Assembly: GCA_019634715.1 (NCBI GenBank) | Contig: JAHCAU010000017.1 | Coordinates: forward strand, 62,001-126,000 | Direction of reading: 5' to 3' | Length of the DNA: 64,000 nt | Source of the DNA: Lysobacter sp. | Lineage (GTDB): Bacteria > Pseudomonadota > Gammaproteobacteria > Xanthomonadales > Xanthomonadaceae | Shown here: piece after piece, positions 1 through 64,000 of the stretch | Layout of the letters: the number at the start of each line of letters is the position of its first letter | How positions within the stretch are numbered: the stretch's first letter is position 1 | The notes under the pieces: model-generated | What the model saw: the letters and a program-made list of their open reading frames with translations, nothing else | What the model was told of the DNA's origin: nothing | The model's database searches: none | Position numbers and translations under genes: made by a program

Positions 1-274
1 CATCGCCGACTTCTTCGCGATCGTGGTCACCGGCAGCGACGTCACCGAACCCAAGCCCGCGCCCGAGGGCTATCTCAAGGCCGCCGCCGCGCTCGGCGTG
101 GATCCGGCGTGCTGCGTGGTGTTCGAGGACTCCGCGTTCGGCGTGCGCGCCGCGCTCGCCGCCGGCATGACCCCGATCCAGGTGCCGGACCTGATCGAAC
201 CCGATGAGGTCACGCGGGCGCTGGGGCATCGCATCGTGAAGGATCTGGCGCAGGCGTATGCGTTGATTCGATAG
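1..274 (+). CDS. HAD-superfamily hydrolase, C-terminal part (5' end outside window)
   Basis: The reading frame is already open at base 2, so only about the last 90 residues are visible. They contain the HAD motif III lysine in a KPAPEGYL context and motif IV as FEDSAFGVRAA, with the acidic pair that binds Mg2+. This pattern is typical of the beta-phosphoglucomutase/phosphoglycolate-phosphatase-like branch of HAD phosphatases, cytoplasmic enzymes that remove phosphate from small sugar or carboxylate phosphates. The nucleophile aspartate (motif I) lies upstream of the window, so the substrate cannot be judged. The gene ends just before a repeat-rich gap. Confidence 0.8.
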   Translation, partial: IADFFAIVVTGSDVTEPKPAPEGYLKAAAALGVDPACCVVFEDSAFGVRAALAAGMTPIQVPDLIEPDEVTRALGHRIVKDLAQAYALIR

Positions 275-318
275 GGTGCGCGGTAGCGCGCCGCTCGACA
301 TCTGGCCGTGAACGAAGC

Positions 319-768
319 GGTGCGCTGTAGCCTGAGGTATCCCCACATTTTTTCTCGACAGATCATCGGGTTAGGTCAGCAAACCCTTCTCTGTCATCCC
401 GAGACGAAAGCGAGGGACCTGCTTGTTGCTTCTCCAGAGCAGGAGGAAAGGCTTTCCGCCCGGCCTTTGTTTCGCTCGCTGTCGCGAGCGAGTTACTTTC
501 TTTGCTTGTGCAAGAAAAGGTAACCACACCGTCGGTTGCGCCGGCGCTGCGCCGGGTCACGAACTCACGGGGTTTTTCACAAGACGTCCATGTCTTGTCG
601 AAAAATCACGCCGCGCGCCCTGCGGGCCTGATCCGCGAATCCCGTCGCAACCAGGGGCCCCGGTAGATCAAGATCAAAAACAACGCTGGCTGACGGATGG
701 TGTGGGGAGCGCGGATATCCCGAGATTTCTTCCAGAAAAAGTGGGGATACCTCAGGCTGTAGCGCACC
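319..768. repeat. 450-bp element bounded by ~33-bp inverted terminal arms (MITE-like)
   Basis: The left arm (319-353, GGTGCGCTGTAGCCTGAGGT...) and the right arm (736-768) are reverse complements except for a two-base difference (GT versus AC) and one extra A. The T-run sits on the inner side of each arm. The interior has no credible coding sequence but carries a further palindrome at 491-523. This is the form of a non-autonomous miniature inverted-repeat element. I see no clear target-site duplication, and no transposase in the window that would match the arms, so the element type is inferred. Confidence 0.6.
491..523. repeat. imperfect palindrome inside the 450-bp element
   Basis: The sequence runs GTTACTTTCTTTGCTTGTGC then AAGAAAAGGTAAC. 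Its two ends pair with one or two mismatches around a TGC..GCA core. Similar palindromes are common between genes in xanthomonads (general recollection, not searched). Confidence 0.5.
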
Positions 769-784
769 CTATGATGCCGGGCTG

Positions 785-859
785 TCGTAGGAGCGGCTTC
801 AGCCGCGAGCTTTTCTTGCACCCAAGATCAAAAGCTCGGGCCTGAAGGCCCTCCTACGA
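785..859. repeat. REP-like inverted repeat
   Basis: Two outward-facing arms, TCGTAGGAGCGGCTTCAGCC... at 785 and its near reverse complement ending CCTCCTACGA at 859, flank a short AT-richer centre. This is the 'GTAGGAGCGGCTTCAGCCGCGA' type of repetitive extragenic palindrome seen in Pseudomonas and xanthomonads. The right arm covers the stop codon of the leftward DUF1415 gene (854-856), so the repeat forms the 3' end of that transcript. Confidence 0.75.
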
Positions 860-1417
860 AGCGCGGCCGTCGTCTTCCAGCAGTCGCCGCAAGCCATCCA
901 GCCCGAGTTTCTCCATCGTTTCCAGATTGCGCTGCACGATCGCGTCCGGATCGGGATACGCGGCGACGGCGCGGTCGAGGCTGTCCTCGCGCAGCAGGTG
1001 CAAGGTCGGCCAGGGCGCGCGGTTGGTGCCGTTGCCGGGATCGTCCGGGTCGGTGTCGGCGAACTGGTACTGCGGATGGAAGCTGGCGACCTGCAGCACG
1101 CCGTCGAGGTCCAGCGCCTCGATCAGCGCGTCGACGCGGTCGAGGAAGTCGTTGTATTCGAGGAAATCGCCCAGCACGCGCGGATGCACCAGCAGGGTCG
1201 TGTCGATCTCCTCGGCCGGCGTGTCGCGCAGGCGCAGCAGTTCCTCGGCCAGTTCCTCCAGCAGGTCGTCCTCCAGCTCGGCATCGCTGAGCACGAAGCG
1301 CACCTGCTGCTTGACGTACACCGCCTTGGCGAACGGGCAGAGATTCAGCCCGATCACCGCGCGCTCCAGCCAGCGGCGGGTGGCGGCGAGTTCGGGGGCG
1401 TCGTCGTGGTCGTGCAT
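854..1417 (-). CDS. DUF1415 family protein
   Basis: This 187-residue protein matches my recollection of the DUF1415 family. The N-terminal stretch ERAVIGLNLCPFAKAV contains an invariant-looking cysteine, and the middle has the HPRVLGDFLEYNDFLD and ASFHPQYQF segments. The composition is acidic, with no signal peptide or membrane segment, so it is probably cytoplasmic. The biochemical role is not known. It lies 13 bp downstream of yajQ on the same strand and is probably co-transcribed with it. Its stop codon falls inside a REP-like repeat. Confidence 0.8.
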   Translation of the reverse strand: MHDHDDAPELAATRRWLERAVIGLNLCPFAKAVYVKQQVRFVLSDAELEDDLLEELAEELLRLRDTPAEEIDTTLLVHPRVLGDFLEYNDFLDRVDALIEALDLDGVLQVASFHPQYQFADTDPDDPGNGTNRAPWPTLHLLREDSLDRAVAAYPDPDAIVQRNLETMEKLGLDGLRRLLEDDGRAS

Positions 1418-1430
1418 GCGTCGTGTCGGA

Positions 1431-1913
1431 TCAGTCGCGGAAATTGTCGAACTGCAGCGGCTGCTCGAAGGTCTGGGCGCGGAGCAGGGCCATGGTGGCC
1501 TGCAGGTCGTCGCGCTTCTTGCCGGTGACGCGCAGCTTGTCGCCGTTGATCTGCGAATCGACCTTGAGCTTTGCGTCCTTGATCGCAGCCTGGATCTTCT
1601 TCGCCAGCTCGCGCTCGATGCCCTGCTTGACCGTGATCTTCTGGCGCGCGCCGGCGAGGTTGGTCTCGACGTCGCCGAAGTCGAGGCAACGCGCGTCGAT
1701 GCTGCGGGCGATCAGCCGCGCGCGCAGGATCTCGGTCATCTGCTGCAGCTGGAATTCGCTGGGCGCGGACTGCGTGATGAGCTTGTCGTCGAGCGTGAAC
1801 CTGGCGTCCACGTTCTTGAAGTCGAAGCGGGTGGACAGCTCGCGGTTGGCCTGGTCGACGGCGTTGGTCAGTTCGTGGACGTTGACTTCGGAGACGATGT
1901 CGAAGGAGGGCAT
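1431..1913 (-). CDS. yajQ: YajQ family nucleotide-binding protein
   Basis: The protein has 160 residues from the ATG at 1913 (MPSFDIVSEVNVHELTNAVD), the start conserved across YajQ proteins. The open frame continues upstream but that extension is Arg/Pro-rich and not family-like. The ferredoxin-like double fold is represented by FDFKNVDARFTL, the KITVKQGIERE segment and the C-terminal QINGDKLRVTGKKRDDLQ. In Xanthomonas a YajQ protein is reported to bind cyclic di-GMP and affect transcription of virulence genes; whether this one does is inference. Divergent from the EamA transporter gene, with about 210 bp between them. Confidence 0.9.
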   Translation of the reverse strand: MPSFDIVSEVNVHELTNAVDQANRELSTRFDFKNVDARFTLDDKLITQSAPSEFQLQQMTEILRARLIARSIDARCLDFGDVETNLAGARQKITVKQGIERELAKKIQAAIKDAKLKVDSQINGDKLRVTGKKRDDLQATMALLRAQTFEQPLQFDNFRD

Positions 1914-2122
1914 GGCGGTGGCAACGGGCGGTGGGGCGCACAGGGTAACCGATCGGCATCGCCGGCCCGCCTCGCGGAGCGCGCAGGCGGCGGTCACCGC
2001 CGGAACGGGCGGCGGGCGAAGGCCGTGGCGGATGCGCCGGAGACTCGCCGTTCGGCATCCGGTGCACGCAGCGTCCCATGGCACGGGGTGGCTGAATCCG
2101 GGGCGGCCGGTATCCTTGCGGG

Positions 2123-3016
2123 ATGACTCCCCCACGTTCCCCTGCGCGCCTGCGCTGGCGTGCCGCTGCCCTCATGCTGGTCGCAGTGGCCCTGTTCGCC
2201 CTGATGGACGCCGGACTCAAGACCCTGTCCGCGCACTATCCGCCGTTCCAGGTGGCCGCGATCCGCGGTGCCTCCTCGCTGCCGTTCGTGCTGGCCTGGG
2301 CGCTGGCGACGGTCGGCGTGACGCCGCTGTTCCGGGTGCGCTGGCCGCTGCACCTGTTCCGCGGGGTGATGGGCGTGCTGATGATGGCGACCTTCGTCTC
2401 GGCGCTGCGCACGCTGCCGCTGTCCACCGCCTACACCATCTTCTTCGTCGCGCCGCTGCTGATCACCGCGCTGTCGGTGCCGGTGCTGGGCGAACACGTC
2501 GGCCCGCGGCGCTGGACGGCGATCGCGGTCGGCTTCGTGGGCGTCATGGTGGTGCTGCGACCGACGGGCGAGGGCGTGCTGACCTTCGCCGGGCTGGCGG
2601 TGTTGCTGTCGGCGCTGGGCTACGCGGTCTCGGCGATCACCGTGCGCGTGCTGGCACGGACCGACAGCACGCAGTCGATGGTCGTGTGGCTGATGGCCAG
2701 CATCGCGCTCGGTGCCGGGGCATTGGCCTGGCCGGACTGGGTGCCGGTGGCCGGCGGCCACGGCTGGCTGATCGCGGGCATCGGCCTGGCGGGCGCGCTG
2801 GCCCAGTACTGCGTGACCGAGGCGTTCCGCCATGGCGAGGCCTCCTCGATCGCCCCGCTGGAATACACCGCGCTGCTGTGGGGCGTGCTGCTCGACTTCA
2901 GCCTCTGGCACGTGCTGCCGGATGGCATGACCTGGGTCGGTGCCGCGATCATCGTGTTCAGCGGTCTGTACCTGCTGCACCGCGAGCGGGTCCACGTCGA
3001 GGCGGAGCACCCCTGA
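2123..3016 (+). CDS. EamA/DMT-family membrane transporter
   Basis: This 297-residue protein is almost entirely hydrophobic, with about ten predicted transmembrane helices in two repeated halves. EamA signatures include the first-helix start AVALFALMDAGLKTLSA and the central FVSALRTLPLSTAYTIFFVAPLL. Such carriers sit in the inner membrane and move metabolites such as amino acids, nucleosides or polyamines, but the substrate cannot be read from sequence. The ATG at 2123 is accepted because the first helix begins about 12 residues later. Confidence 0.85.
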   Translation: MTPPRSPARLRWRAAALMLVAVALFALMDAGLKTLSAHYPPFQVAAIRGASSLPFVLAWALATVGVTPLFRVRWPLHLFRGVMGVLMMATFVSALRTLPLSTAYTIFFVAPLLITALSVPVLGEHVGPRRWTAIAVGFVGVMVVLRPTGEGVLTFAGLAVLLSALGYAVSAITVRVLARTDSTQSMVVWLMASIALGAGALAWPDWVPVAGGHGWLIAGIGLAGALAQYCVTEAFRHGEASSIAPLEYTALLWGVLLDFSLWHVLPDGMTWVGAAIIVFSGLYLLHRERVHVEAEHP

Positions 3017-3121
3017 TGCCGGGGTGTCCTGTTCCCTGACGGACGCGCGTTCTGCTCCGGATGTCAACCGGCCACATTGTCGACGGGCCGCGTTGTCGCC
3101 CACCACCAAGGAGCAGTTCCG

Positions 3122-3997
3122 ATGCAACGCAAGCATGCCCTCGCGCTCGGCCTCGCCGCCGTCGCCGTGTCCGCCATCGCCTATGCCCAGAATGTCGTCG
3201 CGCCGCGCGACGAACTCGTGCGCGGCCGCGCCGCGGATCTCCCGCTCAGCCAGAAGCAGCGCCTGCTGAGCCAGCGCGCAGGCACGGTCGCCAGGCCCGC
3301 CGCGCGCCGCGCGCCGATGATGGCCCGCCTGGCCGACCCGATCTACCCGGTGACCGAAGACGAGGTCTACGACACCGAGTCGTTCGGCCGCTACGTGAAG
3401 TGGCTGGGCCTGACCAGCGCCTACGTCAACGTGATGTCCGGCTGCCCGAAACCGACCACGCCGGACGAATACTGCCAGGAACTCAACCCCGCGCCGGGCG
3501 CCTTCACCAGTTTCGCGTTCGACGACACCGCGCGCATCAAGCTGCCCAAGGCCGCGTCGAACTCGATTCTCTGCTACTGGTTCTCGCCGGTGCTCACCGT
3601 CACCTACAGCAACGTCACCGCCAGTCGCGCGATCGGCCGTTTCCGCTACACGCCGACGCTGACCATCGAGAACCCGGTGCTCGACGATCCGTCGCTGATC
3701 GATCCCACCACCGGCGCGCCGTTCGGCGGCAAGCTGCTCACCAGCATGTCGTCGAGCGAGAGCTTCCAGGAATCCCTGGAACCCGGGGTCACGCTCACCG
3801 AGCGCAGCCGCGATTCGGCGGTGTGCATCGCCGGCTTCATCAGCCACAAGGCGCTGGTGCGCAACTACGGCCTGACCCCGGCCCAGGCGGACGATTTCTT
3901 CGCCAGCCCGACCACGGTCCGCCTCAACGTCAGCGGCAGCGTCCAGCACGTCAGCAACGCATCGATGATCTTCGGCCTGCGCGTGATGGGCGACTGA
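3122..3997 (+). CDS. secreted protein of unknown function, paralogue A
   Basis: The start is the ATG at 3122, preceded by AAGGAG at 3108-3113. It gives a 291-residue protein with a signal peptide (QRKHALALGLAAVAVSAIAYAQ). I do not recognise a named family. The mature part has four cysteines shared with the next gene (in SGCPKP, EYCQE, SILCYWFSPV and SAVCIAGF), suggesting two disulfides, and a long conserved block around PTLTIENPVLDDP, DPTTGAPFGG and LLTSMSSSESF. An upstream in-frame ATG would add residues before the signal peptide and is rejected. The next gene has the same length and is clearly homologous. Confidence 0.75.
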   Translation: MQRKHALALGLAAVAVSAIAYAQNVVAPRDELVRGRAADLPLSQKQRLLSQRAGTVARPAARRAPMMARLADPIYPVTEDEVYDTESFGRYVKWLGLTSAYVNVMSGCPKPTTPDEYCQELNPAPGAFTSFAFDDTARIKLPKAASNSILCYWFSPVLTVTYSNVTASRAIGRFRYTPTLTIENPVLDDPSLIDPTTGAPFGGKLLTSMSSSESFQESLEPGVTLTERSRDSAVCIAGFISHKALVRNYGLTPAQADDFFASPTTVRLNVSGSVQHVSNASMIFGLRVMGD

Positions 3998-4008
3998 GCG
4001 CCGCCCTG

Positions 4009-4046
4009 CCGCCCGTCCGTGCGCCCGTGCGCGCCCGGACGGGCGG
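4009..4046. terminator. 11-bp GC-rich hairpin between the two paralogues
   Basis: CCGCCCGTCCG at 4009-4019 pairs perfectly with CGGACGGGCGG at 4036-4046 around a 16-nt loop. No T-run follows, so it may slow or partly end transcription, or protect the 3' end of the first message, rather than act as a strong intrinsic terminator. Confidence 0.4.
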
Positions 4047-4109
4047 TGGCCGGCGCCGCCGGGAGCTCGCGTTCGCATCCGGTACCTGTCCACCACCGGA
4101 GCGCCCGAC

Positions 4110-4985
4110 ATGCATCGCAAGACCCTGTTGTCCCTCGGCATCGCCGTTGCCGCCTTCGCCTCGATCGCGGTCTTCGCGCAGAAGGGCGGCCCGAGCCGCG
4201 ACGACGTCATTGAGGCGGTGTCGCCCGACCTGCCGACCGGCGCCCGTCAGCAGCAGCGCATCCAGGCGCAGCGCGCCCTCGCTGCGAACCGTGCGTCCGT
4301 GGCGCCGAAGATCGCCGCGCGCGCGGCCGGCCCGGCGCCCGAAGACGTGTACGACGTCGATTCGTTCAAGCGCAGCGTCACCTATCTGGGCTTGGCCAGC
4401 GCCTTCATCAACCTCAGCGACACCTGCCCGATCGACCCGGCCAACCCGGACGAGCTGTGCCAGGCGATCGCCCCGGCGCCGGCCTTCACCGCGTTCAATT
4501 TCCCCGATGCCGCACGCATCGTGCTGCCGGCCAAGTCGACCCACTCGATCCTCTGCTACTGGTTCTCGCCGGTGATCAACGTCGGCTACGCCAACTTCGG
4601 CAGCACGCCGGCCTATGGCCGCCTGCGCTACAACCCCACGCTGACCATCGAGAACCCGGTGCTCGACGATCCGGCGCTGGTCGATCCCACCACCGGTGCC
4701 CCCTTCGGTGGCCAGCTGCTGACCAGCATGACCTCCAGCGAAAGCTTCGTCGTGCCGCTGGACCCGGGCGTGAGCTTCAGCGAGCGCACGCGCGACTCCG
4801 CGGTGTGCATGGCCGGTTTCGTGTCGAAGAAGGCGCTGGTCGACAACTACGGCCTCACCGAGGCCCAGGCCACGAAATTCTTCAACAAGCCGACCACGAT
4901 CCGCCTCAACGTCTCCGGCGCGTCGCAGAACGTGAGCTTCGCATCGATGGTGTTCGGCCTGCGCGTGATGGGCGACGAGCGTTGA
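4110..4985 (+). CDS. secreted protein of unknown function, paralogue B
   Basis: This 291-residue protein is exactly as long as its upstream neighbour and homologous over its whole length. The signal peptide is MHRKTLLSLGIAVAAFASIA followed by VFAQ. The variable part is the region just after the signal peptide (residues ~25-85). From YDVDSFKRSV onward the two copies align with only short gaps, sharing SILCYWFSPV, PTLTIENPVLDDP, DPTTGAPFGG and RDSAVC, and all four cysteines. A tandem duplication followed by divergence is the simplest explanation. Its role is unknown, and the periplasm or cell exterior is the likely location. Confidence 0.75.
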   Translation: MHRKTLLSLGIAVAAFASIAVFAQKGGPSRDDVIEAVSPDLPTGARQQQRIQAQRALAANRASVAPKIAARAAGPAPEDVYDVDSFKRSVTYLGLASAFINLSDTCPIDPANPDELCQAIAPAPAFTAFNFPDAARIVLPAKSTHSILCYWFSPVINVGYANFGSTPAYGRLRYNPTLTIENPVLDDPALVDPTTGAPFGGQLLTSMTSSESFVVPLDPGVSFSERTRDSAVCMAGFVSKKALVDNYGLTEAQATKFFNKPTTIRLNVSGASQNVSFASMVFGLRVMGDER

Positions 4986-5012
4986 GCCGACTGTCCGCGT
5001 GACCGCATCCGA

Positions 5013-5037
5013 CGAAGCCCGGTCTGCCCGGGCTTCG
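5013..5037 (+). terminator. hairpin downstream of paralogue B
   Basis: CGAAGCCCGG (5013-5022) pairs with CCGGGCTTCG (5028-5037) around a 5-nt loop, followed by CCGTTTGCG. The position 28 bp after the stop codon and the perfect stem suggest a terminator, but the T-tract is only three bases. Confidence 0.5.
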
Positions 5038-5191
5038 CCGTTTGCGCAGCAGGATGCGTTGCATTGCGCCATGACGCCGTCGCGCGTGGCGTGTACCTTC
5101 GACGGTCCATCCGGACAGAGGGGAGTGCGACCATGGCCACGACGCGAGTCGCCGGGTTTCGTGTCATCCGGTTCGCGGCAGGTGCCGGCGC

Positions 5192-5644
5192 ATGGTGACC
5201 AGCGCCGCGCCCACCGTGGATGCCTACCTGCTCGAGCTGCCGCCGGAGCGTCGCGCCGCGGCGACTGCCATCCGCGCGCTGGTGCGCGAGCATCTGCCGT
5301 CCGGCTACGAGGAGAGCATGACCTGGGGCATGCCGTCCTACGAAGTGCCGCTGGCGCGCTATCCGAAGACCTACAACAGGAAGCCGCTGGCCTATGCGGC
5401 TTTCGCCGCGCAGAAGCAGTACTTCGCGATCCATCTCAACATGGCGTATGCCGACTCCGAGCAGGAGCGCGCGATCCGCGAGGCCTACGCTGCCGCTGGC
5501 CGCCGCCTGGACATGGGCAAGTGCTGCCTGCGCTTCAAGCGCCTCGACGACCTGCTGGCCGTGCCCGTGGCCGCCGCCATCGCCAGCACGCCCGTCGAGC
5601 GCTTCATCGAACAGTACGAAGCCGCGCGCGCCGCCGCCCGCTGA
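5192..5644 (+). CDS. DUF1801 (YdhG-like) domain protein
   Basis: This 150-residue protein has the DUF1801 pattern: PPERRAAATAIRALVREHL, the EESMTWGMPSYEVP strand-turn, YFAIHLNM, and the C-terminal GKCCLRFKRLDDL. The fold is similar to that of Bacillus YdhG and related small cytoplasmic proteins; the family has no settled biochemical function. The start is the ATG at 5192. It stands alone, with 142 bp to aceF. Confidence 0.75.
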   Translation: MVTSAAPTVDAYLLELPPERRAAATAIRALVREHLPSGYEESMTWGMPSYEVPLARYPKTYNRKPLAYAAFAAQKQYFAIHLNMAYADSEQERAIREAYAAAGRRLDMGKCCLRFKRLDDLLAVPVAAAIASTPVERFIEQYEAARAAAR

Positions 5645-5786
5645 GCGCCCCGGGCGCAGGTTTTCGATTTCAATACGCCGCCGTCTGGTTGGCGGGCGGG
5701 CGGTCCGCGTCCACAATACGACGGTATACGCCTCGCGCGCTGCGCGCTGCGCCCCCACTCGTGACCCCACCGCACAAGGCCCCGAC

Positions 5787-7178
5787 ATGACAGCACTGAA
5801 GGAAGCGCACGTCCCCGATATCGGCGACTTCTCCGACATCCCGGTGATCGAGATCCTGGTCGCCGTCGGCGACACGGTCGCCAAGGACCAGGGCCTTGTG
5901 ACCCTGGAATCGGACAAGGCGACGATGGAAGTGCCCGCGCCCTTCGCCGGTGTCGTGCGCGAGATCAAGGTCAAGCTCGGCGACAACCTCTCCGAAGGCG
6001 CCCTGGTCGCGCTGATCGAAGCCACCGACGGTGCCGCCGCTGCGCCGGCCCCCGCGCCGGCTGCAGAAGCGTCGAAGCCGGCCCCGGCGCCCGCACCGAG
6101 CGCCCCCGTGGCGGCCGCGCCTGCACCCGCCCCCGCGCCTGCGGCCAACGCCGCGCCTGCCAACCCCACGCCTGCCAACCCCACGCCTGCCAACCCCATG
6201 GGCGCCGGCCTGCCGCCGGTGCGTTTCGAAGCCGCCGCCGTGCTGCCCGACAAGGTCCCCTACGCCAGCCCGGCGGTGCGCCTGTTCGCCCGCGAGCTCG
6301 GTGTCGACCTCGCCCGCGTCGCCGGCAGCGCCCGCGGCGGCCGGATCAGCAGGGAAGACGTGCAGAACTTCGTGAAGGCCGCGATGCAGGGCGGGGCATC
6401 CGTCGCACCGGCGGGCGGACAGCCCGGCGGACAGGGTGGTGGCCTCAGCCTGCTGCCGTGGCCGAGGGTCGACTTCTCGAAGTTCGGCGAGATCGAGGTT
6501 CGCGAACAGTCGCGCATCAAGAAGATCTCCGGCGCCAACCTCGCGCGCAACTGGGCAATGATCCCGCACGTCACCCAGCACGACGATGCCGACATCACCG
6601 ACCTCGAAGCGCTGCGCGTCGCGCTCAACAAGGAGAACGAGAAGGCGGGCATCAAGCTGACCATGCTCGCCTTCCTGATGAAGGCCGCGGTGTCCGCGCT
6701 GAAGAAGTACCCGGATTTCAACTCGTCGCTCGACGCCGACGGCAACCACGTCCTCAAGAAGTATTTCCACATCGGCTTCGCCGCCGACACCCCGGGCGGC
6801 CTCGTCGTGCCGGTGGTGCGCGACGTCGACAGGAAGGGTGTGATCGAGATCGCGCAGGAAACCGGCGAACTCGCGAAGAAGGCCCGCGACGGCAAGCTCG
6901 GCCCGGCCGACATGAGCGGCGGCTGCTTCTCGATCAGCTCGCTCGGCGGCATCGGCGGCACCAGCTTCACCCCGATCGTCAACGCACCGGAAGTGGCGAT
7001 CCTCGGCGTCTCCAAGTCGGCGATGAAGCCGGTCTGGGACGGCAAGCAGTTCGCGCCGCGCCTGATCCTGCCGCTGTCGCTGAGCTACGACCACCGCGTG
7101 ATCGACGGCGCCGCCGCCGCGCGCTTCACCGCATACCTGGCGCAGGTCCTGGCCGACATGCGTCGCGTGCTGCTCTGA
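5787..7178 (+). CDS. aceF: pyruvate dehydrogenase E2, dihydrolipoyllysine acetyltransferase
   Basis: This 463-residue protein starts at the ATG at 5787; the upstream open frame is out of character. It has a single N-terminal lipoyl domain with the lipoylated Lys44 in [10 protein letters not shown], then an Ala/Pro linker (~residues 84-140) containing three PTPAN-type 5-residue repeats. The peripheral-subunit-binding domain follows ([18 protein letters not shown], ~residue 155), then the catalytic domain ending in [11 protein letters not shown] with His436 and Asp440. It transfers the acetyl group from E1 to coenzyme A in the cytoplasmic PDH complex. lpdA begins 10 bp after its stop codon. E1 (aceE) is not in this window. 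Confidence 0.93.
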
Positions 7179-7188
7179 GGTGTCGACG

Positions 7189-8949
7189 ATGACGAACACG
7201 ATCGAAGTGAAGGTCCCCGACATCGGCGATTTCGACGGCATTCCCGTCATCGAGATCCTGGTGAAGCCCGGCGACACCGTGGCGAAGGACCAGGGCCTGG
7301 TCACGCTGGAATCGGACAAGGCGACGATGGAAGTACCCTCGTCCGCCGCCGGCGTGGTGAAGGAATTGAAGGTCAAGATCGGCGACAACGTCTCCGAGGG
7401 CAGCGTGATCGCGGTGCTGGAAAGCGCCGAAGCGGCCGCCGCCGCGCCTGCCGCACCGAAGGCGGACGCCCCGGCGCCGGCAGCGTCTGCGCCTGCCTCG
7501 CCCGCACCCACTGCCGCCGCATCGAGCGGCCGCAAGGCCGACGTCGAATGCCGCATGCTCGTACTCGGCGCCGGCCCGGGCGGCTACACGGCCGCGTTCC
7601 GCAGCGCCGACCTCGGCCTCGACACCGTGCTGGTCGAGCGCTACGCCAGCCTTGGTGGCGTCTGCCTCAACGTCGGCTGCATCCCATCGAAGGCACTGCT
7701 GCATGCGGCGAACGTGATCGACGAAGCGGCGCATGCGAAGGATTACGGCATCGACTTCGGCGCGCCGAAGATCGGGCTCGATGCGCTGCGCGGCTACAAG
7801 GAGAAGGTCGTCGGCCAGCTCACCAAGGGTCTTGCCGGCATGGCCAGGCAGCGCAAGGTGCGCACGTTGCAGGGCGTCGGCCGGTTCGTGTCGCCGAACG
7901 AGATCGAGGTCACGGGCGATGCCGGCACCCAGCTCGTGCGCTTCGAGCAGTGCATCATCGCCGCCGGCTCGCAGCCGGTGAAGCTGCCGGCGTTTCCGTG
8001 GGACGACCCGCGCGTCATGGATTCGACCGACGCGCTCGAACTCGAGGACATCCCGAAGTCCCTGCTCGTCGTCGGCGGCGGCATCATCGGCCTGGAGATG
8101 GCGACGGTGTATCGCGCGCTCGGCGCCGAAGTCACCGTGGTCGAATTCATGGACCAGCTGATGCCCGGCGCGGACACCGACCTGATCAAACCGCTGGCCG
8201 ATCGCCTCAAGAAGCAGGGCGTCGCCGTGCATCTCAAGACCAAGGTCGTCGACGCGAAGGCGGACAAGCAGGGCATCGTCTGCAGCTTCGAAGGCGCCAG
8301 CATTCCCGCGAAGGACACCTACGACCGCGTGCTGGTCGCCGTCGGCCGTGCGCCGAACGGCAGGAAGATCGATGCGGACAAGGCCGGTGTCGCCGTCACC
8401 GATCGCGGCTTCATCGAGGTCGACCGGCAGATGCGCACGAATGTCCCGCACATCTTCGCGATCGGCGACATCATCGGCCAGCCGATGCTCGCCCACAAAG
8501 CCACGCACGAAGGCAAGCTCGCGGCGGAAGTCGCCGCTGGCGAGAAGAAAGAGTGGGTCGCGCGGGTGATCCCGTCGGTCGCCTACACCGATCCGGAAAT
8601 CGCCTGGGTCGGCGTCACCGAGACCGAAGCGAAGGCCAAGGGCCTGAAGGTCGGCGTCGGCAAGTTCCCGTGGGCCGCGTCGGGCCGCGCGATCGGCATC
8701 GGCCGCACCGAAGGCTTCACCAAGCTGATCTTCGACGAGGCCACGCACCGCATCATCGGCGCCGGCATCGTCGGCGTGCACGCTGGCGACCTGATCGCCG
8801 AAGCCACGCTCGCCATCGAGATGGGCTGCGAGGTCGCCGACATCGGCCACACCATCCATCCGCATCCCACGCTGAGCGAATCGGTGGGCATGGCGGCCGA
8901 GGTGTTCGACGGCACCATCACCGACCTGTACATCCCGAAGAAGAAGTGA
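7189..8949 (+). CDS. lpdA: dihydrolipoyl dehydrogenase (E3) with N-terminal lipoyl domain
   Basis: This 586-residue protein reoxidises lipoyl groups of the 2-oxoacid dehydrogenase complex. It begins with its own lipoyl domain (Lys44 in [10 protein letters not shown]) and an Ala/Pro linker (~80-115). The FAD motif [12 protein letters not shown] comes next, then the redox disulfide Cys159/Cys164 in CLNVGC, the NAD-binding [12 protein letters not shown], and the C-terminal HPHPTLSE carrying the His-Glu catalytic pair. The ATG at 7189 is preferred because the SD-like GAGGT lies 7 nt before it; a GTG at 7180 is the alternative. Plain E3 enzymes have about 470 residues, so the extra length is the lipoyl domain. 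Confidence 0.92.
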
Positions 8950-9002
8950 CGGCCGTGTCCGTGTAGAGCGGATCGAAGACCCGCTGTCGCTTCAATGGAG
9001 AT

Positions 9003-9026
9003 GCGGATCGGCTTGTGCCGATCCGC
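9003..9026. repeat. perfect 10-bp hairpin between lpdA and the racemase gene
   Basis: GCGGATCGGC and GCCGATCCGC pair around a TTGT loop. There is no T-tract. It lies 16 bp before the next start codon, so it could affect mRNA stability or translation of the racemase gene. Confidence 0.45.
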
Positions 9027-9042
9027 CGGGAGAGCGAGCAAC

Positions 9043-9735
9043 ATGAAAACCCTCGGCCTCATCGGCGGCATGAGCTGGGAATCGACGATTCCCTACTACC
9101 GCATCCTCAACGAGCGCGTGCGCCAGCGGCTCGGTGGCCTGCATTCCGCGAAGGTACTGCTGCACAGCGTCGACTTCGCCGGAATCGAAGCCCTGCAGCG
9201 CGCGGACGACTGGGATGCCGCCGGCGCGATCCTCGCCGAGGCCGCGCGGGGCCTGCGCGCGGCGGGCGCCGATGCGCTCGTCATCTGCACGAACACCATG
9301 CATCTGGTCGCGCCTGCGATCGAGGCTGCCGTCGATGTTCCGCTGCTGCATATCGCCGATGCCACCGCCGCGCGGATCCGCGCCGCCGGGCTGTCGCGCG
9401 TCGCCCTGCTGGGTACGCGCTTCACCATGGAACGCGACTTCTACCGGCGGCGCATCGAGGCCGCCGGCATCCAGGTGATCGTGCCCGAGGCCGCGCAGCG
9501 CGAACGTGTGCATCGCGTGATCTACGATGAACTGTGCCTCGGTCGTATCCTCGACACCTCGCGCGACGCCTATCGCACCTTCATCGACGACCTCGTCGCA
9601 CGCGGCGCGCAGGGCGTGATCCTCGGCTGCACCGAAATCGGATTGCTGGTCGGCGAGGGTGATGCGTCGGTACCGCTGTTCGACACCGCGCGCATCCATG
9701 CCGAGGCCGCTGCCGACTGGTCCCTCGCGGCCTGA
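9043..9735 (+). CDS. aspartate/glutamate racemase family protein
   Basis: This 230-residue protein from the ATG at 9043 opens with the family hallmark MKTLGLIGGMSWESTIPYY. The two catalytic cysteines are in ICTNTMH and ILGCTEIGLL. It belongs to the cofactor-independent aspartate/glutamate racemase superfamily and is closest in style to YgeA/broad-specificity amino-acid racemases. The exact amino acid is not predictable. It is cytoplasmic and convergent with the outer-membrane-protein gene 30 bp away. Confidence 0.85.
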   Translation: MKTLGLIGGMSWESTIPYYRILNERVRQRLGGLHSAKVLLHSVDFAGIEALQRADDWDAAGAILAEAARGLRAAGADALVICTNTMHLVAPAIEAAVDVPLLHIADATAARIRAAGLSRVALLGTRFTMERDFYRRRIEAAGIQVIVPEAAQRERVHRVIYDELCLGRILDTSRDAYRTFIDDLVARGAQGVILGCTEIGLLVGEGDASVPLFDTARIHAEAAADWSLAA

Positions 9736-9765
9736 GCGCGCGAGGGTCGCCGGGGTGCGCGCCGG

Positions 9766-10569
9766 TCAGAACGCGACCGTGACGCCCGCAATCGGGCCAT
9801 GGAAGCGCTGGTCCAGGCCGATCCGGCCGTCTTCGCCGGTTCGACGCACGTCGATCTTGAACCAGTCGTAGCCCGCGTACAGGCCGAACTTCGGCGTGAA
9901 CCGGTATTCGACCAGCGCGTTGGCGCGCGAGAGGTCGCCGTCGTAATCGCCGAAATCGCCCCAGTCGGCGTCCAGGTACTGGCCCTGCGCCACGAAGCGC
10001 CACGTGCCCTCCGCGGTCTGTGCGCTGATGCGTGCGCCGACTACCGGCGCCGTGCCGCGTTCGCTGGCGCGGGCGCTGAATTCGTCGGTGCCGGACTCCG
10101 CGCGCAGGCGTCCGCGCAGGCCGGCAGTCTGCGCGCCGATCTGCAGGCCGATGCCGAAGGTGGGCGTCTCGACCACGCCGAAGTCGTACACGACGCTGCC
10201 GAGGTCGAAGGTGGTGTCGAGCTCGGCGCGACTGCCGGCCGGGAAGGTCGTTCCGTCGAACGTCACGTCTTCTCCGAGCGTTGCCGTGTTCTCGCGGTCG
10301 TAGCGGATGTAGTTGAAGATCAGGCGGTGGCGGTCGCCGAACCGGAAGGCGCCTTCGACGCGCGGAACGGTCTCGCTGCCGAGGTCGTAGCGATCGCTCT
10401 CGAACGCGTAGGTGTCGCCGCCGAAGAAGGCCGCGCCGGAGAGCTGGCTCTGGCCTTCGGCGTGCATGCCGCCGAGGCGCAGGGTGAAGCGGTCTTCGTC
10501 CGCGTGCGCGGCCGGGATCGCAAGCAGGGTCGCCGCCGACAGGACGGCCAGGGGGATCGATCGTTTCAA
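9766..10569 (-). CDS. putative outer-membrane beta-barrel protein, TTG start
   Basis: I choose a TTG start at 10569 because CCTCC at 10578-10582 gives GGAGG on the minus strand 8 nt ahead, and because translation then opens directly with a signal peptide (KRSIPLAVLSAATLLAIPA, cleavage after AHA). This yields 267 residues. The longer frame starting at 10632 adds a non-signal-like extension. The mature part alternates polar and hydrophobic residues, with many aromatic strand ends (FNYIRYDREN, YAGYDWFKIDV), and ends in a C-terminal phenylalanine (GVTVAF), as expected for an outer-membrane barrel. No specific family is recognised. It has no operon partner. Confidence 0.7.
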   Translation of the reverse strand: MKRSIPLAVLSAATLLAIPAAHADEDRFTLRLGGMHAEGQSQLSGAAFFGGDTYAFESDRYDLGSETVPRVEGAFRFGDRHRLIFNYIRYDRENTATLGEDVTFDGTTFPAGSRAELDTTFDLGSVVYDFGVVETPTFGIGLQIGAQTAGLRGRLRAESGTDEFSARASERGTAPVVGARISAQTAEGTWRFVAQGQYLDADWGDFGDYDGDLSRANALVEYRFTPKFGLYAGYDWFKIDVRRTGEDGRIGLDQRFHGPIAGVTVAF

Positions 10570-10719
10570 GGGGGAATCCTCCGTGACGATGGGGGAGAGC
10601 AAACATGCACAAGCGCATGCGCGGGGCGGCACGCGGCCGCTCCGGTTCGTTATGCGTCGACGGAAATGAAGTCCCGGTGAAATGCGGTGTTCCCGCTGCT
10701 GTCGGGTTCAGCAAAGAAG

Positions 10720-10746
10720 AAGCCCCGGCACGGAATGCCGGGGCTT
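10720..10746 (-). terminator. hairpin downstream of the DUF2061 gene
   Basis: AAGCCCCGGCA (10720-10730) pairs perfectly with TGCCGGGGCTT (10736-10746). On the minus strand the stem is followed by the pyrimidine-rich CTTCTTTGC. It sits about 90 bp beyond the stop codon of the leftward DUF2061 gene. Confidence 0.55.
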
Positions 10747-10833
10747 CGCTGCCTGTTCGACCGAGGGAGATGCTTGCAGGCGAAGGGTGTGACTGGCCGC
10801 TGCGCGACGAGTTCCGGTGTTACCGGGTCGGAT

Positions 10834-11037
10834 TCAGGCGCCGATCAGGCTTCCGGCGAGGCGTCGTCGGGCCTCGATGCGCTTCCAGACCTTCTCGTGG
10901 ACATGGAACACCACGGTGTTGCAGGCCGGCTCGACCAGTGCCAGGGCACCACCGACCCAGGGGCTGCCGGTCATGAGATAGCCGATGCCGAAGGCCGTGC
11001 CCATGTGCAGGCCGGCGAAACTGAGGGTCTTGGCCAT
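10834..11037 (-). CDS. DUF2061 small membrane protein
   Basis: This 67-residue protein matches DUF2061: MAKTLSFAGLHMGTAFGIGY, a helical hairpin through GALALVEPACNTVVFHVHEK, and a basic C-terminus. It is predicted to lie in the inner membrane with two short helices. The function is unknown. It is transcribed away from the atp promoter region and followed by a hairpin terminator. Confidence 0.75.
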   Translation of the reverse strand: MAKTLSFAGLHMGTAFGIGYLMTGSPWVGGALALVEPACNTVVFHVHEKVWKRIEARRRLAGSLIGA

Positions 11038-11177
11038 GGGAATGCTCCGGTGGATGTGGGGGTCAGCATGAGTCCCTGGGCTTTTCCTTTCAAATCAGTT
11101 GTTTGCAACAAATCGATAGATGATGCCTATCGTCGATCGGGCTTCATTGCCATCCGGATGTCCGAGGTGGTTCGCGG

Positions 11178-11207
11178 TTGCCCCCCAAAAGCCCCCACTG
11201 CTATACT
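11178..11207 (+). promoter_or_regulatory. candidate sigma-70 promoter of the atp operon
   Basis: TTGCCC at 11178-11183 and TATACT at 11202-11207 are separated by 18 bp and lie about 90 bp upstream of the proposed atpI start. This is the best -35/-10 pair in the gap between the DUF2061 gene and atpI. It is a sequence match only. Confidence 0.5.
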
Positions 11208-11299
11208 TTTCAGGCTTCGCGAGGCGCTTTTCACTGCTGGCAGCACTGCTGGCGCCGGATCGCAGCCTCGCCGCTCCTCGCCATTCCACCGGGTGCCGC

Positions 11300-11665
11300 G
11301 TGCTGAATTCTGTCACTGCGGGCCGCCGGCTGGCGCGACGCGCGATCGCCTACCAGGGGGTCGCGGTGTGCGCGACATCGCTGGCCTGCCTCGTGCTGGG
11401 TGTCGAGAGCGCGCTGGCCGTGCTCGTCGGAGGCGGTGCGGTCACGTCGGGAGCGGCGCTGTCGGCCGCATGGTCGCTGCGGCGCGGCGTGGTGCCTTCC
11501 GGGGTCGCGCTGGCCCGCATGTTCATCGGCGTGGTCCTCAAGTGGTGTCTGGTCTTCACCCTGTTTTCCCTGGGTCTCCTCCTCTGGCGCCTTCCTGCGC
11601 TGCCTCTACTGGTCGGAGTCCTGGTCGCGCTGGCCGCGCAGTTCGTCGCGATGGCCCGGCGCTGA
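11300..11665 (+). CDS. atpI: ATP synthase subunit I
   Basis: This protein of about 121 residues has four hydrophobic helices (VCATSLACLVLGVESALAVL, then FIGVVLKWCLVFTLFSLGLL). The location directly before atpB identifies it as the assembly-assisting membrane protein AtpI, which helps build the c-ring and may carry Mg2+. The start is uncertain: GTG at 11300 (VLNSVTAGRRLARRAI) is chosen because the frame upstream runs through the promoter region, but no strong ribosome site is visible. AtpI is poorly conserved in sequence, so context carries much of the call. Confidence 0.75.
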   Translation: MLNSVTAGRRLARRAIAYQGVAVCATSLACLVLGVESALAVLVGGGAVTSGAALSAAWSLRRGVVPSGVALARMFIGVVLKWCLVFTLFSLGLLLWRLPALPLLVGVLVALAAQFVAMARR

Positions 11666-11696
11666 AACCCCATTCAACTTGCAAAGGTTCTGTCCT

Positions 11697-12497
11697 ATGG
11701 CGGCGGGCGAGCACGAACTCACTCCCACGAGCTACATCCAGCACCATCTGCAAAACCTCACGACCTCGGTCGGCGAGGGCGGTTTCTGGACGCTCCACCT
11801 CGATACCCTGATCACCTCGGTCCTGCTGGGCCTGGTCATCGTCTTCGCGTTCTGGGCCGGCACCCGCAAGGCCACCGCGGGCGTGCCCGGCAAGTGGCAG
11901 GCGTTCGTCGAGATCATGCTCGAGTTCGTCGACAAGCAGGTGCGCGACACCTACCACGGTCCGAGCAAGCTGGTGACGCCGATCGCGATCACCCTGTTCT
12001 TCTGGATCCTGATGATGAACCTGCTGAAGATGATTCCGGCGGACTTCATCGCGCTTCCGCTGGAAGCCATCGGCATTCCGTACTGGAAGCCGGTGCCGAC
12101 CGCCGACGTCAACGCCACGCTCGGCATGTCGATCAGCGTGTTCTTCCTGATGCTCATCTTCGCCTTCCGCTCGAAGGGCCTCGGCGGCTTCACGCACGAG
12201 TTCCTGACCGCGCCGTTCGGCAAGTGGATGATGCCCTTCAACCTCCTGCTCAACATCGTCGAATGGCTCAGCAAGCCGGTGTCGCTCGCGATGCGACTGT
12301 TCGGCAACATGTTCGGCGGCGAAATCGTCTTCCTGCTCATCTGGGTGCTCGGCGGCGCCAGCCTCCTCGGCGCCCTCGCGGGCGGCGTGTTCGGCCTCGG
12401 CTGGATGCTCTTCCACCTGCTGGTGATTCCGCTGCAGGCCTTCATCTTCATGATGCTGTCGATCGTGTACCTCAGCCTCTCGGAAGAAGCGCACTAA
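11697..12497 (+). CDS. atpB: ATP synthase F0 subunit a
   Basis: This is a 266-residue membrane protein. The conserved helix LAMRLFGNMFGGEIV contains the essential arginine that faces the c-ring, and the C-terminal IPLQAFIFMMLSIVYLS is diagnostic. Subunit a provides the two half-channels for protons through the inner membrane. The ATG at 11697 is used; the upstream part of the frame belongs to another reading of atpI. First structural gene of the operon after atpI, with 31 bp between them. Confidence 0.95.
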   Translation: MAAGEHELTPTSYIQHHLQNLTTSVGEGGFWTLHLDTLITSVLLGLVIVFAFWAGTRKATAGVPGKWQAFVEIMLEFVDKQVRDTYHGPSKLVTPIAITLFFWILMMNLLKMIPADFIALPLEAIGIPYWKPVPTADVNATLGMSISVFFLMLIFAFRSKGLGGFTHEFLTAPFGKWMMPFNLLLNIVEWLSKPVSLAMRLFGNMFGGEIVFLLIWVLGGASLLGALAGGVFGLGWMLFHLLVIPLQAFIFMMLSIVYLSLSEEAH

Positions 12498-12881
<384 letters not shown>

Positions 12882-12990
12882 TCCGGTCCCACCGGATCGA
12901 CGACGCGCGCGGCCCGTCCGCGCGCATCGTGGCTGAAAGGACGGGCGCCTCGCGGCGCCCTTTCCCGTCACCTCAGGCAGAGCTACATCC

Positions 12991-13461
12991 ATGAACATCG
13001 GTCTCACCCTATTCGCCCAGGCGCTCGCGTTCGCCGGTCTGATCTGGATCATCGCGACCAAGATCTGGCCGCCGCTGCTCAAGGCCATCGAAGAGCGCCA
13101 GCAGAAGATCGCCGAAGGCCTCGCCGCCGCCGACAACAGCAAGGTCTTGCTGGAGCAGGCGGAAGAGAAGGTCAACGAAGAGCTGAAGCTCGCCCGCACC
13201 AAGGCCAACGAGATCATCGACCAGGCCCACCAGCGCGCGAACCAGATCATCGACCAGGCCAAGAACGAAGCCGTCGCCGAAGCCCACCGGCAGAAGGCGA
13301 TGGCCGAGGCCGACATCGCCGCCGCCGCCAACCGCGCCAAGGAAGACCTGCGCAAGCAGGTGTCCGCCCTGGCCGTGTCCGGCGCCGAAAAGCTGCTGAA
13401 GCGCGAAATCGACGCCAACGCCCACAAGGCGCTGATCGACGACCTCGCCGCCCAGCTCTGA
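12991..13461 (+). CDS. atpF: ATP synthase F0 subunit b
   Basis: This 156-residue protein has one N-terminal membrane helix ([20 protein letters not shown]) and then a long charged helix (~40-140) typical of the right-handed coiled-coil peripheral stalk. It connects subunit a to the delta subunit and F1. A hairpin-forming GGGCGCCTCGCGGCGCCC lies in the 109-bp gap before it. Confidence 0.95.
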
Positions 13462-13477
13462 CCGGACGCCATCACCG

Positions 13478-14005
13478 ATGAGCCAGGCCCTCACTCTCGC
13501 ACGCCCCTACGCCCGCGCCGCCCATGCGATCGCGCGCGATGCCAACGCCGCCGCGCAATGGTCCGACGCGCTCGCCTTCGCGGCGCGCGTCGCCGCCGAT
13601 CCGCGCGTGCAGGCGCTGCTCGGTCATCCGCACCTCAGCCGTGCCGACGCCGTCGCGCTGCTGTCGCCGGAACCGGCCTCGGACGTCTTCGGCAATTTCC
13701 TCGCACTGCTCGCGGACAACCGCCGCCTGCCGCTGCTGCCGGAAATCGCCGGACTGTTCGAGGAGCTGCGCGCCGACGCCGAGCGCATCGTCAAGGCGAA
13801 GGTCACCTCCGCCACGACGCTGCAGGCGGCCGAGCTGGACAGCATCAAGGCCGCGCTCAAGCGTCGCTTCGGCCGCGAGGTCGAGTTGCAGACGGCGGTC
13901 GACGAGAGCCTGATCGGCGGCGCGGTGATCGACGCCGGCGACGTGGTGATCGACGGTTCGCTGCGCAGCAAGCTCGCCCGGCTTCAGACCGCGCTGGCGC
14001 AATAA
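13478..14005 (+). CDS. atpH: ATP synthase F1 subunit delta
   Basis: This 175-residue protein begins TLARPYARAAHAIARDA, the OSCP/delta signature, and ends VVIDGSLRSKLARLQTAL, the conserved C-terminal strand-turn. It ties the peripheral stalk to the top of F1. It is 16 bp downstream of atpF. Confidence 0.93.
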   Translation: MSQALTLARPYARAAHAIARDANAAAQWSDALAFAARVAADPRVQALLGHPHLSRADAVALLSPEPASDVFGNFLALLADNRRLPLLPEIAGLFEELRADAERIVKAKVTSATTLQAAELDSIKAALKRRFGREVELQTAVDESLIGGAVIDAGDVVIDGSLRSKLARLQTALAQ

Positions 14006-14056
14006 CACACACTTGAAGAGGCGGGCCCCGGTCCGCTTTCAAACCAGGAAACAACC

Positions 14057-15622
<1,566 letters not shown>

Positions 15623-15689
15623 CGTCCCGGGGTGCGCCCTCGCGCACCCTGGCGACATCGACTGGCCGATGAGCGTGTGACCTCACGAC

Positions 15690-15707
15690 GGTGGGCCCAG
15701 GCCCACC
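15690..15707. repeat. short palindrome GGTGGGCCCAGGCCCACC between atpA and atpG
   Basis: The 18-bp near-perfect palindrome is followed by CTACGGG. The same core with the same flank (CCCACCCTAC) recurs between atpD and atpC, so it belongs to a dispersed repeat family rather than to atp regulation in particular. Confidence 0.65.
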
Positions 15708-15723
15708 CTACGGGAAGAAAGAG

Positions 15724-16587
15724 ATGGCAGGCGGCAGAGAAATCAAAACCAAGATCAAGTCGGTGCAGAACACCCGCAAGGTGACGCGTGCGCTGGAAAT
15801 GGTCTCGGCTTCCAAGATCCGCAAGGCGCAGGACCGGATGAAGGCCTCGCGTCCGTACGCGCGCGCGATGAAGCAGGTCGTGGGCCACCTGGCCCAGGCG
15901 AACTCCGAGTTCCACCATCCGTACCTGGTGGAGCGCAAGGAGATCAAGCGCGTCGGCTACGTGATCGTCTCGTCCGACCGCGGTCTCGCCGGCGGCCTGA
16001 ACAACAACCTGTTCCGCAAGCTGCTGATCGAGATCCGCGACTGGCAGGCCAAGGGCGTCGAGGTCGACGTGGTCACCATCGGCCAGAAGGCGACGGTGTT
16101 CTTCCGCCGCATCAAGGTCGGCATGCTGGCCTCGGTGACGCACCTCGGCGACACGCCGCGCGTCGACCAGTTGATCGGCGTGATCAAGGTCATGCTGGAC
16201 GCCTACACCGCCGGCAGCGTCGACAAGGTGTTCCTGGTCTACAACGACTTCGTCAACACGATGACCCAGCGCGCGGCCTTCGACCAGCTGCTCCCGCTGC
16301 CGCCGTCGGAGACGGCCGTCGCCGAACACGACTGGGACTACATCTACGAGCCGAGCGCGCAGGGCGTGCTGGAGCACGTGCTGACCCGCTACATCGAGTC
16401 GCTGGTGTACCAGGCGGTGATGGAGAACGTGGCGTCCGAGCACGCCGCGCGCATGGTGGCGATGAAGGCCGCCAGCGACAACGCGACCAAGCTGATCGGC
16501 ACGCTCAATCTCGTCTACAACAAGGCGCGCCAGGCCGCGATCACCCAGGAAATCTCCGAAATCGTCGGCGGCGCGGCCGCGGTCTGA
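15724..16587 (+). CDS. atpG: ATP synthase F1 subunit gamma
   Basis: This 287-residue protein is the central rotor stalk. It has the family ends [20 protein letters not shown] and [20 protein letters not shown], and the [12 protein letters not shown] segment. The ATG at 15724 is used because the frame upstream merely reads through the repeat. Confidence 0.95.
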
Positions 16588-18078
<1,491 letters not shown>

Positions 18079-18090
18079 TCCGCGCGGCAG

Positions 18091-18182
18091 TAGGGTGGGC
18101 TTCAAGCCCACCATTGCGAGACATCAGATGTCCTCGGACCTCTGATGTTGCGACAAAAGCGGTGGGCCAGGGCCCACCCTAC
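18091..18182. repeat. composite palindromic repeat between atpD and atpC
   Basis: The whole ~92-bp segment folds on itself. TAGGGTGGGC at the left pairs with GCCCACCCTA at the right. Each arm is also a small palindrome (GGTGGGCTTCAAGCCCACC at 18094 and GGTGGGCCAGGGCCCACC at 18161), and the centre contains ACATCAGA...TCTGATGT. This BIME-like unit ends 15 bp before the atpC start codon. Confidence 0.7.
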
Positions 18183-18196
18183 AGGAATCGAGACCC

Positions 18197-18619
18197 ATGG
18201 CTACCATCCGTTGCGACATCGTCAGCGCCGAAGCCGAGATCTTCCACGGCGAAGCCACGCTGGTCGTCGCCACCGGCGAAGAAGGCGAACTCGGCATCGC
18301 GCCGCGCCACGCGCCGCTGATTACCCGCCTGAAGCCCGGCAAGGTCGTCGTGACCCAGCCGAACGGCGAAGTGCTCGACTTCGCGATCTCCGGCGGCATC
18401 CTCGAAGTGCAGCCGCAAGTCGTGACCGTGCTGGCCGACACCGCGGTGCGCGCGGACGACATCGACGAAGCGGCCGTCCGCGCGGCGATGGAAGAGGCCA
18501 AGCGCGCCCTGGCGCACAAGGATCCGAAGATGAGCGCCGAGGAAGCCCAGGCGCAGCTGGCGATGAGCCTCGCCCAGCTGAGCGCGCTGGAGCGCCTGCG
18601 CAAGAACCTCAAGCACTGA
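18197..18619 (+). CDS. atpC: ATP synthase F1 subunit epsilon
   Basis: This 140-residue protein has the N-terminal beta sandwich ([20 protein letters not shown], then [19 protein letters not shown]) and a C-terminal helical pair (~90-140). It is part of the rotor and can inhibit ATP hydrolysis. Last gene of the operon, followed by an intrinsic terminator. Confidence 0.95.
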
Positions 18620-18644
18620 GGTTGCGCTTCGCATCCGCGACACA

Positions 18645-18676
18645 CGAAAAAACGCCGGCGAAAGTCGGCGTTTTTC
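18645..18676 (+). terminator. intrinsic terminator of the atp operon
   Basis: AACGCCGGC pairs with GTCGGCGTT (one G-U) around GAAA. The stem is preceded by A6 and followed by TTTTTCG, 27 bp after the atpC stop. This is a classical rho-independent terminator. Confidence 0.85.
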
Positions 18677-18728
18677 GTTGATGCGATCGTAGGCTGAGGC
18701 TGGCCGCACCGCTTTTTGCATGTCGAAT

Positions 18729-18756
18729 GAAAAAAGCCGGTGCGGCCAGCCGCACC
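18729..18756 (-). terminator. intrinsic terminator of the GtrA-like gene (minus strand)
   Basis: On the minus strand GGTGCGG and CCGCACC pair around CTGG, immediately followed by GGCTTTTTTCATT. It starts right after the stop codon at 18757. A second copy of the stem (GGCTGGCCGCACCG, ~18700) faces it, so the region can also form one long hairpin. Confidence 0.75.
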
Positions 18757-19140
18757 CTAGGCCTTGTACACCCAATGCCGCGAGAGCAGGAAGCCGATCA
18801 CGCCCAGGCTCAGCTCCACCATGGGTTTTGCGATCCACGCCCACTGCAGGCCGAACACATCGTCGATGTGCCCGAGTGCGAGCGTGCTGACGGTGGTGGT
18901 GCACAGCCACATCGTGACGAAGCGGCGCAGCTGGGTGCCGCCGATGCGGGTGTCGCTGCCGGCGAAGGTGATGCGGCCGTTGAGCCAGAAGCCCAGGCAC
19001 GCGCCGCTGATCCGGCCGCAGATGTTCGCGGCCTCCACCGGCAGGCCGAGATGGCTGAGCAGCACCATTACCCCCCAGTCGACCAGCCACTGCACGCCGC
19101 CGATCAGCAGGTAGTGTCCCCCCTGGCGCGGCAGGCTCAT
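18757..19140 (-). CDS. GtrA-like membrane protein
   Basis: This 127-residue protein has four hydrophobic helices and the GtrA family pattern: GGVQWLVDWGVMVLLSHLG, the NICGRISGACLGFWLNGRITF segment across helix 2, and the C-terminal FLLSRHWVYKA. GtrA proteins are linked to movement or modification of lipid-linked sugars. The start at 19140 overlaps the stop of the upstream membrane glycosyltransferase gene (ATGA), so the two are translationally coupled. Confidence 0.8.
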   Translation of the reverse strand: MSLPRQGGHYLLIGGVQWLVDWGVMVLLSHLGLPVEAANICGRISGACLGFWLNGRITFAGSDTRIGGTQLRRFVTMWLCTTTVSTLALGHIDDVFGLQWAWIAKPMVELSLGVIGFLLSRHWVYKA

Positions 19141-21191
19141 GGCGCGTCCTTCGCGGCAGGCGGCAGCCGCCACAGTTCGACCTCGCGCAGCGTGTCGATG
19201 CGCTGCGCATCGACACGCTGCAGGCCGGCATCGAGGGCATGCGATGCGGTCGCTCGATTGACCAGTGCCCAGCCGATCCGTTCGCGCGCGAACAGTGCGG
19301 CCCATGCTTCACCGCTGGCGTCGTGTTCCGCCGCCTTTGCGTCAATCGCCAGCGAAGGATCGTGCGAAGAGGTCGTGCGCCCGCGCCCGGCCAGTTCGGC
19401 GACGACGTTGCGCGCAGGGTCGGTAGCGAGCACTGCGCGTGCGTCGTCGCGTGGAAGATGTCGAAAGAGCACGCGTTCCGGCACGTATTCGGCGACGACG
19501 GCGTCCTGCGCGGCAAAGCTGCGGATCGTGCGCTTCACCGCAGCGGAATGGTGCAGCCAGCTTGCGTTCGCCTGGTAGGCGAGATTGAGCACGCACAGTC
19601 CGGCGAACAGCCAGACGAACAGGCGTCGGCCGAGCATCGCTTCCGCACCGAAACACAGCAGCGCGAGCAATAGCAGCATGCCCGGCCACGCATAGCGCGC
19701 GTACTGCATCGGCAGCAGCGGCAGCAGCACGCAGGCGGTGACGGCGAGGAAGAGCGCGGGGTGCGGCCCGCCTCGCACGGGTCGCAGCAAACGCAGCAGC
19801 CACAGGCCGGCGAGCGCGATCAGGCCGAAGCCAAGACCTCCGGGCCAGCCTTCGACGTAGCGCGCGGTATCGAAGCTGACGCGCCAGAGGATGTCGGGGC
19901 CGAAACCGGCGTGCCAGCGCGGATCGTTGAACTGTTCGCGCGGAAAGAACGGCGATTCGAAGACGTGGTTGAACATCGGCAGCACCGGGTTGCCGGTCGC
20001 CAGCCACGCGTGCACATGGCTCGATGTCGCCAGCGCGATGCACAGCACGCACGCGAGCGGCAGCCAGCGCCATGGGATACACGCGCGATGCCGCCAGAAC
20101 GCGAAGAGCAGCAGCGGCAGTGCGGCGAGGCCGTGCACCAGTTTCAGCGCGAACAGACCGGCGAACAGGATCGCGCCGGCGAACAGGCCGCGCGGCACGC
20201 GCGCGTCGGACGCGGGGGCAAGGATCGACGCGACCAGCGCGACGAGTACGGCGGTCGATGCCAGTTCGGTCTGCATGCCTGCCGCCATCCACACCAGCGG
20301 CGGAAACGTCGCGAACATCGCGATGGCGACCCAGCGTTCGAGCGACGTGGCGCGCATTGCCGTCGCCAGCGGTCCGCCGATGATGGCTGCGATGAGGACG
20401 AGCCACAGCGCATTCAGCGCACCGTGCGCGTCCTGTCGCGCCAGCACGAAGGCGATGCCGTGAAGCGCGTCGCCGGCCCAGGGCGCGTACGACCACACCT
20501 GGTATTCGGCATCGGGCGCATAGTGGCCGTGCAGCATCAGCTGCATCGGCATATTGAGGTGATAGCCGAGGTCGTCGGACTGCAGCGTCGGGATCCAGCA
20601 GGCGACCGAGGCTACGCCGAGCAGCATCACCGCCCAGGCGGCTGCGCGTGGTGTGGCGGCGACGGTGTCGCGCCAGTGGCTCGCGGCATCGCGGGCGGCA
20701 GCGGCCAGTGCGCGTCGACACAGCGCGATCGGCGCGAGCAGCACCGCCGCCCAGATGAGGGGATGGTGGATCGGCCAGGTCAGCGTCCATCCCGCGAGCA
20801 TGCCGATCAGGATCAGTCCGACGACGACAGCGAGCGCGGGACGCCCGGGCGATGCCGCCGGCAGCAGGACATCGCCCACGCCCCAGGCGGCCGCTGCGAT
20901 CAGCGCGACGGCCAGCACCGGCAGCGGGCCGCAGTAGGCCAGCAGGGCGAGCAGCCACAGCCCGGCGAAGGCCGTGGCGGCGCTGCAATGCCGCCAGCGG
21001 CGCAGCGGCCAGGCAAGCAGCCAGACCAGCGCCATCAGGATCAGCGACAGCAGCAGGCGCTCGGCCGGCAGTTCGCGCCACACCTCATGCACGACCAGCC
21101 CGGCGATGGTCGCCAGCGCACCGGCCAGGGCCAGCAGCGAGCCGGGATGGCGGAGGGGCGACGGCAGGCGGGCGTCGGAGGCGACTTCCAT
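19137..21191 (-). CDS. polytopic membrane protein, probable GT-C type glycosyltransferase
   Basis: This 684-residue protein has roughly a dozen transmembrane helices and a soluble C-terminal region (~560-684). An acidic pair follows the first lumenal segment ([18 protein letters not shown], ~residue 210), as in GT-C enzymes that use lipid-linked sugar donors. The coupling to a GtrA-like gene supports a role in surface polysaccharide or lipid glycosylation. No close family is recognised, so the substrate is open. Transcribed divergently from glmU. Confidence 0.6.
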
Positions 21192-21297
21192 GCGGACCAG
21201 GGCAGGCGGGGGGCGGACGCATCGTAGCAGCCGGGCCGGGCGGCATCGGTCGCGGGCGGCATCGGTAGAATGCCGACATCACCGTTCAGGAGTTCCC

Positions 21298-22671
21298 ATG
21301 GCCGCGCCCCTCCACGTCGTCGTCCTCGCCGCGGGCGAGGGCAAGCGCATGAAGTCCGTCTTGCCCAAGGTGCTGCAGAAGGTCGCCGGCGTGCCGATGC
21401 TCGGCCACGTCATCGCCACCGCACGCGCACTGGCGCCGGCCGGCATCCATGTGGTCTACGGCCACGGCGGCGACCAGGTGCGCGCCGCGTTCGCCGACCA
21501 GCCCGACCTGCATTGGGCCGAGCAGACCGAGCGCAAGGGCACAGGCCACGCGGTGCAGCAGGCGATGGCCGGCGTGCCCGACGATGCGCGCGTGATCGTG
21601 CTCTACGGCGACGCGCCGCTGAACCGCGCCGAGACGCTGCAGCGGATGCTCGCGATGGATGCGCCGCTGGTCGGGCTGACCACCGAGATGGCGAACCCGT
21701 TCGGCTACGGCCGCGTGGTGCGCGACGCGCAGGGGCATGTCGCGGCGATCGTCGAGGAAAAGGATGCCGACGAGGAGCAGCGCCGCATCCACCTGGTCTA
21801 CACCGGCGTGATCGTCGCCCGGGCCACCGCGCTCAAGCGCTGGCTCGCGGGCCTGAAGAACGACAACGCACAGGGCGAGTACTACCTCACCGACGTGTTC
21901 GCCGCCGCCGCGCATGAGTTCACCCCTGCCGAGATCGTCATCGCCGAGGATCCGCAGGAAACCGAAGGCGCCAACGATCCATGGCAGCTCGCGCAGCTCG
22001 AGCGCGCGTTCCAGCTGCGCGTCGTGCGCAAGCTCTGCGTCGATGGCGCGCGCTTCGTCGATGTACATCGCGTCGACGTGCGCGGCGAGGTGATCGTCGG
22101 CCGCGATGTCGAGATCGACGCCAATGTCGTCTTCGAAGGCCGCGTCGTGCTCGGCGACAACGTGCGCATCGGCCCGTTCTGCCGGCTGAAGGATGTCGAA
22201 CTGGCCGCCGGCACGGAAGTGCGCGCGCACTGCGACCTGGAAGGCGCGAAGACCGAGGGCGCGGTGCACATCGGCCCGTTCGCGCGCCTGCGCCCCGGCA
22301 CGGTGCTCGCCGACGGCGTGCACATCGGCAATTTCGTCGAGACCAAGAACGCCACGCTCGGCACCGGCAGCAAGGCCAACCACCTGACCTATCTCGGCGA
22401 CGCCGTGATCGGTGCAGGCGTGAACGTCGGCGCCGGCACCATCACCTGCAACTACGACGGCGCGAACAAGTCCACCACCACGATCGGCGACGGCGCCTTC
22501 ATCGGCTCCAACAGCGCGCTCGTGGCGCCGGTGACGATCGGCGAAGGCGCGACCATCGCTGCAGGCTCGGTGATCAACAAGGACGCCGCGCCGGGCAAGC
22601 TCACCGTCGCCCGCGCGAAGCAGATCACGGTGGATGGCTGGAAGCGGCCGGTGAAGAAGCCGAAGGCGTGA
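21298..22671 (+). CDS. glmU: bifunctional UDP-GlcNAc pyrophosphorylase / GlcN-1-P acetyltransferase
   Basis: This 457-residue protein makes UDP-N-acetylglucosamine for peptidoglycan and LPS. The N-terminal uridyltransferase domain begins [20 protein letters not shown]. The C-terminal left-handed beta helix (~250-457) has the acetyltransferase active-site region [20 protein letters not shown] and [13 protein letters not shown]. The ATG at 21298 follows AGGAG by about 6 nt. In many gammaproteobacteria glmU lies next to the atp operon and glmS; here a glycosyltransferase pair separates it from atpC, and glmS is 12 kb away. Confidence 0.95.
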
Positions 22672-23141
22672 GTGTTGATGTCTGTGCATCGCAGCCTCGT
22701 TGTTGCGATGCCGCGCGCAGTCCCCGGTTGGCCTGACTGTCATTTCTGACAGGGTAATCGGCCTGCATTCGCGATGCTTCGCTCTCCGGGTCGACGCATG
22801 CAAGCATGAGATAACCCGACATGGACCTCCCGGCGAAGCATCTGCTGTTGATGCCAAACGCAGCGAAGACGCGAGCAATAGCGCTTATGTCGCTGCCAAG
22901 GCGCGATGTCAGCGAACGCACAGAAGCCGGGTCGATATCACGGTCAGCTCGCCGTGACAAGGCATATTGAGGTTGGGGGGGCTATCTGGGCCGCGCAGCG
23001 CGTGCTTGTGCTGTCAGGGCTTGTCGTGATCAGCTGGTTTCACTGAGTTTTCTTGGATTGACCGCCCGGGAAGCGTGTGGCAGCCTCGGTGTTATGGCCC
23101 GGTTTGGGGGCTAATCGTAGTTATCCAGTACGGAGGAACAC
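22672..23141. other. 470-bp gap at the left edge of the cassette island
   Basis: No credible gene is seen, and no integrase or integrase remnant can be read on either strand. It contains a small palindrome CACGGTCAGCTCGCCGTG near 22940 and a GTTATGG heptamer at 23091 that could be a degenerate integron core site, but no matching partner was found. GGAGG at 23133-23137 is the ribosome site of the following gene. Confidence 0.5.
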
Positions 23142-23603
23142 ATGGCTACTGATACAAAAGAGCTGGGTGTCTTCGTCGCCAATCTCCGGCAGTTCTACGA
23201 ATCGGCTCAGTTTCAACACAAGGTTAGTTTTTGGGCCAGCATAGCTGCCGCTGCTGTCGGCTTTGCCGCCATTCTCTTGGCATTCTATGTCTTCCTCACG
23301 GCTCCTCGAAGCGTCACTGAGGCGGCAGTTATTGCCATTGCAGGCGCTTTGTCAGAGTTCGTCGCTGCCGTATTCTTCTACATCCACAATAAGAATATCG
23401 GCCAAGTCGACTCCTGCATCCAAAAGCTCGTCAAGGTTCAAGACACGCAACTTGCAATCAGTCTTGTCGAGAGAATGCCGGAGGCCAATCGGCCGTACTT
23501 TTACAACAACATCATCAACGTCCTCATGCTCCGCAACGAGCCGCAGCGAGACATCAGTCCGGAGCTAGTTAGGGCGCTTGGTGAGCGTGGCAGTGGTACA
23601 TGA
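23142..23603 (+). CDS. two-helix membrane protein resembling TRADD-N-associated membrane domain proteins
   Basis: This 153-residue protein follows a strong ribosome site (GGAGG). After a short N-terminal helix (FVANLRQFYESAQFQHKV) come two transmembrane helices (SFWASIAAAAVGFAAILLAF and AAVIAIAGALSEFVAAVFFY), then a cytoplasmic helix (IGQVDSCIQKLVKVQDTQLA). This order and these motifs fit the two-TM domain that Pfam/NCBI name after its association with TRADD-N domains in bacterial conflict systems. The match is from memory, not a search. First gene of the cassette array; its stop codon lies inside the attC-like site. Confidence 0.6.
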   Translation: MATDTKELGVFVANLRQFYESAQFQHKVSFWASIAAAAVGFAAILLAFYVFLTAPRSVTEAAVIAIAGALSEFVAAVFFYIHNKNIGQVDSCIQKLVKVQDTQLAISLVERMPEANRPYFYNNIINVLMLRNEPQRDISPELVRALGERGSGT

Positions 23604-23657
23604 CAATTCATTCAAGCCGAAGCAGCTTCGCGGTTCGGCTTAATTCAGGCGTTAGAG
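23598..23657 (+). other. attC-like recombination site 1
   Basis: The site follows the stop codon of the first cassette gene. CAATTCATTCAAGCCGAAGC faces TTCGGCTTAATTCAGGCGTT; AAGCCGAA and TTCGGCTT pair perfectly, around GCAGCTTCGCGG. The right core is GTTAGAG (consensus GTTRRRY, last base off). The left core is degenerate (ACATGAC). The sequence closely resembles the attC sites of well-known mobile integron cassettes. Confidence 0.8.
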
Positions 23658-23670
23658 CGCGGGAGAGCAG

Positions 23671-24555
23671 ATGTCCTCGGTTCACCAAAATTCCTTGAAT
23701 CAAGTCACATCGCTAGTAGCTGCACTGCAGCACTATGTAGCGGCAAATACATCGGCCGGCCTCACCGATGTCTCTTCTGCGATTGAAGTTCTGGTCTCCG
23801 AAGTGCTCCACATCACTGAAGGCTTGTCGCTAACTAGGTTAAATCTACTTAAACCAAACTTTCCTGCCATAGATCTAGCTGATCCAAAGCGAGGGGTTGC
23901 GATTCAGGTCACGTCAAATGTCACTTCTGCGAAGTGCAAAGAGACCATCGAGAAGTTCGACTCCAATAGCATGGGGGCGACCTATGCAGAGCTGCGAATA
24001 CTTGGCTTCTGCAAGGCTACAACACCCCACTTTTTGCCTTCATACGCCATTGTGCAAGGTCCTGCCGCCCTTCTCAGCCCCCTCAAGAATCTCGACATTA
24101 GTCAACTCAGGAAGCTGGAGAAAATGCTTCGCGAGTCATACGATTTTTCAAAGCTTTCTCCTCTACAAGATGCAGACTGCTTTCGAGTTGTTCTGAGCGT
24201 TTTAGACCGCGATGCAGTGCGCCACTTCACGAGCGTTGAAGGTTCGTACGCAGATCTCGCGTCAGCGCTAAAAGAGGTCAAAGAAATCATCACCGCTGGA
24301 TGCATTCCGGCAAAGAACATCTACGCAAAGCCGCTGTCTCAGTACTCGTCAAAGTACGAAGATGTCCTGCGAGACATCGATCTTCATCTCGGCCAAATGC
24401 TTGCAGAGGTAAATCGTGCCCGGCGCGATTCACACTACTGCTTAACCTACGAGCAGAAAAGAAAGATTGATAATGAACGTTCGGAAATCATTCAAAAAGT
24501 CAATGATTTTTGTAGGGGCCAAGGAATCAATCACCAGATCCATGGCATCTGGTAA
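23671..24555 (+). CDS. SMEK-domain-like protein, cassette 2
   Basis: This is a 294-residue soluble protein. The N-terminal ~110 residues fit the SMEK domain as I recall it: a helix with VSSAIEVLVSEVLHITEGLS, then LKPNFPAIDLADPKRGVAIQ ending in VTS. The D...QVT pattern resembles a PD-(D/E)XK nuclease core, though no lysine is obvious at the expected place. The C-terminal half (~190-294) is helical and charged and unfamiliar. SMEK-domain proteins are reported in bacterial defence contexts, so a defence role is plausible but inferred. No signal peptide. Low G+C relative to the flanks. Confidence 0.6.
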   Translation: MSSVHQNSLNQVTSLVAALQHYVAANTSAGLTDVSSAIEVLVSEVLHITEGLSLTRLNLLKPNFPAIDLADPKRGVAIQVTSNVTSAKCKETIEKFDSNSMGATYAELRILGFCKATTPHFLPSYAIVQGPAALLSPLKNLDISQLRKLEKMLRESYDFSKLSPLQDADCFRVVLSVLDRDAVRHFTSVEGSYADLASALKEVKEIITAGCIPAKNIYAKPLSQYSSKYEDVLRDIDLHLGQMLAEVNRARRDSHYCLTYEQKRKIDNERSEIIQKVNDFCRGQGINHQIHGIW

Positions 24556-24635
24556 GCGCCCGCGCTCTATCCATCCACCGAGACGACGCTTTCCGGTCTG
24601 CGGCCTCCAAGCGCCTCTTATGTCAAATGTTGGGC
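24551..24635 (+). other. attC-like recombination site 2
   Basis: The right core heptamer is GTTGGGC (24629-24635), a full match to GTTRRRY. Inside, CCGAGAC pairs with GTCTGCGG with one unpaired base. Further out, GCGCT faces AGCGC and TAAG faces CTTA, giving the usual imperfect attC fold with extrahelical bases. The left core is not clear. It begins at the stop codon of the SMEK-like gene. Confidence 0.65.
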
Positions 24636-24650
24636 ACGCATGGACTCGCA

Positions 24651-25181
24651 ATGAATACTGATTCATTTTCATTTTCAATAGTCCCTATAGCTATATCCGC
24701 TGGTGCTTTTCTGGTCTCGCTGTCGGCTTTCATTTTTACGCGGCGAGCTTGGCTCGAAACCAACCGGCCAATAGTTACGGCGGAAATAGCCACTCATAAT
24801 GCTGGAAGTGAAGCTATTGCGTTCAATCTAGTTGTCCATAATGTTGGGAACCGCCCCGCTACAGATATCCGGCTCAAAGCCACCGCTGAAGCAATTAAGA
24901 AGCTCTTAGACGCCAACGCGCGTGATCGCTTCAAACAAGAAGTTGAACGCTGCTTTACCGACGAAGGGCGCATCGCGGTACTACACCCGGGGAAAAGTGT
25001 TAAGAACGGGTTCGGCCTCACGAGTACCGACAAAGAGAAGAACGTATTGAATTACGGCGCCTCGGCTGAGATCGAGATCAACTACAAAGACCTGAACTCG
25101 CGGTGCTACACATCGAAGCTGAATCTAGTCGTCAGAGACTCTGCGTACTTTGCTGGGTCGGGATGGGCTGACCGCGAGTAG
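24651..25181 (+). CDS. membrane-anchored protein of unknown function, cassette 3
   Basis: This 176-residue protein has one N-terminal transmembrane helix (IVPIAISAGAFLVSLSAFIF), the basic stop TRRAW, and a ~130-residue cytoplasmic or periplasmic beta-rich domain (RPIVTAEIATHNAGSEAIAF, then LVVHNVGNRPATDI) that looks Ig-like. ATG 24651 is preferred: an ATG at 24627 in the same frame overlaps the attC core and is probably not used. No family is recognised. Confidence 0.6.
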   Translation: MNTDSFSFSIVPIAISAGAFLVSLSAFIFTRRAWLETNRPIVTAEIATHNAGSEAIAFNLVVHNVGNRPATDIRLKATAEAIKKLLDANARDRFKQEVERCFTDEGRIAVLHPGKSVKNGFGLTSTDKEKNVLNYGASAEIEINYKDLNSRCYTSKLNLVVRDSAYFAGSGWADRE

Positions 25182-25420
25182 CGAAGGAAGACCGGCACGC
25201 CACTTTTCTTCAAAGTAGCCTAGAAAACCCGGTCATTCCCAATTTTCTCCGCCGATCCGCGTTGTGAAGATGGGGTCGAGGTAACCATCGCTCACACGCC
25301 ATCCTGCAGGCCGGGCGATCTTTCTCTTCGTGGTGTCTTATCCCAGTTTCAACGCAAGCCGGATGCCCTTCAGCCACTGTTGCCCCATCCGTTCATGGCT
25401 TAACTTAGGTGTTGATTGCA
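25182..25420. other. 239-bp spacer between cassettes 3 and 4
   Basis: The first ~165 bp show no gene or repeat that I can recognise. The right part (25347-25417) is an attC-like site, listed separately. Confidence 0.5.
25347..25417 (+). other. attC-like recombination site 3
   Basis: The left core TTTCAAC and right core GTTGATT face each other. Between them AAGCC pairs with GGCTT and GGATG pairs with CATCC, with extra unpaired bases on the right side. GGCTTAACTTAGGTGTTGAT resembles the common attC end GGCTTAACTCAGGCGTTAGA. Both cores depart from consensus at one position. Confidence 0.65.
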
Positions 25421-25837
25421 ATGCCCAAGCTCACCGCAATCTGTTACAGGCTTTTCGAAGACGAGGAGTCTTCCGCAGACTTGGCAGCAAGGGGCGAGAT
25501 CCATGACTTTGGCGGGGAGCTTGCGCTGACCTTCGATGATGGCCAGAGGCTCTTTGTTTCGTGGGTAAGTGAGCCAGTCCAGTACGCGATCGGCATCAAG
25601 GGTGCATCGCACTTCTTGCCAGAAGCGCGACTCACGGATTTCGATGTCTCTGCTTCCGCCATCTGGGCCGGCCTGATCGGGCAAGAGGTTTCACTCCACT
25701 ACATCGGGCCTGATCATCAGGTTCTAGGGGTGTCATCGGCAACCGACAATCTCTTTCTTTGCTCCTTTGAAAGAGGAGGTTGGTGGGCAGATGCAGTCAC
25801 AGTATGCAAACAGGCGCCTGCAATGTATGGCGCCTGA
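25421..25837 (+). CDS. small orphan protein, cassette 4
   Basis: This 138-residue soluble protein starts at the ATG at 25421, 3 bp after the attC right core, as is usual for cassette genes. Two halves are visible: KLTAICYRLFEDEESSADLA with a beta-rich part (ELALTFDDGQRLFVSWVSEP), and a C-terminal segment (NLFLCSFERGGWWADAVTVC). No family is recognised. A TGATATTCAAGCC stretch at its stop codon resembles the left side of an attC site and may be a truncated one. Confidence 0.6.
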   Translation: MPKLTAICYRLFEDEESSADLAARGEIHDFGGELALTFDDGQRLFVSWVSEPVQYAIGIKGASHFLPEARLTDFDVSASAIWAGLIGQEVSLHYIGPDHQVLGVSSATDNLFLCSFERGGWWADAVTVCKQAPAMYGA

Positions 25838-25861
25838 TATTCAAGCCTCCTATGCCTGCAT

Positions 25862-26578
25862 TCATGCATCTGCAGCTGTTCGATAGCATTGCTGAAGAAT
25901 CGCTTCGCCATCGACCACCGTAGTGACGAGCATATGCAATTCCTGCGGTTCCGCAATGAACGCGATGGATCGTCTGGCGGGCGCATGTGACGCGCAAAGC
26001 GATAGCGTCACCTGACCGGCATCGACCTCGCAGGCGAATCCGATCGGCAGCTCCAGCGTGTTGCGGAAGCGCAGGTCGCGATGCCCGTAGACCACGGTGG
26101 CGTCGGCGCCGAGCGGGGCGAAGCGGGTGGCGTCGGTGTAGATGTCGAGGCTGTGCGGGTGGCGTTCGAGGATCTCCAGCCCGCATTCCAGCGATGCGAG
26201 GTAGAGCAGGCCGCTGAGCTGGCACAGGCCGCCGCCGATGCTGGCGGCAACTTCGCCGCCGACCAGCGTCCTCCCCGCGCGATAGCCGCGCGAGGCGATC
26301 GGCGGGCCGACGACGCGCGCGAACGAGAAGACCTCGTCCGGTGCGATGCGCGTGCGCTGCAGCGCATCGGCGGCGAGGCGCAGGTTGTGGCGCTTGGCCT
26401 CGGCGGTCGGCGTGTCGTGGATGACCTGGGTCCAGGCATGGCGCTGTGGCAAGGCATGCGGCGTGTCGACGCGGGCAAAGCGTGCGTCGCTCCGCACAGC
26501 GTCGCGAGTGTGCATGCGCAACTGCAGCAGCCGCGCGCGTGGCGTGTCGGGCAATGCGCGGAACAGTCGACGCAGCAT
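25862..26578 (-). CDS. VanW family protein
   Basis: This 238-residue protein from the ATG at 26578 carries the VanW core: FSFARVVGPPIASRGYRAGR, then VGGEVAASIGGGLCQLSGLL. VanW was first seen in vancomycin-resistance clusters, and its biochemical role is unknown. The frame upstream of 26578 reads through the methyltransferase gene and is rejected. The methyltransferase stop codon is only 2 bp ahead of this start, so the genes form an operon. Its 3' end borders the cassette array. Confidence 0.85.
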   Translation of the reverse strand: MLRRLFRALPDTPRARLLQLRMHTRDAVRSDARFARVDTPHALPQRHAWTQVIHDTPTAEAKRHNLRLAADALQRTRIAPDEVFSFARVVGPPIASRGYRAGRTLVGGEVAASIGGGLCQLSGLLYLASLECGLEILERHPHSLDIYTDATRFAPLGADATVVYGHRDLRFRNTLELPIGFACEVDAGQVTLSLCASHAPARRSIAFIAEPQELHMLVTTVVDGEAILQQCYRTAADA

Positions 26579-26580
26579 CG

Positions 26581-27276
26581 TCAGGTGCGCCGCAGTGCGA
26601 TCAGCTGGTACGAGGCCAGCGGGCGCAGCAGCCGGCAGAGCAGGCGATCGAGCCCTGCGCACAGCGGGCGCCAGCGCGCGGGCACGCGATGCAGTGGCAG
26701 CATGAGCAGGCCATCGATCCTGTCGAGCGTGAAACCGGGCGCCATCGCCAGGATGTCGTCGGCGTCGTAGGCCGAATGCCCGTGCCAGTGCGCGATGTCG
26801 GAGCGATGCGGACGCAGGCGGCGACGCAGGCGGCCGGGCACGTCGATCAGCAGCAGGCCACCGGGCTTCAGGCAGCGCGCAGCCTCGGCGAACAGCATGC
26901 GCAGCTGTGCGTCGTGCAGATGCATCGCGAGATGGAAGCAGAACGCCGCGCCCAGCGTGCCGTCCGCGAGCGGCCATGCGGTGGCGTCGGCACGGGAGAA
27001 CATCGTGCCCGGCTGCGCGTCGCGCGCGATGCGCAGCATGCCGGCGGCGAGGTCGATGCCGAGGTCCGCGCGATCGCTGAAGCGGCCGTCGCCGCAGGCC
27101 AGGTCGAGAACGGGGCCGTCGGGGCGTCGCGCGAGGCAGCCCTCCAGCCAGCGCCGCTCGGCCGCGTCGATGAAACGGCCGTAGCTGTTGCCGAAGCGGT
27201 CCTCGCGGTAGCCCGCCGCGATGCGTTCGTAGTAATCGGCGGGCGTGCGATCCGTGCGGGTGCGATCGACAGACAT
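26581..27276 (-). CDS. class I SAM-dependent methyltransferase
   Basis: This 231-residue protein has the SAM-binding motif I VLDLACGDGRFS (~56-67), an acidic motif II (LGIDLAAGMLRIAR) and the post-motif LKPGGLLLIDVPGRL. It resembles small-molecule or lipid methyltransferases of the UbiE/Methyltransf_11 type, but the substrate cannot be inferred. It is directly upstream of vanW. Confidence 0.8.
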   Translation of the reverse strand: MSVDRTRTDRTPADYYERIAAGYREDRFGNSYGRFIDAAERRWLEGCLARRPDGPVLDLACGDGRFSDRADLGIDLAAGMLRIARDAQPGTMFSRADATAWPLADGTLGAAFCFHLAMHLHDAQLRMLFAEAARCLKPGGLLLIDVPGRLRRRLRPHRSDIAHWHGHSAYDADDILAMAPGFTLDRIDGLLMLPLHRVPARWRPLCAGLDRLLCRLLRPLASYQLIALRRT

Positions 27277-27337
27277 GTCCAGCCTTGCGCCCTCCCCGGC
27301 GTCGTCCGACGCAGGATAGCGCGCGTCGCGACGGGCG

Positions 27338-28651
27338 TCAGCGCGCCGGCAGGCTCAGGCTGACCAGCAGGCCGCCGCCCTCGCGGTTCTGCAGGGCGAT
27401 GCGGCCGCCGTGGGCTTCGATGATGTCGCGGCACAGCGCGAGGCCCAGGCCGGTGCCGTGGCGCTTGGTCGAGTAGAACGGCAGCAGCGCCTGCGCCAGC
27501 ACCGCCTCGCTCATGCCGCTGCCGCGATCGAGGATGTCGATGCGCCACTGCTCGGGCAGGCGACGCAGCTGCACCTGCACGTCTTCCGGCGACGAACCGG
27601 ATTCATGCGCGTTCTTGATCAGGTTGAGCAGGGTCTGCTCGAACTGCGGAATGTCCACGTGCACCACGTCCTCGGCATGCGCGCCGTCCCAGGCGAATTC
27701 CACCTGGCTGCGCAGCTGCGCGAAGAAGCGACCCCAGGCCAACGGCTCGAGGCGCGGCGCCGGCAGCTTGGCAAAGCGTGCGTAGTCGCGGATGAAGCCT
27801 TCCAGATGGCGCGCGCGCCCCTCGATGGTGGCCAGCGCGGTCGGCAGGCGTTCCAGCTGTCCGCGCTTGAGCAGTTCGGCGCTGGAATGGGCGAGCGAGG
27901 CGATCGGCGCCAGCGAGTTGTTGAGCTCGTGGCTGATGACCCGGATGACCTTCTTCCAGGTCTGCACTTCCTGCCGGCGCAGTTCGGCGGTGAGCTGGCG
28001 CAGCAGCACCAGCTCGTGGCGTCGGCCGTTGAGGCGGAAACCGCGACGCGAGAGATGGAAGATGTCTTCGTTGTCCTCGTCGCCGACCGCGAAGATACCG
28101 TCGCCACCGCGATCGATGGCGTCGCGCAGCGGCTGCGGTGCGGCGGACAGGATGTCCTCGAAGGCACGGCCTTCGAGGCGGCGGCCGTCGCCGAGCAGTT
28201 TCCGAGCGGCGAGGTTGCCCAGCACGATGTGCCCGGACTCGTCGACCAGCACCATCGACACCGGCGTGTTCTGCACCAGGGTGTCGAGCAGCAGTTCGCG
28301 CTGCACCAGCGACACGCGCTGCTCGCGCAGGGCGTCGCCGAGCGCGTTGTGCGCATCGACCAGTTCGACCAGTTCGCTGTACTTGTCCCAGGTGATGCCG
28401 AAGCCGAAATCGCCGTCGCGGTAGCTGGCGACCGTGCCGGCCAGCGCGCGGAACAGCGCGCGCATCGGCGTGACCGTGCGCCACAGCTTCCAGGCGAACA
28501 GCAGGGACACGACGGAGGCCGGCAGGAGGGCCGCGGCCCATTCCGGCAGCCAGCGCATCAGCAGCGCGGCCGACAGCGAGGCCAGCCACACGCACAGCAC
28601 GCCGAGGATGATCAGGCGCAGCGTGAGCGGGAGCAGACGGAGGATGTGCAT
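27338..28651 (-). CDS. sensor histidine kinase (NtrY/AtoS-like)
   Basis: This 437-residue inner-membrane kinase has two N-terminal helices (~8-55) with almost no periplasmic loop, a linker, and a PAS domain (~120-225, PVSMVLVDESGHIVLGNLAA). Then come the H-box RVISHELNNSLAPIASLAHS, the N-box NLIKNAHESG, the G1 box DRGSGM and G2 GTGLGLALCRDII. The short loop suggests it senses the membrane or cytoplasm. It lies 9 bp downstream of the sigma-54 regulator gene, its probable partner. Confidence 0.88.
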   Translation of the reverse strand: MHILRLLPLTLRLIILGVLCVWLASLSAALLMRWLPEWAAALLPASVVSLLFAWKLWRTVTPMRALFRALAGTVASYRDGDFGFGITWDKYSELVELVDAHNALGDALREQRVSLVQRELLLDTLVQNTPVSMVLVDESGHIVLGNLAARKLLGDGRRLEGRAFEDILSAAPQPLRDAIDRGGDGIFAVGDEDNEDIFHLSRRGFRLNGRRHELVLLRQLTAELRRQEVQTWKKVIRVISHELNNSLAPIASLAHSSAELLKRGQLERLPTALATIEGRARHLEGFIRDYARFAKLPAPRLEPLAWGRFFAQLRSQVEFAWDGAHAEDVVHVDIPQFEQTLLNLIKNAHESGSSPEDVQVQLRRLPEQWRIDILDRGSGMSEAVLAQALLPFYSTKRHGTGLGLALCRDIIEAHGGRIALQNREGGGLLVSLSLPAR

Positions 28652-28660
28652 CGGTCGGCG

Positions 28661-30007
28661 TTACTCGCGCGCGATGCCGAGGCGGTCGATGCGGCGGTAC
28701 AGCGCCTGTCGCGACATGCCCAGCTCGCTCGCGGCCTGCGCGAGCACGCCGCCGGCGCGGGCGATGGCGGCCTCGATGGTGGCGCGGTCCGGCTCGTGCG
28801 CGTCGCCGTTGCTGGCGGCGACCGGTGCGGCGACGGCTGCCGGCAGGCCGAGATCCGCTGCCGCGATGCGCGACCCGCGCGCGAGCAGGGCCGCGCGCTG
28901 CAGGGTGTTGCGCAGTTCGCGGACATTGCCGGGCCAGCGGTGCGCGAGCAGCGCGCGTTCGGCCGAGGCATCCAGCGACTTGTCGGCCGGCAGGAAGTGC
29001 CGCGCCAGCGGCAGGATGTCGTCGGGACGCTGCGCCAGCGCGGGCAGTCGCACTTCGATCGCGTTGAGGCGGTAGTAGAGATCCTCGCGGAACTGTCCGG
29101 CGGAAATCATCATTGGCAGATCGGCATTCGTCGCGCTGACCACGCGCACCTTCACCTCGCGTTCGCGGTTGCCGCCCAGGCGCTGGAAGCGGCCGGTTTC
29201 CAGCACGCGCAGCAGCTTGATCTGCCCGGCCAGCGGCAGGGTGCCGATTTCATCGAGGAACAGCGTGCCGCCATCGGCGGCCTCGAACTTGCCTTCGCGC
29301 GCGCGGTTCGCGCCGGTGTACGCGCCCTGCTCGGCGCCGAACAGTTCGGCTTCGATCAGGTCCGCCGGCAGGGCGCCGCAGTTCAGCGCGACGAACGGGC
29401 CGGCGGCGACCGGCGAGTTGGCGTGCACGATCTCGGCCATGCGTTCCTTGCCGGCGCCGTTCGGGCCGGTGATGAGTACCGGCAGGTCCGAGCGCGCGAC
29501 CTGGCAGGCCAGCGTCAACGCCGCAGCGGTCATCGGGTCGGCGTGGACGAAGCCGCGCAGGTCGAATTCGCCGAGCGCCGCACGGCGCCGCTGTTCGCCG
29601 GCGTTGCAGCGGGCGAGCTGCTGGCGCGTCTGCGACAGCTCCAGCAGGTTGTTGACCGTGGCCATCAGCTTGCGGTCGTCCCACGGTTTGGCGAGGTAAT
29701 CGGCGGCGCCGGCCTTGACCAGGTCGACGGCCGCTTCGAGGTGCGTCCATGCGGTGAGCAGGATCACCGGCAGGTCCGGGTGCCGTGCGCGGATCTCGCG
29801 GAACAAGGCTTCGCCTTCTTCGCCCGAGGTGGTGTCGGCCTCGAAGTTCATGTCCTGCACGACCAAGTCGAAGGGCATCTGCGCCAGCGCCGCCAGACCG
29901 CTCTGCGGGCCATCGGCGGTGCGGGTGTCGATGTCGTGCAGCGCGAACAGCGTTTCGAGCGCGGTCGCGACGGCCGGGTTGTCGTCGATGACGAGGATCG
30001 TGGGCAT
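28661..30007 (-). CDS. sigma-54-dependent response regulator (NtrC family)
   Basis: This 448-residue protein has a receiver domain (~1-120) with acceptor Asp52, an AAA+ domain with Walker A-like GPNGAGKE, the sigma-54 contact loop GAYTGA (a variant of GAFTGA), Walker B GGTLFLDEIG and the arginine region FREDLYYRLN, and a C-terminal Fis-type HTH (ELGMSRQALYRRIDRLGI). It activates sigma-54 promoters, probably of the upstream exporter genes, when phosphorylated by the adjacent kinase. The Walker A GPNGAGKE departs from the usual GESGTGKE. Confidence 0.9.
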   Translation of the reverse strand: MPTILVIDDNPAVATALETLFALHDIDTRTADGPQSGLAALAQMPFDLVVQDMNFEADTTSGEEGEALFREIRARHPDLPVILLTAWTHLEAAVDLVKAGAADYLAKPWDDRKLMATVNNLLELSQTRQQLARCNAGEQRRRAALGEFDLRGFVHADPMTAAALTLACQVARSDLPVLITGPNGAGKERMAEIVHANSPVAAGPFVALNCGALPADLIEAELFGAEQGAYTGANRAREGKFEAADGGTLFLDEIGTLPLAGQIKLLRVLETGRFQRLGGNREREVKVRVVSATNADLPMMISAGQFREDLYYRLNAIEVRLPALAQRPDDILPLARHFLPADKSLDASAERALLAHRWPGNVRELRNTLQRAALLARGSRIAAADLGLPAAVAAPVAASNGDAHEPDRATIEAAIARAGGVLAQAASELGMSRQALYRRIDRLGIARE

Positions 30008-30090
30008 GCGGACAGGTTAACTCAGCAGGTGATCGTCGTGCTGCGGTCGATGGTCATGGCGTCGCTGCGCATGCGTGCACGGCCCTGCGA

Positions 30091-31305
30091 TCACACGCTG
30101 CGCGTGGCGATCGCCGGCGGCACCGCGGCGGCGCGCCGGGCCGGGCCGAACACCGCGACCTGGCCGAGCAGCCACAGCACCAGCGCGCCGACCGGCAGGT
30201 ACGGCAACGGCAGCCGCGGCAGTTCGTAATGCGACATCAGCAACTGGTTCAGGCCGAAGGCGCCGAGCATGCCCAGCACGATGCCGATCGTGGTCAGCAG
30301 GAAGTTCTCGGTCTGGAAGTAATGCAGCACCTGCGCCCGCGTCGCGCCCAGCGCGCGGCGTACGCCGATCTGCTTGGTGCGCTGCTGCACCCAGAAGCTG
30401 GCCAGGCCGACGATGCCCAGCGCGGTCACCACCAGCAGCGCGGCGCAGACCGAGGCCAGCAGCCACACCATCGCCTTGTCCTGGCGGTAGTACTGGGACG
30501 CGATGTCGGTGAGCGTGTCCTGGTCGAGGATGATGCGGCTGCGCTTGGTGCGTTCGAGCGCGGCGACCGCTGCCTTCAGCACTTCGTCGCGACGCGAGGG
30601 TTCCGTGCGCAGCAGGTAGCGGCCGCCCGCGGGACGGATCGGCAGGATCATCGAATAGCCGAAGTTGGTCGGTCCGCTGTCGTTCGCGCGGACCATGCGC
30701 TCGACCACGCCGACCACCGGCACCGGGGTGTTGCCCCAACTGTCGTGGATGCGCTTGCCGATCGGGTTCTCGCCCGGGAACATCGCCTCCGCCATCTCGC
30801 GGGTGATGATCACGGCGGGCACGCTGAAATCGCTGGAGGTCTCGATCGCGCTGAAGTCGAGGTATTCGCCGGGCAGGAAGTCGCGGCCGGCGACCAGCTT
30901 CACGCCGTAGGTCTCGAGCAGGTCTTCGGTGCCGAAGTAGACGCCGGCGCTGAGCGTGGGCGAGGGCTGGTCGGGTTTCGTGCCCACCGACGTGTTCCAG
31001 GACGAGCCGTCGAACGGGATCTGGTTGGTGATGGCGGCCGCCTTCACGCCGGGAATGGCGCGCAGCGCGTCCAGGTCGACCTTCGCCTGGGCATCGCGGT
31101 TCTCGTTCGGGCCGATGCTGGTGGCGCGCACGCGCACCAGTTCCTCGTCGGCCAGGCCGGTGGGACGGTCCATGCGTTCGATGCGGCCGCCGATGAGGAA
31201 CAGCGCGTTGCAGATGATCGCGCAGCTGAGGGCGATCTGCAGGACGATGAGGCTGGCCGCGGTCTTGTGGCGGCGCAGTGCGGAAAGGATGGGGCGGATG
31301 TTCAT
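30091..31305 (-). CDS. MacB-type ABC transporter permease 2
   Basis: This 404-residue protein from the ATG at 31305 has one N-terminal helix (AASLIVLQIALSCAIICNAL), a large periplasmic MacB core domain (~40-280), and three C-terminal helices of the FtsX type beginning ALGIVGLASFWVQQRTKQIG and VRRALGATRAQVLHYF. The frame upstream of 31305 belongs to permease 1 read out of phase. It pairs with the previous gene as a two-permease exporter. The ATP-binding protein is separate. Confidence 0.85.
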   Translation of the reverse strand: MNIRPILSALRRHKTAASLIVLQIALSCAIICNALFLIGGRIERMDRPTGLADEELVRVRATSIGPNENRDAQAKVDLDALRAIPGVKAAAITNQIPFDGSSWNTSVGTKPDQPSPTLSAGVYFGTEDLLETYGVKLVAGRDFLPGEYLDFSAIETSSDFSVPAVIITREMAEAMFPGENPIGKRIHDSWGNTPVPVVGVVERMVRANDSGPTNFGYSMILPIRPAGGRYLLRTEPSRRDEVLKAAVAALERTKRSRIILDQDTLTDIASQYYRQDKAMVWLLASVCAALLVVTALGIVGLASFWVQQRTKQIGVRRALGATRAQVLHYFQTENFLLTTIGIVLGMLGAFGLNQLLMSHYELPRLPLPYLPVGALVLWLLGQVAVFGPARRAAAVPPAIATRSV

Positions 31306-31355
31306 GGGTGACCTCGGTGCGGGCGCCTCCCCTCCCCTGACGGGGAGGGGCGCGA

Positions 31356-32672
31356 TCATTGCGACTTGAGCTGGATGGCGGGCGTGATCTGGCAGGCGCG
31401 CAGGGCGGGCAGGACGCCCGCGAGCACGCTGGCCACGAGGGTCAGGGCGACGGTGGCCAGCAGCATCGTGCCGTCGAAGCGCACGAACTCGGCGTACTGC
31501 GTCGGCTGCTGGCGCACGGCCCACAGGCCGAGGAAGGTCAGCGCCAGCCCGAACAACCCGCCGGCAAGACCGATCGTGCCGGCTTCGACCATGTACTGCG
31601 CGAAGATCGTGCGGCGTGTCGCGCCGAGCGCGCGTCTCACGCCGATCTCGGCGGAACGGCGCATGAACTTCGCCAGCAGCAGGCCGACGGTGTTGAGCAG
31701 GCAGACGAACAGGAAGCCGAAGGCCAGCCAGCTCTGCAGGCGCACGTCCGGCGGCACGACGTTGTTCTCGTCCAGCCAGCCCATCACGTCGTGCAGGCGG
31801 ACATTGGTCGGGCGCTGGAAGCGGCCGGCGGCGCGCTGCTGGTCGGAGTACGCCTTCAGGTAACGCTCGTACGCGGCGACCTTCTCGGGCGTGCCCAGCT
31901 CCACCCAGTACTGCAGCCAGGCGCAGGGCGCGTTCAGGCCCTGGCTGCCTTCGCCGTCGGGATCGTTCGTGTTGGCGTCCCAGCAGGTCATGTCGCCGCT
32001 GGTGTCCATCCTCAGCGCCCGCGAAGTCCAGAACGGGACGAAGAGCTGTTCGTCGTTGCCGAAGCTGCGCATGGTCATGTCGTAGAAGCGCGGCGCCAGG
32101 GTCCATTCGCCGAGGACGCCGATGACCTTGAAGTCGTTGCCGTCGAGGCGGATGGTCTTGCCGACGCTGTCGCCGCCGCCGAACAGGCGCTCGTTGAGCA
32201 CCTTGGAAATCACGGCGACGCGCGCGCGCGCCTGGTCCTCGTCGGCGGTCCAGCCGCGGCCGTGGGCGATCGGTACGTCGAACATCGCGAAGAAGTCCGC
32301 GGTGGTGAAGCGCGCGTCGGCGTAGAACGGATCGATGCCGGCCTTGTCGGGTTCGATCGCGGCGCTGCCGGCGGTCATGAAGGCCTGGCGGTCGCCGCGC
32401 TTGTCGCGCAGCAGCGCCTCGGCGTCGAAGCGCGTCATCTGCCGCGCCGGGCCGTCGTCGCCCTCCTGTCCGCGCAGGGTGCGCGGATCCATCTGCGGAT
32501 AGAAGAGCTTGTCGCTCTTGTGCGGGATCGGGTCGCCGGACAGCACGTGGAACACGGTCAGCGTGGTCATGCTGGCGCCGATGCCCAGCGCGATCGCCAG
32601 CACCATCAGCGCGGTCAGCGCCTTGTTGCGGCGGAAGCTGCGCAGCGCGAGGTTGAGGTAATAGCCGAACAT
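31356..32672 (-). CDS. MacB-type ABC transporter permease 1
   Basis: This 438-residue protein has the MacB N-terminal helix (LRSFRRNKALTALMVLAIAL), a periplasmic core (~50-310) with an unusual cysteine pair (MTCWDANTN and APCAWLQYW), and the FtsX C-terminus (RRSAEIGVRRALGATRRTIF). MacB-like systems push substrates from the periplasm through an outer-membrane channel by mechanotransmission. It is 10 bp downstream of the ATPase gene. Confidence 0.87.
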   Translation of the reverse strand: MFGYYLNLALRSFRRNKALTALMVLAIALGIGASMTTLTVFHVLSGDPIPHKSDKLFYPQMDPRTLRGQEGDDGPARQMTRFDAEALLRDKRGDRQAFMTAGSAAIEPDKAGIDPFYADARFTTADFFAMFDVPIAHGRGWTADEDQARARVAVISKVLNERLFGGGDSVGKTIRLDGNDFKVIGVLGEWTLAPRFYDMTMRSFGNDEQLFVPFWTSRALRMDTSGDMTCWDANTNDPDGEGSQGLNAPCAWLQYWVELGTPEKVAAYERYLKAYSDQQRAAGRFQRPTNVRLHDVMGWLDENNVVPPDVRLQSWLAFGFLFVCLLNTVGLLLAKFMRRSAEIGVRRALGATRRTIFAQYMVEAGTIGLAGGLFGLALTFLGLWAVRQQPTQYAEFVRFDGTMLLATVALTLVASVLAGVLPALRACQITPAIQLKSQ

Positions 32673-32682
32673 GGCGGGCTCC

Positions 32683-33399
32683 TCAAACGTTCGCGGTCTG
32701 CGTGGTCGCGCTGCGCACCAGGCCGGCCTCGCGCTGCAGGTCGGTGGCCATGCCGTCGACGATGTGCACGTTGCGCTGCGCGCGCGCGGCCAGCTCCGGG
32801 TCGTGGGTGACCATCACGATGGTCGTGCCTTGCCCGTTGATCTCCTCCAGCAGCTCCATCACGCTGCGCGCCATCTGCGAATCGAGGTTTCCGGTGGGTT
32901 CGTCCGCCAGCAGCAGGCGCGGGCTGCCCGCGAGCGCGCGCGCGATCGCCGCGCGCTGCTGCTGGCCGCCCGACAATTCGGACGGGTAGTGCTTCATCCG
33001 CGAACCCAGCCCGACCCGCGACAGCGCGTCCTCGATGCGCTGCCTGCGCTCGGCGGCGGCCATGCCGCGATAGCGAAGCGGCGCATCGACATTGTCGAAC
33101 AGGTTCAGGTCGGGGATCAGGTTGAAGCCCTGGAAGATGAAGCCGATCTTCCGGTTGCGCAGCTTCGAGCGCGCATCGTCGCCGAGCTTGCTCACGTCCT
33201 CGCCGTCGAGCAGGTAGGTGCCGCCGGTGAATTCCTCCAGCAGGCCGGCGATGTTGAGGAAGGTGGTCTTGCCCGAGCCGGAGGGACCGGTGACCGCGAC
33301 GAATTCGCCTTCCCGCACGTGCAGGTCGAGCGAGCGCAGCGCGTGCGTTTCGACCAGTTCGGTGCGATAGACCTTGGTGACGGCTTGCATGTGCAGCAT
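32683..33399 (-). CDS. MacB/LolD-type ABC transporter ATP-binding protein
   Basis: This 238-residue ATPase has Walker A GPSGSGKTTFL, Q-loop FQGFNLIPDLNL, signature LSGGQQQRAAIARAL, Walker B LLLADEPTG and H-loop VTHD. It powers the two permeases encoded next. Start at 33399; a second ATG three codons later is possible. A 115-bp gap separates it from the small gene upstream. Confidence 0.92.
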   Translation of the reverse strand: MLHMQAVTKVYRTELVETHALRSLDLHVREGEFVAVTGPSGSGKTTFLNIAGLLEEFTGGTYLLDGEDVSKLGDDARSKLRNRKIGFIFQGFNLIPDLNLFDNVDAPLRYRGMAAAERRQRIEDALSRVGLGSRMKHYPSELSGGQQQRAAIARALAGSPRLLLADEPTGNLDSQMARSVMELLEEINGQGTTIVMVTHDPELAARAQRNVHIVDGMATDLQREAGLVRSATTQTANV

Positions 33400-33514
33400 G
33401 GGGAACTCCGGGAGTCGAGCTGAAGCGGTGAAAGGAAAAAAGGAACGGCGGACCGGGACGCGGCCGCGACGCGCGAGGGGAGAGAGAAAGGCCGTGCGCG
33501 CGCGGAACGCGGCC

Positions 33515-33808
33515 TCAGCCGCCGATCCTGAAACGGGCGGTCAGCGGCGGCGCGGCGAGGAAGCGCAGCGTGCGCCGCGGGCGATGCAGGCGCGCATCGT
33601 TGGCCGATGGCGCGAACACTTCCTCGTGCAGCGGCAGGCGTACGGCTTCGGCGAGGTCGTCGGCCGACCAGGACAGCGCCGAGGGGAAGGCGCCGTCGTC
33701 GCGCTGGTCGTGCGCGAAGGTGTCCGGCGCGATGTCGAGCGGGGCGTAGCCGGGGAAGGGAAGGTCGGCGGATTGTGGGGACTGGGGGCTGCGAGCGTGC
33801 ATGGTCAT
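33515..33808 (-). CDS. small protein of unknown function inside an exporter operon
   Basis: This 97-residue protein has its ATG at 33808 overlapping the stop of the adaptor gene (ATGA), evidence of translational coupling and hence that it is real. It has no signal peptide or membrane helix, and is rich in Pro, Ala, Asp and Arg (PFPGYAPLDIAPDTF, then ALSWSADDLAEAVRLPLHEE). No family is recognised. It lies between the adaptor and the ATPase; whether it is a substrate, an assembly factor or a regulator is open. Confidence 0.6.
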   Translation of the reverse strand: MTMHARSPQSPQSADLPFPGYAPLDIAPDTFAHDQRDDGAFPSALSWSADDLAEAVRLPLHEEVFAPSANDARLHRPRRTLRFLAAPPLTARFRIGG

Positions 33809-35079
33809 TCTCCGGAGATGCGGATGCGTTCGGCGTTGCCGAACAGGTCGCTGCCGGAGACCACGATGCGGTCTCCGGGTTTGGCGCCGTCGAGAATCTC
33901 GACCGCACCGAGGCTGCTGACGCCGGTGCGCAGCGGGCGCTTCACGGCGATGGAACCGTCCATGACGTAGGCGCTGTTGCCGCCGCCCTGGTCGACGAAG
34001 GGGCCGCGCTCGACCATCAGCACATCGCGGCGGGTGTCGAGCACGATGCGCGCGCTGAGGCGCTGGTTCTGGCGCAGCGACGGCGGCTGCTTGCCGGTGA
34101 AGCGCAGGCGCGCGGCGACTTCGCCGTTCACCACCTCCGGCGACACCGCAGAAATTTCCGCCGCGAAGGTGCCGGTGTTGCCGGTGACCTCGGCCGGAAT
34201 GCCGATGCCCAGGTCGCGGGCGAAGCTTTCCGGCACCTTGATCTCGACCTCGAACACCGACAGGTCGACCACGCTGAGCACCGGCGCGTTGGCAGCGACG
34301 TTCGCGCGCTGCGCGATCATCAGCTGGCCGACCTGGCCATCGAAGGGCGCGCGCAGCGTCAGCGCGTCGACCTGGCGCTGCAGTTCGACCACCACCGAAC
34401 GCTGGCGATCGGCCTGCAGGCGACGGTTGCGCGTGTCCAGGCCGGCGCCCTGGCCCTGCAGCAGGTGCGCCTGGCGCGCGGCGGCCAGGCCGAGGTCGGC
34501 CTTCTTCAGCGCATCCTGGGCCCGGGCCACGTCGATCTGCGCCACCGCGCCACCTTCGAAGGCGCGCTGGTTGCGCTCGAGGTCGCGTTGCGCGGCGAGG
34601 CGGTCGATGCCGGCCTGGTCCAGCTGCGCGCGGGCATTGGCGCGGGTCAGCGAAGCGTCGAGTTCGGCGCGGCTGGCCTCGGCCTCCAGGCTCGCCAGGG
34701 TGGCTTCTTCCTGCGCCAGGCGGCTGCGCAGTTCCGGGCTGTCGATGGTCGCCAGCGTCTGGTCGCGTTTCACCACGTCGCCGGCCACCACCGACAGCGT
34801 GACCGTGCCCGCGGCGATGGTGTACAGCGTCGGGCTGTTCGCCGAGATCACCCGGCCTTCCGCCGACAGATCGCGCACCAGGTCGCCGCGCGTGACCTCG
34901 GCGATGCGCACGCGCTCGGCGCTGATCGACTGGCCGCCGCCGCGCCAGGCGGTGACCACCCCGGCGCCCACGGCGATGACCGCAACGGCGGCGCCGACGG
35001 CGATCAGGCGGCGCCGCGGAGCGCGTCCGGCGGTGGCGGCGAGGGGGCGGTCCTGGGCGGAGGTGTCGCGGATGCTCAT
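33805..35079 (-). CDS. HlyD/MacA-type periplasmic adaptor protein
   Basis: This 424-residue protein has one N-terminal helix (RRLIAVGAAVAVIAVGAGVV), a barrel-sandwich half (TLYTIAAGTVTLSVVAGDVV), and a long alpha-helical hairpin (~125-245) rich in Ala, Gln and Arg. The lipoyl and beta-barrel second halves follow (LTLRAPFDGQVGQLMIAQR). It links inner-membrane exporters to an outer-membrane channel. ATG 35079 is preferred over the TTG-initiated longer frame from 35136. First gene of the leftward exporter operon, divergent from glmS. Confidence 0.87.
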   Translation of the reverse strand: MSIRDTSAQDRPLAATAGRAPRRRLIAVGAAVAVIAVGAGVVTAWRGGGQSISAERVRIAEVTRGDLVRDLSAEGRVISANSPTLYTIAAGTVTLSVVAGDVVKRDQTLATIDSPELRSRLAQEEATLASLEAEASRAELDASLTRANARAQLDQAGIDRLAAQRDLERNQRAFEGGAVAQIDVARAQDALKKADLGLAAARQAHLLQGQGAGLDTRNRRLQADRQRSVVVELQRQVDALTLRAPFDGQVGQLMIAQRANVAANAPVLSVVDLSVFEVEIKVPESFARDLGIGIPAEVTGNTGTFAAEISAVSPEVVNGEVAARLRFTGKQPPSLRQNQRLSARIVLDTRRDVLMVERGPFVDQGGGNSAYVMDGSIAVKRPLRTGVSSLGAVEILDGAKPGDRIVVSGSDLFGNAERIRISGE

Positions 35080-35263
35080 GAGGGTCGCGGTGCTGAATGT
35101 CTGCCCAGTGCTGAGCAAGCCGCGTGCCAACTTCAAGGTATTGAATTGAAAGGAAATTATGGCTTCCCCCGAGTGTCCGCGCGGTGTCCGGACGCGTCCG
35201 CGCGGACGGTCCGCCGCGGTTTCGCCGTTACACTAGCCACACCTATCCAGAGGGCGGCAGGAC

Positions 35264-37138
35264 ATGTGCGGCATCGTCGGCGCGATCGCGGATCGCGATG
35301 TGGTTCCAGTGCTCATCGAAGGCCTGAAGCGCCTCGAATACCGTGGTTACGACTCCGCCGGCATCGCCATCGTCGATCGGAACGCAGTCGATCGAAGGGC
35401 CGTCGACCAGTGGGGCGAAGCGCCCGCCGACGTCCGCCGCGTGCGCCGCACCGGCCGTGTCGCCGAGATGGAAAGCGCCGCCGCCAGCGAAGCCTTCAGC
35501 GCCGGCCTGGGCATCGGCCATACCCGTTGGGCCACCCACGGCGGCGTGACCGAGCACAACGCGCATCCGCACATCAGCCACGGCGTGGCGCTGGTGCACA
35601 ACGGCATCATCGAGAACCACGAGGCGCAGCGCGAACGCCTGCGCGCGCTCGGCTACAGCTTCGAATCGCAGACCGACACCGAAGTCATCGCGCATCTGAT
35701 CCACCACTACCTCACCCAGGGCGACGACCTGCTCGCCGCGCTGCAGCGCGCGGTGAAGGAACTGGAAGGCGCCTACGCGCTGGCCGTGGTCAGCCGCAAG
35801 GAGCCGCACCGCATGGTCTGCGCGCGCATGGGCTGCCCGTTGCTGGTCGGCCTGGGTGAGGGCGAGAACTTCATCGCTTCCGACGTGTCCGCGATCATCC
35901 AGGCCACGCGCCGCGTGATCTTCCTCGAGGAAGGCGACACCGCCGAAGTCACCCGCGAAGGCGTGCGCGTGTTCGCGGCCGACGATGAGGAAGTGAAACG
36001 CGAAGTGCACGTGTCCGACGTGTCGCTGGCCTCGCTGGAGCTGGGTCCGTACCGCCACTTCATGCAGAAGGAGATCCACGAGCAGCCGCGCGCGATCGCC
36101 GACACCATCGAGGCGATCATGGATCGCGGCGGCTTCTCGCCCGAACTGTTCGGCCCCGATGCCGCGCACGTGCTGCGCAACATCGATGGCCTGCAGATCC
36201 TCGCCTGCGGCACCAGCTACTACGCGGGGCTGACGGCGCGCTACTGGTTCGAGGCCATGACCGGCCTGCCGTGCACGGTCGAGATCGCCAGCGAATACCG
36301 CTACCGCAAGGTCGTCGCCAATCCGAACCAGCTGATCGTCACCATCTCGCAGTCCGGCGAAACGCTCGACACGATGGAGGCGCTGAAGTACGCCAAGTCG
36401 CTCGGCCACGACAAGACCCTGTCGATCTGCAACGTGCCCGAGAGCGCGATCCCGCGCGCCAGCAAGCTGGTGTTCTACACCCGCGCCGGTGCCGAAATCG
36501 GGGTCGCGTCGACCAAGGCCTTCACCACGCAGCTGGTCGCGCTGTTCGCGCTCACCGCCACCGTGGCGAAGGCGCAGGGCAGGCTCAAGCCCGAACAGGA
36601 AGCCGAGTTGCTCGACGCGCTGCGCCACCTGCCGGGCAGCGTGCAGCATGCGCTCAACCTCGAACCGCAGGTCGCGGTGTGGTCGGAACGCTTCGCACCG
36701 AAGCAGCATGCGCTGTTCCTCGGCCGCGGCATCCACTACCCGATCGCACTGGAAGGCGCGCTCAAGCTCAAGGAAATCTCCTACATCCACGCCGAGGCCT
36801 ACCCGGCCGGCGAGCTCAAGCACGGCCCGCTGGCGCTGGTCGACGCGCAGATGCCGGTGGTGGTGATTGCGCCGAACGACAGCCTGCTGGAGAAGGTGAA
36901 GTCCAACATCCAGGAAGTGCGCGCGCGCGGCGGCGAGATGTACGTCTTCACCGACGCCGACAGCCACTTCAGCGAATCCGAGGGCGTGCATGTGATCCGT
37001 ACCCCGCGCCACGTCGGCATCCTCTCGCCGATCGTGCACGCGATCCCGGTGCAACTGCTCGCCTACCACGCCGCCCTCGCGCGCGGCACCGACGTCGACA
37101 AGCCGCGCAACCTGGCGAAGTCGGTGACGGTGGAGTGA
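35264..37138 (+). CDS. glmS: glutamine-fructose-6-phosphate aminotransferase (isomerizing)
   Basis: This 624-residue enzyme makes glucosamine-6-phosphate, the first step to UDP-GlcNAc. Cys2 (MCGIVGAI) is the glutaminase nucleophile, and [12 protein letters not shown]-like [12 protein letters not shown] and [18 protein letters not shown] are the GATase motifs. Two SIS domains follow ([17 protein letters not shown]), and the C-terminus is [10 protein letters not shown]. It is about 15 residues longer than usual because of an insert near residues 38-55 ([16 protein letters not shown]). Its 3' end is the conserved Tn7 target region. Confidence 0.95.
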
Positions 37139-37163
37139 GCCGGGGGCCGGGCCGTCCACCCGC
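37108..37163 (+). other. vacant attTn7 region at the end of glmS
   Basis: The last ~30 bp of glmS encode the conserved [12 protein letters not shown] that TnsD recognises. Tn7-like elements insert about 25 bp after the stop codon, here near 37163. No Tn7 ends or tns genes follow, so the site is empty. Known biology of Tn7 applied to this sequence. Confidence 0.55.
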
Positions 37164-37521
37164 CCGTCGTCGGGCCGCGAAACCCCGCGTGAACCGGATT
37201 CCGCGGGTCCGGCAGGTCGTAACGGCTCCATAACTGACAGCCCCGGGGCATGGGCGTAATTTTCACCCCCATGCAAGGAGGTACGTCGGGCCAGATCCAC
37301 ATCCACCCGACAGGCGCATCCCGCGCCGCCTCGCAACCCCTAGGGGTCAACGGCAGGCATCGGCGTTCCAGGACGCCATGCCTGCCGTCGATTTTTCCGG
37401 GGTCCGAAAATCGACGGCAGGCGTCTTGTCCGACCGATCCGCCGGCTCCGGTCCCGCTTTTCGCGCACCCTGCCGGCTGCCCGCATAATCGCGGTCTCAT
37501 GATCCGCTTCCGTTCCCCCGC
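37139..37521. other. 383-bp gap between glmS and the kinase gene
   Basis: An open frame at 37250-37525 crosses the gap but has no ribosome site or recognisable domain, and reads straight through palindromes, so it is not called. The gap holds a small hairpin (GCATGGG...CCCATGC, ~37247-37275) and two overlapping strong hairpins at 37351-37422. Confidence 0.6.
37351..37422 (+). promoter_or_regulatory. two mutually exclusive hairpins upstream of the histidine kinase gene
   Basis: CGGCAGGCAT at 37351 pairs with ATGCCTGCCG at 37378 (15 bp in total, with GGCGT/ACGCC inside and one bulged C). The same downstream strand, GCCTGCCGTCGATTTT at 37380-37395, pairs perfectly over 16 bp with AAAATCGACGGCAGGC at 37407-37422. 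Only one of the two can form at a time, the layout of an attenuator-like switch. No T-run follows the second stem. Alternatively it is a dispersed repeat with three copies of CGGCAGGC. Confidence 0.45.
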
Positions 37522-39543
37522 ATGACCGCGCCTCCCCCGTCGAAACGCCGGCAGCTGTCGCATGTCCTGCTGCTGAGCTACATCGGGCTGGTCCTGTTCT
37601 TCGCCGTGTTCCTGCTCGGCGCCAGCGTCGGCACGATCCGCGCCGCGGCGCTGGCGCAGGCGCGCAACGAGGCCGAGCGCAGCGCGTCCGAGGCCCGGCG
37701 CCGGCTGATCGAATGGCAGCGCGAACCGGCCGTGGTCGCCGACCTGCTGATCAAGCAGCCTTCGCTGCCGTTCTACCTGCAGCGCGGCCAGTTCACCAAG
37801 GCGCGCACGCTGATCGCCGATGTCGGCAAGACCAGCGGCATCGACTACATCGGCCTGGAGCGCCAGGGCGCGATGATCGGCGAAGTCGGCGTGCGCCCGC
37901 CGACGACCGCCGCGGGCCTGGTGTTCGGCAAGCGCACCGAGGCCTGGCGGGTCGTGCGCCGCCCGGTGCCCTACGTGCAGGACGTGTTCATCGTCGTCGC
38001 GCAGCGGCTGGGCGATCGCCTCTCGCAGCGCGCCGACCTGGACTACGTCGACGTGCGCCTGCGCCCGCTGATGACGCGGCGCACGGCCCGGCCCGACGCG
38101 TGGACCGCGGCGCTGCAGGAGGTCTCGTTGACCGGCGAGGCGGACACCTACGAGGACCTGCGCGGCACCGCCGCGGTGCGCATCGTCAGCATCCGCGACA
38201 CCGACGGACGCGCCGGCGCGCTGCTGGTCGCCAGCGTGCACGAGCAGTGGCTGACGCGGCGCATTCTCGAATGGCTGGGGGTGTTCGGCCTGTCCAGCCT
38301 GGTCACCGGCGGCATCGCCTTCGCACTGGCCTACCTGCTGGCGGCGCGCATCGCGCTGCCGTTCGCGCGCCTGACCAGCGTGGCGCGACGCCTCGGCTCC
38401 GGCGACCTGTCGACGCCGGTCGCGCCGCCGGGCACCTTCCTGTCGGAGCCGGTGGCGCTGGCCGAGAACCTGGAGAACATGCGCGCGCGGGTGAGCGCGC
38501 TGACCGAGAGCGAGCGCGAGCAGCGCCAGGAGCTCGACGTGATCCTCGACGGCGTCGACGAGGGCATCGTCGGCATCGACGACCACGATGTCGTGCACTA
38601 CGCCAACCGCCAGTTCCTCGAACTGGTCGGCCGCGAGCGCAGCGACGTGATCGGCCGGCCGCTGCGCGAGACGCTCAAGCCGGTGCCGTCCACGGCCGCG
38701 GCCGGCGAGGGCGCGATCCCCGGCCTGCCCGCGCCGGAGCGCTATTTCGCCACCGACATGATGCGCCCGGTGATCGCCCGCCGCCTGCGTGCGGCCGAGG
38801 ACCGCCACGTGATGGTGGTGCGCGAGGAGAATGCGATCGAGGCCGCGCGCGGCATGCGCGACCGCATCCTGGCCAACCTCTCGCACGAGTTCCAGACGCC
38901 GCTGTCGGCGCAGATCGCCTCGATCGAGCTGCTGCGCGACCACCTGCGCGACCACGGCGACGAGATCGCGATGCGCCTGGCCGATGCGCAGTACCGCGGC
39001 AGCATCCGGCTCTCGCAGCTGGTCAACAACCTGCTCGACAGCGTGCGCATCGAAAGCGGCGAGATGCGCCTGCGCCGCGCGCCGCTGGACCTGATCTCGG
39101 TCATCGCGGAAGCCATCGAGCTGATGCAGCCGTTGATCGAGCAGCGCGACCAGCGCGTGCTGTCGTCGCTGCCGCCGGGTCCGCTGCTGGTCGGCGATGC
39201 GCAGCGCCTGTTCTCGGTGATCGTCAACCTGGTGGCCAACGCCAACAAGTTCGCGCCGGACCAGACGCGGATCTGGATCGAGGCCGAATGGGCCGCGGAC
39301 CGCGTGACCGTGTGGGTGGAGGACGAGGGCCCCGGTCTGCCGGTCTCGCACACCGTCAGCGACCTGTTCGCGCCGTTCAAGCGCTCGCCGCACGAAGAAC
39401 CCAGCCAGCGCGGCACCGGGCTGGGCCTGACCATCGTCCATGCGATCGTGCTCGCGCACGGCGGCGTGGTGAAGGTGGTGGAACCGCTGCGCGCCCGCGG
39501 CACGCGCATCGGCATCGTCCTGCCGCTGGAGTCGAATGCATGA
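37522..39543 (+). CDS. membrane histidine kinase with HAMP and PAS domains
   Basis: This 673-residue protein has a first helix (LLLSYIGLVLFFAVFLLGAS), a ~210-residue periplasmic sensor region, and a second helix (LVTGGIAFALAYLLAARIAL). HAMP follows (FARLTSVARRLGSGDLSTPV), then a PAS domain (~340-420, LDVILDGVDEGIVGIDDHDV), the H-box ILANLSHEFQTPLSAQIASI, N-box NLVANANKFAP, G1 VEDEGPGLP and G2 GTGLGLTIVHAIV. The H-box has SHEFQTP instead of the usual SHELRTP. It is encoded just before an OmpR-type regulator, its presumed partner. Confidence 0.88.
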   Translation: MTAPPPSKRRQLSHVLLLSYIGLVLFFAVFLLGASVGTIRAAALAQARNEAERSASEARRRLIEWQREPAVVADLLIKQPSLPFYLQRGQFTKARTLIADVGKTSGIDYIGLERQGAMIGEVGVRPPTTAAGLVFGKRTEAWRVVRRPVPYVQDVFIVVAQRLGDRLSQRADLDYVDVRLRPLMTRRTARPDAWTAALQEVSLTGEADTYEDLRGTAAVRIVSIRDTDGRAGALLVASVHEQWLTRRILEWLGVFGLSSLVTGGIAFALAYLLAARIALPFARLTSVARRLGSGDLSTPVAPPGTFLSEPVALAENLENMRARVSALTESEREQRQELDVILDGVDEGIVGIDDHDVVHYANRQFLELVGRERSDVIGRPLRETLKPVPSTAAAGEGAIPGLPAPERYFATDMMRPVIARRLRAAEDRHVMVVREENAIEAARGMRDRILANLSHEFQTPLSAQIASIELLRDHLRDHGDEIAMRLADAQYRGSIRLSQLVNNLLDSVRIESGEMRLRRAPLDLISVIAEAIELMQPLIEQRDQRVLSSLPPGPLLVGDAQRLFSVIVNLVANANKFAPDQTRIWIEAEWAADRVTVWVEDEGPGLPVSHTVSDLFAPFKRSPHEEPSQRGTGLGLTIVHAIVLAHGGVVKVVEPLRARGTRIGIVLPLESNA

Positions 39544-39567
39544 GGACAGCCGCATGAGGATGATCCG

Positions 39568-40254
39568 GTGAGAATCCTGGTCGTCGACGACGACGTCGAA
39601 CTGGCGGGCCTGCTGCGCTTCGCGCTGAACGGCGCCGGCTACGACGTGGTGAGCGCCTTCGACGGCGAACAGGCGGTCACGCGCTTCCGCGAGCACAAGC
39701 CGGACCTGGTCATCCTCGACGTCAACCTGCCGATCCGCAACGGCTTCGAGGTGCTCGACCTGATCCGTCGCCACAGCCAGGTGCCGGTGATGATGCTCAC
39801 CGTGCGCGCGGCCGAAGAGGACGAAGTCCACGGCCTGAACCTCGGCGCCGACGACTACCTGAAGAAGCCGTTCAGCCCGCGCACATTGCTGGCGCGCGTG
39901 CGCTCGCTGCTGCGGCGCGGCAACGAGCAGCTGGAGGACGCGGTGCTGTCGCACGGCGCGCTGACGCTCAACGTCGAGCGCAGCGAGGCCCAGATCGAGG
40001 GCGGCGAGAGTTTCCGCGTGTCGATGCTGGAACTGCGCCTGCTGCGCCTGCTGCTGAGCCAGCGCGGCCGGCCGGTGGACGCCGACAAGCTGATCGGCTT
40101 CGTCTGGTCCGACCGCGAGGCGGCCGACCGCGAATCGCTCAAGCAGGTGGTGCATCGCCTGCGCCGCAAGCTGGCGGCGGCAGGCGGATCGGCGAACTGG
40201 ATCGAGTACGTGCCGAACGTGGGTTACGCGTTCACGACGCAGGGGCCAGCCTGA
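39568..40254 (+). CDS. OmpR-family response regulator
   Basis: This 228-residue protein from the GTG at 39568 (MRILVVDDDVELAGLLRFAL) has acceptor Asp51, switch Thr78 and the conserved lysine near 100 in LKKPF. The C-terminal winged helix (RRKLAAAGGSANWIEYVPNV, then GYAF) binds DNA. It lies 24 bp after the kinase gene. Its last 23 bases overlap the end of the convergent ybdK-like gene. Confidence 0.9.
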   Translation: MRILVVDDDVELAGLLRFALNGAGYDVVSAFDGEQAVTRFREHKPDLVILDVNLPIRNGFEVLDLIRRHSQVPVMMLTVRAAEEDEVHGLNLGADDYLKKPFSPRTLLARVRSLLRRGNEQLEDAVLSHGALTLNVERSEAQIEGGESFRVSMLELRLLRLLLSQRGRPVDADKLIGFVWSDREAADRESLKQVVHRLRRKLAAAGGSANWIEYVPNVGYAFTTQGPA

Positions 40255-41434
40255 GCGGAGCCCGCATGCCGTCGCCCGCACCGGCGGTGGTCTCGACCAG
40301 CCAATCGGTCACGCGCGCGGTCGCTTCCTCGCGGCTGCGCATCGCATCGCGCTCCTGCCGGTAGATCGCCAGCTGCGCATCGGCGCTGGTGCCGGTGTCG
40401 ACGATGCGCTGCAGGTGCTCGATCTCGCGCTCGCAGCGCAGGCTGGCGACATCCGGCGCGATCAGCGCGCACAGCCGCGCCAGCGCGTCCGCCACGTGCT
40501 CGGTGGCGCCGGTCGCCGGGTCGATGAATTCCGCCGCCAGGCCATGGCGCTTCGCGCGCCAGCGGTTCTCGTCGACGATGCGCCGCGTCGTGGCGTCGCA
40601 GGGCGTGTCCGCGTTCGGCGCGCCGAGGCGCGGGTCGCGCACGTGCGCGCGCACCAGGCAGCGGAAGGCCGAGGCGAGCGCGAGGGTGTCCTCGATGCGG
40701 GTGCAGGCGTCGCAGATGCGCAGTTCCAGGGTCGGAAAGCGCGACGACGGCCGGATGGCCCACCATACCTCGCTGCCGTCGCGCGCCGCGCCGGCGATGC
40801 GCAGCGTCTCGAGGAAGCGTGCGTAGTCGGCATCGTCGGCGAAGGCATCGGGCAGGCCGGCGCGCGGCCATTCGTCGTAGGCCGCCTGCCGGTAGCTGGC
40901 CAGGCCAGTGGTCTGGCCGCGCCAGAACGGCGACGAGCACGACAGCGACAGGAACAGCGGCAGCCAGGGCAGCAGGCGGTTCATCAGCGCGATGCGGTCC
41001 ACGCCCTCGGGCACGCTGACGTGCACGTGCAGGCCGCAGACCAGGCTGCGCCGGCCGATGGCGGCGTAATCGTTCATGAGGCGTTCGTAGCGCGCCTTGC
41101 CTGTCGGCGCCTGCGCGCGCCAGGACGCGAACGGATGCGTGCCCGCGGCGAGCGGCTGCAGGTCCAGCTTGTTGGCGATGCGCGTCACGGCGTGGCGCAG
41201 TTCGTGCAGGGATTCGTAGGCCATCGATGCGGTATGCAGCACCGGCGTTGCGATCTCGATCTGGGCGCGATGCAGTTCCTCGTGCACGCGTTCGCCGAGG
41301 CGCGCGCGGCAGGCGGACAGCAGCGCGGCGGTGCGGTCGCCGCAGAGGTCGCGGGTATCCGGATCGACCAGGAAGAATTCTTCCTCGATGCCGAAGGTCA
41401 GGGTGGGAACGGGCTTGGGCAGGGCGGAGAACAT
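40232..41434 (-). CDS. carboxylate-amine ligase of the YbdK type (glutamate-cysteine ligase 2 family)
   Basis: This 400-residue cytoplasmic protein has LTFGIEEEFFLVDPDTRDL at the N-terminus, GLHVHVSVPEGVDRIALMNR, and the WWAIRPSSRFPTLELRICD block of the GCS2 fold. YbdK proteins have weak glutamate-cysteine ligase activity, and their true substrate is unsettled. I take the ATG at 41434; an ATG at 41485 would add a repetitive Ser/Thr/Arg tail (three TTSRTTS-like units), and neither has a clear ribosome site. Its 3' end overlaps the response-regulator gene by 23 bp. Confidence 0.83.
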   Translation of the reverse strand: MFSALPKPVPTLTFGIEEEFFLVDPDTRDLCGDRTAALLSACRARLGERVHEELHRAQIEIATPVLHTASMAYESLHELRHAVTRIANKLDLQPLAAGTHPFASWRAQAPTGKARYERLMNDYAAIGRRSLVCGLHVHVSVPEGVDRIALMNRLLPWLPLFLSLSCSSPFWRGQTTGLASYRQAAYDEWPRAGLPDAFADDADYARFLETLRIAGAARDGSEVWWAIRPSSRFPTLELRICDACTRIEDTLALASAFRCLVRAHVRDPRLGAPNADTPCDATTRRIVDENRWRAKRHGLAAEFIDPATGATEHVADALARLCALIAPDVASLRCEREIEHLQRIVDTGTSADAQLAIYRQERDAMRSREEATARVTDWLVETTAGAGDGMRAPLRLAPAS

Positions 41435-41622
41435 GTGGGATGTCGTGCGGGATGTCGTGCGTGAAGTCGTGGGGGATGAGGCCATGGCCACAGTCTGCGG
41501 CGACGAGGCATCCGCTGCAGTTACCGTACGGTTACGCGTTTTTTGCATGAATCGCCGTGAAAACCGCACGATCGCGTGCGAACGCGCCCGAAACTGGCTG
41601 CGGCCTGAACGGTGCGTGCATT

Positions 41623-41628
41623 TATAAT
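41623..41628 (+). promoter_or_regulatory. consensus -10 box upstream of alr
   Basis: A perfect TATAAT lies 64 bp before the alr start. No convincing -35 hexamer is at the usual distance (the nearest, about 17 bp upstream, is GC-rich), so it may rely on an activator. Confidence 0.45.
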
Positions 41629-41692
41629 GGCCGCCTGCCTGCGACGGGCCGGGGGCGTGGTCCCCCGCGCCGCGGGCATCGGGATCCGCAGA

Positions 41693-42820
41693 ATGAGTGA
41701 CAGCATCGTCGTCCAGCGTCCGACCCGCATCGAGGTCGATCTCGATCGGCTCGCGGGCAATCTCCGTGCGATCCGCGATCACGTGCGCGTGCCGGTGATG
41801 GGCATCGTCAAGGCGAACGCCTACGGCCACGGCCTCGTGCCCGTGGCGCAGCATCTGGTGCGCGCGGGCGTCGACCAGCTCGGCGTGGCCTTCCTCGAGG
41901 AAGGCATCGCCCTGCGCCGCGCCGGCATCCGCGTGCCGATCCTGGTCCTCGGCGGCATCTTCGGCCCGCAGATCGCCGAATTCATCGACCACGACCTGGA
42001 GATCACCGTCTCCTCGCTCGACAAGCTGCGCCAGGTCGAAGCCGTGGCCGAGGCCAGGCGCAGGCCGGCGGTGGTGCACCTGAAGATCGACACCGGCATG
42101 GAACGCATCGGCGTGCACAGCTATTCCTGCGCATCCTTCATCGAAGCCGCGGTCGCGTCGGCGTGGTGCGAGATCAAGGGCGTGTATTCGCACCTGGCCT
42201 GCGCCGACGACCCGGCCTCGTCGATGACCGCGCGCCAGGTCGAGCGCTTCGCCGAGGCCTGCGCGCACTTCACCCGGCTCGGCGCGCCGATGCCGCTGCG
42301 CCACCTGGCCAATTCCGGCGGCGTGCTGCATTTCCCCGAGACCTGGCTGGACATGGTGCGTCCCGGCATCCTGCTCTACGGCGTCGCGCCGGATCCCGCC
42401 TCGCGCATGACCGTGCCGGTCGCGCCGGTGCTGTCGCTGAAGTCGCAGGTCGTCTACTTCAAGGTCGTGAAGGCCGGCAACACGGTCAGCTACGGCGCCA
42501 CCTGGTCGTCCGACCACGACTGCCGCGTGGTCACCATTCCCATCGGCTACGGCGACGGCTACTCGCGCGCGCTGTCCTCGCGCGGCGAGGTGCTGATCCG
42601 CGGCCGGCGCCATCCCATCGTCGGCCGCGTGTGCATGGACCAGTTCATGGTCAACATCGAGCGCGACAGCGCGTACAACGAGGACGAGGTCGTGCTGATC
42701 GGCGAACAGGGCGACGAAGCCATCGCGGTCGAAAGCGTGGCCGCGACCATCGGCACGATCGCCTACGAAGTGCTGACCGGTCTCAACGAACGCATTCCGC
42801 GTCTCTACATCGGCGGCTGA
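41693..42820 (+). CDS. alr: alanine racemase
   Basis: This 375-residue PLP enzyme converts L- to D-alanine for peptidoglycan. The PLP lysine is Lys40 in GIVKANAYGHG, and the second catalytic base, Tyr, is in NTVSYGATW. The C-terminal VGRVCMDQFMVNI and EVLTGLNERIPRLY complete the match. ATG 41693 is the conserved start (MSDSIVVQRPTRIEVDLDRL). Confidence 0.94.
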   Translation: MSDSIVVQRPTRIEVDLDRLAGNLRAIRDHVRVPVMGIVKANAYGHGLVPVAQHLVRAGVDQLGVAFLEEGIALRRAGIRVPILVLGGIFGPQIAEFIDHDLEITVSSLDKLRQVEAVAEARRRPAVVHLKIDTGMERIGVHSYSCASFIEAAVASAWCEIKGVYSHLACADDPASSMTARQVERFAEACAHFTRLGAPMPLRHLANSGGVLHFPETWLDMVRPGILLYGVAPDPASRMTVPVAPVLSLKSQVVYFKVVKAGNTVSYGATWSSDHDCRVVTIPIGYGDGYSRALSSRGEVLIRGRRHPIVGRVCMDQFMVNIERDSAYNEDEVVLIGEQGDEAIAVESVAATIGTIAYEVLTGLNERIPRLYIGG

Positions 42821-42862
42821 ACGCAGCCGGCCACCGCCCCGCATCGCCCGAGTATCCACGTC

Positions 42863-43966
42863 ATGACGCCACGCTCCTGGACGGCTTCGGCCATCCGTCG
42901 CATCGAAGCCGATTTCAATCGCTCTGCCGACACACACCTCATTCCGATGCGCCTGCCGGGCTTTCCGGGGATCGAGGTCTACTTCAAGGACGAGTCCAGC
43001 CACCCGACCGGCAGCCTCAAGCATCGCCTCGCGCGCTCGCTGTTCCTGTTCTCGCTGGCGAACGGCTGGCTGCGCGAAGGCCGGCCGGTGATCGAGGCGT
43101 CGAGCGGTTCGACGGCGGTGTCGGAAGCCTACTTCGCGCGCCTGCTCGACCTGCCGTTCATCGCGGTGATGCCGACCTGCACCTCGCCCGACAAGCTGCG
43201 CGCGATCGAATTCCACGGCGGGCGCTGCCATCTCGTCGACGACCCGGCGGCGATCAACGCCGAGTCCGAGCGCCTCGCGCGCGAGACCGGCGGGCATTTC
43301 ATGGACCAGTTCACCTACGCCGAGCGCGCGACCGACTGGCGCGCCAACAACAACATCGCCGAATCGATCTTCCTGCAGATGTCGCACGAGCCGCATCCGA
43401 TCCCGGAGTGGATCGTGTGCAGCCCCGGCACCGGCGGCACCGGCGCCACGCTCGGCCGCTACGTGCGCTACCGCCGCTACGACACCCGCATCCTCTGCGC
43501 CGACCCCGAGCATTCGGTGTTCTTCGACCACTACGCCAGCGTGCTGCGCGGCACGCCCTGCCACGAGATGACGCTGCCGCGCGGCTCGGGCATCGAAGGC
43601 ATTGGCCGCCCGAAGGTGGAACGCAGCTTCATCGCCGCCTGCATCGATGCGATGGTGAAGGTGCCCGATGCGCTCAGCCTGGCGGCGATGCGCCACGTCA
43701 GCGAGACCCTGGGCCGTCGCGTCGGCGGCTCCACGGGGACCAATTTCGTCGGCGTGCTGGCCGTGGCCGAGCACATGCGCCGCGAGGGCCGCGAAGGCTC
43801 GATCGTCACCATCCTCTGCGATGGCGGCGAGCGCTATTCGCACAGCTACTACAACCCGGCGTGGTACCTCGAACAGGGCATCGACATCGCAGGCACCGAT
43901 GCCGCGATCGCGCGCGCGGTCGCGGGCGACACCGCGCCCGATGTTCCCTGGCTGGCGCCGTACTAA
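42863..43966 (+). CDS. PLP-dependent cysteine-synthase-like enzyme (possible cysteine desulfhydrase)
   Basis: This 367-residue fold-type-II PLP protein has its PLP lysine at Lys53 in SSHPTGSLKHRLA and the phosphate-binding VCSPGTGGTGATLG loop. The middle IEASSGSTAVSEAYFARLL corresponds to the substrate-carboxylate loop SSGNTG of cysteine synthases, but reads SSGSTA. That change and the long N-terminal part resemble the Cds1-type L-cysteine desulfhydrases more than CysK/CysM. The function assignment is tentative. Its stop codon lies in the left arm of a large palindromic element. Confidence 0.75.
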   Translation: MTPRSWTASAIRRIEADFNRSADTHLIPMRLPGFPGIEVYFKDESSHPTGSLKHRLARSLFLFSLANGWLREGRPVIEASSGSTAVSEAYFARLLDLPFIAVMPTCTSPDKLRAIEFHGGRCHLVDDPAAINAESERLARETGGHFMDQFTYAERATDWRANNNIAESIFLQMSHEPHPIPEWIVCSPGTGGTGATLGRYVRYRRYDTRILCADPEHSVFFDHYASVLRGTPCHEMTLPRGSGIEGIGRPKVERSFIAACIDAMVKVPDALSLAAMRHVSETLGRRVGGSTGTNFVGVLAVAEHMRREGREGSIVTILCDGGERYSHSYYNPAWYLEQGIDIAGTDAAIARAVAGDTAPDVPWLAPY

Positions 43967-44226
43967 GCCCAAGGGGCACAAAGCCTCATTCAGCGCGCTT
44001 GCCTGCGTTCGTGGCAAGGCGGAGCGAGCGCGGTGTACCTCTCGTACATGAGCGAGCGACCACGCAGCCACGGACGCAGGCAAGCGTGCCCAAAGGGAGC
44101 CACCCACAGGCCCGTCTGCTGCGTTGCACGCGCTTGACAGGCAGCCAGCCTGCCTGCGCGCGTGCGCCTTGCAGACGGGCCTGTGGGTGACTCTGAATGA
44201 GGCTTTGTGCCCCTTGGGCTTAGTAC
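43960..44226. repeat. 267-bp palindromic element with perfect 34-bp arms
   Basis: The arms GTACTAAGCCCAAGGGGCAC... (43960-43993) and its exact reverse complement (44193-44226) enclose two further inverted repeats. GCGCTTGCCTGCGTTCGTGG near 43997 pairs with CCACGGACGCAGGCAAGCG near 44068 (one mismatch), and CACCCACAGGCCCGTCTGC (44101-44119) pairs perfectly with 44171-44189. The segment can fold into a stem with two inner hairpins. The left arm carries the stop codon of the PLP gene. No coding sequence. Confidence 0.85.
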
Positions 44227-44256
44227 CGCGTCACCCCGACGGCGTAGACTGCGTCG

Positions 44257-45345
44257 ATGCGCAAGATCATCCACATCGACATGGATGCGTTCTACGCCTC
44301 GGTCGAGCAGCGCGACGACCCGTCGCTGCGCGGCAAGCCGGTGGTGGTGGCCTGGCGCGGCGCGCGCTCGGTGGTCTGCGCGGCCTCGTACGAAGCGCGC
44401 ACGTTCGGCGTGCGCTCGGCGATGCCGGCGGTCCGCGCCGAACGCCTGTGTCCGCAGGCGATCTTCGTGCCGCCGGACTTCGCGCGCTACAAGGCGGTGT
44501 CGAAGCAGGTGCGCGGGATCTTCGCGCGGCATACCGACCTGATCGAACCGCTGTCGCTGGACGAAGCCTATCTCGACGTCACCGACCCGATGACGCGGCT
44601 GGACGACGGCAGCGTGCCCAGCGCCACCGCCATCGCACAGATCATCCGCGCGCAGATCCGCGAGGAGACCGCGCTCACCGCCTCGGCCGGCGTGGCCCCG
44701 AACAAATTCCTCGCCAAGATCGCCTCCGACTGGCGCAAGCCGGACGGGCAGTTCGTGATCAAGCCCGCGCAGGTGTTCGACTTCCTCACGCCGCTGCCGG
44801 TGGGCTGCATTCCCGGCGTCGGCAAGGTCATGCAGCAGAAGCTGGAAACCCTGGGCGTCGCCACCGTCGGCGACCTGCGCGCGCTGGGTGCGGAGCGCCT
44901 GCAGCGCGAGTTCGGCAGCTTCGGCCTGCGCCTGCACCAGCGCGCGCAGGGCATCGACGAGCGCCCGGTCGAACCCGACCAGCCGGTGCAGTCGATCTCG
45001 TCGGAAGACACCTTCGCGCGCGACGTGCCGCTGTCGGAGATCGAGCCGATGATCCGCCAGCTCGCCGAACGCACCTGGGCCGCCACGCGCAAGACCGAAC
45101 GCATCGGCCGCACCGTGGTGCTGAAACTGAAGACCGCGCAGTTCCGCATCCTCACCCGCAGCCACACGCCCGACGCGCCGCCATCGAGCCTGGAACAGCT
45201 CACCGGGATCGCGTTGGCGCTGCGCGATCGCGTCGATTTGCCGCCTTCGACGCTGTACCGCCTCGTCGGCGTCGGCCTGGGCGGTTTCCGCGACCGCGAC
45301 GAGGCGCTGCCGCCGCAGCCGGAGTTGTTCGGCGTGGTGGAGTGA
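44257..45345 (+). CDS. dinB: DNA polymerase IV
   Basis: This 362-residue Y-family polymerase for lesion bypass has the catalytic acids Asp8 (IHIDMDAFYASVEQRDD) and the pair in SLDEAYLDVT. The helix-hairpin-helix LPVGCIPGVGKVMQQKLETL, the little finger (RKTERIGRTVVLKLK) and a normal length support it. No SOS box was looked for in detail in the short gap upstream, which is occupied by the palindromic element. Confidence 0.93.
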   Translation: MRKIIHIDMDAFYASVEQRDDPSLRGKPVVVAWRGARSVVCAASYEARTFGVRSAMPAVRAERLCPQAIFVPPDFARYKAVSKQVRGIFARHTDLIEPLSLDEAYLDVTDPMTRLDDGSVPSATAIAQIIRAQIREETALTASAGVAPNKFLAKIASDWRKPDGQFVIKPAQVFDFLTPLPVGCIPGVGKVMQQKLETLGVATVGDLRALGAERLQREFGSFGLRLHQRAQGIDERPVEPDQPVQSISSEDTFARDVPLSEIEPMIRQLAERTWAATRKTERIGRTVVLKLKTAQFRILTRSHTPDAPPSSLEQLTGIALALRDRVDLPPSTLYRLVGVGLGGFRDRDEALPPQPELFGVVE

Positions 45346-45349
45346 TCCA

Positions 45350-47014
45350 TCACCCCGGCTTCTTCGCCTTCCACGCTTTCGCCGCCGCCACCGCCTTGCC
45401 GGCGTCGATGCGGCCGAAGCCGTAGCGGTTGGAATGGCCGTTGGCCTTGTAGGCGGAGGCCGGGCCGATCTTCTTCGCGGTGCCGGTGAGCAGCTTGCGC
45501 ACGTCCTCCGGCGCGAGTTGCGGCTTGAGCGAGAGCAGCAGCCCGCACAGGCCTGCCACCAGCGGCGTCGCCGACGAGGTGCCGCCGAAGTCGTCGCAGT
45601 ACAGGCCCTTGGCGTCGCCTGCGGTGCCCGGGTTGAAGCCGCGCCCCGGGATCGAGACATCGGTGGTGAAGATGCCGCGCGTGCCGCCGTTGGACGGGGC
45701 CACGACGCTGATCTGCGGGCCGCGGTTGGAATAGCCGGCGAGTTCGTCCTTGTCGGTCGATGCGCCGATCGCGATCGCGTTCGGATCGGAGGCGGGGTAG
45801 TCGACTTCATTGGCGCCATCGTTGCCCGCGGCGCAGACCACCACCGCGCCCTTGCCCTTGCGCCCGAAGCGGCGCGCATCCTGCAGGGCGAATTCGATGT
45901 CGGGACTTTTCGCGCCGCCCCACGAGCAGGAAAGCACGTCGGCGAAGGTCGCGGCGTAGCGGATCGCGTCGGCGACCTGGCTTTCGGCCGCGAAGTCGTC
46001 GGCGTGGAAGATCTTCACCGGCAGCAGGCGGCAGTTCGGCGCGATGCCGTAGACGCGCGGCCCGCGTCCGACGGCGACGCCCGCGCAGGGTGTGCCGTGC
46101 ACGTCGTTGCCGCCCATCTGGTCGAACGGCGCGCGGAAGCGCTTGGGGCGCGGGTTGAAGTGATCGGCATCGTCGTCGGGCAGGAAGAAATCGCGTCCGC
46201 ACAGGTCGCGCGCTTCGTCCGGGTCCGGACTGCGCAGCACGTTGCCGCGCAGTTCGGGGTGCTCGACATCGACGCCGTCGTCGAGCACGGCGATCACCAC
46301 GGCGCGCTTGCCGCGGGTCAGTTTCCAGGCCTTCGATGCGCCGATGGTGCGCAGGTGCCACTGCTTCGCCGGCGGCGTGGTGACGGCGGCCGGCAGGCTG
46401 CGGCGGAACTGCGAGACGAAGTTCGGCGCGGCGAAGGCGACTTCGTCCAGCGTCGCCAGACGTGCGGCCAGTTTCACCAGCGCTTCGCCGGGGTGGTGAT
46501 GCTCGTCGTCGCTGAGGATGTACTGGTCGGGCACCAGCGGGTTGCGCGCGCACACCTTCAGGCCGGTGTCGCGCAGGATCGCGGTGCGCGCCTTCTGCGG
46601 CGCATCCTCATGGAAGCGCAGCACGATCTCCTTGTAGAGGATGCGCATCAGCCGGGTGTCGCGGTCCAGCCAGGCGGTGATCGTCTTGCGCTGCAGCGAC
46701 TGGTCGTGCGCCCTGCGCGCGGCGGCGCTCGGCGCTGCCAGCACCTCGCCGCCGACGCGGCTGCGCTCGGGCAGTTCGAAGAAGGCCTGCGCGGCGCGCA
46801 TCACCCGTGCGGTGGCCATGGCCGCGACCGGCGTGCCCGACAGGCGGGCCACGGTCTCGCCGGCGACCGCTTCGAGCGTGAGCGGCAGGGGTTCGAGATC
46901 GACCCATTCGCCGGAACCCATGCGCATGCCGAGGTCGGTGCGGGTGGCCGATGCTGCGGGAAGGTCGATGGCGACGGCGCCCGAGCGCGCGTGGGCGGAG
47001 GACTTGGGGGACAT
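45350..47014 (-). CDS. S8 (subtilisin-like) serine peptidase
   Basis: This 554-residue protein has the catalytic triad Asp245 (AVLDDGVDVEHPEL), His306 (DVHGTPCAGVA) and Ser480 (GGTSSATPLVAG), with the oxyanion Asn398 (CAAGNDGANE). A ~230-residue N-terminal part ends in a propeptide-like segment (LATLDEVAFAAPNFVSQFRR). There is no signal peptide, so it may be intracellular or secreted by another route. The ATG at 47014 has GGAAGTGAGG just ahead of it. It is the downstream neighbour of a propeptide-like small protein, 106 bp apart on the same strand. Confidence 0.87.
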   Translation of the reverse strand: MSPKSSAHARSGAVAIDLPAASATRTDLGMRMGSGEWVDLEPLPLTLEAVAGETVARLSGTPVAAMATARVMRAAQAFFELPERSRVGGEVLAAPSAAARRAHDQSLQRKTITAWLDRDTRLMRILYKEIVLRFHEDAPQKARTAILRDTGLKVCARNPLVPDQYILSDDEHHHPGEALVKLAARLATLDEVAFAAPNFVSQFRRSLPAAVTTPPAKQWHLRTIGASKAWKLTRGKRAVVIAVLDDGVDVEHPELRGNVLRSPDPDEARDLCGRDFFLPDDDADHFNPRPKRFRAPFDQMGGNDVHGTPCAGVAVGRGPRVYGIAPNCRLLPVKIFHADDFAAESQVADAIRYAATFADVLSCSWGGAKSPDIEFALQDARRFGRKGKGAVVVCAAGNDGANEVDYPASDPNAIAIGASTDKDELAGYSNRGPQISVVAPSNGGTRGIFTTDVSIPGRGFNPGTAGDAKGLYCDDFGGTSSATPLVAGLCGLLLSLKPQLAPEDVRKLLTGTAKKIGPASAYKANGHSNRYGFGRIDAGKAVAAAKAWKAKKPG

Positions 47015-47120
47015 GGCGCACCTCACTTCCTGTAAGGGGAGGGATCGATTATCGCCAGAATCGCGTCACCACGTGAGACTGGCGTACCGCCGGTCGGGTC
47101 GCGCGCGGCGCCGGAGCAGG

Positions 47121-47621
47121 CTACGAGCGGTGGAACGCGCTTTCCGCGTCGAACCAGACGGCCTCGACGTGCGCGTCGTTCTCGATGCGGCCGCTGACGT
47201 CGGGCAGGAAGACCTCGCTGCCCTCGGTGGGCCGGAACAGCGCCTGCTGCCGGGTGAACTTCGCGCGCGAGACGAACTCCAGGCCGTAGGCGCTGGCCAG
47301 CGCCTGCAGTTGCTGTTCGCTGGCCTCGTCCTCCAGGCGCAGCGACAGCAGGCCGGTGGGATAGCGGCACTGGCCGCGCTCGTCGACCAGGGCCGGCATG
47401 ACCAGGAAATCGTTGCCCAGCAGCTTGTGCAGCCTGCGCCAGCCCTCGCGGGCGCTGCGCGGCAGCTTGTTCAGCTTCACCACCCAGCCGGGCAGGCGGC
47501 CGTCCAGCGGGCTGACGCTGGCCTTGCCTTCCAGGCGCGCCAGCCCAGCGGCCTGGACCTGGGCGGTCGCGGGCCGGACGACGAAGAGGCCGGGGCTGAG
47601 CTGTTCGGAACTGGACGACAT
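47121..47621 (-). CDS. protein resembling a subtilase N-terminal (propeptide) domain
   Basis: This 166-residue soluble protein starts at the ATG at 47621 with GAGGA 5 nt ahead. The C-terminal half (YPTGLLSLRLEDEASEQQLQ, ALASAYGLEFVSRAKFT, then RIENDAHVEAVWFD) follows the pattern seen in peptidase prodomains, where a segment ends in 'V..A.pnF'. A comparable segment occurs in the neighbouring peptidase. A function as intramolecular-chaperone-like or inhibitor partner is inference. No named family is recognised. Confidence 0.6.
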   Translation of the reverse strand: MSSSSEQLSPGLFVVRPATAQVQAAGLARLEGKASVSPLDGRLPGWVVKLNKLPRSAREGWRRLHKLLGNDFLVMPALVDERGQCRYPTGLLSLRLEDEASEQQLQALASAYGLEFVSRAKFTRQQALFRPTEGSEVFLPDVSGRIENDAHVEAVWFDAESAFHRS

Positions 47622-47735
47622 GACGTCCTCGGTACTGCGATGCGGAACGCGAAACTGTGCGCGGGTGCGCATGTGGTATCACACGCCCGAGAGCGTGCGC
47701 AAGCGCACAGATGGGGCCTTTCGCGCCAGCGGCAA

Positions 47736-47758
47736 GCCCTCCCGGGAGCCGGGAGGGC
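47736..47758 (-). terminator. hairpin downstream of btuB
   Basis: GCCCTCCCGG and CCGGGAGGGC pair perfectly around GAG. It lies about 50 bp past the btuB stop codon on the minus strand. There is no T-run, so it is a candidate only. Confidence 0.45.
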
Positions 47759-47809
47759 AGGTGGCGCTGATCCGCGCCGAGCGGGTCGGCGTCCGCTGGG
47801 AAGGCCGGC

Positions 47810-49699
47810 TCAGCCAGCCGGCTGGAACCGCAGCGTCAGCGACCAGGTGCGGCCGGGCTGGTTGTAGAAGGAGGTGGTCTCGTAGCGCTCGTCGAACAGG
47901 TTCGCGACCCGGGCCTGCAGGGTCCAGTGCCGCGCGAAGCGGTACTCGGCGCGCAGGTCGAGGGTGGCGAAGCCGTCGACGCGGCGGGTGTTGCCGAGGT
48001 CGTCGTAGCGCTTGCCGCTGGCGACGCCGGTCAGGCCGACGCTGAAGTCGCCGAAGGCACGGTCGATGTCGATGCGCGCCGATTCGCGCGCGCGGCGCGG
48101 CAGGTCCTTGCCGTAGTTGCCGCCCGGGACGCGGTTCTCCGGGTCCAGCCAGCTGGCGGCACCGACGATGTCCCAGCCGAACACGGCCGTGTCGACCTGC
48201 AGCTCGGCGCCGCGCAGGCGGGTCTTCTCGATGTTGTTCGGCAGGAAGATCGAGCCGTCGTAGGCGATCAGGTCGTCGACGCGGGTCTCGAAGGCGTTCA
48301 GCGCCACGCGGGTGCGCTCGCCGCGCCAGGCCAGGCCGAGGTCGAAGGTCCTCGACGATTCCGGGCGCAGGTCCGGATTGCCGAAGAACGGGAAGTACAG
48401 TTCGTTGAAGGTCGGTGCCTTGAACGCGGTGCCATAGCTGGCCGTGACGCGCCAGTGCTCGGCGAAGCCCATGCCCCAGGCGGCGCTGCCGGTGGTCTTG
48501 CCGCCGAACTGGTCGTTGTCGTCGCGGCGCACGGCGAGCTGCAGGTCGTGCGTGCCGAACCCACCCTGGTACTGCGCGAACACCGCGGCGTTGCCGCGAC
48601 GGGTGTCGTCGTAGTCGGTATCGCCGTCGACGCGGTCGCGCAGCCAGTCGAGGCCTGCGGTCAGCACCTGGCGCTCGGCGACGGTGAAGTCGGCCTGCAC
48701 CGAGGCGCTGTCGCGCTGCGTGGCGAATTCGCCGGCGGGCGTGGTGCCGAGGAAGTTCTCCGACTCGTCCTTGTTGCTGCCGGCGGCGAAGCGCACCGCG
48801 ACGCGTTCGCCGGTCTGCCAGGTCAGTGTCGCGCCGACGACCTGCTGCACGATGTCGGAGTTGTCGACGAAGCTGCCGTCGTATTCGTTTTCGCCGCTCA
48901 CGCGCAGCGCATGGCCCTGCAGCACGACCGATTCGCCGATGTTCACGCCGCCGCGCAGCGAGAACGCATGCTGCCGGTAGCCGTCGCGGTCGGTCTGGCC
49001 GTCGACGAAGCAGCCGGCGAAGACCGGGAAGCCGGCGCCGCGGCAGGCATCGATGCCGTCGGTCTGCTTGAAGCCGGCATCGAGGCCGAACCAGCCGCGT
49101 TCGCTGCCGCCGCCGATGCCGATGCCGCCCTCGCGGCGGCCATGGCTGCCGGCGCCGGCGTGGAAGCGGAACGTCGCGTCGCCGCGATCGCGGCGGGTGA
49201 AGATCTGGATCACGCCGCCGATGGCTTCCGAGCCGTAGAGGCTGGAGCGCGGGCCGCGCACGATCTCGATGCGGTCGACCAGCGAGACCGGCAGGTCCTG
49301 GAACGAGACCAGCCCCGAGGTCGCCGAACCCACGCGCACGCCGTCGATCAGCACCAGCACGTGGTCGGATTCGCTGCCGCGCACGAACAGCGTGGTGAGC
49401 TTGCCGTCGCCGCCCTGGTTCGACAGGTTGATGCCGGCGCGGCCGCGCAGCAGGTCCGCGAGCGAGGTGGCCTGCGCGCGCAGGATCTCGTCGCGCGTGA
49501 TCACCTCGACCGGCGCCAGCGTGGCGTCGGTGGTGACGGCGGTGCGGGTGGCGGTGACCACCACTTCGTCCAGGGCGTCGCCAGCGTCGGCATTGGCGGC
49601 GAGGACGGTGCCGGGCAGCACGGCGGCGATGGCCAGGCTGAGCGGCAGGAGGCGGGACAGGCCGGCGCAACGGCCGGCGGGAAGGACTCGGAACGACAT
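47810..49699 (-). CDS. btuB: TonB-dependent vitamin B12 receptor
   Basis: This 629-residue outer-membrane protein has a signal peptide (~1-34, ending GTVLA), a TonB box within DEVVVTATR, and a plug domain (VEVITRDEILRAQATSLADL, then VRGSESDHVLVLIDGVRVG and VDRIEIVRGPRSSLYGSEAI). The 22-stranded barrel ends in LTLRFQPAG. The plug motifs fit BtuB, which imports cobalamin, and the upstream cobalamin riboswitch supports that. The end is PAG rather than the usual terminal aromatic. The ATG at 49699 is chosen. Confidence 0.88.
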   Translation of the reverse strand: MSFRVLPAGRCAGLSRLLPLSLAIAAVLPGTVLAANADAGDALDEVVVTATRTAVTTDATLAPVEVITRDEILRAQATSLADLLRGRAGINLSNQGGDGKLTTLFVRGSESDHVLVLIDGVRVGSATSGLVSFQDLPVSLVDRIEIVRGPRSSLYGSEAIGGVIQIFTRRDRGDATFRFHAGAGSHGRREGGIGIGGGSERGWFGLDAGFKQTDGIDACRGAGFPVFAGCFVDGQTDRDGYRQHAFSLRGGVNIGESVVLQGHALRVSGENEYDGSFVDNSDIVQQVVGATLTWQTGERVAVRFAAGSNKDESENFLGTTPAGEFATQRDSASVQADFTVAERQVLTAGLDWLRDRVDGDTDYDDTRRGNAAVFAQYQGGFGTHDLQLAVRRDDNDQFGGKTTGSAAWGMGFAEHWRVTASYGTAFKAPTFNELYFPFFGNPDLRPESSRTFDLGLAWRGERTRVALNAFETRVDDLIAYDGSIFLPNNIEKTRLRGAELQVDTAVFGWDIVGAASWLDPENRVPGGNYGKDLPRRARESARIDIDRAFGDFSVGLTGVASGKRYDDLGNTRRVDGFATLDLRAEYRFARHWTLQARVANLFDERYETTSFYNQPGRTWSLTLRFQPAG

Positions 49700-49837
49700 G
49701 CAGGGACTCCATCGCGCGCACCCGCGCGCTGATCTGGTGTGGAGTCGCGATGGGGAAGGCAGGGACGAGCGAAGGGCCGGCACGAGCGGACGGCGACATC
49801 GCCGCAATGCCCTCCGCATCGCAACCGTAAGGCTTCG

Positions 49838-50040
49838 TGGCCGGTCTCCGGGCTTGCGCGTCCGGCCGTTGCCCATGGGCGTGGCCGGGGCCTTCGCGCC
49901 TTCCCGCGGCGGTGCCGCAGTGGCGGATGATGCGAAGGGTTCACGTGCTTACCGTTGCGGGGGCAGCGCCGGAATGGTGCCGTCGACGACGGCGCGCACC
50001 GGCTTCCCGTTTCAACCCGGCACAGGAACCTGTGGCCGGA
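49838..50040 (-). promoter_or_regulatory. cobalamin (AdoCbl) riboswitch
   Basis: Read on the minus strand, the leader shows the main parts of this riboswitch class in order: GGTTGAAACGGGAAGCCGGT near the 5' end, the B12-box region GCGCTGCCCCCGCAACGGTA, then GGGAAGGCG and AAGCCCGGAGACCGGCC at the 3' end. It ends about 140 nt before the btuB start and is expected to switch off btuB when cobalamin is plentiful. Boundaries are approximate. Confidence 0.9.
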
Positions 50041-50109
50041 TCACCGCGAAGCGGCCGGCATTGTAGCGGATCGGGTCGGGAGACGCCGGGCGTAGCCCGG
50101 CGCGGGGCC

Positions 50110-50502
50110 TCAGTCGCTGCCGCCGTCGCCGTGATGCCCGCCGTCGGGTTCATCGAACAGGCTGAAGACCGGTGCGGCTTCTTCGCGGGCGTGGTGCGTG
50201 GTGGTCACCGGCGCGGCGGCGGGGCGGCCGCGCGGCGGCGGCAGCAGGGCGATGGCGGCTTCGGCGGCCTGCAGCAACTCGGCGCGGCGTTCCTGCGGAA
50301 CCTCCTGCCAGTGACAGCCGACCAGCGCGCCTTCGAGGGCGTAGAGCAGGTTGAGGCTGGGCTTGAAGCCGGCGCGCTTGACGCGCATGAAGGCCTCGAG
50401 TGCGCCGGTCGCGCGCAGCTCGTCTTCGGTGCGGAGACCCACCTGGCGCAGCCAGGCGGCGCTTTTCGGACCGATGTTGCGCAGTTTGAGCGGAGTGGTC
50501 AT
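50110..50502 (-). CDS. TfoX C-terminal-domain protein
   Basis: This 130-residue protein begins LKLRNIGPKSAAWLRQVGLR and TEDELRATGALEAFMRVKRAG, the helix-hairpin-helix-like TfoX_C domain, followed by a low-complexity tail. TfoX/Sxy proteins regulate competence in some bacteria, but only the C-terminal domain is present here, so a DNA-related role is only possible. Confidence 0.82.
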   Translation of the reverse strand: MTTPLKLRNIGPKSAAWLRQVGLRTEDELRATGALEAFMRVKRAGFKPSLNLLYALEGALVGCHWQEVPQERRAELLQAAEAAIALLPPPRGRPAAAPVTTTHHAREEAAPVFSLFDEPDGGHHGDGGSD

Positions 50503-50541
50503 GCGGCGTCGTCGAAAGGAAGGGGCCGGGGCCGCGCGCCG

Positions 50542-51045
50542 TCAGGCCGGTCGCAGCGAACGCAGGAAGGCGGCCGCAAGGGCTTCCAGTCCCGCTTGGT
50601 CTTCAACGTCGAAACGGTCGGCGACCGGACTGTCGAGGTCGAACACCCCGACCAGGGCGTCGCCGTCGGCCTGCGCCAGGACCAGCGGCACCACCAGCTC
50701 CGAGCGCGAGGCCGAATCGCAGGCGATGTGCCCGGGGAAGGCGTGCACGTCGGCCACGCGCTGGGTGCTGCGGGTGCGTGCGGCGGCGCCGCAGACGCCC
50801 TTGTCCAGCGGGATGCGCACGCAGGCCGGCAGGCCCTGGAAGGGGCCGACCACCAGCTCGGTGCCGTCGAAGAAGTAGAAGCCGACCCAGTTGAGGTCGG
50901 GCAGGGCGTGGTAGACCAGCGCCGACAGGTTCGCCGCGTTGGCGATGCGGTCGGCCTCGCCGTGGAGCAGGGCCTCGGCCTGGGCGAGGAGCTGGGCGTA
51001 CTGTTCCGGCTTGCTGCCGGTGAGCGGGATCGATGCGAAACTCAT
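50542..51045 (-). CDS. msrC: free methionine-(R)-sulfoxide reductase (GAF domain)
   Basis: This 167-residue single-GAF-domain enzyme reduces free Met-R-O. Cys75 (LPACVRIP), Cys85 (KGVCGAAA) and Cys109 (HIACDSASRSELVVP) have the same spacing (10 and 24) as the catalytic and resolving cysteines of E. coli MsrC. The ATG at 51045 is used; the longer frame reads through the divergent bioD start. It is divergent from bioD. Confidence 0.9.
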   Translation of the reverse strand: MSFASIPLTGSKPEQYAQLLAQAEALLHGEADRIANAANLSALVYHALPDLNWVGFYFFDGTELVVGPFQGLPACVRIPLDKGVCGAAARTRSTQRVADVHAFPGHIACDSASRSELVVPLVLAQADGDALVGVFDLDSPVADRFDVEDQAGLEALAAAFLRSLRPA

Positions 51046-51097
51046 GCGCCGAGTGTAGCAGCGACGCCGATCCGTCCGCGTCGCCCGAGGAGCCTGC

Positions 51098-51781
51098 GTG
51101 CCGCCGATCCCCACCTTCCGCAGCCTGTTCGTCACCGGCACCGACACCGGCGTCGGCAAGACCGTCGCCGCGACCGCCCTGGCCCATCGCCTGCGCCGCG
51201 AAGGCCTGCGCGTGGCCGGGATGAAGCCGGTCGCCAGCGGCTGCGAGCGCACGCCCGACGGCCTGCGCAACGAGGATGCGCTGGCGCTGCAGGCCGCGAG
51301 CGCGCCGCGTCCGGACTACGCCGACGTGAATCCGTACGCGCTGGAGATTCCCACCGCGCCGCAGCTCGCCGCCCGCGCGGCCGGCGTGAGGATCGATCCG
51401 GAGGTGCTGCTGGCTGCGCACGGTCGCCTCGCCGCGCAGGCGGACGTCGTGGTGGTGGAAGGCGCCGGCGGCTGGCTCGCGCCGATGGACGACGGCCTCG
51501 ACCAGGGCGATTTCGCTCGCGCCCTCGGCGCGCCGGTAGTGCTGGTCGTCGGCCTGCGCCTGGGCTGTCTCAGCCATGCCCGGCTGAGCGCGCGCGCGAT
51601 CGTCGATGACGGCTTCGCATTGCTGGGCTGGATCGGCAACACCGTCGATCCCGCGTTCGCCGAGCGTGACGCCTATGTCGAATTGCTGAAGGACGCGCTG
51701 CCCGTGCCGTGCCTGGGTGTGTTGCCGTTCGCGCCAGGTGCCGATCCGGCGCGGATGGCGCAATCGCTGGCATTGCCTTGA
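51098..51781 (+). CDS. bioD: dethiobiotin synthetase
   Basis: This 227-residue enzyme carboxylates DAPA with ATP to dethiobiotin, the penultimate step of biotin synthesis. The P-loop is GTDTGVGKT (14-22), followed by GMKPVASGCERTP and the VEGAGGWLAPM loop. The start is the GTG at 51098 after GAGGAG. No other bio genes are adjacent. Confidence 0.92.
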   Translation: MPPIPTFRSLFVTGTDTGVGKTVAATALAHRLRREGLRVAGMKPVASGCERTPDGLRNEDALALQAASAPRPDYADVNPYALEIPTAPQLAARAAGVRIDPEVLLAAHGRLAAQADVVVVEGAGGWLAPMDDGLDQGDFARALGAPVVLVVGLRLGCLSHARLSARAIVDDGFALLGWIGNTVDPAFAERDAYVELLKDALPVPCLGVLPFAPGADPARMAQSLALP

Positions 51782-51788
51782 GTCCACT

Positions 51789-51850
51789 GCAGGAGCGACG
51801 CAGGTCGCGACACAGACCCGGGAAAACGTCGCGACTTGCGTCGCTCCTAC
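51789..51850. repeat. REP-like inverted repeat after bioD
   Basis: The 23-bp arms GCAGGAGCGACGCAGGTCGC... and ...GCGACTTGCGTCGCTCCTAC match as reverse complements at 21 of 23 positions around a 16-nt centre. This is the 'GTAGGAGCGACGCAAGTCGCGAC' type, related in layout to the repeat at 785-859 but with a different stem. It probably also shapes the 3' end of the bioD message. Confidence 0.75.
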
Positions 51851-51883
51851 AGGGCTGACGGTGGCTGTGTGATCGACCAAAAG

Positions 51884-51907
51884 AAAAGCGCGCCGAAGCG
51901 CGCTTTT
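51884..51907 (-). terminator. bidirectional intrinsic terminator between bioD and the RND operon
   Basis: AAAAGCGCG and CGCGCTTTT pair around CCGAAG. On the minus strand the stem is followed by CTTTTGGTC, so it ends the RND operon transcript, 22 bp after the stop codon. Confidence 0.75.
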
Positions 51908-51928
51908 CCGTGACGCTCACCGACCCGC

Positions 51929-54900
51929 TCAGCCCAGCTGCGGCTGCGCGTCGTCGGCATTGCCCGCCGCCGCATGTTCCGCGGCCTTCGGGTCGCGCGC
52001 GTGGTCGCGGGCGAGGTAGATGTAGAACGCCGGCAGCACGAACAGCGTGAACAGCGTGCCGATGGTCATGCCCGAGGCGATCACCGTGCCCATCGAGAAG
52101 CGCGCGGCGGCGCCGGGGCCGCTGGCCAGCAGCAGCGGGATCATCGCGAACACCAGCGCGGCGGTGGTCATCAGCACCGGGCGTAGGCGGATCGCGGTGG
52201 CTTCCTCGATCGCCTCGCGCTTGCTCAGGCCCTGCTCGATCTGCAGCTTGTTCGCGAACTCCACGATCAGGATGCCGTGCTTGGAAATCACGCCCACCAG
52301 CGTCACCAACCCGACCTGGGTGTAGATGTTGATGCTCATCCCCGGGAACGCTTCGATGCCCTGCATGCCCAGGATGCCGCTGGCGATCGACAGGATGTTG
52401 AGCACCAGCAGCGCGCCGCAGATCGCCATCGGCACCGTGATCAGCATGATGATCGCGTCGCGGAAGCTCTCGAACTGCGCGGCCAGCACCAGGAAGATGA
52501 TGATCAGCGCGAACAGCAGCGTGACCAGCATCGTCGTGCCTTCCTGCTTGAACTGGCGCGACTCGCCGGCGTAGTCGACGCTGTAGCCCTGCGGCAGGAC
52601 CTCCTTCGCCGCCTGTTCCAGGATCGCCAGCGCTTCGCCCTTGCTGACGCCGGGACGGGGCGCGAACATGATCGACACCGCGTTGAGCTGCTGGAAGCGC
52701 TTGAGCGATTGCGGCTGCGCGCTTTCCTTGAGCGTGACCACGGTCGACAGCGGGATCAGCTCGCCGGTGCGGGTGCGCGTGTAGTAGTTCTCCAGCGCGC
52801 TGGCGTTGAGGCGGTCCTCGCGCTGCACCTGCGGAATGACGCGGTACGAGCGGTTCTGCATCGCGAAGCGGTTGGTGTAGCCGCCCGACAGCAGCGCGGC
52901 CATGTCCGCGGCCAGCGTGCGCATGTCGATGCCCAGCGAGGCGGCCTTGTCGCGGTCGATGTTCACCTCGATCCGCGGCTTGTCGATCTTCAGGTCCTTG
53001 TCGAGGAAGATGAAGCGCTTGCTCGCGTAGGCCTTGCCGAGGATCGCGTCGGCCAGCTCCGACAGCTGGCTCAGTTCGCCGACGCCGCCGATGATGAACT
53101 CGCCGCCGCCACCGTCGCCACCGGCGCTGGGCAGCGAAGGCGGGACCAGCGCGAACACGTTCAGCCCGGTGACCTGGCTGATCTGCGGCTGCAGCGCCTG
53201 TTCGAGCACGGCCTTGGTCGAACGTTCGCGCTCGCTCCAGGGCTTGAGCACGAAGCCGGCCATCGCCATCGGGCTGGCGCCGCCACCACTGCCGCCGAAG
53301 CCGCCGTTGAACAGGAAGTACCCGTCCACTTCCGGCACGGTCTTCGCGATCTGGGTGATTTCGTCGGTGTAGCGCTCCACGTAGTCGAGCGTGGAGTAGG
53401 GGTCGGCGCTGGCGATCGAGAAGATGAAGCCTTCGTCCTCCATCGGCGCCGGTTCCTTCGGCGACTGCATGTACAGCAGCACGCACGAGACGAACACCAC
53501 GACGCCGAACGCGCCGATCATGTGTCGCGCCTGCAGCGCGCCGTGCAGCACGCGCTGGTAGGCGCGACGCAGGCGGTCGAACTTCTCGTCCAGCCACGAT
53601 TCCAGCCTGCCCTTCGGGTGCTCGGGGTCGTGGGCCTTGAGCATCTTCGCGCTCATCATCGGCGACAGCGTCAGCGCGACCACGCCGGACAACAGCACCG
53701 ATCCGGCCAGCGTGAACGCGAACTCGGTGAACAGCACGCCGGTGAGGCCGCCCTGGAAGCCGATCGGCAGGTAGACCGCGACCAGCGTCGTCGTCATCGC
53801 GACCACCGGCCAGGCGAGCTCGCGCGCGCCGCGCAGGGCCGCATCGAAGGGTTTCATGCCCTCCTCGATGTGGCGATGGATGTTCTCCAGCACGATGATC
53901 GCGTCGTCTACGACTATCCCGATCGCCAGCACCATCGCCAGCAACGTCAGCAGGTTGATCGTGAAGCCCATCAGCAGCATCAGGAACAGCGTGCCGACCA
54001 GCGACAGCGGTACCGTCACCGCGGGAATGATCACGCTGCGCAGCGAGCCGAGGAACAGGTAGATCACCACGATCACGATGATGACGGCTTCCACGATCGT
54101 GCTCACCACCTCGTCGATGGCCTCCTGGATCTGCTTCGTGCTGTCGTAGGGTATGGTCGCGTTGATGCCCTGCGGCAGCTGCGGGACGATTTCCGCGTCC
54201 CACAGCTTGCGCACTTCGCGGATCACGTCCAGCGAGTTGGCGTCGGGCGAGACGTACACGCCGACGAAGGTCGCGGCCTCGCCGTTCATGCGCACCGAGG
54301 TGCCGTAGGATTCCGAACCCAGCACCACGTCGGCGATGTCGCCCAGGCGCACGATGGCGCCGTCCTGCTCGCGGATGACCAGCCGCTGGAATTCCTCCGG
54401 CGTGCGCAGGTCGGTGCGCGCGGTCATGTCGATCGCGACCATCTGGCCCTTGGTCGAACCGACGGCGGACAGCACGTTGTTCGACTGCAGCGCGGCCGAC
54501 ACGTCGCTGGCCGTCACCTTCAGCGCGGTCATGCGCTCGGGCTTGAGCCACACGCGCATCGCGAACGTGCCCGCGCCGAGGATGTCGGCGCGCTGCACGC
54601 CGGGCACCGTGACCAGCTTGGGCTGGATCACGCGGTTGAGATAGTCGGTGATCTGGTTGTTGTCGAGCGTTTCGCTGGCGAACGACAGGTACATCGCCGC
54701 GATCTGCTGCCCCTGCTGCAGGTCGATCACCGGGTCTTCCGACTCCGGCGGCAGCTGGCCGCGCATCTTGTTGACCTTCGCGGCGATCTGGGTGAGCGCT
54801 TCGTTCGGATCCTGGTCCAGGCGGATGTAGGCCTGGATGCTGCTCACGCCGGCCGAACTGCTCGAGCTCATGTACTCGATGCCCTCGGCGCTGGCGATCT

Positions 54901-55108
54901 CGCGCTCCAGCGGCGTGGTGATGAAGCCCTGGATCAGGTCGGCATCGGCGCCGAAATACACGGTGCTGATGTTGATCACCGCGTTGCGCATCTCGGGGTA
55001 CTGGCGGACGTTGAGTTCCGAGTACGCGCGCAGGCCGAACAACAGGATGAACAGGCTGACGACGACCGCAAGGACGGGCTTGCGGATGAAGATGTCGGTG
55101 AATTTCAT
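51929..55108 (-). CDS. RND multidrug efflux transporter, HAE1 family
   Basis: This 1059-residue inner-membrane pump starts MKFTDIFIRKPVLAVVVSLF, with twelve helices and two large periplasmic loops. The proton-relay acids are in GIVVDDAIIVLEN. A Gly-rich insertion in the second large loop (GGDGGGGEFIIGG, residue ~650) is notable. Known homologues export drugs, dyes or solvents with an adaptor and an outer-membrane channel; here the adaptor is adjacent and no channel gene follows, so a channel encoded elsewhere must be shared. Confidence 0.93.
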   Translation of the reverse strand: MKFTDIFIRKPVLAVVVSLFILLFGLRAYSELNVRQYPEMRNAVINISTVYFGADADLIQGFITTPLEREIASAEGIEYMSSSSSAGVSSIQAYIRLDQDPNEALTQIAAKVNKMRGQLPPESEDPVIDLQQGQQIAAMYLSFASETLDNNQITDYLNRVIQPKLVTVPGVQRADILGAGTFAMRVWLKPERMTALKVTASDVSAALQSNNVLSAVGSTKGQMVAIDMTARTDLRTPEEFQRLVIREQDGAIVRLGDIADVVLGSESYGTSVRMNGEAATFVGVYVSPDANSLDVIREVRKLWDAEIVPQLPQGINATIPYDSTKQIQEAIDEVVSTIVEAVIIVIVVIYLFLGSLRSVIIPAVTVPLSLVGTLFLMLLMGFTINLLTLLAMVLAIGIVVDDAIIVLENIHRHIEEGMKPFDAALRGARELAWPVVAMTTTLVAVYLPIGFQGGLTGVLFTEFAFTLAGSVLLSGVVALTLSPMMSAKMLKAHDPEHPKGRLESWLDEKFDRLRRAYQRVLHGALQARHMIGAFGVVVFVSCVLLYMQSPKEPAPMEDEGFIFSIASADPYSTLDYVERYTDEITQIAKTVPEVDGYFLFNGGFGGSGGGASPMAMAGFVLKPWSERERSTKAVLEQALQPQISQVTGLNVFALVPPSLPSAGGDGGGGEFIIGGVGELSQLSELADAILGKAYASKRFIFLDKDLKIDKPRIEVNIDRDKAASLGIDMRTLAADMAALLSGGYTNRFAMQNRSYRVIPQVQREDRLNASALENYYTRTRTGELIPLSTVVTLKESAQPQSLKRFQQLNAVSIMFAPRPGVSKGEALAILEQAAKEVLPQGYSVDYAGESRQFKQEGTTMLVTLLFALIIIFLVLAAQFESFRDAIIMLITVPMAICGALLVLNILSIASGILGMQGIEAFPGMSINIYTQVGLVTLVGVISKHGILIVEFANKLQIEQGLSKREAIEEATAIRLRPVLMTTAALVFAMIPLLLASGPGAAARFSMGTVIASGMTIGTLFTLFVLPAFYIYLARDHARDPKAAEHAAAGNADDAQPQLG

Positions 55109-55125
55109 CGTGGGGGCTCCGGGTC

Positions 55126-56334
55126 TCAGCTGTTGCCGGGCGAGGGCTTGGCGTCGGCGGCGGGCTGCACCTTGTTGTTCACGGTGACCTCGGCGTCGTT
55201 GCGCAGCTTCAGCAGGCCGCTGGTGACCACGCGCTCGCCGGGCTTGAGGCCTTCGGTGACCGCGATCAGGTCGCCGCGGGTGGCGCCGGTCTTCACGAAG
55301 CGCTGCCGCACGAGCAGCTTGCTGCCGGTGGCGGGCTTGCCCTGCGCGTCCTTTTCGCCTTCGCCGCGCTTGACTTCCTCGATCACGTAGACCGCGTTGC
55401 CGTAGGGGTTGAAGGTGATCGCGGTCTGCGGGATCACCACCACGCTGCGGTCGCCGCCGAGATCGAAGGCGATCTTCGCGAACATGCCCGGCCGCAGCAG
55501 CAGATCTTCGTTGACGAAGCGCGCCTGCACCTTGAAGTTGCGGGTCTGCGGGTCGACCTGCGGTTCGATCGCGACGATGGTGCCGTCGAACGCGCGGTCG
55601 GGCATGGCATCGAGCGTGGCGCGCACCACGCTGCCTTCGGCGACCTGGGACAGTCGCTGCTGCGGCAGGGTGAAATCGAGCAGGATCGGGTCGAGCGCCT
55701 GCAGGTTGACCAGCGGGTCGCCCGGCGCGACGTACTGGCCGAGGTTGATCTTGCGGATGCCGAGCACGCCGTCGAAGGGCGCGCGCACGGTCTTGAGCGC
55801 GATCAGCGCGCGCTGGGCCTCGACCTGCGCGAGCGTGGTCGCGGCCTGCGTGGCGCGCTCCTCGACCTCGGACTGCGACACGAGCTTCTGCACGCCCAGT
55901 TCGCGCCAGCGATCGCGCTGCTGCACCGCCAGCCTGGCCGACGCTTCCAGCGCGCGCAGCGTGGCTTCCTCGTTCGCGGTGTTCAGCCGAACCAGCACGG
56001 TGCCGGCCTTCACCCGCTGCCCGGGCTGGAACAGGATCTCGCGGATCACGCCGCCGGCTTCGGCGGTGACGTCGGTGCCGTTCACGGCGACGAAAGTGCC
56101 GACCGCCTCGCCGTTCTCGCGCCAGCGCTCGGCCTTCGCGGTGTAGTCGGTCACCGCGACCGCGGGCTGCGACATGTTGTCGAAGTAGTCGTTCGTGCCC
56201 TTGGCGATCATCGCCTTGATGGCGAACACGGCGGCGAACAGCAGCACGGCGCCGAGCAGCACGATGCCCATGAGTGCATTGGGCGGCAGCCTGCGCAGGA
56301 AACCCTTGCGGGAGGAGTCGGTGCGGTCAGTCAT
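55126..56334 (-). CDS. RND efflux periplasmic adaptor (membrane-fusion protein)
   Basis: This 402-residue protein starts at the ATG at 56334. It has a single N-terminal helix (LMGIVLLGAVLLFAAVFAIK), the lipoyl domain (GGVIREILFQPGQRVKAGTV), a hairpin (~120-170), and a C-terminal membrane-proximal domain (LKPGERVVTSGLLKLRNDAE). It joins the pump to the outer-membrane channel. Its start codon lies within the last codons of the TetR gene (8-nt overlap), so the three genes form one operon. Confidence 0.92.
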   Translation of the reverse strand: MTDRTDSSRKGFLRRLPPNALMGIVLLGAVLLFAAVFAIKAMIAKGTNDYFDNMSQPAVAVTDYTAKAERWRENGEAVGTFVAVNGTDVTAEAGGVIREILFQPGQRVKAGTVLVRLNTANEEATLRALEASARLAVQQRDRWRELGVQKLVSQSEVEERATQAATTLAQVEAQRALIALKTVRAPFDGVLGIRKINLGQYVAPGDPLVNLQALDPILLDFTLPQQRLSQVAEGSVVRATLDAMPDRAFDGTIVAIEPQVDPQTRNFKVQARFVNEDLLLRPGMFAKIAFDLGGDRSVVVIPQTAITFNPYGNAVYVIEEVKRGEGEKDAQGKPATGSKLLVRQRFVKTGATRGDLIAVTEGLKPGERVVTSGLLKLRNDAEVTVNNKVQPAADAKPSPGNS

Positions 56335-57121
56335 GTGGGGAGACCTCGGAGGATGTCGAAACGGGGGCCATGCAGGCGGAAAGCGGGCGACAGGCGTTCG
56401 GGCACTGCGTGCCGAACACCTCGCGGCACAGGCGCGCATTGAGCGCGTCGAGTGCGGCGTCGTCGGATGGGTCGAACAGGGGCTGCCATCCGTAGCCGTT
56501 GAGCAGGCAATGCAGGTGCTTCATGAGCAGCCGGTAGGGATCGCCCAGCGCATGCGCTTCGAGCAGGCCCTCGGTGTGGGTCAGCGTATGCATGCCAAGG
56601 CACAGGGTCCATGGGCCAAGCGTCAGGGCCTGCGGCGACAGCCCGAGTCCGGGCGGCAGGTCCCCGGCGGCCAAGGCGTCCTCGACGATCCCGTCGATCA
56701 GCGCGCCCAGCGGCGCACTGGCTGCCAGCGAGCAGCGGCGGGTTTCGGGCGAGGCGGCGCCCCAGATCACGTCGGTCCACACGAACTGGGCCAGCCGGAA
56801 GTGCTCGGGCTGCGCGCGGATCACCATCAGGTCGGCCAGGGCGATGCAGACCATGCGTTCGCGGCTTGGACCCGGCCAGCGCGCCGCGCGCTCGAAGAGG
56901 TCCACCCGGTTCAGGCAGTTGCGCGTGGCCAGGGCGACCAGCAGGTCCTCCTTGCTGGCGAAGTGCTGGTAGAGCGTGCCGATGGCGTACTGGCACTCCT
57001 CCGCGATCCGCGACATCTGCAGCGACAGCAGGCCGTCGCGCTGGATCAGTTCCTGGGCCTTGTCCAGGAAGCGCTGCTCGCGCTCGGCCCGCTCGCGGAG
57101 GCGTCGTTCCTTGGTGCTCAT
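56327..57121 (-). CDS. TetR/AcrR-family transcriptional regulator
   Basis: This 264-residue protein has the N-terminal HTH (LLSLQMSRIAEECQYAIGTL, then YQHFASKEDLLVAL; ~31-64) and a variable ligand-binding C-terminal half. As the first gene of the RND operon it is expected to repress its own promoter and the pump until a substrate binds. The C-terminal tail (~20 residues after QCPNACRPLSACMAP) is longer than usual and runs into the adaptor start. Confidence 0.85.
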   Translation of the reverse strand: MSTKERRLRERAEREQRFLDKAQELIQRDGLLSLQMSRIAEECQYAIGTLYQHFASKEDLLVALATRNCLNRVDLFERAARWPGPSRERMVCIALADLMVIRAQPEHFRLAQFVWTDVIWGAASPETRRCSLAASAPLGALIDGIVEDALAAGDLPPGLGLSPQALTLGPWTLCLGMHTLTHTEGLLEAHALGDPYRLLMKHLHCLLNGYGWQPLFDPSDDAALDALNARLCREVFGTQCPNACRPLSACMAPVSTSSEVSPHD

Positions 57122-57153
57122 GGGGAGGGGGCGGTCAAGAAGGCTTCAAATTC

Positions 57154-57188
57154 TGAATCAGATTCAAAATTTGATCAAGAATGATTCT
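57154..57188 (-). promoter_or_regulatory. AT-rich operator region with two palindromes upstream of the TetR gene
   Basis: TGAATCAGATTCA (57154-57166) and AGAATGATTCT (57178-57188) are inverted repeats with the same GAATNATTC-like core (GAATCAGATTC and GAATGATTC), 33 to 67 bp ahead of the TetR start. The surrounding A/T-rich bases stand out in this GC-rich genome. They are the likely operator and promoter of the tetR-adaptor-pump operon. Confidence 0.6.
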
Positions 57189-57224
57189 CGAAACGCAGCT
57201 TGCCGACCATGGCGGTTCGTCGGC

Positions 57225-57252
57225 CCCCGGACCCCGGACCCCGGACCCCGGA
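57225..57252. repeat. four tandem 7-bp repeats (CCCCGGA)
   Basis: Four exact copies of CCCCGGA end to end, with a partial fifth (CCC). They lie between the phasin terminator and the TetR promoter. Such short tandem tracts can vary in copy number. Confidence 0.8.
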
Positions 57253-57260
57253 CCCAAGGC

Positions 57261-57294
57261 AAAGAAAAAGCCCGACGGTGGGGGCCGTCGGGCT
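57261..57294 (-). terminator. intrinsic terminator of the phasin gene
   Basis: On the minus strand AGCCCGACGG pairs with CCGTCGGGCT around a 6-nt loop, followed by TTTTTCTTT. It is about 140 bp past the phasin stop codon. Confidence 0.75.
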
Positions 57295-57437
57295 GGAGAG
57301 AAATGAAGCGACTTGCGAATTCCGGATCGCGCGGGCCGAGGGGAGGCCCGCACACCCGTGGGGGGAGGGTGACATGGCATCGCCGAAGCGATGCCTTGGC
57401 CGGAGCGTGGGGCTCCGGCCGGACGCGTTTGATCAGA

Positions 57438-57839
57438 TCAACGCGATGCCTTGCGGCCAGCGGCCTTCGCGACGGCCTCGGCATCGACTTCGACGGCCTT
57501 GGCGACGGTTTCGAACTGGGACTTGGCGATCTGGGCGATGGCTTCGTTGGTCTTCAGCGTGCGGCCGAAGACTTCCTGGCCGGCGCCGATGCTGCGCTCG
57601 ACGTTCTCGCGGGCCACCTGCACGCCCTTCGGCCACACGGTCTTCAGGCCGTCGACGTCGCGGACTTCGGCGAGTTCGCCGAAGAAGGCGAAGGTCGCGT
57701 TCATGTTCTCTTCGATCGCGTTCATCTGCAGGCCGAACACGGCTTCGGTGTTGGCGAGGGCGAGGCGACCGACCTGGGCGGTGGTGTCGGCGAACTGACG
57801 GGTCGACTTGGCGAACTGTTCGTTGAACTGCTGGTACAT
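57438..57839 (-). CDS. phasin family protein
   Basis: This 133-residue helical protein coats polyhydroxyalkanoate granules or similar inclusions. Phasin-like segments are NEQFAKSTRQFADTTAQVGR, LALANTEAVFGLQMNAIEEN, and the Ala/Val-rich helix VAKAVEVDAEAVAKAAGRK at the end. The composition is free of cysteine and rich in Ala, Glu and Phe. Single gene with its own terminator. Two TGC-N3-GCA palindromes sit upstream. Confidence 0.85.
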   Translation of the reverse strand: MYQQFNEQFAKSTRQFADTTAQVGRLALANTEAVFGLQMNAIEENMNATFAFFGELAEVRDVDGLKTVWPKGVQVARENVERSIGAGQEVFGRTLKTNEAIAQIAKSQFETVAKAVEVDAEAVAKAAGRKASR

Positions 57840-57888
57840 GACGGGCTCCTGGGGCTGTTGGCCGGCCGAGGGGGATGCCGGTGATTGG

Positions 57889-57928
57889 TGCGATGCAACA
57901 TACCCGATTTTTGTTGCACCGCAACAAA
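57889..57928 (-). promoter_or_regulatory. two TGC-N3-GCA palindromes upstream of the phasin gene
   Basis: TGCGATGCA (57889-57897) and TTTGTTGCACCGCAACAAA (57910-57928) share the core TGC-NNN-GCA. The second is a perfect 8+8 inverted repeat around three bases. They lie 50-90 bp ahead of the phasin start. PhaR, which represses phasin genes in other bacteria, is reported to bind TGC-N-GCA type sites; whether PhaR acts here is inference. Confidence 0.55.
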
Positions 57929-57999
57929 GCGCCGACGAACGGTCGCTGCGGCAAGCCGCGGTCCAATAAAATCAATGCTTTGCAACTGAACGAAGCCGA

Positions 58000-58353
58000 T
58001 CAGCCCCGGTAGCGGCAGCCCGAAGTGCAGGTTTCGTGAACGACGACTTCGCTCAGCAGCGGCAGGACGGGCTTGAGCCGGTCCCAGATCCATGTCGCCA
58101 ACTGCTCGCTCGTCGGGTTCTCCAGCCCCTCTATGTCGTTGAGGTAGTGGTGGTCGAGCCGGTCGTACAGCGGCTCGAACGCGGCCTTGATGTCGGCGAA
58201 GTCCATGACCCAGCCGGTCTGCGGGTCGATCTCCCCGGAGACATGGATCTCGACCCGGAACGAATGCCCGTGCAGGCGCGCGCACTTGTGGCCCGGCGGC
58301 ACGTTCGGCAGCCGGTGCGCGGCCTCGAGGGTGAAGATCTTGAAGATGTCCAT
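58000..58353 (-). CDS. queD: 6-carboxy-5,6,7,8-tetrahydropterin synthase
   Basis: This 117-residue protein catalyses the first committed pterin-type step of queuosine synthesis, converting dihydroneopterin triphosphate. The zinc ligands are His13 (EAAHRLP), His28 and His30 (LHGHSF), with the catalytic Cys24 (HKCARLHGH). The C-terminal [15 protein letters not shown] contains the glutamate that orients the substrate. The start is the ATG at 58353. Confidence 0.92.
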
Positions 58354-58394
58354 GGCGGCATTCTCGCGCGAACGACCGGCGGGTGCGCCGGACA

Positions 58395-58418
58395 CGAAAA
58401 ACCCGCCGATCGGCGGGT
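58395..58418 (-). terminator. terminator of the tRNA-Met transcript
   Basis: On the minus strand ACCCGCCGATCGGCGGGT is a perfect self-complementary stem followed by TTTTTCGTG, 37 bp after the tRNA 3' end. Confidence 0.75.
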
Positions 58419-58454
58419 CTGTCGGGCGCGGTCGCCGGGGCGGCCGCGGGTGTC

Positions 58455-58531
58455 TGGTGGCTATGGGTGGACTCGAACCACCGACCCCAGCATTATGAGT
58501 GCTGTGCTCTAACCGGCTGAGCTACATAGCC
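58455..58531 (-). tRNA. tRNA-Met (CAT), elongator
   Basis: On the minus strand the 77-nt gene runs from GGCTATGTAGCTCAGC (acceptor and D-arm) through the anticodon loop CTCATAA, with anticodon CAT, then the T-arm GGTGGTTCGAGTCCACC and acceptor CATAGCCA followed by an encoded CCA. Loop sequences and the G1-C72 start match elongator tRNA-Met rather than initiator. A tRNA-Ile2 with a modified CAT anticodon would look similar but usually differs in the acceptor stem. Confidence 0.9.
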
Positions 58532-58722
58532 TTGGGGGCGGGCATTGTCCGTTGCGGCGCGACAGCCGTCAACCGCCCCCAACGTCGGGTGACGCTGCGG
58601 TGGCCGCTCCGGGATAATGGCGGCTTCGCTTTCCGCCCCCGGTCGCACGAGGCCCGCCGGCGCCGACATCGGCCCGCTGCGGTCGCCATGCGCGGCCCGC
58701 ACCGCCCAGGACGCCGCCGCCC

Positions 58723-61341
58723 ATGAACAGCACCCACCGCAAGCCCTTGCCGGGCACCGCCCTCGATTATTTCGACGCCCGCGCGGCCGTGGAGGCGCTG
58801 CAGCCGGGTGCCTGGGCGGGCCTGCCCTATACCTCGCGCGTGCTGGCCGAGAACCTGGTCCGCCGCGCCGAACCCGCGCGGATCGATGCCTTCCTCGGCC
58901 AACTGATCGAACGCAGGCGCGACCTCGACTTCCCCTGGTTCCCGGCCCGCGTGGTCTGCCACGACATCCTCGGCCAGACCGCGCTGGTCGACCTCGCCGG
59001 CCTGCGCGACGCCATCGCCGACCAGGGCGGCGACCCGGCGCAGGTCAATCCGGTGGTGCCGGTGCAGCTCATCGTCGACCACTCGCTGGCGGTGGAGTGT
59101 GGCGGCTACGATCCGGACGCGTTCGCGAAGAACCGCGCGATCGAGGACCGCCGCAACGAAGACCGCTTCCACTTCATCGACTGGACGAAGAAGGCCTTCC
59201 GCAACGTCGATGTGATCCCGCCGGGCAACGGGATCATGCATCAGATCAACCTGGAGCGGATGTCGCCGGTCATCGGCGTGCAGGACGGCGTGGCCTATCC
59301 AGATACCTGCGTCGGCACCGACAGCCACACGCCGCACGTCGACGCGCTGGGCGTGATCGCGATCGGCGTCGGCGGCCTGGAAGCCGAGAACGTGATGCTC
59401 GGCCGCGCCTCCTGGATGCGCCTGCCCGACATCATCGGCGTCGAACTCACCGGCAAGCCGCAGCCGGGCATCACCGCGACGGACATCGTGCTGGCGCTGA
59501 CCGAATTCCTGCGCAGGCAGAAGGTCGTCGGTGCGTACCTCGAATTCCGCGGCGAAGGCGCGGCGGCGCTCACCCTGGGCGATCGCGCGACGATCTCGAA
59601 CATGGCGCCGGAATACGGCGCGACCGCGGCGATGTTCTTCATCGACGGCAACACGCTCGACTACCTGCGCCTCACCGGCCGCAGCGACGAACAGGTGGCG
59701 CTGGTCGAAACCTATGCGAAGACCCTGGGCCTGTGGGCCGACGATCTCGCGGCTGCGCAGTACGAGCGTACGCTGACATTCGACCTGTCGACCGTGGTGC
59801 GCAACATGGCCGGTCCTTCGAATCCGCATGCCCGCGTCGCGGTCAGCGATCTCGCCGCGAAGGGCATCGCCGACGAGGCCAAGCTGCAGGCGGGCAAGGC
59901 GCAGGAGGCCGACGGCCTGATGCCCGACGGCGCGGTGATCATCGCCGCGATCACCAGCTGCACCAACACTTCGAACCCGCGCAACGTCATCGCCGCCGGC
60001 CTGCTCGCGCGCAACGCGCGCCGCGCCGGGCTGGTGCGCAAGCCGTGGGTGAAGAGCTCGCTCGCGCCCGGCTCGAAGGCGGTCGCGCTGTATCTCGAAG
60101 AAGCCGGCCTGAAGGACGACCTCGAAGCGCTCGGCTTCGGCATCGTCGCCTTCGCCTGCACCACCTGCAACGGCATGAGCGGCGCGCTGGATCCGAAGAT
60201 CCAGCAGGAGATCATCGACCGCGACCTGTACGCGACGGCTGTGCTCAGCGGCAACCGCAATTTCGACGGACGCATCCATCCGTACGCGAAGCAGGCCTTC
60301 CTCGCCTCGCCCCCGCTGGTCGTCGCCTACGCCATCGCCGGCACCGTCCGCTTCGACATCGAGAAGGATGCGCTGGGCCATGACGCATCCGGCCATCCGG
60401 TCACGCTCAAGGACCTGTGGCCTTCCGATGCCGAGATCGACGCGATCGTGAAGGCGAGCGTGAAGCCCGAGCAGTTCCGCAAGGTCTACGAGCCGATGTT
60501 CAAGGTCGTGGTCGAGCACGGCGAGCGCGTGGCGCCGCTGTACGACTGGCGCGAGATGAGCACCTACATCCGTCGTCCTCCCTACTGGGAAGGCGCGCTC
60601 GCCAGGCCGCGTACGCTGCAGGGCCTGCGACCGCTCGCCGTGCTCGGCGACAACATCACGACGGACCACCTCTCGCCGTCGAACGCGATCCTCGCCAGTA
60701 GCGCCGCCGGCGAATACCTCGCGAAGATGGGCCTGCCGGAAGAGGACTTCAACTCCTACGCCACGCATCGCGGCGACCACCTCACCGCGCAGCGCGCGAC
60801 GTTCGCCAATCCGACGCTGCTCAACGAGATGGTGCGCAATGCCGACGGCAGCGTGAAGAAGGGCTCGCTCGCCCGCGTCGAACCGGAAGGCCAGGTGATG
60901 CGCATGTGGGAAGCGATCGAAACCTACATGGAGCGCGGCCAGCCGCTGATCATCGTCGCCGGCGCCGACTACGGCCAGGGCAGCTCGCGCGACTGGGCGG
61001 CCAAGGGCGTGCGCCTCGCCGGCGTGGAAGCGATCGTCGCCGAAGGCTTCGAACGGATCCACCGCACCAACCTGATCGGCATGGGCGTGCTGCCGCTGGA
61101 GTTCAAGCCCGGCACCACCCGCCTCACCCTCGGCCTCGACGGTACCGAAACCTACGACGTGATCGGCGCCCGTACCCCGCGCGCCGACCTCAACCTCGTC
61201 GTCCATCGCCGCAACGGCGAACGCCTCGAAGTGCCGGTGACCTGCCGTCTCGACACTGCCGAGGAAGTCTCGATCTACGAGGCCGGCGGCGTGCTGCAGC
61301 GGTTCGCGCAGGATTTCCTCGAAGCGAGCAAGGTGGCCTGA
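58723..61341 (+). CDS. acnD: Fe/S-dependent 2-methylisocitrate dehydratase
   Basis: This 872-residue aconitase-family enzyme dehydrates 2-methylcitrate to 2-methylaconitate in the methylcitrate cycle for propionyl-CoA. The [4Fe-4S] cysteines are in AAITSCTNTSNPRN and FACTTCNGMSG; C-terminal swivel-domain signatures are ADYGQGSSRDWAAKG and GMGVLPLEFKPG. AcnD usually needs PrpF, encoded 2 bp downstream. No prpB or prpC is in the window. Confidence 0.93.
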   Translation: MNSTHRKPLPGTALDYFDARAAVEALQPGAWAGLPYTSRVLAENLVRRAEPARIDAFLGQLIERRRDLDFPWFPARVVCHDILGQTALVDLAGLRDAIADQGGDPAQVNPVVPVQLIVDHSLAVECGGYDPDAFAKNRAIEDRRNEDRFHFIDWTKKAFRNVDVIPPGNGIMHQINLERMSPVIGVQDGVAYPDTCVGTDSHTPHVDALGVIAIGVGGLEAENVMLGRASWMRLPDIIGVELTGKPQPGITATDIVLALTEFLRRQKVVGAYLEFRGEGAAALTLGDRATISNMAPEYGATAAMFFIDGNTLDYLRLTGRSDEQVALVETYAKTLGLWADDLAAAQYERTLTFDLSTVVRNMAGPSNPHARVAVSDLAAKGIADEAKLQAGKAQEADGLMPDGAVIIAAITSCTNTSNPRNVIAAGLLARNARRAGLVRKPWVKSSLAPGSKAVALYLEEAGLKDDLEALGFGIVAFACTTCNGMSGALDPKIQQEIIDRDLYATAVLSGNRNFDGRIHPYAKQAFLASPPLVVAYAIAGTVRFDIEKDALGHDASGHPVTLKDLWPSDAEIDAIVKASVKPEQFRKVYEPMFKVVVEHGERVAPLYDWREMSTYIRRPPYWEGALARPRTLQGLRPLAVLGDNITTDHLSPSNAILASSAAGEYLAKMGLPEEDFNSYATHRGDHLTAQRATFANPTLLNEMVRNADGSVKKGSLARVEPEGQVMRMWEAIETYMERGQPLIIVAGADYGQGSSRDWAAKGVRLAGVEAIVAEGFERIHRTNLIGMGVLPLEFKPGTTRLTLGLDGTETYDVIGARTPRADLNLVVHRRNGERLEVPVTCRLDTAEEVSIYEAGGVLQRFAQDFLEASKVA

Positions 61342-61343
61342 CC

Positions 61344-62558
61344 ATGACCCATCGTCCGCAACTCCACGCGCCTCAATCGAAAATCCCCGCTACCTACATG
61401 CGCGGCGGCACGTCGAAGGGCGTGTTCTTCCGGCTCGAAGACCTGCCGGTAGCGGCGCAGGTGCCGGGCGCGGCGCGCGATGCGCTGCTGATGCGCGTCA
61501 TCGGCAGCCCGGATCCGTACGCGAAGCACACCGACGGCATGGGCGGGGCGACGTCGAGCACCAGCAAGTGCGTGATCATCGCGAAGAGCACGCAGCCGGA
61601 TCACGATGTCGATTATCTGTACGGACAGATTTCGATCGACACCGCTTTCGTGGACTGGAGCGGCAACTGCGGCAACCTCTCGACGGCGGTCGGCCCGTTC
61701 GCGATCGCGAACGGATTCATCGACAAGGGGCGGCTGCCGCAGAACGGCACGTTCCCGGTGCGCGTGTGGCAGGCGAACATCGGCAAGACCATCGTCTGCC
61801 ACGTGCCGATCACGGACGGCGAGGTGCAGGAGACCGGAGACTTCGAGCTGGACGGCGTGACCTTCCCGGCGGCGGAGATCGTGCTGGAGTTCATCGACCC
61901 GGCGGACGAGGGCGAAGGCGAGGGCGGTGGTTCGATGTTTCCCACGGGCAATCTCGTCGACGATCTCGACGTGCCTGGCGTCGGCACGCTGAAGGCGACG
62001 ATGATCAATGCCGGCATCCCGACCGTGTTCGTCAACGCCGCCGACATCGGCTACACCGGCACGGAGCTGCAGGATGCGATCAACGGCAATCCCGAGGAAC
62101 TGGCGATGTTCGAGGCGATCCGCGCGCACGGAGCGGTGCGCATGGGGCTGATCGCCAGCGTTGCGGATGCGCCCAAGCGCCAGCACACGCCGAAGGTGGC
62201 GTTCGTCGCGCCGCCGGCCGACTACGTGGCATCGAGCGGCAAGCGCATCGCCGCGGGCGAGATCGACCTGCTGGTGCGCGCGCTGTCGATGGGCAAGCTG
62301 CACCACGCGATGATGGGCACGGCGGCGGTGGCGATCGGCACCGCTGCGGCGATCCCGGGCACGCTGGTCAGCGACGCAGCGGGGGGCGGCGCGCGCACCG
62401 CGGTGCGCTTCGGGCACCCATCCGGCACGCTGCGCGTCGGCGCGGAAGCGGCGCAGGTCCACGGCCAGTGGGTGGTGCGCAAGGCGGTGATGAGTCGCAG
62501 CGCCCGCGTGCTGATGGAAGGCGCGGTGCGGGTGCCGGCGGACACGTTGCCGGGCTGA
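61344..62558 (+). CDS. prpF: 2-methylaconitate cis-trans isomerase
   Basis: This 404-residue protein of the PrpF family starts at the ATG at 61344 ([20 protein letters not shown]), with the [15 protein letters not shown] and [16 protein letters not shown] segments that hold the catalytic residues, and [13 protein letters not shown]. It isomerises the trans product of AcnD so that the cycle can continue. The 2-bp gap to acnD shows translational coupling. Confidence 0.92.
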
Positions 62559-62676
62559 ATCCGTATCGCGGCGCACAGCTGAACGGAGGCGACCGGGTTC
62601 GGCTTGTCGTCGCCGGAAAGCCGTGGCAGAGTCGATCCCAGCGGCCCTCGTGGCCAACAGAGCAGGAGTCCGCATC

Positions 62677-63318
62677 GTGATCGATCCGGACGGTTATCGA
62701 CCGAATGTCGCCATCGTCCTGATGCGCCCGGATGGCCGGGTGTTCTGGGCGCGCCGTATCCGCCGCGACGGGTGGCAGTTCCCGCAGGGCGGGATGAACA
62801 GCGACGAGACGCCCACCGAGGCGATGTACCGCGAACTGCGCGAGGAAACCGGGCTGCTGCCCGAGCACGTCGACGTGCTCGGTTCGACCCCGGGCTGGTT
62901 GCGCTACCGACTGCCGCCCCGGGCGGTGCGCCGCAACGACCGGCTGGTCTGCATCGGCCAGAAGCAGGTGTGGTTCCTGCTGCGCTTCACCGGCGAGGAA
63001 ACCGACCTGAAGCTGGACATCACCGACTCCCCCGAGTTCGACCACTGGCGCTGGGTCGATTTCTGGTACCCCCTGGAGCATGTGGTGAACTTCAAGCGCT
63101 CGGTCTATGCCGATGCGCTGCATCACCTGGCGCCGTTCGCCCGGCAGGTCGCGGGCGCGCAGGCGATCCCCGCCGTGAACCTGGAGCCGCGGCGCTGGTC
63201 GAGGTTCGGGGCGCGCCGGCGGCAGGTCGGCGTGCGTGCCGGCCCGGCCGCGGCGCCGGGCATGGGCGCCGGGGGCGGCGCAGGAACGGGATCGGGCTCC
63301 GAGTCCGGCCAGAATTGA
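62677..63318 (+). CDS. rppH: RNA pyrophosphohydrolase
   Basis: This 213-residue Nudix hydrolase removes pyrophosphate from mRNA 5' ends, starting decay. The GTG at 62677 is the start: AGGAG is 8 nt ahead, and the protein then begins [15 protein letters not shown], as in homologues, while the longer frame from 62623 does not. The Nudix box runs Gly38-Leu60 ([20 protein letters not shown] then TGL). A C-terminal Gly/Ala/Ser-rich tail (~175-213) is longer than usual. Confidence 0.92.
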
Positions 63319-63329
63319 CAATCATTCTC
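63313..63329 (+). promoter_or_regulatory. Fur box upstream of bfd
   Basis: AATTGACAATCATTCTC matches the Fur consensus (TAATGATAATCATTATC) at 13 of 17 positions, with the AATCATT core intact. It covers the rppH stop codon and lies about 48 bp before the bfd start, so iron-dependent repression of bfd is predicted. Confidence 0.65.
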
Positions 63330-63376
63330 ATCCGTGGCGAAATGGGAACCGTTCCCATCGGACCGGTCTTTCCGCC

Positions 63377-63568
63377 ATGTACGTCTGCCTCTGCAACGGC
63401 GTCACCGAACGCGAGATCCGCCAGACCGCGCACAGCGGCTGCCGCAGCATGTCGGAACTGACCATGCGCACCGGCTGCGGCGCGGGCTGCGGCAGCTGCG
63501 TCTGCATGGCGACCGAGATACTCGAGGAAATCCACGGCAGCGGCGAGGCGGTCGCCAACGCCGCCTGA
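63377..63568 (+). CDS. bfd: bacterioferritin-associated ferredoxin
   Basis: This 63-residue [2Fe-2S] protein has Cys4 and Cys6 ([10 protein letters not shown]) and Cys38 and Cys41 (GCGSCVC), which coincide with the cluster ligands of E. coli Bfd. It passes electrons to bacterioferritin to release iron. Two further cysteines (22, 34) and Cys43 are present. Next to bfr, and Fur-boxed. Confidence 0.92.
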
Positions 63569-63683
63569 GGCATCGCTTGCCCGACGTTGTGCGCGCTGGT
63601 CACGCAATCGCACACGATTCGCATTCCTTCATCGTTTTCCGATCGCGGCTACAGTACCGGCCTGTTTGCAACGGAGGCCGGAC

Positions 63684-64000
63684 ATGAAAGGCGACCCCAA
63701 GACCATCGAATTCCTCAACAAGGCGCTCTTCAACGAGCTGACCGCGATCAACCAGTATTTCCTTCACGCGAAGATGCTGAAGAACTGGGGCCTGAAGGAA
63801 CTGGCCGAGCACGAGTACCACGAGTCGATCGACGAGATGAAGCACGCCGACAAGCTGTCGGACCGCATCCTCTTCCTCGACGGCCTGCCGAACTTCCAGG
63901 CGCTGGGCAAGCTGCGCATCGGCGAGAACCCGAAGGAACTGCTGCAGTGCGACCTCGCGCTGGAACTGGAAGCGGTGCCGCTGCTGCGCGAGGCGATCGC
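63684..64000 (+). CDS. bfr: bacterioferritin, 5' part (runs off the window)
   Basis: The first ~105 residues are visible. The ferroxidase ligands Glu18, Glu51 and His54 ([12 protein letters not shown]) and the haem ligand Met52 are present, as are [15 protein letters not shown] and [12 protein letters not shown]. It stores iron in a 24-mer cage and exchanges electrons with Bfd. The C-terminal third lies outside. Confidence 0.93.

Follow-up and report, generated by a model that had tools for sequence, protein, structure and literature searches.

Organization of the locus

The window analysed here is a 64,000-nucleotide stretch of Lysobacter sp. DNA, and it carries, where the sequence-only reading had placed them, an S8 peptidase gene (P0002) and a pro-region gene (P0001) side by side on the minus strand (Table 1). 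The P0001 gene is directly upstream of the P0002 gene, and in all seven orthologous loci the pro-region gene precedes the S8 gene on the same strand with a spacing of 32–106 nt. The genes btuB and dinB flank the pair here and in all six of the other genomes that have it. The predicted masses are 58.8 kDa for P0002 and 18.3 kDa for P0001, and an alternative GTG start of P0002 would give 558 residues. The TonB-dependent receptor encoded next to the pair is a receptor for B12 (TIGR01779, 624.8 bits against a cut-off of 599.7), and a cobalamin riboswitch precedes its gene.

Table 1. Features of the P0001–P0002 locus, in coordinates of the window.
Feature	Position	Strand	Basis or remark
P0001, free-standing subtilase pro-region-like protein, 166 aa	47121..47621	-	ORF, orthologues, AlphaFold2, profile homology
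P0001 domain 1, residues 7–79	47385..47603	-	predicted beta-alpha-beta-beta-alpha-beta
P0001 domain 2, residues 85–166	47124..47369	-	homologous to the S8 pro-region domain adjoining the catalytic domain
P0001 C-terminal tail, residues 163–166	47124..47135	-	[FY]-x-R-[STG] in 7/7 rows
P0002, S8 peptidase, 554 aa from ATG, no visible signal peptide	45350..47014	-	ORF, Pfam, alignment
P0002 N-terminal extension, residues 1–107	46694..47014	-	unassigned; conservation is poor in the orthologue that diverges most
P0002 own prodomain, residues 130–206	46397..46627	-	profile homology; ends [FY]-x-R-S in 7/7 rows
P0002 catalytic domain, residues 237–534; triad D245, H306, S480	45413..46306	-	PF00082

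The peptidase had been said to have no signal peptide, and this agrees with what we see, judged by hydropathy alone: neither protein has a hydrophobic N-terminus in any of the seven loci, and the maximal 12-residue hydropathy mean within the first 41 residues of the 14 proteins is 1.39. We note that a missing signal peptide does not equate with a cytoplasmic location, as PopC lacks one and is reported to reach the periplasm and the outside of the cell (PMC6434023, PMC4320627).

P0002 is an S8 peptidase with its own prodomain

P0002 is a predicted family S8 peptidase with an intact triad. Peptidase_S8 (PF00082) scores 166.2 bits over its catalytic domain (cut-off 21.8), a match is present in all seven orthologues, and the seven-row alignment shows no variation at Asp245, His306, Ser480, or the oxyanion Asn398. 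The catalytic residues were assigned from the subtilase motifs and from an alignment with mirolase, which runs parallel in that part. The NCBIfam matches (mycosin and others) are all below cut-off. A PADLOC ‘subtilase’ match (1.2e-25) was set aside; it is a match to the catalytic domain, and we saw no defence genes among the immediate neighbours.

The sequence-only reading had also placed a segment comparable to P0001 within the peptidase, and we find it at residues 130–206. No Pfam prodomain model scores above cut-off there in any of the seven orthologues, and because the AlphaFold2 model of P0002 made from seven sequences is unusable (mean pLDDT 36.5), the prodomain assignment rests on sequence. 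A first pro-domain is not recognisable in residues 1–107, where 164 of 300 shuffles reach the score against an S8 pro-region profile.

P0001 is a free-standing subtilase pro-region

The proposal that the 166-residue protein resembles a subtilase prodomain is upheld by profile comparison, and we conclude that P0001 is a subtilase pro-region that stands free of any catalytic domain. The C-terminal half is homologous to the pro-regions of S8 precursors from other bacteria, as a profile built from the pro-regions of seven outside S8 precursors scores 38.1 against it (0/300 shuffles, maximum 22.5), and 45.7 against the P0002 prodomain (0/300, maximum 20.3). One of the seven, L038 in genome G531, had been found partly with P0001; without it, the scores are 29.2 and 38.1 respectively, with none of 200 shuffles reaching either. 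In what we regard as the decisive comparison, this reduced profile gives its highest score among the 480 open reading frames of the window to P0002 (21.9 bits) and its second highest to P0001 (11.9), with the next at 5.1. The P0001 profile and the P0002-prodomain profile both match L038, and their registers on it agree. The pro-region profile A4, in which P0001 is not included, matches PDB sequences of convertase-1 prodomains (E 0.003).

Direct comparison of the two proteins gives a fainter signal. BLASTP of P0001 against P0002 returns nothing significant, and hhalign aligns P0001 residues 92–166 end to end with the P0002 prodomain with P 0.036, which is weak by itself. Column shuffles reach the score of the C-terminal half in 14 of 300 cases against the whole S8 protein and in five of 300 against the prodomain only, and in none of 300 when at least 60 columns must be spanned. 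For the N-terminal half, four of 300 shuffles reach the score, out of register, and in a second test 131 of 150 do so; the presumptive homology of domain 1 is thus without sequence support of its own.

The sole Pfam match of P0001 is to ORF_2_N (PF18492), sub-threshold at 13.1 bits against 29.2 (E 0.11) and present in two of seven orthologues. The fervidolysin-type prodomain model PF22148 matches none of the seven at E 10, so P0001 is not filed under it, and there is no match in NCBIfam or PADLOC. A profile of the secreted free-standing pro-regions described below fails to pick up P0001 (2.5 bits, rank 6 of the 480 window reading frames), and PDB sequence searches yield chance matches only with P0001 or its profile and none with the L038 pro-region alone.

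Structure prediction of P0001 alone bears out the fold similarity to subtilase prodomains that had been anticipated. AlphaFold2 predicts two ferredoxin-like domains (mean pLDDT 84.3), and subtilase propeptides and the ASP–ORF2 complex fill the first eight rows of the VIA-align result. The best PDB match is pro-subtilisin E (3whi) with a Z of 8.3, which sits at the edge of the tool's informative range, followed by a furin–PC1/3 prodomain complex (9fie, 7.5), the subtilisin–propeptide complexes 1scj and 1spb (7.4), and chain B of the ASP–ORF2 complex 3wqb (7.1 over 90 residues), which we take from its length to be ORF2; for the second domain of the model, subtilase propeptides are the best matches in the PDB. 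The ferredoxin-like fold is common, and the lowest Foldseek E-values go to ACT, HMA, and RRM tandem domains, as they might if P0001 were an unrelated ACT- or RRM-like regulator adjacent to P0002 by chance. However, those rows have a TM of about 0.3 and an rmsd of about 10 Å or more, whereas convertase prodomain rows superimpose at 3.0–4.4 Å with a target TM of 0.66–0.73, and this together with the significant profile homology to S8 pro-regions makes an unrelated regulator very improbable. A predicted propeptide fold encoded as its own reading frame in all seven loci fits the layout of the stand-alone inhibitors of MEROPS I9 (clan JC). The P0001 tail and the end of the P0002 prodomain share the motif [FY]-x-R (7/7 each), and we propose the tail as a candidate active-site insert, by analogy with its position in subtilase propeptides.

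The two genes are co-inherited and conserved

Both genes are present in seven of 11 genomes of the genus. In three of the other four the btuB–dinB site was located, and in all three it is empty; P0001 and P0002 thus form a cassette that is gained or lost together. Both genes are under purifying selection, with dN/dS of 0.11–0.21 for the three close pairs. That P0001 resembles the front of an S8 precursor ending at the prodomain is what duplication and deletion would leave, and it could in principle be a functionless, decaying fragment of a duplicated S8 gene, but the frame is open in all seven genomes at identities down to 45%, the dN/dS values are low, and the gene comes and goes with its S8 neighbour, such that we find decay hardly credible.

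In the named genome collection P0001 has relatives at three loci, all in Lysobacteraceae or Lysobacterales. Seven matches outside the genus, among 149 genomes of the family, were dismissed as chance: six (L015 and L017–L021) resemble NADH dehydrogenase subunit G by eye, and one (L016) is junk. L036 is a real S8 precursor. The plasmid collection, searched at E 1, contains no match to P0001, and none of eight genes adjoining plasmid relatives of P0002 at five loci (L067–L070 and L072, with L071, L073, and L074 left out) is pro-region-like. This genome has 21 other S8 genes, and in the stretches examined around them no second free-standing pro-region was found.

Split and fused pro-regions in other genomes

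Ten further free-standing pro-regions were found elsewhere in the class, and eight of these immediately follow an S8 gene in which no prodomain can be recognised, in the manner of Aeromonas ASP and ORF2. PF22148 scores above cut-off in four of nine scanned free-standing relatives. These eight loci suggest that splitting of a zymogen into two genes extends beyond Aeromonas ASP and its named relatives, and they provide defined pairs for testing. The window pair departs from these in three ways: signal peptides are not visible, the pro-region is encoded ahead of the peptidase, and P0002 has its own prodomain. The sequence-only reading had included neither the recurring split pairs, nor the co-inherited cassette, nor the two predicted domains of P0001.

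Pro-regions also occur in fused form. G531 (L038), G153 (L049), and Leisingera and Pantoea plasmids encode S8 precursors in which about 190 residues at the N-terminus form the pro-region and a signal peptide is likewise not visible; by eye, a Natrinema plasmid also encodes one. The second part of the fused pro-regions is homologous to the P0001 C-terminal half and to the P0002 prodomain, but there the pro-region is joined to the catalytic domain, whereas in the window it is a separate gene. L038 also has a P-domain (PF01483), and its pro-region is below the PF22148 cut-off (14.8 against 21 bits).

Proposed function

A subtilase prodomain is normally removed by cleavage and lost. In the window, one persists as a gene in its own right, next to a protease that still bears a prodomain and lacks a visible signal peptide, and the roles of foldase and inhibitor could therefore be genetically separable. 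We propose, with a probability of roughly 0.7, that P0001 is a separately encoded subtilase pro-region that acts in trans on P0002 as an inhibitor and/or foldase. The basis for this is the homology of domain 2, the predicted fold, the gene linkage, and the co-inheritance, and from these we infer binding, inhibition or foldase activity, cell location, and any release signal alike. Domain 2 would dock on the P0002 catalytic domain as a prodomain does, with the flexible tail lying substrate-like in the active-site cleft; P0001 may aid folding of P0002, and would block the enzyme within the cell until removal or degradation of P0001. We think that inhibition is the main role, because P0002 has its own prodomain and because the pro-region gene is first in all seven loci, and an inhibitor would therefore be made before the protease. 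A point against the proposal is that a trans copy is not obviously needed, since P0002 retains a prodomain.

A model that overlaps with this one, which itself allows a foldase role, is that P0001 is mainly a dedicated foldase, an external chaperone like ORF2, which supplies a complete pro-region of two domains to a P0002 that has lost part of its own and would be dead without it. The unrecognisable first pro-domain in P0002, where P0001 has both domains (as predicted), is consistent with this, as are the eight related loci that pair a prodomain-less S8 gene with an adjacent free-standing pro-region, the ORF_2_N match (far below cut-off), and the structural match to 3wqb chain B. However, a conserved prodomain is still present in P0002, whereas ASP is propeptide-deficient according to its structure paper's title, and the gene order is opposite to that of all eight split pairs; we regard a mainly foldase role as unlikely.

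Taking the inhibitor and/or foldase reading further, we tentatively picture a double-locked intracellular protease, a signal-less subtilase held by a cis prodomain and by a two-domain trans pro-region made first, in a cassette gained or lost as a unit and possibly with a PopC/PopD-like release switch derived from its own pro-region. It would be a signal-peptide-less branch of the gammaproteobacterial split-zymogen S8 pairs, whose small partners mostly lack a family name. The full picture is a possibility that we hold at somewhat below even odds.

Comparison with known systems

In the literature searched we found no bacterial S8 peptidase with both its own prodomain and a trans pro-region, and the nearest systems each share a part of this arrangement. 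PopC of Myxococcus xanthus is described as a 50.8 kDa S8 peptidase without a signal peptide, encoded in an operon with popD downstream; PopD forms a complex with PopC and blocks its secretion in non-starving cells, and PopC is enriched in the periplasm and requires the TonB-dependent transporter Oar for secretion (PMC6434023, PMC4320627). The window pair has the same outline of a signal-less S8 peptidase beside a small-protein gene, a likeness of description, and a special case of the inhibitor and/or foldase reading is that P0001 retains P0002 in the cell until starvation leads to degradation of P0001 and export of P0002. The gene order differs, with the pro-region gene first in the window, and the adjacent TonB-dependent receptor is no evidence for an Oar-like exporter, because it is a B12 receptor under a cobalamin riboswitch that stays when the pair is absent. 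TonB-dependent export is therefore not supported at this locus. We consider a starvation switch of this kind unlikely.

The stand-alone inhibitors of MEROPS I9, including Pleurotus peptidase A inhibitor 1, yeast peptidase B inhibitor, and Arabidopsis subtilisin propeptide-like inhibitor 1, are reported to be small proteins with the subtilisin-propeptide fold that act in trans (PMC6993865), and P0001 resembles them in size and predicted fold and would likewise act in trans, but has two predicted domains.

Further parallels are found in ORF2 and SUB1-ProM. ORF2 is reported to be required for maturation of Aeromonas sobria ASP, with its C-terminus at the ASP catalytic site, and to inhibit ASP with an IC50 of 84.3 nM (PMC5638518). 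As in the window, a separate protein with a prodomain fold is encoded beside its S8 peptidase, but ASP is extracellular and is described as propeptide-deficient, with ORF2 encoded downstream, whereas P0001 is encoded upstream and P0002 has a prodomain; P0001 is also below the ORF_2_N cut-off, and neither window protein has a signal peptide visible by hydropathy, with signal-less export being possible. SUB1-ProM of Plasmodium is described as a stand-alone propeptide-like protein and a potent inhibitor of SUB1 (PMC6993865). It is syntenic with subtilase genes while SUB1 retains its own propeptide, as P0002 does, but it is eukaryotic and probably acts in the parasitophorous vacuole, and we claim no sequence relation. 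By analogy, P0001 most likely binds the active site of P0002 in trans and acts as an inhibitor and/or foldase, as SUB1-ProM and ORF2 do for their partners.

Locus and distribution of the pair

The genes for P0001, a free-standing protein resembling a subtilase pro-region, and P0002, an S8 peptidase with a prodomain of its own (residues 130-206), are consecutive on the minus strand with P0001 first, and the gap between them is 32-106 nt at all seven loci (7/7). A scan of positions 45200-48000 found no promoter-like site and a single terminator-like site, which is on the opposite strand. Downstream is a convergent gene that, by eye from its sequence, we take to be dinB (DNA polymerase IV). The riboswitch and B12-type TonB-dependent receptor directly upstream are an ordinary arrangement.

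Coordinates of the pair and of the upstream features
Feature	Position	Strand	Length	Remark
P0001	47121-47621	(-)	166 aa	
P0002	45350-47014	(-)	554 aa	
TonB-dependent vitamin B12 receptor (btuB)	47810-49876	(-)		TIGR01779, 624.8 bits (cut-off 599.7); upstream of the pair
Cobalamin riboswitch	49822-50063	(-)		in front of the B12 receptor

P0001 is present in 7 of the 11 genomes of the genus, and P0002 orthologues occur in the same seven, adjoining P0001; in the window and in the other genomes (6/6) the pair sits between btuB and dinB. The orthologue search gave an eighth S8 match, in genome G153 (40% identity), but this is another S8 peptidase, one that has its own N-terminal pro-region. Four genomes are without the pair; dinB was located in three (for G153 just the end of the gene, where the contig stops), and the empty-site comparison covers three of the four, excluding G149, which is 75% complete. 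In all three, btuB and dinB are convergent, with 85 to 229 nt between the alignment ends, and the interval holds no ORF of at least 60 residues matching P0001 or P0002. Because the pair is co-present in seven genomes and the btuB-dinB interval is without it in three others, P0001 and P0002 behave like a cassette whose two genes come and go together; btuB stays where the pair is absent and is probably a bystander. Purifying selection acts on both genes among close relatives (dN/dS 0.11-0.21), with values up to 0.69 in the most divergent comparison, which saturation affects. Matches to P0001 in other genera among 149 genomes of the family were judged to be chance.

Identity of P0001 and P0002

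P0002 has a PF00082 match at residues 237-534 (166.2 bits), which identifies it as an S8 peptidase, and Asp245, His306 and Ser480 are invariant in the seven-row alignment. The genome that holds the window has a large set of S8 peptidase matches, 22 in total, six of which lie at 122-151 kb on contig C33. P0001 is unnamed in the databases, and its only match among 24,736 Pfam models is sub-threshold (ORF_2_N, E 0.11). The AlphaFold2 model from seven sequences (mean pLDDT 84.3) predicts two successive beta-alpha-beta-beta-alpha-beta units, at residues 7-79 and 85-160, and a low-confidence tail (162-166). The top eight VIA-align rows are pro-subtilisin E, convertase-1 prodomains, subtilisin-propeptide complexes and the complex of the Aeromonas sobria peptidase ASP with its external chaperone ORF2, at Z 8.3 to 6.8, where values below 8 may reflect merely a common arrangement. 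Since RRM and other ferredoxin-like folds come next, from Z 6.8 downward, and take Foldseek's best E-values, the identity of P0001 cannot rest on fold alone.

The direct profile comparison of P0001 and P0002 is weak (P 0.036), but profiles of both lead to L038, an S8 precursor with a fused pro-region from another family of the class (genome G531) and the sole further P0001 match among 398 genomes of the phylum. The P0001 profile matches L038 over residues 68-123 (E 9.8e-4), the P0002-prodomain profile matches it in the same register (E 1.5e-7), and hhalign of P0001 against L038 directly gives P 5e-5; the alignment of P0002 with L038 (2e-51) is mostly via the catalytic domain. A search with the L038 pro-region matched six further genomes among 369 in the class, and L038 with its relatives from this search makes up a seven-member profile, two members being 96% identical. 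Against it the C-terminal half of P0001 scores 38.1, reached by none of 300 shuffles (maximum 22.5), and the P0002 prodomain 45.7 (0/300, maximum 20.3), in tests that, like the later ones, were designed after the relation was already suspected. The same profile gives no support for the N-terminal half of P0001 (17.0, reached by 4/300 shuffles, and out of register) or for the N-terminal extension of P0002 (9.9, 164/300).

Because P0001 had helped to choose L038, the profile test was rerun without it; the C-terminal half of P0001 then scores 29.2 and the P0002 prodomain 38.1 (0/200 shuffles each), and the best two of 480 ORFs of the window are P0002 and then P0001, well clear of the next. A further profile, A4, with eight members that include L038 and no P0001 sequence, picks up convertase-1 prodomains in a sequence search of the PDB (E 0.003), in agreement with the fold search. 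We regard it as settled by sequence comparison that the second domain of P0001 is an S8 pro-region homologue. The first domain may be related to the first part of fused pro-regions, as its position and predicted fold suggest.

Free-standing and fused pro-regions elsewhere

A4 was run against 190 order-level and 340 class-level genomes, two partly overlapping samples, and most of its matches fall in S8-sized reading frames. We selected 12 that lie in frames of just 139 to 314 aa and end before the catalytic domain, excluding one 270-aa frame whose match (147-195) does not stop before it. A contig end truncates one of the 12, and another resembles a cation efflux protein; the remaining ten, from nine genomes, are free-standing pro-regions with N-termini that by eye are hydrophobic or lipoprotein-like. 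Among the nine scanned (all except L126), PF22148 is over the cut-off in four, below it in three and without a match in two.

Eight of the ten (L125-L131 and L133, from Gammaproteobacteria, with close relatives L125 and L126, and L127 to L130) are directly downstream of a same-strand S8 gene, from a 20 nt overlap to an 85 nt gap. Most of these eight end with an SPNWW-like motif and a basic residue. No pro-region was found in the eight partner peptidases with the pro-region profile at E 0.01, one matching its last 15 positions only; the contig starts inside the L125 peptidase gene, so that its N-terminus is truncated, and the remaining seven open with signal- or lipoprotein-like stretches, judged by eye. 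The other two proteins (L132:5597-6217 and L134:1188-1604) are prodomain-like, with PF22148 over the cut-off and no S8 gene in the fetched stretch, and are possible orphan inhibitors.

P0001 aligns with the free-standing pro-regions in hhalign (24.1 over residues 22-123; 0/150 shuffles), and a plain profile search with them misses it (2.5 bits, rank 6 of 480); by profile alignment, it is related to these secreted-type proteins too. The pro-regions that score closest to it are those fused to S8 peptidases, and for this reason we infer that P0001 may have split off independently. In two S8 precursors, L049 (G153:C299) and L045, the pro-region is fused at the N-terminus, no signal peptide is visible, and a stretch at the C-terminus is P-domain-like by eye; L049, from the window's own genus, may show the unsplit form. 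We also note that L074, an S8 precursor on a plasmid of the archaeon Natrinema, has a pro-region that by eye is closely like that of gammaproteobacterial L038, and transfer between domains of life would be a guess.

Proposed mode of action and known parallels

P0001 ends in [FY]-x-R-[STG] and the P0002 prodomain in [FY]-x-R-S, each in 7/7 sequences and at the same place. In solved subtilase propeptides, the segment beyond the last strand fills the active-site cleft, and by analogy the P0001 tail would occupy that of P0002. A propeptide supplied in trans to an enzyme that has its own is seen in Plasmodium, where SUB1-ProM is described as inhibiting SUB1 (PMC6993865). ORF2 is reported to be both required for ASP maturation and an inhibitor (IC50 84.3 nM), and the ASP authors place such operons in Vibrio, Shewanella, Chromobacterium and Pseudoalteromonas (PMC5638518). 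The eight S8 genes with a downstream pro-region resemble this arrangement, that of split zymogens, but P0001/P0002 differs from them in that P0002 keeps one prodomain in cis, whereas their peptidases have none that is recognisable, and in that the free pro-region gene comes first rather than second. With this order the inhibitor would be made before the protease, if the enzyme stays intracellular; the location of both proteins is judged from hydropathy only. In Myxococcus xanthus, PopC is described as an S8 peptidase that has no signal peptide, is held by the co-encoded PopD and is freed on starvation (PMC6434023, PMC4320627), and by analogy P0001/P0002 might be a switch of this type.
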